Below are positions 1-36,792 of a stretch of 36,792 bases of DNA, one piece after another. The stretch covers positions 1 to 36,792 of the forward strand of contig CAJQQZ010000070.1 in NCBI GenBank assembly GCA_905480575.1. The letters are read 5' to 3'. The first letter of the stretch is position 1. Every line of letters begins with the position of its first letter. The position numbers were made by a program, and so were the translations under genes. Below the pieces are notes generated by a model. It was not told where the DNA came from. It did not search any database and worked only from the letters and a program-made list of their open reading frames with translations. This stretch comes from an uncultured Alphaproteobacteria bacterium (GTDB lineage: Bacteria > Pseudomonadota > Alphaproteobacteria > UBA7985 > CAJQQZ01).

Positions 1-136
1 GTAGTTTCCTTTGTTTGATGTTTTTGGTTTGCACCTACATCAAAACCGGAAACGGCTGGCTCCTTCAAGAGCCGAACGTAGTCCTTCCAGCTAGCTGGAA
101 GGACTACTATGTCAGATTAAGTCGGAACTAATTCAG
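1..136. repeat. Left arm of a 136-bp perfect terminal inverted repeat
   Basis: Bases 1-136 are the exact reverse complement of 36654-36789; the match stops at 137 (t here, where the other arm would need a). The arm contains a 30-bp perfect palindrome (78-107) and a small hairpin GGCTC/GAGCC (58-62 with 69-73). The part nearest the interior (117-136) is the reverse complement of the last codons and stop of the cupin gene at the other end, with no cupin gene beyond it here. Possible explanations are a dispersed repeat at which the assembly ended, a fold-back artefact, or a true inverted duplication. Confidence 0.95.
78..107. repeat. 30-bp perfect palindrome inside the left repeat arm
   Basis: The 30 bases from 78 to 107 equal their own reverse complement, centred on GCTAGC. 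As RNA they would form a 15-bp stem with essentially no loop. No U-run follows in either direction. In the right arm the same palindrome sits 10 bases after the cupin stop codon, where it could act as a 3' end hairpin. Confidence 0.9.
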
Positions 137-429
137 TTTAGGGCTTCTGCTTGATCCCAAAACTCACTTCCTGGGTTAAAATCCCTCGAGGCCGCTAATT
201 TTGAGCTCAAGTAACGGCGTCATGCCCTTTTGTCTCTATTTGATGAGGATACGCGGCACCTTCGAGAAACGCGGCCATCGTTTATGGTACAACGAGTCAG
301 AACTGTTTGTCCTTTGCTGCTAGATTGAGTTATTTAGCCTCTTTGGTAGAGCTAACGCTCCGATACCTTTCAGTCCATCGTGGATCATGATCTATCTTGG
401 TCAGTTTAGTTTGTAGATTTATTTAGTTT
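137..429. other. Non-coding stretch with no recognised feature
   Basis: Between the left repeat arm and the stop codon of the hemoglobin gene I see no open frame of useful length, no tRNA and no obvious terminator on either strand. A short piece at about 174-185 looks superficially like a tRNA T-arm, but nothing around it folds into a tRNA. Confidence 0.5.
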
Positions 430-894
430 CTACCTGGAAGCGGGACGAGCTTTTAGTTCTGGCAGGCCAAACATCGCGAGTTGAAGACTGGCACCGATGC
501 GCTCAGCGCGTTCCATCATGTATTCAACGGCTTCTTCGCAGGTCGTGTTGTCTACCAGGGTTTTTCTGAATAGCGACAACCAAACTGTGAAATGCTGTTC
601 CTCCACGTGATGGGGCGCTTGCTTTAGTGCTATATGCTTGGGGACTGGTGTCCCGGAATACTTTCCGGAATTGAGCGCAACAGAGGACCAGAAGAGTTTT
701 ATCTTCTCCAGATGATGATCCCAGTTGTCGCCAATCTTGTTGTTGAAGATTGGGCCGAGCGTTGGATCAAGGCGAACGCGAGCATAGAAGTCATCAACCA
801 AGATTGAGAGAAAGCTCTCGTCGATGCCAATTGCGTTGGCATGGGCCACAATTTGAGCCCGGCGTTCTGCCACCAAATTAGGCGTTTGTGTCAT
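430..894 (-). CDS. Group III truncated hemoglobin
   Basis: A 154-residue globin, probably heme-binding and soluble, with a role in oxygen or nitric oxide chemistry inferred from the family. It resembles Campylobacter Ctb-type (TrHb group III) proteins. The B-helix motif DDFYARVR supplies Tyr37 (B10), PKHIAL supplies the proximal His87 (F8), and TVWLSLF supplies Trp105 (G8), the residue characteristic of group III. The frame can be extended to a TTG at 903, but I prefer ATG 894. At about 154 residues it is somewhat longer than Ctb (about 127), mostly at the N-terminus and near the end. It stands alone and is divergent from the following permease across about 125 bases. I see no convincing FNR or NsrR site there. 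Confidence 0.88.
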   Translation of the reverse strand: MTQTPNLVAERRAQIVAHANAIGIDESFLSILVDDFYARVRLDPTLGPIFNNKIGDNWDHHLEKIKLFWSSVALNSGKYSGTPVPKHIALKQAPHHVEEQHFTVWLSLFRKTLVDNTTCEEAVEYMMERAERIGASLQLAMFGLPELKARPASR

Positions 895-1019
895 CTCATT
901 CAATCCAGATAGACTATTGGTTGTGTCCTTCTGTTTTCTCAGTAAAACAAATGCATCAGGTCTAGCAAGTTGACAATTAAGAAGAGCAGCTCAGGCTCAG
1001 GGGCTTAAGGAACATCCTC

Positions 1020-1733
1020 TTGGAGTGGATTTTAGTATTTGTCGTTGGCGTTTTCGCGGGCGTGCTTTCGGGCATTGTCGGTACGGGCTCGTCAATGATC
1101 CTGCTGCCGATTTTGGTCTTTGTCTTTGGAGCCAAGGCGGCGGTTCCTATGATGGCGATTTCGGCCTTGTTGGCCAACGCTGGCCGGATCGTCGTTTGGT
1201 GGTCGGAGATCCGGTGGCGAGCTGTGCTTTGGTACTTGGCCTTGGCCGTCCCAGGTGCCGCGCTGGGTGCCGACACGCTTATTGCTATTCCAGAAACACT
1301 GGGAAATTTGGTGTTGGGAGGACTGCTGATCTTGCTCGTCCCAACACGTTATGTGATTAGAGCGCATAATATTGGCTCCAAGCCTATCCATTTGCTGTTG
1401 GCGGGAGGGATAATCGGCTTCCTGACGGGCTTGGTGGCTTCCTCAGGTCCGCTCAGCTTAGCAGCCTTCTCGTCATTCGGGCTCGTCAAGACGGGTTTGA
1501 TCGCGACCGAGGCCGCCGCATCGTTCTTTGTGTTTGGCTCTAAGGTTACGACTTTCAACCAGTTGGGTGCCATGAGCTCCCAGATTCTGATTGATGGCGC
1601 GATTGTTGGTGGAGCCGTTATCGTTGGTACATATGGCGCGAAGCATATTTTGCAGCGAATGTCAGTCAGTTCACACGACCGCGTCATTGATGTGGTTCTG
1701 TTGATCGCTGGCCTGGCAATAATTTTCGCTTGA
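1020..1733 (+). CDS. TauE/SafE (TSUP) family membrane transporter
   Basis: A 237-residue polytopic membrane protein of the sulfite exporter TauE/SafE family; the substrate cannot be read from sequence, but the family moves sulfur-containing or organic anions. The family-typical N-terminal repeat GxxxGIVGTGSSMILLP is present at residues 15-30, and a second related half (GIIGFLTGLVASSGP) begins near residue 130. The whole protein is hydrophobic, with about seven to eight predicted membrane segments. The start is TTG 1020, supported by AAGGA at 1007-1011 eight bases upstream; no ATG serves the conserved N-terminus. It is divergent from the hemoglobin gene and followed by a weak hairpin at 1741-1766. 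Confidence 0.82.
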   Translation: MEWILVFVVGVFAGVLSGIVGTGSSMILLPILVFVFGAKAAVPMMAISALLANAGRIVVWWSEIRWRAVLWYLALAVPGAALGADTLIAIPETLGNLVLGGLLILLVPTRYVIRAHNIGSKPIHLLLAGGIIGFLTGLVASSGPLSLAAFSSFGLVKTGLIATEAAASFFVFGSKVTTFNQLGAMSSQILIDGAIVGGAVIVGTYGAKHILQRMSVSSHDRVIDVVLLIAGLAIIFA

Positions 1734-1740
1734 TCGCATT

Positions 1741-1776
1741 GAGGAGCTGAAAGTGTGGGTCTCCTCGTTGTTTCAG
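1741..1776 (+). terminator. Weak hairpin after the TSUP gene, possible terminator
   Basis: GAGGAG (1741-1746) pairs with CTCCTC (1761-1766), followed by gttgttt, seven bases after the TSUP stop. A nested alternative pairs CTGAAA (1747-1752) with TTTCAG (1771-1776). The stem is short and the T-run is interrupted, so it is only a candidate. Confidence 0.3.
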
Positions 1777-1821
1777 AGTTTTCGTTGGCAACTCATGCGA
1801 TCTTGCCTTAATGAGCGATAA

Positions 1822-1835
1822 ACCTAGCTCTAGGT
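1822..1835. promoter_or_regulatory. 14-base palindrome upstream of the EamA gene
   Basis: ACCTAG-ct-CTAGGT is a perfect 6+2+6 inverted repeat, 57 bases before the EamA start codon. It could be a small operator, but no regulator is identified and it may be chance. Confidence 0.2.
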
Positions 1836-1891
1836 CTTAGCGATTAGTTGACGATCACTACTCGTGATTTTTGCACGACGAAGGAAGAACA

Positions 1892-2809
1892 ATGAACAAA
1901 TCGCTCTTGGCCCATTTTGCGGCTGCTACCGCCGCGCTAAGCGCTGGTACGGCTCTTGTTGCCACGCGTTATGTTGTGGGTGAGACAGATCCCATTTCCC
2001 TAGCCTTCTATCGCTATTTCATAGGCGCTGTTTGTTTTCTGCCGCTGTTGTTTTTTGTTTGGCCAAAGCACAGAGTTTCGGCAACAGATTTCGGGAAGAT
2101 AGCGCTGCTCGGCATTTTGGCTTTCTGCTTGTTCACGCTAGGCTTCAATGCGTCACTGGAGTATATCCCGGCTGCTCGGGGAGCGGTGGGCTTGGCCACG
2201 GTGCCCATTCAAACACTAATCATTGCTGCCATCTTTGGCCGTGAGGTTCTGACGTTCAGGAAGGTTCTGGCCGTGATAATAGCCTTCATCGGGATCGCTG
2301 TCGTCTTCGGCCCAGAGGCGATGAATGTGACTACATCTAACTACTTCATCGGTGACGTTCTCATGCTGGCGGGCGTGTTCTGTGGATCGCTGTATTCGGT
2401 GTTCAGTCGCTCATCTATCCAAAAGCACGGCCCTATGTTTGTCACACCGATTGCCATGATGTTCGGCGCTTTGGCTTTGTTCATCTTGATGATGATCAAT
2501 GGCACGGTTCAGGGGTTTCCGACGTTCAGCACTAAAGGGTGGATCGCGGTAATCTTTCTGGGAACCTTCGCGGGCGCGATACAATTTGGCCTGTTCACCT
2601 GGGCTTTGAAGTGGATTTCACCGACGACAGCCGGGCTTTACATAACGCTTAGCCCCATCGCCGCGGTTGTGCTTGGCATTCTTTTAATCGGTGAATCTGT
2701 CACTCTGGTGCTCGTGGTTGGGTTGGCCTTGGTCCTGCTCGCAATTTTGTTGGGCTCAGGCGCACTCAGCCAATTATGGGGTCTAATTCGACTACCTCGT
2801 GACAAGTGA
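1892..2809 (+). CDS. EamA family (DMT superfamily) permease
   Basis: A 305-residue inner-membrane transporter with two EamA repeats and about ten membrane segments, of the drug/metabolite transporter superfamily. The first repeat covers roughly residues 5-135 and the second about 150-290, each hydrophobic with short loops. The substrate is unknown; relatives export amino acids, purines or small metabolites. The frame is open back to a TTG at 1871, but ATG 1892 has AAGGAAG at 1881-1887 immediately upstream and gives the usual N-terminus. It is convergent with the Nudix gene, whose stop lies only nine bases beyond its own. Confidence 0.85.
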   Translation: MNKSLLAHFAAATAALSAGTALVATRYVVGETDPISLAFYRYFIGAVCFLPLLFFVWPKHRVSATDFGKIALLGILAFCLFTLGFNASLEYIPAARGAVGLATVPIQTLIIAAIFGREVLTFRKVLAVIIAFIGIAVVFGPEAMNVTTSNYFIGDVLMLAGVFCGSLYSVFSRSSIQKHGPMFVTPIAMMFGALALFILMMINGTVQGFPTFSTKGWIAVIFLGTFAGAIQFGLFTWALKWISPTTAGLYITLSPIAAVVLGILLIGESVTLVLVVGLALVLLAILLGSGALSQLWGLIRLPRDK

Positions 2810-2817
2810 AAGTCTAG

Positions 2818-3324
2818 CTAAGCCATCCTAAGGTCTGGTTCTGCAACTTCTCGACTTTGGTTCTCTTTCCAAGTTTTTAGCGCCCATTTGGCGGTTGGGA
2901 AGGCGAGGTTGTCCCAAGGGATGTCGTCCCAATCAAAGAGAGCGACTTCCAAGGATTCAATGCCTGCTGAAAACTTGGGTTCTTTCAGAATAGAGCGGAA
3001 GAACATCTGTACTTGAGAGATATGGGTGATAGTATAAACGGCCAGCATATCACCAACTTCAATGTCGGCGTTCGCTTCTTCTATTGCTTCGCGGGCGGCT
3101 CCTTCTCGACAAGTTTCTCCCAATTCCATGAAACCAGCTGGGATCGTCCAATAGCCTGATCTTGGATCAATCGCGCGTTTGCAAAGTAAGATTTTGTCCT
3201 CATAGGAGACAACAGAACCGACGATAACCTTTGGGTTCTCGTAAGCGATAAACCCGCAATCTCGACAGACCGCGCGTTCGTGGTCATCGCCCTGGGGAAT
3301 TTTTCGTTCAAAGTTTTCTGTCAT
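2818..3324 (-). CDS. Nudix hydrolase with N-terminal CxxC zinc-ribbon-like segment
   Basis: A 168-residue Nudix hydrolase. The Nudix box runs over residues 64-86 (G64, E70, R78-E79, E82-E83), giving the divalent-metal and diphosphate site. The glycine near the end of the consensus is replaced by Asn85, a tolerated variation. The N-terminus has C20-x2-C23 followed by the ENPKVIVG motif found in a subfamily of ADP-ribose or related nucleotide-sugar pyrophosphatases. The exact substrate is not determinable. ATG 3324 is the natural start. It is the second Nudix enzyme in the window, distinct from nudC. Beyond its start lies about 210 bases before the interrupted eptA-like gene. Confidence 0.85.
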   Translation of the reverse strand: MTENFERKIPQGDDHERAVCRDCGFIAYENPKVIVGSVVSYEDKILLCKRAIDPRSGYWTIPAGFMELGETCREGAAREAIEEANADIEVGDMLAVYTITHISQVQMFFRSILKEPKFSAGIESLEVALFDWDDIPWDNLAFPTAKWALKTWKENQSREVAEPDLRMA

Positions 3325-3417
3325 AGGCAGATCCTAGCTCTTTCTTGAAAATCTCGCTAGCCCTCCTCGTTGCGACGTGGAAACTGCTGCATAAAGGAGA
3401 GAATCGTTGGATGAGCC

Positions 3418-3471
3418 TGCAGGTTGGAAAAATAGCTTGAAGAAAACCTGCAATCAAACGATTGTGCAGGT
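3418..3471. promoter_or_regulatory. Three alternating TGCAGGT/ACCTGCA motifs upstream of the eptA-like gene
   Basis: TGCAGGTT (3418-3425), AACCTGCA (3445-3452) and TGCAGGT (3465-3471) alternate in orientation. The middle copy can pair with either the first or the third, giving two mutually exclusive hairpins. They lie 65-118 bases before the eptA-like ATG. They may be operator half-sites or an RNA switch, or may be chance. Confidence 0.3.
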
Positions 3472-3535
3472 CGATTTCAAAGTGATTTTGGTTGAGAAAA
3501 TTAATTGATACTAACATTCAGAGCCAATTGAATTC

Positions 3536-3607
3536 ATGCGCTGGAATTTCCAAAGCCTAAGACTTGATGCATCGCTTGCTCGATTCGTTGTTCTTTGTTG
3601 CCTTCTA
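3536..3607 (+). pseudogene. 5' fragment of eptA-like phosphoethanolamine transferase, cut by IS630
   Basis: From ATG 3536 the frame encodes 24 residues (MRWNFQSLRLDASLARFVV and on), ending in Leu CTA at 3605-3607, whose TA is the left copy of the IS630 target duplication. If the IS and one TA are removed, the frame runs straight into ATT at 4664 and through to 6184, giving a 530-residue protein of normal EptA length. The start of the first membrane helix is therefore in this piece and the rest is beyond the IS. As it stands, translation continues into the IS and stops at 3662-3664 after 42 codons. The ribosome binding site upstream is weak. Confidence 0.85.
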
Positions 3608-3689
3608 AAGTGTTTCTGTTTTAGTTGGAATCGTTTTCTTGTTTCCTTGTGCCTCAAAGTATGATTCTTTCTGTTTGGGAGGATCTATC

Positions 3690-4076
3690 ATGCCAGCACC
3701 ATTGCCATCTGCGCTTCGGGCGCGTTTTCAGCAATACATTGAAGAAGGTTTAAGTGGGCAGGCCGCAGCGTTGCGTCTTAGGGTTTCAGCCGCTACAGGT
3801 ACTCGTTGGGCGCGCTCTGTGAGAGATAATGGAAAGGTTGAAGTCGCCCCTCAAGGACGCCCACCAGGCAAGGGAAAGCTTGCCCCTTATCAGGCCTTTT
3901 TGGAAGAGTTGATTACACAAGACCCTGATATCACACTCTTTGAATTACGGGATGCACTGGAAGATAGTGAAGGTGTTCGAGTTCATCACTCCTCCATTGC
4001 CAATCTGTTGTCCCGTCTTGGGTTTACGTATAAAAAAAGTCGCTGGTGGCCACCGAGCGCCGTCTTCCCCATGTAA
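3690..4076 (+). CDS. IS630 transposase, first frame (helix-turn-helix part)
   Basis: This 128-residue frame holds the DNA-binding N-terminal part of an IS630-family transposase: a winged-helix/homeodomain-like region with the sequence SGQAAALRLRVSAATGTRWAR, then a linker with GRPPGKG and a second helical region ending LSRLGFTYKKS. ATG 3690 has a strong GGGAGGA at 3677-3683. The frame is open upstream to 3639, but that extension looks unrelated. At the A7 run 4032-4038 the family sequence continues in the -1 frame (KSLVATERR), so the residues after about 117 in this frame are out of family register. Confidence 0.88.
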   Translation: MPAPLPSALRARFQQYIEEGLSGQAAALRLRVSAATGTRWARSVRDNGKVEVAPQGRPPGKGKLAPYQAFLEELITQDPDITLFELRDALEDSEGVRVHHSSIANLLSRLGFTYKKSRWWPPSAVFPM

Positions 4077-4648
4077 GGCGGCGGCGGGCCGATTGGTTTG
4101 CCCATCGCCTACCCGCTATTGCCGCAAGGCCTGAACGTGTTGTTTTTCTTGATGAAACAGCCGTCAAAACCAACCTTACACGCTTGCGTGGTTGGGCTGT
4201 GTGTGGACAACGCCTGCCCATGGACACTCCTTTTGGCAGTTGGGGTACGCAAACTCTCATTGCAGGTCTTGGGCATGACAAACTCATTGCTCCCTGGGTT
4301 ATCAAAGGAGCAATGGATGGCCCTGCATTCGCTGCTTATGTGCAAAAGGTGCTGATTCCCGAGATTGAACCAGGTACAGTGGTCGTGCTCGATAATCTGG
4401 CTACGCACCGAAACAAAGAGGCTACTCTGGCCTTACAAGATCATGGCTGTTGGTTCCTCTATTTGCCACCATACTCTCCTGACCTTAACCCTATCGAAAT
4501 GGCTTTCTCAAAACTCAAAGCACACCTGAGAAGAATTGGAGCAAGAACTTTTACCGAAGTCTTCAAGGCAATTGGAGATATCTGCTACATGTTCGAACCA
4601 GATGAATGTTTCAACTATTTCAAAGCCGCTGGATATCAATCAAATTAA
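4037..4648 (+). CDS. IS630 transposase, second frame (DDE catalytic part)
   Basis: This frame encodes the catalytic domain. It can be read from 4037 after a -1 shift, or from an internal GTG at 4046. The DDE triad is visible: Asp in VVFLDETAVKTN, Asp in VVVLDNLATHR, and Glu in LNPIEMAFSKLK. With the first frame fused at the A7 run (4032-4038) the product would be about 319 residues, normal for IS630 transposases. Expression through -1 ribosomal slippage or transcriptional slippage on the A-run is inferred; several IS630 members use such frameshifting. A single-base loss that inactivates the element is the alternative. The stop codon lies inside the right terminal repeat. Confidence 0.9.
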   Translation, partial: KSLVATERRLPHVRRRRADWFAHRLPAIAARPERVVFLDETAVKTNLTRLRGWAVCGQRLPMDTPFGSWGTQTLIAGLGHDKLIAPWVIKGAMDGPAFAAYVQKVLIPEIEPGTVVVLDNLATHRNKEATLALQDHGCWFLYLPPYSPDLNPIEMAFSKLKAHLRRIGARTFTEVFKAIGDICYMFEPDECFNYFKAAGYQSN

Positions 4649-4672
4649 AACCGAAATGCTTTAATTACTCTT

Positions 4673-6184
4673 TTGAACGTGTTTGTTCTGTTTCCGCAGT
4701 TGAATAAATTCGGGGAACCCAAGCTGTTCATCTTTGCGTTGTTGATGGGGACTGTTGAGAACATTGGCTTAATGTTCTGTCTTGCCTTTGCGGCTTGGAT
4801 GGTACGAGTCTGGGCTGGTGTTCTTTTCATAGTGTCAGGGATCGCCAGCTTCTTCATTAAGAACCTGGGTATTGAGATTACAAAACCGATTATTGAGTCG
4901 GTGTTTGGCACTTATCCTCAAGAAGCGGCGGACCTCATGAGCGTCGATCTCGCTGCCCATTTATTGCTGTATGCTGGAATTCCGATAGTGCTCACATTCT
5001 TTTTGAGGATCAAGAAGGAGCCGTTTCTGAAGCGATTGAAGATCTTTTTCATCACTGTCACGCTGATGATACCGTTCTATCTCGTCCCACATTTGATGGA
5101 TCCAAAGTCACTGATTTTTGCAGGAAAGAAACTGGTTGAACCCTATTTCGTGCCCACCAGTCTCTACCGAAATACCTACGGCTTTCTGAAAAAAAGGGTT
5201 TTGAAAGGCTCCATAGCTCTCGAGCAAAGGCAGAGAATCGAAGAAGTTTACGCCTTCGAGTTTGACCGACAACCAAAAGACATGACCTTTGTTTTAGTTA
5301 TTGGGGAATCTACCAGAGGGGACCACTTATCCCTCAACGGATATGAACGAACGACAACACCGAAATTAGAAAAGCGGTCGAACTTGGTAAGTTACACAGA
5401 CGCAACGTCATGTTCGGCCAGAACGATTTTTTCGGTTGCATGTCTGTTATCACACAAGACGTTGAGCACCTTCTCGATGCCGCTCAGCGATACGTCAGTC
5501 ATCTCAGTTATGAAATCTCTAGGCTTCAAAACCTACTTCATTTCCAATCATCGTAAAAAGGGACGCAGCAACTGTGAAGAGGCTGATGTCTGTTTCATGC
5601 AAGCGGAAAAAAACAAGGCGTTAGGCAATACAAAACAAGCGAAATACGACTTGGCTCTGCTTGACCTGATGGCGAGCCCAACAGAGGAGGAAGGCAACAA
5701 ATTCATTGTCCTTCACACGATCGGCAGCCATTCCAATTACAATGACCGTATCCCGGATGAGAGTTACCGAAAATTTCGGCCAACTTGTGAACGCGCATCA
5801 CTTTATCGGTGTGAAAGTGATGAGCTGGTAAACAGTTATGATAACAGCATACTTTACGTGGACACCGTTCTTGATAGTCTCATGGAGCGTCTTGAGGACA
5901 AGAATGCCTTTGTCCTTTACACCTCAGATCATGGCGAATCTTTGGGAGAGAAAGGTGTGTATCTCCACAGCAAGCCCAATTTCCTGGCACCCAGTGAACA
6001 GCGCGATATCCCGATGCTCCTTTGGAAATCAAAGGCGGCGCGGATCACTGAAGACCATGCGCAGCGGATCAAGAAGAAAACACTCGACGAGCCCGTTACT
6101 CATGACCACGTCTTTCACACTATCCTGGATTGCTCAGGCGTGAGGGGTGAGATCGTTGATAAGAAGTTGTCGCTTTGTAATTAG
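4673..6184 (+). CDS. EptA-type phosphoethanolamine transferase, N-terminus removed by IS630
   Basis: The remaining open frame (TTG 4673, 503 residues) is the main part of an EptA/Mcr-like lipid A phosphoethanolamine transferase: an inner-membrane protein with several N-terminal helices and a periplasmic alkaline-phosphatase-fold domain. Key residues are kept. The metal ligand Glu is in VIGESTRG. In SCSARTIFSVAC the nucleophile-position Thr and both flanking cysteines match Mcr C281-x3-T285-x5-C291. The Asp-His of TSDHGESLGE is present, as is the cysteine pair CERASLYRC. The usual CGTxT reads CSART. The intact gene would start at 3536 and encode 530 residues; the insertion falls in the first membrane helix. 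Whether a shortened protein is made from TTG 4673 is unknown. Its 3' end is eight bases from the pgk stop, convergent. Confidence 0.88.
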   Translation: MNVFVLFPQLNKFGEPKLFIFALLMGTVENIGLMFCLAFAAWMVRVWAGVLFIVSGIASFFIKNLGIEITKPIIESVFGTYPQEAADLMSVDLAAHLLLYAGIPIVLTFFLRIKKEPFLKRLKIFFITVTLMIPFYLVPHLMDPKSLIFAGKKLVEPYFVPTSLYRNTYGFLKKRVLKGSIALEQRQRIEEVYAFEFDRQPKDMTFVLVIGESTRGDHLSLNGYERTTTPKLEKRSNLVSYTDATSCSARTIFSVACLLSHKTLSTFSMPLSDTSVISVMKSLGFKTYFISNHRKKGRSNCEEADVCFMQAEKNKALGNTKQAKYDLALLDLMASPTEEEGNKFIVLHTIGSHSNYNDRIPDESYRKFRPTCERASLYRCESDELVNSYDNSILYVDTVLDSLMERLEDKNAFVLYTSDHGESLGEKGVYLHSKPNFLAPSEQRDIPMLLWKSKAARITEDHAQRIKKKTLDEPVTHDHVFHTILDCSGVRGEIVDKKLSLCN

Positions 6185-6192
6185 GCGAGCGG

Positions 6193-7410
6193 TTAAGCGA
6201 CTGCGGCGTCTTCTAAAGCCTTCACGCCGGGGAGGGTCTTGCCCTCAAGCCACTCCAAGAAAGCACCACCCGCTGTTGATACATAAGAGAAGTCATCATG
6301 CGCGCCGGCTTGGATGAGGGCTGAAACAGTATCGCCGCCACCGGCAACAGTGACGAGCTTTCCTTCCTTCGTCAGACGCGCCGCCTCCTGAGCGACGGCG
6401 TTGGTAGCGTAATCATATGGCTCGATTTCGAAGGCTCCGAGAGGTCCGTTCCAAACAAGGGTTTTTGCTTCGCCAATTCGACTAACCAGTTCCTCTGCCG
6501 ATTTTGGTCCTGTATCCAAAATCATCTGATCTTCTGGAACGTCGTCAATAAAAGCGGTAGATGGAGTTAGACCAGCCTCTAATCTTGTTGCCACAACAAC
6601 GTCGGTTGGCAGCATGATTTCACAGCCCTTCGCTTCGGCTTTGGCCAATATAGATTTAGCTGTCGGGATCAGATCATACTCACAAAGAGATTTACCCACG
6701 CCATAACCTTGAGCCGCAAGGAAGGTGTTAGCCATGCCACCACCAATAATGAGCGCGTCCACTTTGTCGACAAGGTTGGACAGAAGATCAAGTTTGGTTG
6801 AGACCTTTGCACCACCGACAACGGCGACGAGGGGACGCTGTGGATCGGCCAGAGCTTTACCCAAGTAGGTCAACTCGTCTTGCATCAACAAACCAGCATA
6901 GGATGGCAGTTTGGTCGTGATCGTCGACACGGTCGTGTGGGCACGGTGAGATACAGAGAAAGCATCGTTAACGTAAGCGTCTGCCAGTTCAGCCAGCTCG
7001 TTGGCGAGGCTGTCTCTCTCGGCTTCCACTTTAGACTCTTCTCGTGGGTCGAAGCGACAGTTTTCTAACAAAAGGATATCGCCGTCATTCATAGTCGCCA
7101 CGGCTGACTTAGCTTGAGCGCCTGTTAATTCTGGAACTAGGGGTACCGGTTGGCCCATTTCACGAGCAAACACCTCGGCGGTTGCAGCCAGCGTAAACTC
7201 TGGTACGACGGCGCCTTTGGGGCGGCCTTGGTGCGCCAGAATGATCGTTTTTGCTCCCGTGTCGCGCAATCGTTTCAGGCTGGGCAGTGCTCGAATAATG
7301 CGAGTCTCATCGGTGATCACTCCGTCTTTCATCGGTACGTTGACGTCGAGCCTGAGAAGGATCGTTTTGCCTTTGGGATCAAAATCGTTCAGCGTCAAAA
7401 ATGAAGACAT
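6193..7410 (-). CDS. pgk: Phosphoglycerate kinase
   Basis: Catalyses transfer of phosphate from 1,3-bisphosphoglycerate to ADP in glycolysis, reversible in gluconeogenesis; cytosolic and monomeric. Recognised by the N-terminal LLRLDVNVPMKDG and LAHQGRPKG substrate-binding motifs, the central VVGGAKVSTK, and the C-terminal nucleotide region with VWNGPLGAFE and VAGGGDTVSAL. From ATG 7410 it has 405 residues, close to the usual 390-400. The frame is open to 7440, but the first ten codons are not family sequence and ATG 7410 is preceded by AAAGG. No gap or fba gene adjoins it here. It is convergent with the truncated eptA-like gene. Confidence 0.97.
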   Translation of the reverse strand: MSSFLTLNDFDPKGKTILLRLDVNVPMKDGVITDETRIIRALPSLKRLRDTGAKTIILAHQGRPKGAVVPEFTLAATAEVFAREMGQPVPLVPELTGAQAKSAVATMNDGDILLLENCRFDPREESKVEAERDSLANELAELADAYVNDAFSVSHRAHTTVSTITTKLPSYAGLLMQDELTYLGKALADPQRPLVAVVGGAKVSTKLDLLSNLVDKVDALIIGGGMANTFLAAQGYGVGKSLCEYDLIPTAKSILAKAEAKGCEIMLPTDVVVATRLEAGLTPSTAFIDDVPEDQMILDTGPKSAEELVSRIGEAKTLVWNGPLGAFEIEPYDYATNAVAQEAARLTKEGKLVTVAGGGDTVSALIQAGAHDDFSYVSTAGGAFLEWLEGKTLPGVKALEDAAVA

Positions 7411-7577
7411 GGATTCAGCCTTTGTATCAGATATTTGCAAAGCGCGGCCTATCTCCCATAGGCGCGGCTGAAATTCAAGAAGAGTCGAACAAAGGCAACA
7501 ATGAAATTGCCGCTGTCTAGCGAAGTTTTGTCGCGATCAAGAAATTTGCAAAGGGCTTTTACGGATTATCTGGTTTT

Positions 7578-7820
7578 ATGAGTGATGTGATAGATGACAA
7601 CCCATTGAAGCGTAAAAGAAGGCGACCACGGGAGCGGTTTGTGCCTGATACTTCTGTGGCTTCTCCTTGTCTGAAAATCTGTCAGATCAAGAAAGGCGAT
7701 GACATTTGTTCTGGCTGTGCCAGGTCGATGGATGAAATTCGCGATTGGATCATCCTGTCTCGCGAAGAGAAGTTACAAGTGTTGGCCTCTGTTGCAGAGC
7801 GCAAGGCTAAAGCCGCCTAA
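7578..7820 (+). CDS. DUF1289 family small cysteine protein
   Basis: An 80-residue protein with the DUF1289 core: SPCLKICQI, then DDICSGCARSMDEIRDW, then a short helix with REEK. The four spaced cysteines suggest a metal or Fe-S site, but the function is unknown. The N-terminus is basic (KRKRRRPRERF). It is preceded by pgk on the opposite strand and its last 14 bases overlap the end of recX, also on the opposite strand. Confidence 0.85.
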   Translation: MSDVIDDNPLKRKRRRPRERFVPDTSVASPCLKICQIKKGDDICSGCARSMDEIRDWIILSREEKLQVLASVAERKAKAA

Positions 7821-8415
7821 ACTCTTCGATAATCTCTTCCAACTCATCACGGTCGGTTGACAGTACCTTCTCCGCTATTTCGAACGAAAACCCACGCCTG
7901 GCTAGAGCCCCCAACTCCTTGTCACGTTTTGAATCGTCACCGTCATCCAGTCGGAAGGGTCCGATCCGCCGCTTTTGGGCGAAGGAGATGGCAGCCGCGA
8001 GATCGATATCCTGCTTTGACAGGGATGATTCCTCCGCTAGAGTCTCGATGGTTTCTTCGGCTATCTCTCGACTAACGCCCTTCTCAACAAGCTTAAAACG
8101 AATGGATTGAAGCGAAGAACCCTGGCGAAAAAGGCTGCGTGAAAGGTTTTCAGCAAAGCGTTGATCATTGACCCAATTCTTGTTCCGAAATTCCTCTAGA
8201 AGTTCGGGAATGGTGGCTGTCAACTCATCAACGTCGATTTTATGCAGGCGAGAAGACTTGTAGATTTTTCTTTTAAGGACATCGATCAAGCCTGATTCAG
8301 AGCATTCATAGCGCTCAATGTAGTTCATGGCGGACCGCCGAAGTGATTGAGGGGTGTAGGCTGCGACTGCTGGCCGATCCTTTTTCCTCTTCGACGCTGG
8401 ACCTTTATTGTTCAT
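7807..8415 (-). CDS. recX: Regulatory protein RecX
   Basis: A 202-residue helical protein of the RecX family, which binds RecA filaments and limits their activity. Visible family features are the three-helix repeats: YERCESGLIDVLKRKI near residues 35-50, FRNKNWVNDQRFAENLSRSL near 76-95, and IRFKLVEKGVSREIAEETIE near 100-120. The C-terminal repeat with LARRGFSFEIAEKVL follows. recA is not adjacent, unlike in many other groups; in alphaproteobacteria recX is often elsewhere. ATG 8415 is the start. Its 3' end overlaps the DUF1289 gene by 14 bases, and its 5' end is divergent from the ABC-2 permease with about 40 bases between ATGs. Confidence 0.85.
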   Translation of the reverse strand: MNNKGPASKRKKDRPAVAAYTPQSLRRSAMNYIERYECSESGLIDVLKRKIYKSSRLHKIDVDELTATIPELLEEFRNKNWVNDQRFAENLSRSLFRQGSSLQSIRFKLVEKGVSREIAEETIETLAEESSLSKQDIDLAAAISFAQKRRIGPFRLDDGDDSKRDKELGALARRGFSFEIAEKVLSTDRDELEEIIEEFRRL

Positions 8416-8455
8416 TTATCTAAGACCAAGTTTCAAGCTAATCCATCGAGTCATC

Positions 8456-9274
8456 ATGCGTCAGACAGATAACAAAAGCCAATACAAGTTGGAACCCCGT
8501 CAGATCGGTAAAGTGAACGGGCGGGGGATGTGGACGTTGTACACGAAAGAAGTCCGACGATTTTTGTCAGTCTGGCTGCAAACGGTAATGGCACCCATTA
8601 TCACGACTCTCTTGTTTCTAGCGATTTTTTACTTGGCATTGGGCGGTGCGGTTCGTGAAATCAATGGCATGCCTTTCATTCTTTTCTTGGCACCTGGATT
8701 GCTCGCAATGACGGTGGTTCAGAATGCTTTCGCCAATACCTCGTCGTCAATTATCGTCTCAAAGATACAAGGCAATATTGTCGACGTTTTGATGCCCCCA
8801 CTGAATGCACGCGAACTCACGATAGCCTACGCGGCGGGCGGGATCACGAGGGGTGTTTTTGTTGGCTTGGGTGTTTACGCAGCGCTCAAACTGTTTGTCG
8901 ACTTGCCAATTGAGCATCCACTTTGGACGATGTATTTTGTGTTCTCAGCCGCCATGATGCTTGCTCTTCTTGGGATGGTTGGCGGCATCTGGGCCCAGAA
9001 ATTTGACCACATGTCGGCCATGACCAATTTTTTGATAACGCCTTTGTCATTCCTGTCGGGGACGTTTTATTCGATCGATAGGCTGCCAGAATTTTGGCAG
9101 CAAGTGACTTTGTTCAATCCGTTTTTCCATATGATCAATGGAATTCGTTATGGTTTCATCGGTGTCGCTGATGTTTCGGTTACGATGGGCGCTTTATTCT
9201 TGGCTTGCTTTAATGTCTTTCTGCTGATAGTCGTTCACGCCATGATCAAACGCGGATACAAACTCCGACCATAA
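8456..9274 (+). CDS. ABC-2 type transporter permease (YadH-like)
   Basis: A 272-residue membrane subunit of an ABC-2 type exporter with six membrane segments and the ABC-2 signature region, FLSGTFYSIDRLPEFWQQV followed by FNPFFHMINGIRYGFIG near the C-terminus. The substrate is unknown; YadH-like permeases work with a YadG-type ATPase. No ATPase gene is adjacent, so the partner must be elsewhere. The frame is open to TTG 8408, which would overlap the recX start; ATG 8456 is the conventional choice although no clear ribosome binding site precedes it. It is followed after 97 bases by argD. Confidence 0.85.
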   Translation: MRQTDNKSQYKLEPRQIGKVNGRGMWTLYTKEVRRFLSVWLQTVMAPIITTLLFLAIFYLALGGAVREINGMPFILFLAPGLLAMTVVQNAFANTSSSIIVSKIQGNIVDVLMPPLNARELTIAYAAGGITRGVFVGLGVYAALKLFVDLPIEHPLWTMYFVFSAAMMLALLGMVGGIWAQKFDHMSAMTNFLITPLSFLSGTFYSIDRLPEFWQQVTLFNPFFHMINGIRYGFIGVADVSVTMGALFLACFNVFLLIVVHAMIKRGYKLRP

Positions 9275-9371
9275 GGTCGATGTATTCTCTCCTCACACCT
9301 GATGTGACCGGAGCCCTATCCCCTTGTTCTATTTCTTTTGACAATTTGTTTTTCTATCCAGTGGTGATGTT

Positions 9372-10553
9372 ATGACCGAAACAGCTATGATGCCGACTTA
9401 TGCAAGAATCGATCTTTCTTTTGAGAGGGGTGAAGGGGCTTACCTTTTCTCGACTGACGGGCGACGATTCTTAGACTTCGGTTCTGGCATCGCTGTTAAT
9501 GCGCTGGGTCATTCCCATCCGCATTTGGTGAAGGTTCTGCAAGAGCAAGGGGCTAAACTTTGGCACACTTCCAACCTTTTTCGGATCCCGGAAGGTGAGA
9601 AATTGGCAGGACGTCTGTGCGACGCATCTTTTGCTGATCAAGTCTTCTTTACGAACTCAGGTGCCGAGGCGCTGGAGTGTTCGATCAAAGTGGCGCGTAA
9701 GTACCAAAGCCACAACGGACACCCCGAAAAGTACCGCATCATTTGTTGTAATGGATCTTTCCATGGCCGCACGCTTGCAACGATTGCGGCTGGCGGTGGT
9801 GAAAAACTCTTGGCTGGATTTGGTCCTGCTGTTGAAGGTTTCGATCACGTTGCATTTGATAACCTGAACGAGATGAAAGCAGCCATCACACCGGAAACCG
9901 CTGCAATTATGGTTGAGCCTGTCATCGGTGAAGGTGGGATCATTCCAGCATCACACGAATACCTCAAAGGCCTGAGGGAAACTTGTGACGAGTTTGGTCT
10001 ACTACTAATCTTCGACGAGGTTCAATGTGGCCTTGGCCGGACAGGAAAATTGTTTGCGCATGAATGGGCCGATGTACAACCGGATATCGCGGCCTCCGCG
10101 AAAGGCATCGGCGGTGGCTTCCCGCTCGGCGCTTGTTTGGCAACCAAAGAAGCGGCAGCAGGGATGGTCCCTGGTACACACGGTAGCACCTATGGCGGCA
10201 ATCCGTTGGCAACGGCAGTTGGCAATGGCGTTCTAGACGTGGTAATGGCGCCTGGTTTCCTTTCGTCGGTAATTGCGATTTCTAATTACCTCAATGAAGC
10301 TTTGGAAAAGCTAACCAAAAGGCACAGCGACAAGATTGATCTTGTTCGGGGCGCCGGTTTGATGGTGGGTATCAAAGTCGCTGAAGCTTATCCTGTTGGT
10401 AACGTTATCACAGCGCTGAGAGAGAACGGTTTGATCGCCATACCAGCGGCGGAAAACACAGTTCGCCTTCTACCGCCAATGATCATTGAGCAATCGCACG
10501 TCGATGAGGCCGCGGCTATTCTGGATAAAACCTTCTCTGAATTGGAAGGCTAG
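9372..10553 (+). CDS. argD: Acetylornithine aminotransferase
   Basis: A 393-residue class III PLP-dependent aminotransferase that converts N-acetylglutamate semialdehyde to N-acetylornithine in arginine synthesis; many ArgD enzymes also serve lysine synthesis. The PLP lysine is K244 in [14 protein letters not shown], and the cofactor aspartate is D215 in [23 protein letters not shown] (residues 92-102) binds the phosphate, and NGSFHGRT is present. The length is normal. Only five bases separate its stop from argF, so the two are co-transcribed. The 97-base upstream gap contains TTGACA near 9338, but no good -10 box. Confidence 0.95.
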
Positions 10554-10558
10554 GGGGC

Positions 10559-11476
10559 ATGGTTAAGCATTTTCTCGATCTTGATGTCGTTTTAAAGTCT
10601 GACCTGCGGTCCATGTTGGACAAAGCCGTCGCAATGAAAGCGGATCTAAAGTCTGGTGGTTCTAACAAGAGCCTAGCAGGCAAAACCTTGGCACTTTTGT
10701 TTGAAAAACCTTCCACACGAACAAGAGTCTCGTTCGAAGTTGGTATGCGTCAAATGGGGGGTGATGTTATTGTTCTAGAGCGCGAAACCACTCAGTTTGG
10801 CCGTGGTGAGACAGTGGCGGACACGGCCCGTGTTTTATCACGTTATGTCGATGCGATTATGATCCGCACGACAGCAGAATCTAAACTGCTAGAGTTGGCA
10901 GAACATGCGACAGTACCTGTAATCAATGGCCTGACCGACCGTACGCATCCTTGCCAACTGATGGCCGATATTATGACTTTTGAAGAGCATAACGGGCCGA
11001 TCAAGGGCAAGAAAATCGCCTGGAGTGGTGATGGCAACAACATGGCCGCTTCCTGGATTCATGCTGCCGTTCAGTTTGATTTTGAGCTGGCGATCGCGGC
11101 ACCGGCAGAACTCAGTCCCGATGTTGAAATCCTGAATTGGGCACAGCAGCAGGGCGGAAAAGTCAACGTCACCTCAGACGTGGACGCGGCGGTTGACGGG
11201 GCAGACTGCGTCGTCACTGACACTTGGGTGTCAATGGGTGACCAAGAAGAGTCCGCAAACAGGCATAATCTGCTGCAACCCTATCAGGTCGATCAACGGC
11301 TGATGGGTAAGGCAAAGAAGGATGCAATCTTCATGCATTGCCTGCCCGCTTACCGGGGAAGAGAGATGACCGCGGATGTTCTGGATGGCCCTCAGTCCGT
11401 GATTTGGGATGAAGCAGAGAATCGCCTCCATGCACAAAAAGGTGTTCTTGATTGGTGTATGGGTGGAGGAAACTAA
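10559..11476 (+). CDS. argF: Ornithine carbamoyltransferase
   Basis: A 305-residue enzyme that makes citrulline from ornithine and carbamoyl phosphate in arginine synthesis; cytosolic, usually a trimer. The carbamoyl phosphate motif STRT is at residues 52-55, HPCQ at 130-133 and the ornithine-binding HCLP at 259-262. [11 protein letters not shown] is also typical. ATG 10559 directly follows argD with AGGGGG as ribosome binding site. hslO follows after three bases. This argD-argF-hslO order is common in alphaproteobacteria. Confidence 0.97.
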
Positions 11477-11479
11477 CCA

Positions 11480-12403
11480 GTGACAGAATCAACCGACAAT
11501 CTGATCCAGCCCTTCCTGGTGCATCAAACAGATGTGCGAGGGCGGCTTGTTCGCTTGGGTTCAGAGCTTGATGAAATCATGAGCCGACACGACTACCCGG
11601 AACCTGTCGCACGGTTACTTGCAGAGTTGTTGGCCCTAGCAGCTGTCATGGGCTCGGCGTTAAAGTTTGACGGGATATTAACCGTTCAAACGAAGGGCGA
11701 TGGTGCTGTGAAAATGATGGTGGCCGATGTCACTTCTGATGGCGCAATCCGGGGGTATGCCCAGTTTGATGAGGACTTGCTCGCAGGGATCTTAAAGAGC
11801 CATAGCGAGGGAGATTTTTTGTCCGTTCCCCAGTTGATGGGCGCTGGTTATCTGGCGTTCACGGTTGACCAAGGCGAACACACAGAGCGTTATCAGGGTA
11901 TTGTTGAGCTTACCGGCTCCACTTTGGCTGATTGTATTCAGCATTATTTTTCTCAGTCTGACCAGGTTGATATGGTGGTTCGTTTGGCAGCAGGCCTGAC
12001 TGACCAAGGCTGGCGCGCAGGTGCCATTACATTGCAACGGCTGCCCGAAGTGGGTGGTGTTGCCGGCGGCGATCTGGATGATTCCAAAGAGGTTTGGCGA
12101 CGTTCCGTGATCTTCTTGTCTTCGGTAAAGAACGAGGAGCTTCTCGATCCCGAATTGGATGCAAGCGGATTGTTGTTCCGGCTGTTCCACGAAGACGGTG
12201 CTGTCGTCTATGATCCGATTGAGCTGAAGTTTTCTTGCCGCTGCGACGAAAGCAGATTAGCGCATGTTCTGTTAACACTTGGCCAACAGGAATTGGACGA
12301 TTGCAAGGTTGATGGTGCCGTGTCCTCACAGTGTGAATTCTGTAGGCAACTGTTTGTTTTTGACGACGAAAAGCTTGCCTATTACCGGAGCCTGCAAGGC
12401 TAA
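11480..12403 (+). CDS. hslO: Hsp33 redox-regulated chaperone
   Basis: A 307-residue Hsp33 holdase chaperone, activated when oxidation releases zinc from its cysteine centre. The zinc site is C253-x-C255 and C285-x2-C288. The N-terminal domain includes the conserved region around LLALAAVMGSALKFDG and GAIRGYA. The start is GTG 11480 with GGAGG just upstream, in an operon with argD and argF. Its stop codon interlocks with that of yejF on the other strand (CTAA at 12400-12403), leaving no room for a separate terminator. Confidence 0.95.
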   Translation: MTESTDNLIQPFLVHQTDVRGRLVRLGSELDEIMSRHDYPEPVARLLAELLALAAVMGSALKFDGILTVQTKGDGAVKMMVADVTSDGAIRGYAQFDEDLLAGILKSHSEGDFLSVPQLMGAGYLAFTVDQGEHTERYQGIVELTGSTLADCIQHYFSQSDQVDMVVRLAAGLTDQGWRAGAITLQRLPEVGGVAGGDLDDSKEVWRRSVIFLSSVKNEELLDPELDASGLLFRLFHEDGAVVYDPIELKFSCRCDESRLAHVLLTLGQQELDDCKVDGAVSSQCEFCRQLFVFDDEKLAYYRSLQG

Positions 12404-14034
12404 TCTGCGATCACTTCCTTGTTTTTCACTACAAGATCAAAGGCGGCGGCGATCAAACTTTGCGTGTAGGCTTCTTCCGGCGCGTCGAAAATCTGGTCGG
12501 CAGAGCCTTGTTCGACGACTTTTCCTTGTCGCATAACAATGATCTCGTCGGCCAAAGCGCGAACGGTTCTCAAGTCGTGGCTGATGAAGAGGAAAGCGGT
12601 TTGGCGTCTGTTTTGCAGATCGCGCAACAAGTCCACCAACTGCGATTGTACCGAGCGGTCCAAGGCGGATGTTGGCTCATCCAACACCAGGAAGGCTGGT
12701 TCAAGAACCATAGCGCGAGCTACCGATACTCTTTGTCTTTGCCCGCCGGAAAACTCGTGAGGGAAGCGATGTCGGAATTCAGGGTCCAGATCGACTTCTT
12801 CTAAAGCTCGAACAATCCGATCTTCTCGTTCTTCTTCAGAGAGGTTTGGCTGATGGAGTTCAAGGCCTTCACCGATGATTTCGCCGACTGTCAGGCGTGG
12901 TGAAAGAGAGCCAAAGGGATCTTGAAACACCAATTGCATTTCCGCCCTATAAGGTCTCAGCTCTTTGCTGTTAAGACCGTCGATGGCCTTGCCCATGAAC
13001 ACAATCGGGCCTTGGCTTTTGACCAGTTTGAGCAGGCCAAGACCAAGCGTAGTTTTGCCAGAGCCGGATTCACCAACAACACCAACCGTCTGGCCGGCTT
13101 TTATTTGTAAACTGATGCCATCAACAGCCTTCACATAACCAATCGTCCGTCTCAGGAAAGAAGACCTAATCGGGAAATGAACCTTCAAATCCTCCGTCTC
13201 CACAATGACGGGTGCGTTGGGATCTGGCTTGTTGGGTTCGCCGCTGGGATCGGCGTTAATCAATTCAATTGTGTAGGGGTGCTTAGGGTTTTCAAAGATC
13301 TGTTGGTTGGTGCCTTCTTCAACAACTTCGCCGTCTTTCATGACGATCACCCGGTCGGCAATGTGGCGGACGACTCCCAAATCATGAGAGATGAAGATCA
13401 TTCCCATATTGAGGCGTTTCTGAAGGTCTTGAATGAGTTCAAGGATCTGCGCCTGAATGGTCACGTCCAACGCCGTGGTCGGTTCGTCAGCTATTAAAAG
13501 CTCTGGTTCATTAGCGAGTGCCATAGCGATCATCACGCGCTGTCTTTGTCCGCCTGAAAGCTCATGGGGAAAGGAATTGAGTTTTTGCTCGGGGTCTCGA
13601 ATGCCGACAAGATTCATCAGCTCGAGCGTACGCCGGTTTGCGGCGGCTTGCGTCAGGCCCTTGTGAACGATCAGGACTTCATTGATTTGCTTTGAAACCC
13701 GATGGAGTGGGTTGAGCGATGACTGCGGCTCTTGGAAAATCATGCCGATTTCGTTGCCGCGAATTTCTCTGAGACGGCGATCAATGGCTCCGATTAGCTC
13801 TTCGCCCTTGAAGGAGATTGACGACTTTGGACCGTGGCTGGCCGTTGGGTAGGGTAACAGTTGCATGAGTGACAAGGCAGAAACAGATTTTCCGGATCCA
13901 GACTCACCGACGATTGCCAAGGTTTCGCCGCGACTGAGATCAAATGAAATGCCTTTAACGGCATTGGTGACACGGCTGCCAACGGTGAAATCGATAGAAA
14001 GGTCAGTGACGGTTAGGAAAGGTTTTCCGGTCAT
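12400..14034 (-). CDS. yejF: Dual-domain ABC transporter ATPase YejF-like
   Basis: A 544-residue protein with two ABC ATPase domains, energising oligopeptide/microcin C-type import. The first domain has Walker A GESGSGKS near residues 40-47, signature LSGGQRQR and Walker B LLIADEPTTALD. The second has GESGSGKT near 318-325, signature FSGGQRQR and LVLDEPTSALD. Linkers contain the oligopeptide-ATPase C-terminal extension. It is the last gene of the yejA-B-E-F run; its ATG overlaps the yejE stop by one base (TAATG). In Escherichia coli this system imports microcin C and peptides; here the substrate is inferred only by homology. Confidence 0.92.
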   Translation of the reverse strand: MTGKPFLTVTDLSIDFTVGSRVTNAVKGISFDLSRGETLAIVGESGSGKSVSALSLMQLLPYPTASHGPKSSISFKGEELIGAIDRRLREIRGNEIGMIFQEPQSSLNPLHRVSKQINEVLIVHKGLTQAAANRRTLELMNLVGIRDPEQKLNSFPHELSGGQRQRVMIAMALANEPELLIADEPTTALDVTIQAQILELIQDLQKRLNMGMIFISHDLGVVRHIADRVIVMKDGEVVEEGTNQQIFENPKHPYTIELINADPSGEPNKPDPNAPVIVETEDLKVHFPIRSSFLRRTIGYVKAVDGISLQIKAGQTVGVVGESGSGKTTLGLGLLKLVKSQGPIVFMGKAIDGLNSKELRPYRAEMQLVFQDPFGSLSPRLTVGEIIGEGLELHQPNLSEEEREDRIVRALEEVDLDPEFRHRFPHEFSGGQRQRVSVARAMVLEPAFLVLDEPTSALDRSVQSQLVDLLRDLQNRRQTAFLFISHDLRTVRALADEIIVMRQGKVVEQGSADQIFDAPEEAYTQSLIAAAFDLVVKNKEVIAD

Positions 14035-15107
14035 TATTCCACCGCCGCCTTTCTGGGGTCAAAGGCATCTCTCACGCCTTCGCCAATGAATACAAGAAGC
14101 GAAAGCAGGAGGCCGATGATAACAAATCCCGATAAACCGAGCCAAAGAGCATGTCGGTTGTTGTTACCCTGCTGCAGCAATTCGCCAAGCGAGGGTGCAC
14201 TGGGGGGGAGACCAAAGCCAAGGAAATCAAGAGCGGTTAAAGCCGTCACAGAACTCGCCATGATAAAAGGTAGGAATGTAATTGCTGCCACTAGAGCATT
14301 GGGTAAGACGTGACGGCGGATGATGGCCAGGTTTGATAGACCCAAGGCCTTTGCCGCCTTCACATAGTCCATGTTGCGAACACGCAAACATTCGGCTCTC
14401 ACGACCGAGACCAAGGCGACCCACGAGAAAAAGAACAGAAGCAGAAGCAGGGTCCAGAAACCAGGAACGATCACGCTTGACAGAATGATCAAGAGATAGA
14501 TCTGGGGCATAGATGTCCAGATCTCGATCACGCGTTGGGCGATCATATCCAGAAGGCCACCAAAGTAACCCTGCATAGCGCCGGAGACGATGCCAACGAC
14601 CGAGGAAAGGACCGTTAAAATCAGGGCAAAGAGCACGGATATTCTAAATCCATACAAGATACGCGCCAGTACGTCTCTCGCTTGATCGTCGGTGCCAAGC
14701 CAATGATGGCGGCTGGGGGCGGCCGGTGCTTCACCTTCCATGTCATTGGAAATGGTTGTGTAGTTGTATCGAATGGGCGGCCATATAAACCAGCCATTGC
14801 GTTCCTCGATCAATTCTTGAACGTAGGGGTCTTTGTAGTCGGCTTCTGTTGGAAAATCCCCGCCAAAGCTCTCTTCCGAATAGGACTTCATAATTGGGAA
14901 GAAAAAACCATCATCTGATTTGATCAGGAGTGGTCGTTCATTTGCCACAAGCTCTGAAAAGAGCGAAAGCACAAAGAGGATCAGGAAAACCCACAAGGAG
15001 TAGAAAGCACGACGGTTTTGTCTGAACTTCATCCAGCGTCTTTGCGTCGGTGGTGAAACCGTGAGGCCGAAGAGCTTTGGTTTGATTTGTTTATCTGTCG
15101 ACATCAT
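14034..15107 (-). CDS. yejE: ABC transporter permease YejE-like
   Basis: A permease of about 357 residues from the dipeptide/oligopeptide (DppC) class with an N-terminal membrane anchor near residue 35-55, a long periplasmic loop and five C-terminal helices. The loop has HHWLGTDDQARDVLARILYG, the DppC-type motif, and the EAA-like cytoplasmic motif is KAAKALGLSNLAIIRRHVLPN. The frame extends to TTG 15110, but ATG 15107 or 15104 follows a good GAGGGAG. Its start overlaps the yejB stop (TGATG). It would pair with YejB to form the channel. Confidence 0.92.
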   Translation of the reverse strand: MMSTDKQIKPKLFGLTVSPPTQRRWMKFRQNRRAFYSLWVFLILFVLSLFSELVANERPLLIKSDDGFFFPIMKSYSEESFGGDFPTEADYKDPYVQELIEERNGWFIWPPIRYNYTTISNDMEGEAPAAPSRHHWLGTDDQARDVLARILYGFRISVLFALILTVLSSVVGIVSGAMQGYFGGLLDMIAQRVIEIWTSMPQIYLLIILSSVIVPGFWTLLLLLFFFSWVALVSVVRAECLRVRNMDYVKAAKALGLSNLAIIRRHVLPNALVAAITFLPFIMASSVTALTALDFLGFGLPPSAPSLGELLQQGNNNRHALWLGLSGFVIIGLLLSLLVFIGEGVRDAFDPRKAAVE

Positions 15108-16192
15108 CAAGACTCCCTCGTCTCGAAATCGATCCGGGGGTCGACCAACATGTAAGTGAGATCGCTAATCAATGTCGTCACTAGGTGGATGAGTGAGTAG
15201 ATGTAAAGGATGCCAAACATGAGTGTGTAGTCTCGTTTGAGCGCGGATTCAAACGCCAGCAGCCCCATGCCATCAAGGCTGTAAATGGTTTCGATGAAAA
15301 GAGACCCGGTGATGAAGATGGTACCAAATGCAACTGGGAAACTCGCGATTACAACTAACATAGCGTTCCTGAACACGTGGCCATACAAGACCCGCCGTTC
15401 GCTCAATCCTTTGGCCCTGGCAGTGAGGACGTATTGGAGACGAATTTGATCGAGAAATGAGTTCTTAGTCAGGAATGTCAGCGAGGCAAAAGCGCCAACA
15501 ATCATAGCGGTCAAAGGCAAAGCCAAGTGCCAGAAATAGTCGATGATCTGCCCAAAAAATGAAAGATCATCCCAGTTAGAGGAAACCAATCCTCGCACAG
15601 GAAACCATTCAAACATACCGCCCTTGCCAAAAATGATCAAAAGGAGCACAGCGAAGGAGAATGACGGGATGGCATGTCCGACGATAATGACGCCACTGGA
15701 GACGACATCAAATTTACTGCCGTCGCGAATGGCTTTGGAAATACCGAGCGGGATACACACCAGATAGGTGATCAAAACGGTCCAAAGGCCCAATGAAATT
15801 GAGACGGGAAGCTTCTCTTTGATGATGGTCCAGACAGAGTCACTACGAAAATAGGACTCGCCAAAATCGAACCTCAAATATTTCCAGACCATCGTGAAAA
15901 AGCGTTCATGGGCTGGTTTGTCAAAACCAAACTGCTTTTCCAGCTTTTCAACAAAGCCTTCCGGCAGCCCTTGAGCACCACGGTAGCCGCCGTCGCTGCC
16001 ACTACTACCGCCCCCGACGTCACCAGTGCCACTGACGCGGTTCACGCCTTCACTGCCGACACCGGTAACACTTGCCAGAATTTGTTCTACGGGACCGCCT
16101 GGGGTCACCTGAACGATGGCGAAGTTCAACAACATGATAAAGAATAGCGTCGGCACCATGAACAGGATGCGGCGAGCGATATAACCCAGCAT
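15107..16192 (-). CDS. yejB: ABC transporter permease YejB-like
   Basis: A 361-residue DppB-class permease: N-terminal helix (residues 9-30), then a periplasmic segment, then five helices with the motif TARAKGLSERRVLYGHVFRNA. After FAIVQVTPGGPVEQ there is a Gly/Ser-rich stretch at about residues 46-72 (VSGTGDVGGGSSGSDGGYRG), a flexible periplasmic insertion also known from YejB proteins. It lies 22 bases after yejA and is translationally coupled to yejE. Confidence 0.92.
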   Translation of the reverse strand: MLGYIARRILFMVPTLFFIMLLNFAIVQVTPGGPVEQILASVTGVGSEGVNRVSGTGDVGGGSSGSDGGYRGAQGLPEGFVEKLEKQFGFDKPAHERFFTMVWKYLRFDFGESYFRSDSVWTIIKEKLPVSISLGLWTVLITYLVCIPLGISKAIRDGSKFDVVSSGVIIVGHAIPSFSFAVLLLIIFGKGGMFEWFPVRGLVSSNWDDLSFFGQIIDYFWHLALPLTAMIVGAFASLTFLTKNSFLDQIRLQYVLTARAKGLSERRVLYGHVFRNAMLVVIASFPVAFGTIFITGSLFIETIYSLDGMGLLAFESALKRDYTLMFGILYIYSLIHLVTTLISDLTYMLVDPRIDFETRES

Positions 16193-16214
16193 AAGCTTTA
16201 CCTGTAAGTCAGAT

Positions 16215-18098
16215 CTATTTCAGGGCAGATTTGCGTTCTTCTAATGTTGAAGCCTTTTCAGCATCGATCCACCAGTATTCAAGGCGGGCGCCTTCCCACG
16301 GCAGAACGGCGGGGCGATCAAACTTGTCCCAATAGAGTAAACGGTTCGATGAGAGATACCAATTGGGCACGACATAATCTCCCCAAAGAAGAACACGGTC
16401 CAGCGCTCTGGCATAGCTTTGCTGTTCTTCAAGAGAAGTCGCGGAGATCAAACCTTCAACCAGCTCATCCACGACAGGATCGTTCACGCCAGCGAAATTG
16501 AAGCTACCGGGATTTTTGACACCTTCTGAGCCAAAGTAATGGTATTGCTCTACGCCAGGAGATTGGCTTTGCGGCAGATTAAGACTGATAACGTCAAAGT
16601 CGTAAGTTTTAAGACGCTCTAGGTACTGAGACGGGTCAATGACACGGATAGAAGCATTCATGCCAAGACGCTCGTTTAAGATCTTCAGCCACGGGTTCAG
16701 GATCCGGTTAGAGCTGGCTGAGGCCTGAAGAAATTCGAAAGCAACTTGCTCGTTAGTGCCTGGGTCAATCAACTTCTTGTCTTCAAAGCGATAACCAGCA
16801 CCTTTAAGAATTTTCAGAGCTTTGCCCAAATTTCTGCGGTTTTTACCGGAGCCGTCGCTGACAGGAATATCGTATGTCTGTGTGAAAACTTCTGCTGGAA
16901 CTTGATCGCGGTACTTTTCCAAGATTTCCAATTCTAAGCCTTCGGGAAGGCCTGTAGAGGCCATGTCTGAGTTCTCATAGAAAGATTTGGTTCTCGTGTA
17001 TTGACTGTGAAAGAGTGTGGCATTTGTCCATTCGAAATCGAAAGCAAGGTTGAGCGCTTGTCTCAGGGCTTTATTTTTAAACACATCGCGGCGGGTATTA
17101 AGATACCAGGCCTGCATGCCTTGGATTTCTTTATGGTCAATCCATTCCTTTTTAAGAACACCTTGTTCAACGGCAGGCAAATCGTATCCGTCAGCCCAGG
17201 CAGCGGCTTTGTTCTCTTGCCAAATGTCAATTTCACCAGCGCGAACCGCTTGACGAATGATCTCAAGTTCACGGAAATATTCTTTGCGATGAGTGACGAT
17301 ATTGAACTTACCTTTGTTAACGGCAAGGTCTTTACCCCAATAGTTGGGATCCAATTCATACTCAATGAAGCGTCCTGGTTCGAACTCTTTGATTTTGTAA
17401 GGGCCTGATCCGACTGGAATATCTAAGCTGCTCTCCGCGAAATCTTTGCCGTCCCAATAGTGCTTAGGAAAAACTGGTACGGCACCAGCCATGGCTGGCA
17501 ATTCACGACTGCTTTTCTTAAAGGTAAACTTAACTTTGTCTTCTGATAGGGCTTCGGCTTTTTCTATGTCTTTCCAGAAAACAGTGAAAGCGGGCGCGCC
17601 CTTTTCACGCAAGATGTCGAACGAGAAAACAACGTCTTCTGCCGTTACTTTGGTGCCATCGTGGAATCGCGCTTCTGGACGAAGCGTAAAGGTTGTCCAG
17701 GTTCGGTCTTCTGGCCATTCGATCTCACCAGCCAGCAATCCATAGGTAGATCCATGCTCGTCCTGACTGTCGACTGTTAGCGTGTCGAACATCGTGGTGA
17801 AATCAGACGGACTTGGCCCGGTCATCATGCCGTAAGCATAGTCACCTTTCAGGATGAAACGGTGCAAACTGTCGAAAGAACCAAATTCGCCAACGACGAT
17901 GGAACCGCCTTTGGGTGCATTAGGGTCCGCGTATTCAAAATGCTCAAAATCGGGTCCGTACTTGGGTTCACCAAAGATGGAAACCGCGTGGCCTCGATTA
18001 ATATTCTCCTCGGTTTGACCTATCGAAACGAGTGAAACTGTTGCGATAGCTGTAGCAAGAAACAGCTTTCCTAGATCTTTACTAAGGAGCTTGAACAT
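16215..18098 (-). CDS. yejA: Periplasmic oligopeptide/microcin C-type binding protein YejA-like
   Basis: A 627-residue solute-binding protein (SBP family 5) with an N-terminal signal peptide (hydrophobic core about residues 12-27, cleavage probably soon after). GHAVSIFGEPKYGPDF and YADPNAPKGGSI follow, typical of the YejA branch. PSPSDFTTMFDTLTVDSQDE and FRLRPEARFHDGT-like segments place it in the microcin C binding group. It would capture peptides in the periplasm for YejB-YejE-YejF, encoded directly downstream. Upstream is the cytochrome c gene with a strong terminator at 18203-18239, so the operon probably has its own promoter in about 18100-18200. A possible pair on the minus strand is TTCAAA, 17 bases, TATAGA. 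Confidence 0.92.
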   Translation of the reverse strand: MFKLLSKDLGKLFLATAIATVSLVSIGQTEENINRGHAVSIFGEPKYGPDFEHFEYADPNAPKGGSIVVGEFGSFDSLHRFILKGDYAYGMMTGPSPSDFTTMFDTLTVDSQDEHGSTYGLLAGEIEWPEDRTWTTFTLRPEARFHDGTKVTAEDVVFSFDILREKGAPAFTVFWKDIEKAEALSEDKVKFTFKKSSRELPAMAGAVPVFPKHYWDGKDFAESSLDIPVGSGPYKIKEFEPGRFIEYELDPNYWGKDLAVNKGKFNIVTHRKEYFRELEIIRQAVRAGEIDIWQENKAAAWADGYDLPAVEQGVLKKEWIDHKEIQGMQAWYLNTRRDVFKNKALRQALNLAFDFEWTNATLFHSQYTRTKSFYENSDMASTGLPEGLELEILEKYRDQVPAEVFTQTYDIPVSDGSGKNRRNLGKALKILKGAGYRFEDKKLIDPGTNEQVAFEFLQASASSNRILNPWLKILNERLGMNASIRVIDPSQYLERLKTYDFDVISLNLPQSQSPGVEQYHYFGSEGVKNPGSFNFAGVNDPVVDELVEGLISATSLEEQQSYARALDRVLLWGDYVVPNWYLSSNRLLYWDKFDRPAVLPWEGARLEYWWIDAEKASTLEERKSALK

Positions 18099-18202
18099 GA
18101 ATGTACCTTTCTGTTGCCTTTCCAGTTTGGCTCTATAGCGAGTCTTTTGTTTTCTTTGAAGAATCTCGCTTGAACCACTTTGTTATGGTTACTCTTTGGA
18201 AT

Positions 18203-18239
18203 AAAAAAACGCCAGACTTATGACAAGCCTGGCGTTTCT
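18203..18239 (-). terminator. Intrinsic terminator after the cytochrome c gene
   Basis: On the minus strand AAACGCCAG pairs with CTGGCGTTT (18229-18237 with 18207-18215), further extended by CTT/AAG inside after one mismatch, followed by a run of seven T (complement of 18203-18209). This is a classic Rho-independent terminator about 45 bases after the cytochrome c stop. It separates that gene from yejA. Confidence 0.9.
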
Positions 18240-18283
18240 AATAACATCTTGGTGACCTCTTCGTGAGATCGTTGAGTTTTATC

Positions 18284-18847
18284 TTATTCAACTGGCGCTG
18301 GATTAGCGCTCAAAGTGTTAAGATAAACAATGACATCTGCGCGGTCTTTTTCTTTCTTCAAACCAGCAAAAGACATCTTTGTTTTCTTTGCAAACTTCTT
18401 AGGCTTGTAGAGGAAGGAGTTTAGGTTTTCAAAAGTCCAGGCTTCTGCTGATTTTTCTGCCAGTGATGCAGAATAGCTATATCCAGGTGCGGCAGCGATC
18501 GGGCGATTCACAATATCCCAAAGGTTCGGGCCAGTGGTGTGCCCTGCATCTCCATCAACCTGATGGCAAGATTTACATTTTTTGAAGACCTTCGCACCTG
18601 CTTCGGCACTAGCAGCAGCCAAAAGGGGCGTGATCGGGGCCAAAGTAGGTGCAGCCGGTGCTGTGCCGGTGGCAGACGCAACCGCTGTTTCCGGTACGGG
18701 ATAATGTTTTGCAGCACTGACCGCTTCGCTACCATGACCGTCACCACTTTCTGGATGGATCAAAGCCTTAGAAACGTAGTTAGCTGTCATCACGATGAAA
18801 CCGCCAAGTAGGACGGCGCCGATGATTTTGTTGCCTTCGAGCGACAT
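18284..18847 (-). CDS. Membrane-anchored c-type cytochrome (CycM-like)
   Basis: A 187-residue class I cytochrome c. An uncleaved N-terminal anchor (about residues 8-25) is followed by an Ala/Pro-rich linker (about 55-80), then the heme domain with C91-K-S-C94-H95. The distal Met ligand is M158 in TKMSFAGLK. GPNLWDIVNRP is the usual segment between them. The arrangement matches CycM/c552-type proteins that pass electrons from the bc1 complex to aa3-type oxidases; that role is inferred. ATG 18847 has AAGGA touching the start codon, but the family N-terminus supports it. It is transcribed alone, ending at the terminator at 18203-18239. Confidence 0.92.
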   Translation of the reverse strand: MSLEGNKIIGAVLLGGFIVMTANYVSKALIHPESGDGHGSEAVSAAKHYPVPETAVASATGTAPAAPTLAPITPLLAAASAEAGAKVFKKCKSCHQVDGDAGHTTGPNLWDIVNRPIAAAPGYSYSASLAEKSAEAWTFENLNSFLYKPKKFAKKTKMSFAGLKKEKDRADVIVYLNTLSANPAPVE

Positions 18848-18980
18848 TCCGCATTCCTTATTCGTCTGTCACAGAACTTTGCAGTCTTTAACCAAGAACG
18901 GCTAGGCTTGACAATAGTTGCTTATGCAGGGGGTGCAGGCAAATTGCCGCAAAGATGCAAAAACTTGAATATACGGCGTG

Positions 18981-19682
18981 TCATTCGGTGAAATCAGGGA
19001 GATTCATGGCCGCGATCTCGGTTTGGAACTGTTCTAGCGCTGTAAAACCCGTTTCATTCAATTGGTAGATACCTCGGTCGACCTTTGAAAACCAATCATA
19101 GTGATTCTTATTCATGATCGCGGCTGCGCGTTTTACTGCCGTCGTTTTTGCAACTAGCGAGGCTTTTGTTGGTCCGTTTTGAGAGAGGTATACACTGCAT
19201 CTGAGGGCATCTTGCCGGTAAGCGGTGACCAAGGGTTTGCCAGCTGACCCGCCGAGATTTGGATCGCCAGCTCTCGCTTCGAACTCTTTGAGAATACCGC
19301 TTTTGCGTTTGTGGTTTAGTCGAGGCTTGTAGGGTTCTGGCTCTAGGTGAATCTCTACGTTTGGGGCTTTGGTTTTGTGGAACTTGACGGCAATCAGCCC
19401 CAGTCCCAACAGACGGCAGAGTTTCACGACATCTTTGTACGATTTTCGCCAGCCTTTACTGGGCCCCTTAGCAACTGCCAGAAAAACTTGGTCACTGATC
19501 GCTTGGCGGCGAATGCCTTGGAAAACTAGGGGCAGATTGAAGGCGAGCTTCAGTTCGATAATCACCGGTGGTTCATCATCTTTGATCGCAACGACATCAC
19601 AATCAAGGATTTCACTTTTGACTTCATAGCCCCTTTCTTCGAACAGGGCCTTGACGGGTTGGTACAGATCAGTTTCGCGCAT
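18981..19682 (-). CDS. DUF2161 family PD-(D/E)XK-like protein
   Basis: A 233-residue protein of the DUF2161 family. The N-terminal half resembles PD-(D/E)XK nucleases: D29 in CDVVAI, then E43-x-K45 in VIIELKLAF, preceded by an alpha helix with a Glu. The C-terminal half (from about residue 145) looks like a helical winged-helix-type DNA-binding region ending in YDWFSKVDRGIYQLNETG. Its function is unknown; annotation as a phosphodiesterase or nuclease is by fold only. ATG 19682 has AAGGATCATC upstream. No partner gene suggests a restriction or defence operon; it stands alone, divergent from pheA. Confidence 0.82.
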   Translation of the reverse strand: MRETDLYQPVKALFEERGYEVKSEILDCDVVAIKDDEPPVIIELKLAFNLPLVFQGIRRQAISDQVFLAVAKGPSKGWRKSYKDVVKLCRLLGLGLIAVKFHKTKAPNVEIHLEPEPYKPRLNHKRKSGILKEFEARAGDPNLGGSAGKPLVTAYRQDALRCSVYLSQNGPTKASLVAKTTAVKRAAAIMNKNHYDWFSKVDRGIYQLNETGFTALEQFQTEIAAMNLPDFTE

Positions 19683-19818
19683 GATGATCCTTTTACCACC
19701 AAAGTTGGCTCGCGTGAATCGGCAAGTTCAGCGGACGGTTGCAGCGGTCGTTGACAGTCTTTGATTGCCGGTGATAGGTCAATCCCTCTAACCAACGTAT
19801 TCTCAACGGATCCTTTCA

Positions 19819-20691
19819 GTGAACCAAATCCTTGACGTTCTCAAGAACGAACCCAAAAAAGTTTCATTTCAGGGCGTACCAGGGGCCTATTCCAATATGG
19901 CTTGTAGAGCGGCCTTGCCGGATTGGGAAGTTCATCCTTGTCACGACTTTGATGAGGCCTTTGCTGCGGTAAAAGATGGCTTGGTTACGCTTGCCATGAT
20001 CCCAATCGAGAATTCAACAGCAGGGCGGGTTGCCGATATCCACCATTTGATGCCCGGGTCCGGATTGCACATCATTGGGGAACATTTCCAACCAGTGAAG
20101 CACCAGCTTCTGGTGAACAAAGGCGTTAAGCTTGAGGATGTCAAGGAAGTGAGAAGTCACGAGCAGGCTCTCTCTCAATGTAGAGACAAAATGCGTTCCC
20201 TTGGCATTGAGCCCGTCAAATTTCCTGATACAGCTGGTGCCGCTCAGGATCTGGCGTTTCATCCCAGACCTGATGGCGCAGCGATCGCCTCAAGATTGGC
20301 GGCTGACCTCTACAATCTGGATATTGTTCTGGAAGACGTCGGGGATCAAATCGGCAATACAACAAGATTCGTGATTTTGTCACGCGAAGCCATTCGACCT
20401 GAAGCAGGAGCAGACGATGCCGTCACATCACTTGTGTTTCGGGTTAAGTCCCACCCTGCGGCCCTCTACAAAGCGCTGGGCGGTTTTGCGACAAACGGCG
20501 TTAACATCACGAAGCTAGAATCCTACATTGTTGATGAGGCCTTCACGGTCGCTCAATTCTACGTCGACCTGGAAGGTCATATCGATGACGAGTCGATGCA
20601 GTTTGCTTTGAAGGAACTGGAATATTTCGCCGACTATGACCACCTCGGCACCTATCCCGCTAATGCCTTCCGTCGGAAAGCGGCTGAATAG
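19819..20691 (+). CDS. pheA: Prephenate dehydratase
   Basis: A 290-residue enzyme that converts prephenate to phenylpyruvate for phenylalanine synthesis. The catalytic domain has FQGVPGAYSNMAC (residues 14-26), PIENSTAGRV and NTTRFVIL near residues 175-185. The C-terminal ACT domain (about 200-280) includes NITKLESYIV, the feedback-binding region, in the variant usual in alphaproteobacteria. There is no fused chorismate mutase. The start is GTG 19819. Its stop overlaps the start of the EamA gene by one base (TAGTG), so the two are co-translated; the exporter could act on aromatic compounds, which is only inference. Confidence 0.95.
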   Translation: MNQILDVLKNEPKKVSFQGVPGAYSNMACRAALPDWEVHPCHDFDEAFAAVKDGLVTLAMIPIENSTAGRVADIHHLMPGSGLHIIGEHFQPVKHQLLVNKGVKLEDVKEVRSHEQALSQCRDKMRSLGIEPVKFPDTAGAAQDLAFHPRPDGAAIASRLAADLYNLDIVLEDVGDQIGNTTRFVILSREAIRPEAGADDAVTSLVFRVKSHPAALYKALGGFATNGVNITKLESYIVDEAFTVAQFYVDLEGHIDDESMQFALKELEYFADYDHLGTYPANAFRRKAAE

Positions 20692-21593
20692 TGACCACTC
20701 AGAGCCAAGAGCGTATTCCTTTTGGTTCAGTCCTTCTGTTAATCTTCGGATTATCTTTAGCGGCCCTGAATGGCGCTCTAATGAAATTCGTGAGCGGCGC
20801 GCTGCCTGAAGTCTTCATCGTGTGGTCTCGCTACACTGGCTACTTCATTATTATGATTCCGGTCGCTGTGTTTTGGACAAAAGGGGAGAGCTTGTTTCCG
20901 GTGCGCCCGGTTCTACAGTTCTGGCGGGCTGTAACATTGGTTGTGGGAACTCTGGCTTTTGTCATTGGGGCAAAAACCACCGATTTTGCAGACGCAATTT
21001 CCATTCTTTACATTTACCCGTTTTTGCTAACGTTGATGGCGCCGTTCTTCCTCGGTGAAAAAGTACCGAAAGCAGCTTGGCTCGGCGTTGTTGGCGGGGC
21101 TTTGGGTGTTCTGTTAGTGGCTAAGCCGACCTTTCGTGGCCTCGACATCGGCGCACTTTACATCTTGCTTTGTGGGCTGGCTGTTTCCATTCACAATGTG
21201 CTCAATCGCAAGATCGGACCTTTAGCCAACCCATTGATCACTTCGATGTGGGGCGCATTGCTTTGTGTCGCGATTTTGTCAGTGTTGGTGCCATTTTCTT
21301 GGCAAACGCCAACGCTGGATCAATTGTGGATCTTGATCGCTATTTCTGCATTGGCCGCCATTAGCCAGTCGCTGACTTTGATCGCCTTTGCTCGAGCACC
21401 GGGTTCCCTGTTGGCACCTTTCACATACACCGAAGTGATTTCAGCAGTTTTCATCGGACTAGCGCTTTTTGGCACGCTTCCCGGGTATCTCTCGTGGGTT
21501 GGAATTGGGCTCATCGTAGCGAGTGGTCTTGTCGTGTCCTTCGCGCCAAAATTAGGTCCGATGGTTTCTCGCCGTCGCCATCCGCCGTTTTGA
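20691..21593 (+). CDS. EamA family (DMT superfamily) permease
   Basis: A 300-residue inner-membrane protein with ten membrane segments and two EamA repeats (about residues 12-140 and 150-285). FLGEKVPKAAWLGVVGGALGVLLVAKP marks the end of the first repeat and FTYTEVISAVFIGLALFGTLP the second. The start GTG 20691 overlaps the pheA stop, which implies tight coupling to phenylalanine synthesis. Its substrate is unknown. It is a different protein from the EamA transporter at 1892-2809. Confidence 0.87.
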   Translation: MTTQSQERIPFGSVLLLIFGLSLAALNGALMKFVSGALPEVFIVWSRYTGYFIIMIPVAVFWTKGESLFPVRPVLQFWRAVTLVVGTLAFVIGAKTTDFADAISILYIYPFLLTLMAPFFLGEKVPKAAWLGVVGGALGVLLVAKPTFRGLDIGALYILLCGLAVSIHNVLNRKIGPLANPLITSMWGALLCVAILSVLVPFSWQTPTLDQLWILIAISALAAISQSLTLIAFARAPGSLLAPFTYTEVISAVFIGLALFGTLPGYLSWVGIGLIVASGLVVSFAPKLGPMVSRRRHPPF

Positions 21594-21676
21594 TCTCCCT
21601 GCGGTTACAAATTACATGACTTGGCAGGGGCAATCCGCTAGTTAAGGGAGGTTCTTCCATTTAGTGCCGAGCGTTC

Positions 21677-22363
21677 ATGTCTCTCTTTGCAAGCATCAGC
21701 AGAAAACAGCGTAAAAAGAAAATAAGAAAAGCGGTGACTTCCGGTTCGCTAGCTAGTCGGTTTCAAACGATCTACCAAGAGCGGTTTTGGAGTGGGGCGT
21801 CAGCCTCTGGGCCTGGCTCAACATTGGAGCAGACGACAAAAGTTCGCAGAAGATTACCAGGATTGTTGTTGGATCTTTCTGTTGAGACTTTGTTGGATGC
21901 ACCGTGCGGCGACTTCTTTTGGATGAAGCATGTTGATTTGGGATCCACGAACTACATCGGCGGCGACATTGTCCCTGAATTGATTGAAGATAATCGGGCA
22001 CGCTTTGGTTCAGACAAACGTCGGTTTGAAGTTGTTGATCTCGTTGCTTCACCTTTGCCGGACGCAGATTTGCTGCTTTGTCGCGATGTTCTTGTCCACC
22101 TATCTTATGAGGACATTAAGAAAGCACTTCGCAATGTTTGCGATTCTAACATCAAATGGTTGTTAACGACGCATTTCCCAGAACACGAGAATGAAGATAT
22201 CCCCAGCGGCCTTTGGCGTCCAATTAACCTACGCGCTGAGCCCTTCTCGTTGCCAGTCCCAACTGAGTTGATTGACGATACACCGAGTGAAGAGAATTTT
22301 TCACATCCCGACAAGACACTTGCTTTGTGGGCCGTCAGTGATCTGCGAGAGTATTTGGGTTAA
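21677..22363 (+). CDS. Class I SAM-dependent methyltransferase
   Basis: A 228-residue protein with a Rossmann methyltransferase core. Motif I is LLDAPCGDFFWM (about residues 72-84), the acidic residue after strand 2 is in YIGGDIVPELI, and the later motif is DLLLCRDVLVHLSYEDI. The N-terminus is strongly basic (SRKQRKKKIRKAV). The substrate is unknown. It starts 83 bases after the EamA gene and may be in the same transcript; its stop interlocks with the nudC stop (TTAA at 22360-22363). Confidence 0.8.
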   Translation: MSLFASISRKQRKKKIRKAVTSGSLASRFQTIYQERFWSGASASGPGSTLEQTTKVRRRLPGLLLDLSVETLLDAPCGDFFWMKHVDLGSTNYIGGDIVPELIEDNRARFGSDKRRFEVVDLVASPLPDADLLLCRDVLVHLSYEDIKKALRNVCDSNIKWLLTTHFPEHENEDIPSGLWRPINLRAEPFSLPVPTELIDDTPSEENFSHPDKTLALWAVSDLREYLG

Positions 22364-23274
22364 GTATTTCCCTTAATCCAATCGTCCAGTATAGCCCGGG
22401 CAATCGAGTCGACTCGAGGGAGTCCGAGAACTTCTTCATCGACGGCTTTTGCTATGTCAGCTGGCGTATACCAATCTGCTTCTGACAGCTCTTCTTTGTT
22501 CACAGTCATGGCTTCAGTTTTTGCCGTCACCGTGTATCCGAGCATGATCGAAGACGAAAAGGGCCAGGGTTGAGAGGAGTGATAGCGGATGTTTTCGATT
22601 TCCAAGCCAACTTCTTCCCAAACCTCTCTTGCGACCGCTTGCTCTAAACTTTCGCCGGGTTCAACGAAGCCTGCGAGAATGGATCTTAGTTTCTCTGGGA
22701 AGTTTGGATTAGAGGCCAACAAAACGCGGCCCTCATATTCAACCAACATGATGACCGCAGGGTTGATGCGTGGGAAGTGTTCGGTTTTACAATCGTCATT
22801 TGAGCAGCGTCTCGCGTGACCCGCCGACTTCGACGTCGTTCTGGTGCCACATCGACCGCAAAACTTGGCATCCTTGTGCCATCTCAGCAAGGTCTGAGCG
22901 TAGGCGATGATGGAGGCATCGTCGGCGGAAAGGCTGAGGCCAGCTCCTCTAAGATCAACGCATGACAAGTGGTCATCAAACCAGTCTTGCTCATCCAACG
23001 GCTCTATCGCACTGATGTCGACCGCCGCCAGCGTTTGCCCTTTGTGGGATTGGCCGAGGTAGATCATCTGGGGGCTTTGGAGATCCAAGGCGTCTAACTC
23101 AGCATAAGAAAAATAGCGCGGAGTCGTCCGGTCCTTGGAGGTGAAGACCCGGTCATTCCAAACGGGCACAAAAAGACAATCATCCGCCTTCAGGCGATTC
23201 TCCATTTTCTCATCATCATCACGAAAATGAGCCATACGATCAAAGCCAGAAGTGGCGTAAAAATGCGGTTGCAT
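22360..23274 (-). CDS. nudC: NAD(+) diphosphatase NudC
   Basis: A 304-residue Nudix enzyme that hydrolyses NADH/NAD+ and can remove NAD caps from RNA. A zinc ribbon is formed by C139, C142, C157 and C162. The Nudix box starts at G202 (GFVEPGESLEQAVAREVWEEVG) and is complete, and the NudC signature SQPWPFS follows at about 234-240. The N-terminal domain is also of NudC type. It is convergent with the methyltransferase, sharing a 4-base stop overlap. Its start is about 90 bases from the SRP RNA gene on the other strand. Confidence 0.93.
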   Translation of the reverse strand: MQPHFYATSGFDRMAHFRDDDEKMENRLKADDCLFVPVWNDRVFTSKDRTTPRYFSYAELDALDLQSPQMIYLGQSHKGQTLAAVDISAIEPLDEQDWFDDHLSCVDLRGAGLSLSADDASIIAYAQTLLRWHKDAKFCGRCGTRTTSKSAGHARRCSNDDCKTEHFPRINPAVIMLVEYEGRVLLASNPNFPEKLRSILAGFVEPGESLEQAVAREVWEEVGLEIENIRYHSSQPWPFSSSIMLGYTVTAKTEAMTVNKEELSEADWYTPADIAKAVDEEVLGLPRVDSIARAILDDWIKGNT

Positions 23275-23362
23275 AGGAATGAGGGATCTTTCTGTTAGAC
23301 TTCCTCTATCCTTGCCCTTTCAGGCCTTGCATGTGAAGCAAAAAAAGGGAATAAGGGCCGAC

Positions 23363-23456
23363 GAGGAATTGCTTTTGGGCACACTGCCCGCCAACCCGGT
23401 CAGGTCCGGAAGGAAGCAGCCGTAACGAGTTCGTGTGGGTCAGATGTCAATTCCTC
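23363..23456 (+). ncRNA. ffs: Small (4.5S-type) signal recognition particle RNA
   Basis: The conserved SRP domain IV sequence is present: GGTCAGGTCCGGAAGGAAGC (23399-23418) with the GGAA tetraloop and the asymmetric loop. The ends pair as GAGGAATTG (23363-23371) with CAATTCCTC (23448-23456), giving a 94-nt hairpin. It would bind Ffh to deliver membrane proteins to the translocon. Position just upstream of dnaX-ybaB-recR is common in alphaproteobacteria. The ends are inferred from pairing. Confidence 0.95.
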
Positions 23457-23480
23457 ACTTTACCTGCCAAAAAGTTATCC

Positions 23481-25277
23481 ATGGTCGATTCAGAAGAAAA
23501 CTTATCCGCGCCGCTGAGCGAATCCAAACACCAGGTTTTGGCGCGAAAATATCGACCGACTGACTTTAAGTCGTTGATGGGCCAGGACGCCCTTGTACAA
23601 ACTCTGCAAAACGCTATCCGCTCTAATCGTTTGGCACACGCCTATGTGCTAACTGGCGTGCGGGGTGTTGGCAAAACGACGACCGCTCGTATTATTGCTA
23701 AGGCGCTGAATTGTGTCGGAGCTGATGGCAACGGCACAGGCCCTGCTATTGATCCCTGTGGTGTTTGCGAACAATGCGTGGCGATTGCCGAAGATCGTCA
23801 TGTTGATGTCATGGAGATGGATGCCGCCAGTCGCACCGGTGTTGATGACATTCGAGAACTGATCGACGGTGTTCGCTACAAGCCCGTGTCAGGCCGGTTC
23901 AAAGTCTACATCATCGACGAAGTTCACATGCTGTCCAAGAATGCGTTCAACGCTTTGTTGAAGACGCTGGAAGAACCGCCGGAACATGTGAAGTTCGTTA
24001 TGGCGACGACAGAAATTCGCAAGGTCCCAGTGACGGTGTTGTCTCGTTGTCAGCGCTTTGATCTTCGTCGTTACACAACGGCATTGCTGCAAAATCATTT
24101 CGCCAAGATTGCTGAAAAAGAAGGCATCGAAGTTGATCAAGACGCGCTCGCGATCATCGCAAGAGCGGCTGATGGCTCGGCGCGTGACGGCCTTTCTGTT
24201 CTGGACCAGGCCTTTTCACTGACGACTGAGAAAGTCGATGTGGAATTGATCCAGTCGATGTTGGGTCTGTCTGATCGCGAGACCCTGTTTGATCTCTTTG
24301 AAGCTTTGTTATCAGGCGAGCTTGCTAAAGCGTTAGATTTGTCGGGTAGAATGTTTGAACTCGGTGGTGATCCCTTGTTGATCTTGCGGGATCTGGCAGA
24401 TCTCACACATTGGGTAACACGCGCTAAAGTGACACCAGCGATCATCAATGAGCCGGGTTTGGCCGAAGCTGAGAAAACGCGCGGCAGCGCCTTTGCCCAA
24501 AAATTGACGTTACCAGACTTGACGCGATGTTGGCAGCTGCTTTTGAAAGGCATTGCCGAAGTTCAAACGGCGCCTAATCCTGAACAAGCGGCAGAGATGT
24601 TGCTGATACGGCTGGCTCACGCTTCGACTTTACCGTCGCCAGAAGATCTGGTTAAGCAGCTTCAGTCCGGTCCTGGTACGCCTGCGATGGGAAGCCCAGC
24701 TGGTGGTTCAAGTGGCGGTGGAGGACAAGGTCAGATGGTGTCCGCCGTTGGACAATCTCATCAGAACCACCCAGGGCAGTGGCAAGAGGCTCCCAAGGGC
24801 AACACCATGCGATTGGTGACGAACCCGGACCCGATCGTGGCTCCCGAACCGCAAAAACAAGAAGCTCAAGCGGTAGGGCTGGCGTCTTTTGAAGAGCTTG
24901 TTGCTTTGTTTGCCGAGAAACGAGAGATTATTGTTGCTGATCATCTTCGTCGTGATGTTCATCTTGTGCAGTTTGGCAAAAACAGACTTTCCATCCGGTT
25001 GGCGGACACGGCTCCGCGAACTTTGATTGCGCAGCTTTCCGCCGCTTTGAAAGAGATAACCGGCCAAGCCTGGATGGTGGCAAGCTCTGACGAGCGTGGC
25101 AAACCAACGCTTTTCGAGCAAGAAGCGGCAGCCAAAGAAGCCAAGCGTCAGGAAGTTTTGCAACATCCCTTTATTCGCGCAGCCATGGAAACATTCCCAG
25201 GTGCTAAAATCGCGGAAGTCAGAAAGATCCCTCGCAAGTTGCCCAGCGACGGTAACGGTGAGACAAATGAGGACTAG
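23481..25277 (+). CDS. dnaX: DNA polymerase III subunit gamma/tau
   Basis: The clamp-loader ATPase. Walker A GVRGVGKT is at residues 59-66, a zinc module follows with CGVCEQC, the Walker B-like IIDEVHML and sensor TEIRKVP are present. The C-terminus (about 400 onward) has a Gly/Ser/Gln-rich linker (about residues 410-450) before a helical tail that binds the polymerase. The frame is open to GTG 23433, but that start lies inside the SRP RNA; ATG 23481 gives the normal N-terminus and 598 residues. I saw no obvious programmed frameshift site. ybaB follows after six bases and recR after that, forming an operon. Confidence 0.95.
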   Translation: MVDSEENLSAPLSESKHQVLARKYRPTDFKSLMGQDALVQTLQNAIRSNRLAHAYVLTGVRGVGKTTTARIIAKALNCVGADGNGTGPAIDPCGVCEQCVAIAEDRHVDVMEMDAASRTGVDDIRELIDGVRYKPVSGRFKVYIIDEVHMLSKNAFNALLKTLEEPPEHVKFVMATTEIRKVPVTVLSRCQRFDLRRYTTALLQNHFAKIAEKEGIEVDQDALAIIARAADGSARDGLSVLDQAFSLTTEKVDVELIQSMLGLSDRETLFDLFEALLSGELAKALDLSGRMFELGGDPLLILRDLADLTHWVTRAKVTPAIINEPGLAEAEKTRGSAFAQKLTLPDLTRCWQLLLKGIAEVQTAPNPEQAAEMLLIRLAHASTLPSPEDLVKQLQSGPGTPAMGSPAGGSSGGGGQGQMVSAVGQSHQNHPGQWQEAPKGNTMRLVTNPDPIVAPEPQKQEAQAVGLASFEELVALFAEKREIIVADHLRRDVHLVQFGKNRLSIRLADTAPRTLIAQLSAALKEITGQAWMVASSDERGKPTLFEQEAAAKEAKRQEVLQHPFIRAAMETFPGAKIAEVRKIPRKLPSDGNGETNED

Positions 25278-25283
25278 AAGACC

Positions 25284-25607
25284 ATGAAAAATATCACTCA
25301 AATGATGAAGCAAGCCCAGGCAATGCAGGGCAAGATGCAGGAAATGCAGCAGGAACTTGAAGAATTAGAAGTCTCCGGTGAGTCAGGTGGTGGTATGGTG
25401 AAGGCTGTCATCTCTGGAAAAGGCCGTCTGCGCAAACTATCGATCGATCCGTCGATCGTGACACCAGACGATACAGAGATGATGGAAGATCTGATTGTTG
25501 CGGCAATCAACGATGCTAAGGACAAGTCCGAGGCTGCTGCTCAAGAAAAAATGGGTGCGCTGACCGGTGGCTTGCCTTTGCCTCCCGGTTTTAAGATGCC
25601 GTTCTAA
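25284..25607 (+). CDS. YbaB/EbfC family nucleoid-associated protein
   Basis: A 107-residue DNA-binding protein. The N-terminal helix MMKQAQAMQGKMQEMQQELE is a coiled-coil-like amphipathic segment, followed by the VKAVISGKGRLRKLSIDPS strand region and a C-terminal helix. It dimerises and binds DNA as a tweezer-like structure in relatives. It lies between dnaX and recR, a conserved order, and starts six bases after the dnaX stop. Confidence 0.95.
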   Translation: MKNITQMMKQAQAMQGKMQEMQQELEELEVSGESGGGMVKAVISGKGRLRKLSIDPSIVTPDDTEMMEDLIVAAINDAKDKSEAAAQEKMGALTGGLPLPPGFKMPF

Positions 25608-25616
25608 GCCACCTGA

Positions 25617-26210
25617 ATGATTTCAGACCTCGAACGATTGATCCAAATGCTGGCTCGGTTGCCTGGATTGGGGCCGAGGTCCGCGCGTCGAGTAGCGCTT
25701 GAGCTTATCAAAAAACGCGATGCACTGATGTTGCCTCTTGCAAGGGCCATGGAGACGGCAGCGCATAGTTTGAAGCTCTGTTCTTCCTGTGGAAATTTTG
25801 ATACGCAGTCCCCTTGTGACCTTTGTACCGACCCCAGGCGTGACAACACGCTGTTTTGTGTGGTCGCCGATATAGCTGACCTTTGGGCGTTGGAGCGAAC
25901 GAAGGCGTTTACAGGTCGCTATCACGTGTTGGGCGGGACTTTGTCGGCCCTTGATGGGATTGGCCCGGACCAATTGAACATCGACTCTCTGGTTGGCCGT
26001 ATCGAGGAGATAAAGCCCAAGGAAGTCATCTTGGCCCTGGGCGCTACCGTTGACGGCCAAACAACGGCACACTACGTGACTGACCGATTAGAGAAATTCG
26101 ATGTAATAATCAGTCGCTTGGCTCACGGTGTCCCGATAGGCGGGGAACTAGATTACCTGGATGACGGCACGCTGACCACGGCGCTGCGGGCACGTCGACC
26201 GAGCTCATAG
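25617..26210 (+). CDS. recR: Recombination mediator RecR
   Basis: A 197-residue protein that helps RecF and RecO load RecA at gaps. A helix-hairpin-helix is at about residues 8-30 ([14 protein letters not shown]), the C4 zinc finger is C55, C58, C67, C70, and a Toprim domain follows with [12 protein letters not shown]. Another conserved segment is [18 protein letters not shown]-like ([13 protein letters not shown] here). ATG 25617 starts nine bases after the ybaB stop. Its stop is followed by a long hairpin, 26215-26243, but that lies in the sequence of the frameshifted kinase gene on the other strand. Confidence 0.96.
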
Positions 26211-26707
26211 GCTTTCAACAAAGGTGTTGACCTCCTTTGTTGAGGTAAAATGGATAATTTTTGTATCCTTTGAAGCCGTCATCAGGTGCCGCTTCAAATT
26301 CTCTCTGCTTGTTTTTCTCGTTCGCCAAATGAAAGAAAAAACTCAGGATCCAATCGTTCGGGGCAGTTTTCTTGCATATCTGGTCTAGTCCTACCGCGAT
26401 AGACGATTGACCGCCAGAAGCACCTCCATAATCTCAGCCAAAACGGTATGTCCAGCCAAATGATGGTATCCGCGCGCTCTATCCGCTCGGCATAAGTGCG
26501 CATATGACCGCCTTCGAAAATCCACTGCTCGCGCATATGAACTTCGTGGGCCATCTGGTCTTTTTCCTCAACTGAACGGGCGTCCCAACCGGGTCGATAG
26601 TGAATATGGTCCATGTGGTAGAGCGGTAACCCGGTCTTTACTGCCAATTTAATGCCCAGCGTTGATTTCCCAGATCCAGGACCGCCAGATATCATGATCC
26701 GTTGCAT
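26205..26707 (-). pseudogene. FlaR-like P-loop kinase gene with a single-base frameshift
   Basis: The open frame from ATG 26707 gives 137 residues with Walker A GGPGSGKST (residues 8-16), HMDHIHYRPGW and IIWLDIPFWLRLWR. This matches AAA-type small kinases annotated as DNA topology modulation protein FlaR or adenylate-kinase-like, which are about 165-185 residues long. The frame breaks at a T6 run on the minus strand (within GAGTTTTTTCTTTC). One more T would continue as FFSFIWRTRKTSREN and end [10 protein letters not shown], the family's C-terminal pattern, with the stop at 26205-26207, overlapping the recR end by six bases. It is either a real pseudogene or a sequencing error in a homopolymer. 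Confidence 0.75.
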
Positions 26708-26835
26708 GAATCTTTCTTTCGTTTTCCCTCAAAAAGGAAAAGAACCTACAGCTTTTGATTGCGTAGTGGAAGGACACGAAGCCGAGGTTTTTTGGCAGCT
26801 AAAAAGCCGTCTTTCTGCCTTTTGTTCGAGCAGAC

Positions 26836-27858
26836 CTAGAAATCGTAGCCAACACGGTCAACCATGTCTGAGGCCGCTTTGATGAGATTTGCAACTTCTG
26901 ACAAAGGCAGCTGATCGCCCTTGAATTCACCCCAAGAGGCCACCAGTTCAGAAGGTGCCACGCCTTCTTTGACCGGGTATTCATAGTTAACTTCGGCGTA
27001 AATTTTCTGAGCGGTGTCGCTGGAGAGAAACTCCATGAAGGCGAGGGCCTCTGCTTTGTTTTTGGCAGCAGCCGTCATGGTGACACCTGAGATATTGATA
27101 TGCGCGCCGCGATCTTCTTGGTTTGGAAAGATAATGCGAACTGAGTCTGCCCAGGCTTGCTGATCTTCTTTCGCCAACATTTTACCGAGGTAATAAGAAT
27201 TGCCGAGAGAGACGTCACATTCACCGGAATAGATGCCTTTAACTTGAGCTCGGTCATTGCCAGCGGGTTTGCGCACTAGATTGTTTTTGAGGCCTGCTAG
27301 CCAAGCTTCAGCATCGGCTTCGCCATAGTGCGCTATCATGGAGGCGAGCAGGGCTAAATTGTAGGGGTGCTTGCCAGAGCGGGTACAGATACGCTCGTAC
27401 CAGATCTCATAGGCCAACTCTTCGTAGGAGGTGATCTCATCTTCTTTGACGCGGTCTTTAGAGACGTAAATGGCGCGCACTCTTTTGGTCAATCCATACC
27501 AGTGGCCTTCGCTATCTCTAAGATTGGCAGGAATGTTGGTGTTAAGCTCACCGCTGGAAACCGGCTGTGTCAGGCCTTTTGATTTGGCTTGTTGCAGTTT
27601 CGAGAAGTCAGAAGTTAGGAGGAGATCAGCCGGACTGTTTGATCCTTCGGCTTCCAACCGATTGATCAGGCCTTTCTTGGCGAAGACGATGTTAACCTCT
27701 ATGCCGGTTTCTTCTTTGAAAGCCTCTATCAGGGGAGCCATGAGAAACTCTTGTCTAAAGGAGTAGACGTTTACTTCTTTGCCGAAAGACGAGGAAATCA
27801 ATGAGAAAAAGAGGCAGACGCCGCCGAAGAAAGTAGCAAGCAAGTAGCGAGAGCGCAT
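26836..27858 (-). CDS. Periplasmic iron(III)-binding protein (FutA/FbpA type)
   Basis: A 340-residue solute-binding protein with a signal peptide (residues 1-26, cleavage after SSFG likely). EVNVYSFRQEFLMAPLIEAFKEETGI opens the mature protein, followed by ADLLLTSDFSKLQQAK, GLTKRVRAIYVSKDRV and GNSYYLGKML. These match ferric iron-binding components of ABC importers, with tyrosines in the C-terminal part that can hold iron. No permease or ATPase gene adjoins it, so its partners are elsewhere. A 7-bp inverted repeat upstream (27915-27941) may be an iron-response operator. ATG 27858 has AAGGA upstream. Confidence 0.9.
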   Translation of the reverse strand: MRSRYLLATFFGGVCLFFSLISSSFGKEVNVYSFRQEFLMAPLIEAFKEETGIEVNIVFAKKGLINRLEAEGSNSPADLLLTSDFSKLQQAKSKGLTQPVSSGELNTNIPANLRDSEGHWYGLTKRVRAIYVSKDRVKEDEITSYEELAYEIWYERICTRSGKHPYNLALLASMIAHYGEADAEAWLAGLKNNLVRKPAGNDRAQVKGIYSGECDVSLGNSYYLGKMLAKEDQQAWADSVRIIFPNQEDRGAHINISGVTMTAAAKNKAEALAFMEFLSSDTAQKIYAEVNYEYPVKEGVAPSELVASWGEFKGDQLPLSEVANLIKAASDMVDRVGYDF

Positions 27859-27914
27859 CTTACAGTCCTTAAGTGAAGTAGTAGTTTTTGTTTAAAGAGT
27901 ACTAAAACAGTACC

Positions 27915-27941
27915 ATTAGTCAATTTCTTTATAAGACTAAT
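27915..27941. promoter_or_regulatory. Inverted repeat upstream of the iron-binding protein gene
   Basis: ATTAGTC (27915-27921) and GACTAAT (27935-27941) form a perfect inverted repeat with a 13-base AT-rich spacer, about 57-83 bases before the ATG. ACCA and TGGT flank it after a small offset. It is placed as an operator would be, but I cannot match it to a Fur, Irr or RirA consensus. Confidence 0.4.
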
Positions 27942-28002
27942 ATGGTCTCTTTTATGAAGCTTAGTTAGAATTCCTCAATTTGGAAGTTTTTGTCGCAGCG
28001 GA

Positions 28003-28407
28003 CTATAGCTTCATATGACGTGCACGTGCACCACGCTCGATACCGGTTGCGATCAGGCGATCGATTTCCAGTTCTTGGCGAATCATTTGCAAAAGCCTAA
28101 TTTCTTCGTCTGCCGCAACACCATCAACCGCAGCAACATCGCAAGCTAAGGCGTAAGCGGTTTCATTCAGTTTCTCAGGCATGAATTGTGCGATCAAAGC
28201 CAGCACTTTATCGAGGCCGTCTTCGTCCTTGAAATAAGCGGCACAGGCTGTCGCATCTTCCGGCAAATTGTCGACTTCATAATCATGAAAGACAGGGAGA
28301 GAAGAGACTAGCTGATCAATCCGACCCAGCTCATAGTCAGGCATGCTTTGGTCTGCTGCCGACATAAGAACCATAGTGTAGATTAGAGCCTGATGGTGAT
28401 TGAGCAT
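28003..28407 (-). CDS. TerB-like (tellurite resistance/DjlA N-terminal-like) protein
   Basis: A 134-residue all-helical cytosolic protein with the TerB fold: VLMSAADQSMPDYELGRI near the start and ACDVAAVDGVAADEEIRLL near residue 90-110, both with the acidic D-x-x-D/E metal-binding style repeats. Molecular role is unclear; the TerB name does not prove tellurite resistance, and no other ter gene is nearby. It is upstream of the iron-binding protein gene on the same strand, separated by about 145 bases. Confidence 0.82.
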   Translation of the reverse strand: MLNHHQALIYTMVLMSAADQSMPDYELGRIDQLVSSLPVFHDYEVDNLPEDATACAAYFKDEDGLDKVLALIAQFMPEKLNETAYALACDVAAVDGVAADEEIRLLQMIRQELEIDRLIATGIERGARARHMKL

Positions 28408-28459
28408 TTTTGTCCCCGCTTTGATAATAGTCCAGACTTAGTGATTGCCTAAGCTATGA

Positions 28460-31213
28460 TCAAGTCTTCAAGAAACTTCTCACTGATTCTAGTGCTTCTT
28501 TCAGTCCAACTTTCTCGATTTCAATGCCTTCTGGGAATGCGGACATCAAACGAGTGGGCATCATGGGGTCGAGGAGGACGAAGACACCGCGATCGTCGGC
28601 TTTCCGAATGAGGCGGCCAAAGGCCTGGCGAAGTTTGAGGCGGACTAGGCGTTCGTCGTATGTGCGGCCGCCGAAAGCCTCGCGACGGGCCTTGTGCGCG
28701 ATAGAAGGTCGAGGCCAGGGCACACGGTCAAAAACAATGAGCCGCAAGGGATCACCCGGAACATCAACACCATCACGCACCGCGTCAGTTCCAAGCAAGC
28801 AAGAATCTCGTTCGCTGCGGAACATTTCTATGAGCGTGGAAATGCCAATTCGGTCGACATGTTGGGCAAAGAGATTGATGCCGTTTTGTTCCAATTGACC
28901 AGCGATCCGCTCGTGAACGCCGCGCAGTCTCGCTATAGCTGTGAACAGGCCGAGGCCTCCCCCGCCGGATGCGAAGAACAATTCACGGTAGGCCGCTGCG
29001 ATCTGGTCTAGATCGTCTTTGCGGACATCTTTGACGATGATCACCTTTGTGCGTTCTTGATAAGCGAAAGGTGAATGGTGCAGTGAATGGAGCGCAGGCT
29101 GTTCTACTAGGTAGCGGGCACCGGTGGCTTCTTCAGCCGCTCGCCAATCCTCAACCTCTGTGGCTGATTGATCTCTGAGTGTGGCGGAAGTAAACAGGGC
29201 ACCATGGGCGGTTTGCCGAAGACATTGAATGAAGGGCTGTGTTGGGTCAACGTAATGGCGGAAATAGCCCACATTCAGGTCGCGACCATCGACCCGATCA
29301 ACCGCAAACCAGTCGATGTATTCTTCGGGCGTTTTTTGCTCTTCTAAAGAGGCCAACATGGCGCGCCAGGACTCGAGTCCAAAGATTGCGCGATTGTCCA
29401 TGGTGGTGAGTAAACCATCAATCCGGCGACGGTCATCGCTGTCCAAACTGTCGGCACCATCGGTCAAATGCTTGCTCAATATGGCTTTGAGTTGTTTGAG
29501 CGGATCGAGCAATTGCAACAGCGCCATGTCGAGGTGCTTGGCTCTCACCAGCACGCCTTCGTTCAGGGGATGAGGCTCACACTCAATCGAATAGGGATCA
29601 CCGGCTTTTTCCGACCGCGCGTAGACTTGCTGCCCTATAACGGACAAAAGTGATTCGTAAGGACCTACTGAGGCTCCCGAGCTCAAGCGGTTCAGCCAGC
29701 CGGGAGCGGGTAATATTTTGGCTTTTTCAACAATCTCTCGAACACAGCCTTCCAGTTTACTGTCGTGCTCAATCAGTTCCCTCAATCGCAAACGAATACC
29801 GCCAGACCTTCCTGACCGTCGACCACTGGCTTCATTGCCGAGCAACCAGCGGCGCAGTTCCTGGCCTTCGGACATGGTTAGATGAGCGCCAAAGGCCGAA
29901 TCAGCAGCGTCAAAGATGTGATGCCCTTCGTCGAAGACATAGCGAGTTGGCATGGTGGTTTCATCACCACCACCAGCTGTTTGGTTCATGACCAGGGCAT
30001 GGTTGGCGATCACAAGCTCAGCGTGCCGGGACGCGCGGACGGATTTCTCGATGAAGCATTTTCTGTAATGCTGGCAGGCAGAATAAATGCATTCACCTCT
30101 GCGGTCGGCGAGTTCTAAGGTTTGCCTCGTGCCCAACAAGTCGACAAGCCATCCGGGCAAGTCACCAGATACCAGTTCTCCATTGCGTGTGGCGTCAATC
30201 CATCGAACCAGCAGTGCCTGCGAAATGGCATCGTGCGCGGAGGAGGCTAAACTCTGAACAGCCTCTTCAAAGTTTAGCAGGCAGAGGTAATTTTCGCGAC
30301 CCTTGCGAACGACAACCTTGGCTTCTTTTTCTTGTTTGGACGGATATAGATTATCCAATTCTTGATCGATCTGACGCTGGAGGTTTCGGGTGTAGGTCGA
30401 CAACCAAACCGGCGCTTTGTTTTTTTCGGCCCAGAGGCTGGCTGGAGCAATATAGCCAAGCGTTTTTCCAACGCCTGTACCGGCTTCTGAGACAACCACA
30501 TTGGGATTGAATTCTTCCTGCCTCGGCGCAAAAGCACCGGAGGCGGCGACGGCGAAGGCGCGTTGACCTTGTCTAACTTCACTTTTGTTGCGCAACAATT
30601 CACCGAGGCGGGTCAGGCTTTCCATCTCATCAACGCCGTGATGAGATGCGGGCGGGCGAGGGGCAATGTCTTCCCACTCCTTCAGCCGGTCCCACACTCT
30701 CAGTGCGCGTCTGACGTCCCGTTCAGGAAAACCTTGGTCGCGTCCACAGGCATGCAGAACCACCGGTCCCCAGGGCCAAGCGGCTTGTTGCATGTGCCAA
30801 GCTAGGGGGGCCGCATAGGGATCATTTTGTCCACGAGATGCCAATTCCAGGAGCAGCCTTTGCGCAGCTTGTAGAATCGTTAGTGCCTCTCGGTCCAAGG
30901 AATCGGGAATGTTCAATCCCAAGGCTGTGGCTAACCCCTTTGCAGTCGGTGTACAAAATGCTGCTGGTCTGACAAAAGCAAAGAGCTCTAGCACATCTAA
31001 ACACTTGGTCGCTGGGATCTGCAATCGGCGCAGAGTTTCCGGCGCATGGCACAATAATGTGGGCTCTTCGTTGATGCGTGACCGGGCCGAAATGGGGCTC
31101 AGTTCTTCAATCTCCCCATCCTCGCTCATGTAAATCGCATGCCTGCGGCCAGCCGCTAAAACAGGTGCAGAAAAAGCCACATTCGGATGAGATTGAGGAC
31201 GTTCAGATGACAT
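28460..31213 (-). CDS. DinG/YoaA-type ATP-dependent DNA helicase
   Basis: A 917-residue superfamily 2 (XPD-like) helicase. Walker A GTGVGKT is at 245-251 and the DEAH-like box FDEGHH at about 427-432. Four candidate 4Fe-4S cysteines are C311, C375, C380 and C386, in the spacing seen in DinG/XPD. The C-terminal motifs are LLGTDAVRDGVDVPGD and QAFGRLIRKADDRG. Residues 1-200 are an extension compared with the 716-residue Escherichia coli DinG, with no motif I recognise. It probably unwinds DNA in repair or replication conflicts. It is divergent from lysK across 86 bases, and an inverted repeat lies just upstream (31225-31238). Confidence 0.9.
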   Translation of the reverse strand: MSSERPQSHPNVAFSAPVLAAGRRHAIYMSEDGEIEELSPISARSRINEEPTLLCHAPETLRRLQIPATKCLDVLELFAFVRPAAFCTPTAKGLATALGLNIPDSLDREALTILQAAQRLLLELASRGQNDPYAAPLAWHMQQAAWPWGPVVLHACGRDQGFPERDVRRALRVWDRLKEWEDIAPRPPASHHGVDEMESLTRLGELLRNKSEVRQGQRAFAVAASGAFAPRQEEFNPNVVVSEAGTGVGKTLGYIAPASLWAEKNKAPVWLSTYTRNLQRQIDQELDNLYPSKQEKEAKVVVRKGRENYLCLLNFEEAVQSLASSAHDAISQALLVRWIDATRNGELVSGDLPGWLVDLLGTRQTLELADRRGECIYSACQHYRKCFIEKSVRASRHAELVIANHALVMNQTAGGGDETTMPTRYVFDEGHHIFDAADSAFGAHLTMSEGQELRRWLLGNEASGRRSGRSGGIRLRLRELIEHDSKLEGCVREIVEKAKILPAPGWLNRLSSGASVGPYESLLSVIGQQVYARSEKAGDPYSIECEPHPLNEGVLVRAKHLDMALLQLLDPLKQLKAILSKHLTDGADSLDSDDRRRIDGLLTTMDNRAIFGLESWRAMLASLEEQKTPEEYIDWFAVDRVDGRDLNVGYFRHYVDPTQPFIQCLRQTAHGALFTSATLRDQSATEVEDWRAAEEATGARYLVEQPALHSLHHSPFAYQERTKVIIVKDVRKDDLDQIAAAYRELFFASGGGGLGLFTAIARLRGVHERIAGQLEQNGINLFAQHVDRIGISTLIEMFRSERDSCLLGTDAVRDGVDVPGDPLRLIVFDRVPWPRPSIAHKARREAFGGRTYDERLVRLKLRQAFGRLIRKADDRGVFVLLDPMMPTRLMSAFPEGIEIEKVGLKEALESVRSFLKT

Positions 31214-31224
31214 GGCAGTCTTAT

Positions 31225-31238
31225 AGTCCGCTTGGACT
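31225..31238. promoter_or_regulatory. Short inverted repeat between dinG-like gene and lysK
   Basis: AGTCC-gctt-GGACT is a perfect 5-bp inverted repeat 12 bases from the helicase start codon, in the divergent intergenic region. It does not match an alphaproteobacterial LexA box (GTTC-N7-GTTC). It may be an operator or chance. Confidence 0.2.
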
Positions 31239-31262
31239 CGGCATACAAACTTTGATCGCCTG

Positions 31263-31291
31263 TTGACCTGAGTTAATCACAAGCCTAGAAA
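31263..31291 (+). promoter_or_regulatory. Candidate sigma-70 promoter for lysK
   Basis: TTGACC (31263-31268) and TAGAAA (31286-31291) are separated by 17 bases. The predicted transcription start falls within a few bases of ATG 31300, and no Shine-Dalgarno sequence precedes that ATG, so the mRNA may be leaderless. This is based on inspection only. Confidence 0.35.
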
Positions 31292-31299
31292 CCCGCGCT

Positions 31300-32883
31300 A
31301 TGACAGATCTATCGACACTCGCAAAATCCGCCCGTGCTTGGCCTTTTGAGGAAGCACGCAAACTCCTCGTTCGTACCAAAGGACAGGTGCCTGAGAAGGG
31401 CTACGTCTTGTTCCAAACCGGCTATGGCCCTTCGGGTCTGCCACACATGGGGACCTTTGGTGAGGTTGCCAGAACCGCAATGGTGCGCAAGGCTTTTGAA
31501 ACGCTTTGCCCCGATGTGCCAACGCGCCTGTTTTGCTTCTCCGATGACATGGACGGCTTGCGTAAAGTACCAAGCAATGTGCCGAATAAGGAAGCTCTAG
31601 AGAAGGACTTGGGTAAGCCTTTAACCAAAGTGATGGATCCTTTTGGGACCCACGCATCATTTGGCGAACATAACAACGCACGCCTTTGTGCTTTTTTAGA
31701 TCGTTTTGGTTTCGACTATGAATTCAAATCAGCCACTGACTACTACATGTCAGGGGATTTTGACGAAGGTTTGATGCGTGTTTTGGCACATTATGACCAG
31801 ATCATGGGTATCATGTTGCCGACGCTTGGTGAAGAACGTCGCAAGACCTATTCGCCGTTCCTGCCCATTTGTCCGAAGACTGGTGTTGTTCTTCAGGTTC
31901 CTGTTGTTGAACGCAATCTGGAGCAAGGCACGATTGTTTATGAAGAGCCCGATGGTTCTCGCACCGAGGTGCCGGTGACGGGTGGGGCCTGTAAGCTCCA
32001 GTGGAAGCCTGACTGGGGCATGCGTAAGTATGCGCTTGGCGTGGACTACGAAATGGCCGGTAAGGACCTGATTGAATCAACCAAGCTTTCTGCAAAGATC
32101 GTCAAAGTGCTTGGTGGTCGTGCGCCTGAAGGGTTCGACTATGAGCACTTCCTGGATGATCAAGGCCAGAAGATTTCGAAGTCGAAAGGCAATGGCTTGT
32201 CCATGGAAGAATGGTTGACCTATGCGCCGGATGAATCGTTGTCCATGTACATGTTCACCAAGCCTAGGACGGCAAAGCGATTGTACTTTGATGTTATTCC
32301 AAAGGCCGTTGATGACTATCTGACTTTCATTTCTAAGTTCCCCGATGAGGAACCAGCGAAGCAGTTGGAAAATCCCGTTTGGCATATTCACGGTGGTAAC
32401 CCGCCTGCGCCAGAAATCGGTTTGTCATTTGCGATCCTTCTGAACTTGGCCTCAGTGGTCAATGCAGATGACCCATCGACCCTTTGGGGTTTCATCTCGC
32501 GGTATCAGCCAGATGCAACACCGGAGAATGCACCAATGTTGGGCCGTTTGGTTGGCTACGCGATGACCTATTATCAGGACTTCGTGAAGCCGAAGAAGTC
32601 TTATCGTGCGCCAACCGAGGGTGAACAAAAGGCTTTGCAACAGCTTCATGGTGCATTGGATGAGTTCAAAGGCTCGAATGATGCGCAGGCTATTCAGTCC
32701 GCTGTTTTTGCTGTTGGTAAAGCTGCGGAATATGAAAACCTACGGGAATGGTTCCAGGCACTCTACCAAGTGCTTCTAGGCCAAGACCAGGGTCCGCGCT
32801 TTGGTTCCTTCGTCGCACTTTACGGTGTCGAAGAAACCCAGTCACTGATCACAAAAGTCTTAGCTGGCGAAAGTTTGGCGTAA
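31300..32883 (+). CDS. lysK: Class I lysyl-tRNA synthetase
   Basis: A 527-residue lysine-tRNA ligase of the class I (archaeal-type) family found in archaea, alphaproteobacteria and spirochetes. It charges tRNA-Lys and is unrelated to the usual bacterial class II LysS. The HIGH-type motif is HMGT at residues 49-52, and KISKS at residues 291-295 is the KMSKS equivalent. Other family segments are FCFSDDMDGLRKVPSNVPN and VDYEMAGKDLIES. The C-terminal helical part is about 370-527. A hairpin (32896-32923) lies 12 bases after its stop. Confidence 0.96.
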   Translation: MTDLSTLAKSARAWPFEEARKLLVRTKGQVPEKGYVLFQTGYGPSGLPHMGTFGEVARTAMVRKAFETLCPDVPTRLFCFSDDMDGLRKVPSNVPNKEALEKDLGKPLTKVMDPFGTHASFGEHNNARLCAFLDRFGFDYEFKSATDYYMSGDFDEGLMRVLAHYDQIMGIMLPTLGEERRKTYSPFLPICPKTGVVLQVPVVERNLEQGTIVYEEPDGSRTEVPVTGGACKLQWKPDWGMRKYALGVDYEMAGKDLIESTKLSAKIVKVLGGRAPEGFDYEHFLDDQGQKISKSKGNGLSMEEWLTYAPDESLSMYMFTKPRTAKRLYFDVIPKAVDDYLTFISKFPDEEPAKQLENPVWHIHGGNPPAPEIGLSFAILLNLASVVNADDPSTLWGFISRYQPDATPENAPMLGRLVGYAMTYYQDFVKPKKSYRAPTEGEQKALQQLHGALDEFKGSNDAQAIQSAVFAVGKAAEYENLREWFQALYQVLLGQDQGPRFGSFVALYGVEETQSLITKVLAGESLA

Positions 32884-32895
32884 GCTTGACTCTTT

Positions 32896-32923
32896 CCCAG
32901 GGATTCCGCAGGAATTACCTGGG
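32896..32923 (+). terminator. Hairpin after lysK, probable terminator
   Basis: CCCAGG (32896-32901) pairs with CCTGGG (32918-32923), with ATTCC/GGAAT nested inside, giving a long interrupted stem starting 12 bases after the lysK stop. The downstream sequence gcttcttgctgtt is only partly T-rich, so termination efficiency is uncertain. Confidence 0.5.
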
Positions 32924-32997
32924 GCTTCTTGCTGTTGAGAGCTCTACCTTTGTGAGACCCTGAACCGTTTTGTGCTTCTTCAGGAAGGTGAGCCTTT

Positions 32998-33507
32998 ATG
33001 AAACTCTTCTTCGATCAACTTCCGGCTAAGTTTGGCACCATTCATTTGGTGTCGGATGGCGAGCGGATGGTCAGCCTGGACTTCAAAGGCTTTGAAGAGC
33101 GCCTGCACAAACTCATGTCTAAGCGATATGAGGCTTACGAGCTTGTGGATCAGGATAACCCGCAAGGTTTTACAGACATATTGAAAGCCTACCTCGCCGG
33201 TGACATCACGGCTGTGGATGCAATCCCGGTTGATACAGGTGGTACAGAATTTCAAAAATCCTGTTGGGAGCTATTGCGGAAAATTCCCGCAGGAGAAACC
33301 TGGACCTATGGTCAAATGGCTAAGGTGTTAGGCAATCCCAACGCCAGCCGTGCAGTAGGAATCACCAATTCCCTCAATCCGGTTGGTATTGTTGTGCCTT
33401 GCCACCGGGTTATCGGGGCAAGTGGAAAGCTAACAGGATACGCTGGAGGCTTGAACGTCAAAGACTGGCTCTTAAAGCATGAGGGTGCGCAGGGCCAATT
33501 GCTTTAG
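32998..33507 (+). CDS. ogt: Methylated-DNA--protein-cysteine methyltransferase
   Basis: A 169-residue suicide repair enzyme that takes the alkyl group from O6-alkylguanine. The acceptor motif PCHRV is at residues 134-138 with Cys135 as acceptor. The helix-turn-helix region is TWTYGQMAKVLGNPNASRAVG and the Asn hinge GITNSLNP follows. The N-terminal domain is the short Ogt/AGT type without the Ada regulatory part. ATG 32998 has AGGAAGGTGAG just upstream. The stop interlocks with that of the next gene (TTAG, 33504-33507). Confidence 0.95.
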   Translation: MKLFFDQLPAKFGTIHLVSDGERMVSLDFKGFEERLHKLMSKRYEAYELVDQDNPQGFTDILKAYLAGDITAVDAIPVDTGGTEFQKSCWELLRKIPAGETWTYGQMAKVLGNPNASRAVGITNSLNPVGIVVPCHRVIGASGKLTGYAGGLNVKDWLLKHEGAQGQLL

Positions 33508-33839
33508 TTCCGAATGAAGTAGTTTTTGCCGAGGGCAGTTTCCCAGTCCAATGCAGCCTGACAAGCCATGTCACCAAGAGCTGCCAACTTACCAACCGAT
33601 GTTTTACGATTGAGCACAACATAGTTGTTGCCTGCGGCGTTGTTGGTGCTGCCTTTCATCAGATCCTCTAAAGGAAACCCGAAGCCATCAGGATTGAGGG
33701 TGAACTCGGGGCAAGCTTCCACAATTGATAAAGCGTAGCCAAGTTGAGCTTCTGCCCAGGAGCGTTCCGCACTGTCATAGGAGTTGGACCCGGTGAGGAG
33801 AACGCAGCTGGACAAAACCAAGAGAATTTTTTTCATCAT
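33504..33839 (-). CDS. Small exported protein of unknown function
   Basis: A 111-residue protein I do not recognise. It begins with an MMKKILLVLSS signal sequence, with cleavage probably near residue 20; a lipoprotein reading of LSSC at residue 12 would leave an unusually short hydrophobic core. The mature part has two cysteines (C43, C93) that could form a disulfide. It is otherwise helical with a GNNYVVLNRKTSVGKLAALG stretch. A good AGGAGAG precedes the start. It is convergent with ogt by a 4-base stop overlap. Confidence 0.7.
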   Translation of the reverse strand: MMKKILLVLSSCVLLTGSNSYDSAERSWAEAQLGYALSIVEACPEFTLNPDGFGFPLEDLMKGSTNNAAGNNYVVLNRKTSVGKLAALGDMACQAALDWETALGKNYFIRN

Positions 33840-34024
33840 CTCTCTCCTTCGTTGTTAATGCTACAATATACCTCTTTCTTGCCTCAATGCAAACTTGAGG
33901 AAAGAAGGGATCAATACAATGGTTGACTGTCGAGGCTGCTGGTCTATGTCTCTGCATTAATCTTCATTAGAAAATTTGGCTGTGATTCCGATAGGAGTTA
34001 TTGGCCCTTGAAAGGAGCAGAATA

Positions 34025-34729
34025 ATGGATTTAGCAGGTAAAAAAGCCGTTGTATTTGGTGGCACCTCAGGCATTGGTTTGGCGGCTTGTGAGCAGCTAA
34101 TTGAAAAGGGCGCAACCGTTGTCGCGATCAGCCGTGACCCCAGCAAAGTCAGCAAAGTGCCAGCAGGCATGACATTGGAAGCTTGTGACGTTCGTGATGT
34201 AGCCGCGATGGAAGCCTTATTCGAAAAACTAGCGCCTTTTGACGTTCTAATCTCTGCTGCAACTGGCGGCGAGCGCGCCATTGGACCATTCCTTGAGATG
34301 GACGTGGATGGTTTCAAGGCTTCATTTGATAAACTGTGGGGCTACGCTAACGTTGTGCGTTACGGGGCCAAACATTTGGCAGACGATGGCTCGATCACAC
34401 TTGTGTCGGGAATCCCAGCGCGTAACGGTAAACCAGGTCAGATTGCCATTGCTTCTGTGGGCGGTGCTGTTGAAGCTTTTGCTCGTGAAGCGGCGAGAGA
34501 AATTGCACCGAAGCGTTTGAACGTTGTTGCACCAGGTCAGATCGATACACCTATGGTCGCGCTTCAGGGACAGGCAAGAGCGGATCTGTACAAGAAGATG
34601 ACAGAAGGTCATTTGATTCCTCGCGCTGGTCTGCCAGAGGAAGTCGCAAAAGGTATTCTCTTTGTTGTAGAGAATGACTTTGTTACTGGCACGGTTATCG
34701 ATGTCGACGGTGGTTGGTTGATTTCTTAA
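34025..34729 (+). CDS. Short-chain dehydrogenase/reductase family protein, atypical active site
   Basis: A 234-residue protein with a Rossmann nucleotide-binding fold: GGTSGIG at residues 12-18, D55 in ACDVRD, and VSG with the conserved Ser at 128. In the region where SDR enzymes have Tyr-x3-Lys the sequence is GQIAIASVGGAVEAF, with no Tyr or Lys. The usual NNAG motif reads SAAT. The C-terminal motif GQIDTPM is normal. It may be a non-catalytic member, or use other residues; similar Tyr-less SDRs exist. The frame opens at TTG 34001, but ATG 34025 has AAAGGAG at 34011-34017 and matches family N-termini. It is followed by a terminator. Confidence 0.85.
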   Translation: MDLAGKKAVVFGGTSGIGLAACEQLIEKGATVVAISRDPSKVSKVPAGMTLEACDVRDVAAMEALFEKLAPFDVLISAATGGERAIGPFLEMDVDGFKASFDKLWGYANVVRYGAKHLADDGSITLVSGIPARNGKPGQIAIASVGGAVEAFAREAAREIAPKRLNVVAPGQIDTPMVALQGQARADLYKKMTEGHLIPRAGLPEEVAKGILFVVENDFVTGTVIDVDGGWLIS

Positions 34730-34753
34730 GCACCAACAAACTTGTTGCAAAAG

Positions 34754-34786
34754 GCCTGTTGCTTATAGGAGTGACAGGCTTTTTTT
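34754..34786 (+). terminator. Intrinsic terminator between SDR and MATE genes, possibly bidirectional
   Basis: GCCTGT (34754-34759) pairs with ACAGGC (34774-34779), followed by seven T. It lies 25 bases after the SDR stop. Read from the other strand the stem is followed by CTTTTG, so it may also serve the convergent MATE gene. Confidence 0.75.
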
Positions 34787-34794
34787 GTGCTCGT

Positions 34795-36165
34795 TTATAT
34801 GCTCTGCGTACTGATTGCCTTAACACCCAGTTCCTTCTGACTGACCCAATTCACCATAAGAATGGTAACGATGGCAAAGGAATAGCTGCCGAATAAAACG
34901 CCGTACCAGACACCCGAAAAGCCATAGCCAAGATAAGTGGCGAAGAAAGGCATGGCGATCATCGGCATTAGGGACAGCCTTAGTATAGTGATGACCATCG
35001 TCACGCGCGGATGCTTCATGGCCTGCATGAAACCACCACCCAGCGAGATAAAACAAAGCGCTGGATATTCGAAGGCAACAATTCTGAGATAGGTCACTGC
35101 TTTGGCCTCTGCTGCTTCTGTCATGGGGAAGAAGGAAGCCAATGGTGCCGCAAAGGTAAAGATCAAAACGCCGCCTATACTTAAAACAATAAGGCCTAGA
35201 ATCAGTGCTGTTCTGAAGGATTGCAGAACACGGTCGAACTCCTTGGCGCCCATGTTTTGACCCACAAGAGAGATTACAGCTGTATTGAGCCCAAAAACAG
35301 GGAGCAATGCCATCTGTTCAATGCGCAGCCCCGCTGTAAATCCAGCCGTGGCGGCAACACCGTATGGCTTCACAAAATAGAGCATCAAGATGAAACCGGC
35401 AGAAATAGCCGCCATGTTGATGCCGGATGGCACACCTTGGTTCAGAATTTGCCTGATGATCGACCACTGCCAACGAAGGCCGCGAAAGATCATATGGAGC
35501 CAAAGCGATGTTTTGGTCACGCGATAAAGAATGAAGGCCGTGCCGACTGCTTGCGAGATAACGGTCGCCCAGCCGATACCTTCCAAACCCATAGCAGGAA
35601 TGAAGCCCCAGCCATAAATCAACAAAGGATCAAGTGCCATGTTGAGAAAAGTTGTGGCCACTGAAACGATTGAGAAGGCAACGGTGTCTCCAACAGCATT
35701 GAGCGAGGAATTGAGCGCGAAAGTGGCAACAAAGAAGATGTTTAACAGGATGATCGGCCGGAAATAAGTAAAGCCAGCCTCTGCTACCAACGAGTTAGGC
35801 GATAACAATTGAAAGATCGAAGGCATGAAAGTTAGGCTGATCAGGATCAATATTCCGCTGGCTATCACAGCCAACAACAAAGCCTGAACGATGGTGGCAC
35901 CCGCACCTTTTTCATCCTTGGCGCCGACTTGGTGAGCCACCAAAACTGTTGTTCCCATTCCAAGTCCCATCGAGAGGGCTAACATCATTAGGTAAATGGG
36001 GAAGGAGACACCTAGCCCAGCGACGGCTTCGTCAGAAATCTTCCCTGCCCAATAGGTATCCACAATGTTGTAGATCACCGTGAAGATGAAACCGACAGAT
36101 GTCGGCACCGCCATTTTTAAGATGAGGGGAGAGATCGGACCAGAGGTCAGGTTTAATTGGGCCAA
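34795..36165 (-). CDS. MATE family efflux transporter
   Basis: A 456-residue inner-membrane antiporter with twelve membrane segments, of the multidrug and toxic compound extrusion family. LTSGPISPLILKMAVPTSVGFIFTVIYNIVDTYWAG opens it, with the family's helix-1 pattern. The second half repeats the pattern around residue 235-260 (ILNQGVPSGINMAAISAGF). FGLNTAVISLVGQNMGA is the conserved helix-7 region. The start is TTG 36165: an ATG at residue 18 would cut into helix 1, and no upstream ATG is in frame before a stop. The drug or metabolite exported is unknown. Confidence 0.88.
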   Translation of the reverse strand: MAQLNLTSGPISPLILKMAVPTSVGFIFTVIYNIVDTYWAGKISDEAVAGLGVSFPIYLMMLALSMGLGMGTTVLVAHQVGAKDEKGAGATIVQALLLAVIASGILILISLTFMPSIFQLLSPNSLVAEAGFTYFRPIILLNIFFVATFALNSSLNAVGDTVAFSIVSVATTFLNMALDPLLIYGWGFIPAMGLEGIGWATVISQAVGTAFILYRVTKTSLWLHMIFRGLRWQWSIIRQILNQGVPSGINMAAISAGFILMLYFVKPYGVAATAGFTAGLRIEQMALLPVFGLNTAVISLVGQNMGAKEFDRVLQSFRTALILGLIVLSIGGVLIFTFAAPLASFFPMTEAAEAKAVTYLRIVAFEYPALCFISLGGGFMQAMKHPRVTMVITILRLSLMPMIAMPFFATYLGYGFSGVWYGVLFGSYSFAIVTILMVNWVSQKELGVKAISTQSI

Positions 36166-36301
36166 GAGGGCAATCTTTTCTAAAGGGATTATGGCTCACG
36201 GAGAAACCATCTGGATGCGTCTTTGACAGAATGAGTTGGCTCTGTCACTTTCAAAAAAGGAAACAATCTTTCTAACTAAGACCAACGAGGGGGTGGCGTT
36301 C

Positions 36302-36673
36302 ATGACTGAATCAAAAGCGGACGGTGTCAAAGTCGTGAGTCCTGGCGGCACCTATACGGGTCAACAGGGCTTCACCTATGGTGCGGGAGCGTCTAAGGAA
36401 ACCGTTGGGGCCGGGTCTATTTGCATGAATGTTCTGCCGATGCCCAGCGGTGCCAGAGCCAAAGTCCACTACCATGATAGAATTGAAACCATCGCCTACA
36501 TGTTAGAAGGCGAATGTGATGTCTATTATGGCGACCAGCTGGAGCATAAGGTTCATCTGTTGAAAGGTGATCAGATCTTCATCCCCGGCGACGTGCCACA
36601 CGCTCCCTGTAATGATGGAGACCAGCCCTGCACTTGGCTGGTCGTTCATTCATCTGAATTAGTTCCGACTTAA
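36302..36673 (+). CDS. Cupin domain protein
   Basis: A 123-residue single-domain cupin. Metal-binding residues are H56, H58, E62 and H100, in the motif pair HYHDRIETIAYMLEG and GDQIFIPGDVPHAP. The function cannot be told; relatives bind small carbohydrates or act as isomerases or dioxygenases. The frame opens at TTG 36236, but ATG 36302 has GAGGGGG at about 36287 and starts the family-like sequence. The last six codons (EL VPT and stop) lie within the right inverted-repeat arm, and the 30-bp palindrome follows nine bases after the stop. Confidence 0.82.
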   Translation: MTESKADGVKVVSPGGTYTGQQGFTYGAGASKETVGAGSICMNVLPMPSGARAKVHYHDRIETIAYMLEGECDVYYGDQLEHKVHLLKGDQIFIPGDVPHAPCNDGDQPCTWLVVHSSELVPT

Positions 36674-36789
36674 TCTGACATAGTAGTCCTTCCAGCTAGC
36701 TGGAAGGACTACGTTCGGCTCTTGAAGGAGCCAGCCGTTTCCGGTTTTGATGTAGGTGCAAACCAAAAACATCAAACAAAGGAAACTAC
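36654..36789. repeat. Right arm of the 136-bp perfect terminal inverted repeat
   Basis: Exact reverse complement of 1-136. It begins within the last codons of the cupin gene (36654-36673), continues with TCTGACATA, then the 30-bp palindrome, the GAGCC-type hairpin and an A-rich end; three bases (gat) follow to the window end. Position x in the left arm corresponds to 36790-x here. Confidence 0.95.
36683..36712. terminator. 30-bp palindrome after the cupin gene, possible 3' hairpin
   Basis: Same palindrome as 78-107. It starts nine bases after the cupin stop, so it is placed where a transcript-end hairpin would be, with a second short hairpin (GGCTC/GAGCC) just beyond. There is no U-run. Perfect palindromes of this length can also cause breaks in assembly or fold-back artefacts. 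Confidence 0.4.
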
Positions 36790-36792
36790 GAT

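Follow-up and report, generated by a model that had tools for sequence, protein, structure and literature searches.

The window analysed here corresponds to a complete contig (G000:C70, 36,792 bp) from a 4.03-Mb genome assembled in 189 contigs and 99.8% complete; the genus has one other genome, an uncultured alphaproteobacterial MAG (CAJQQJ), referred to below as G001. Between a NUDIX hydrolase gene and the phosphoglycerate kinase gene lies a phosphoethanolamine-transferase gene that is split in two by an insertion sequence (IS) of the IS630 family (Table 1). When codons 1–24 (3536–3607) are joined to 4664–6184, a single frame of 530 codons plus stop is obtained, which runs from ATG 3536 to 6184. 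This reconstruction had been put forward in a preliminary description of the locus, and it is borne out both by the joined flanks and by a co-linear orthologue. The 3' fragment encodes the remaining transmembrane domain and the entire sulfatase-like catalytic domain.

An in-frame stop is found at 3512 and no other start codon occurs between it and ATG 3536, which supports this ATG as the native start. The joint falls between residues 24 and 25, within the strongest N-terminal hydrophobic segment of the rebuilt protein (residues 17–35 by hydropathy), where the preliminary description had already located the insertion in placing it in the first membrane helix.

Table 1. Coordinates of the split gene, the inserted element and the neighbouring genes in the window.
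Feature	Position	Strand	Remarks
NUDIX hydrolase gene, upstream neighbour	2818..3324	-	also adjoins the orthologue in L030 (G001)
5' fragment of phosphoethanolamine-transferase gene	3536..3607	+	codons 1–24, MRWNFQSLRLDASLARFVVLCCLL; ends inside TM helix 1
TA target duplication, left copy	3606..3607	.	sequence reading
IS630-family insertion sequence	3608..4661	+	1054 bp; co-oriented with the split gene
Left terminal inverted repeat	3608..3628	+	base 3611 is T
Transposase ORF A, helix-turn-helix domains	3690..4076	+	PF13592, PF13565; NF033545 part 2–121
A7G slip site	4032..4039	+	probable -1 frameshift, ORF A to ORF B
Transposase ORF B, DDE domain	4046..4648	+	GTG 4046 is the first start listed; the frame is open from 4034 on
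Right terminal inverted repeat	4641..4661	-	14 further assembled right ends share it exactly
TA target duplication, right copy	4662..4663	.	sequence reading
3' fragment of phosphoethanolamine-transferase gene	4664..6184	+	506 codons plus stop; no stop or frameshift inside
Phosphoglycerate kinase gene, downstream neighbour	6193..7440	-	also adjoins the orthologue in L019 (G001)

The insertion element and its copies

The assignment of the element to the IS630 family draws on its transposase, its target and its ends. In profile searches ORF B matched PF13358 (DDE_3) at 5.2e-30 and reached 125.8 bits with the IS630 transposase model NF033545, for which the cut-off is 100. The TA target is duplicated on both sides of the window copy, and TA also adjoins 26 of the 26 other ends examined in the same genome (12 left, 14 right). 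The terminal inverted repeats are imperfect, alike at 16 of 21 positions (AAGTGTTTCTGTTTTAGTTGG / AAGCATTTCGGTTTTAATTTG). The family, the TA duplications and the limits of the element (3608–4661) had all been given in the preliminary description, and they proved exact to the base.

The frame of ORF B opens directly after the TAA at 4031, at the A7G run. Frameshifting in IS630 elements is documented (PMC5009743), and two plasmid elements of Sulfitobacter and Pseudosulfitobacter (NZ_CP139710.1, NZ_CP085160.1) have the A7G slip site, the same overlapping two-frame layout and the right end AAATGCTT in common with the window element. The presence of this slip site and frame layout in the plasmid elements makes it probable that the split transposase frame reflects the frameshift arrangement usual in IS630 elements rather than decay. 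The DDE protein part of the plasmid elements is 80–81% identical to that of the window element, whereas DNA identity is approximately 69–70%, so that they represent a different IS. Viral contigs were searched for relatives and none was found; there is thus no sign of phage carriage.

The element is present in at least 15 copies in G000, counting the one in the window, and the flanks differ between copies. The others were recognised as 27 partial ends (13 left and 14 right) located at contig ends; one diverged relative is also present. The window copy is the only complete one assembled; the contigs that hold the others stop approximately 135 bp into the element. The window copy carries a private C-to-T change at the fourth position of its left inverted repeat (base 3611), where C stands in all 12 of the other left ends examined (AAGCGTTTCTGT, as against AAGTGTTTCTGT in the window), and this is the sole difference from the other copies across 282 comparable end bases. 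Such a change may weaken the mobility of the window copy. For the other copies, the assembly lacks the 780 bp of the interior, and age is judged from the 282 end bases only; with one difference among these, and with an undamaged coding sequence, the insertion appears to be young, in line with the recent disruption suggested in the preliminary description. The filled site is known from one genome. Another copy of the element splits a GMC oxidoreductase gene (L085 and L103, on contigs C88 and C20), whose joined frame comprises 551 codons, and disruption of genes by this element is therefore not unique to the locus studied here.

The orthologue in the sister genome

Among 77 related genomes, the only close homologue of the split gene is found in G001. 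Its N-terminus, MTWNFQQLRSDASNARYVVVCCLLLTVVNLVTQFPDLNKFGEP, aligns, ungapped at the junction, to MRWNFQSLRLDASLARFVVLCCLL followed by ITLLNVFVLFPQLNKFGEP in the window, and the two full-length proteins are 64% identical (530 residues for the rebuilt protein vs 531). The orthologue begins with MTWNFQQLRSDASNARYVVVCCLL (in L030), at a methionine that matches ATG 3536, which rules out TTG 4673 as the native start. A relative in which the gene continues across 3607/4664, which the preliminary description had proposed to look for, is therefore at hand, and the pattern it had set against its own reconstruction (a gene that begins at TTG 4673 in relatives, or the lack of any homologue across the junction) is not what the orthologue displays. 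The gene order NUDIX-eptA-pgk is common to the window and G001. An EamA-type transporter gene (1871–2809), located in the window between the TSUP and NUDIX genes, is missing from that place in G001 (L030).

Beyond the sister genome, similarity falls off steeply. No other full-length match was found within the order (11 genomes), the remaining hits being short, weak matches to the sulfatase motif, and a scan of genome contigs matched the G001 contig only. In a sample of the class, 22 of 385 genomes pass E 1e-40, the window's own genome included, and those aligned are approximately 27–28% identical to the window remnant; identities of same-class homologues range from 27 to 30%. The value of pN is 0.22 for the split gene and 0.13–0.20 for its neighbours. 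Having diverged at rates like those of its neighbours, the gene was constrained through most of its past, until recently; pS is saturated, and with synonymous sites in this state dN/dS is unable to date the loss.

The comparison also bears on the question of whether the assembly is correct. Given that the assembler could not cross the other copies of the element and that the only complete one lies here, a full copy might have been misplaced at this locus because the element collapsed elsewhere. This explanation is barely credible, since a TA duplication is present and the flanks join up in frame, the joined gene and the gene order match those of the sister species, and the T at 3611 is absent from every other assembled end that was examined. 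Being private and only four bases from the joint, this T speaks against a consensus gap-fill at the left junction.

Enzyme family and predicted loss of function

The remnant has the two-domain build of phosphoethanolamine transferases, an N-terminal EptA_B_N domain (PF08019, 8.8e-19, 68.3 bits vs a cut-off of 22.3) and a C-terminal sulfatase-like domain (PF00884, 6.7e-51, 173.8 bits vs a cut-off of 25), both identified by profile search. It could be aligned over 450 residues with the structures of MCR-1 (9nww, 5grr) and Neisseria EptA (5fgn), which belong to the same two-domain family and have the same active-site and metal residues but are only distantly similar in sequence. Residues E215, T254, H356, D422, H423 and H435 of the remnant are conserved with respect to 5fgn, MCR-1 and homologues; from what is known of NmEptA and MCR-1, we take the threonine to be catalytic and the Glu, Asp and three His to be zinc ligands. 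The catalytic site was accordingly found intact downstream of the insertion, as first reported, with its Glu, its Thr, the Asp-His pair and two further His.

The earlier designation as a lipid A phosphoethanolamine transferase stands as regards the family (PF08019 + PF00884), with lipid A specificity a family-level inference: the lipid A transferase model NF028537 is the best NCBIfam family, yet the 506-residue remnant reaches 331.5 bits against a cut-off of 500. LpxC was found in 11 of the 11 genomes of the order, which makes it very probable that the organism synthesises lipid A, and the former substrate was plausibly lipid A or some related glycolipid of the surface. Phosphoethanolamine transferases act on other acceptors too. 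Loss of the gene may have altered surface charge and sensitivity to peptides, provided that the enzyme acted as is usual in its family. A genome profile search found no second PF08019 gene in G000, which leaves no paralogue of this class to make up for the loss.

Taken together, it is highly probable that an IS630-family insertion made a null allele of a chromosomal phosphoethanolamine-transferase gene. The multi-copy element would have moved by cut-and-paste transposition into a TA just after codon 24, and the frame from ATG 3536 now runs into the IS. A product from TTG 4673, the first listed downstream start, would begin inside helix 1, the first of the usual five, and would be missing half of it; the product would probably be mis-inserted, with the catalytic domain on the wrong side. 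Such a shortened product is unlikely, given its start inside the helix, the lack of an obvious ribosome-binding site and the lack of a nearby sigma70-like promoter. The function of the enzyme at this locus would almost certainly have been lost.

The notion that the gene is still alive has to be weighed against this. Translation of the IS transcript from TTG 4673, or from a start further on, might yield a shortened transferase, or the element might switch the gene on and off by excising precisely. The IS and the gene are co-directional, which makes a read-through transcript from one into the other possible, and the remnant is open for 506 codons with its active site intact. Nevertheless, the stretch 3300–4900 holds no sigma70-like promoter, no clear ribosome site precedes TTG 4673, the product would start within helix 1, and the orthologue starts at the equivalent of ATG 3536; as for the switch, the T that is private to the left inverted repeat of the window copy would make excision harder, if it had any effect. 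Survival of the gene in either form is very improbable.

The preferred mechanism, insertion into the gene with loss of its product, is ordinary insertional inactivation, already known for mcr-1. In Enterobacteriaceae, mcr-1 has been inactivated by ISApl1 and ISVsa5, following earlier cases with IS10R and IS1294b (PMC7782425). The window resembles these alleles in that an IS lies within a phosphoethanolamine-transferase gene and is flanked by a target duplication. The element belongs to a different IS family, however, and whereas the mcr-1 alleles are plasmid-borne or recently acquired resistance genes whose loss of function was shown as colistin sensitivity (PMC7782425), the gene in the window is chromosomal, is common to both known species of the genus, and its loss is read from the sequence. 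The locus is a clean case of gene loss by an insertion sequence, proven with an orthologue, and it leaves the general understanding of this process unchanged.

An independent break in the orthologue

The G001 orthologue is also interrupted, at codon ~125, approximately 100 codons beyond the joint of the window, by an unrelated element. The gene is split over two contigs (L030 1429–1803 on C319 and L019 1501–2721 on C235). The first contig ends 134 bp past TTTGCTTATCT, within sequence starting GAGACCTCAG, and the second begins in sequence ending CTGAGGTCTC, followed by TATCTTTTGATTTAC. A 5-bp duplication, TATCT, flanks the break, and joining the flanks restores the frame. Each end sequence of this element recurs at ~40 or more sites in G001, and G000 has neither of them; an exact search located 50 copies of its left end in G001. 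Both sequenced species would thus have lost the gene independently, since the elements are unrelated and the sites differ.

If insertion is uniform, the chance of the G001 element hitting a 1.6-kb gene is ~50 x 1.6/3300 = 0.024, and it rises to ~0.2 if all ~450 contig breaks of G001 are counted, both figures taking the window finding as given. Dispensable genes suffer more hits than the average gene. Given the IS load, the parallel loss is suggestive and not significant (~2–20% by chance), and relaxed constraint is enough to explain it. Because a separate insertion has cost the sister species this gene as well, the gene would appear to be dispensable in the genus, in the habitat sampled. Disruption of the GMC oxidoreductase gene was considered as a control for parallel breaks in G001, but it was uninformative, the best match there being only 52% identical among several paralogues.

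Selection for loss is another way of looking at the two insertions: phages or peptides that need the decoration, or the cost of making it, might have favoured its removal in two species. The break of the G001 orthologue at another site, by a different element and with its own TATCT duplication, speaks for this proposal, but the ~50 exact left-end copies and the 450 contigs of G001 place the chance of such a hit at ~0.024 to ~0.2, and with only two species known relaxed selection explains the pattern equally well; selected loss is therefore unlikely. A recurrent, perhaps reversible, inactivation of a surface-decorating enzyme in the genus, with loss being favoured, for instance, as a defence against phages or in particle-attached life, is likewise doubtful. 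What the parallel loss in sister species does raise is the question of whether this surface modification is being discarded in the genus.

Elsewhere in the window, a bacterial small SRP RNA (RF00169, 58.3 bits) was identified at 23363–23459, directly upstream of dnaX. It overlaps the listed GTG 23433, and the true start of dnaX is for this reason probably located downstream of that codon.
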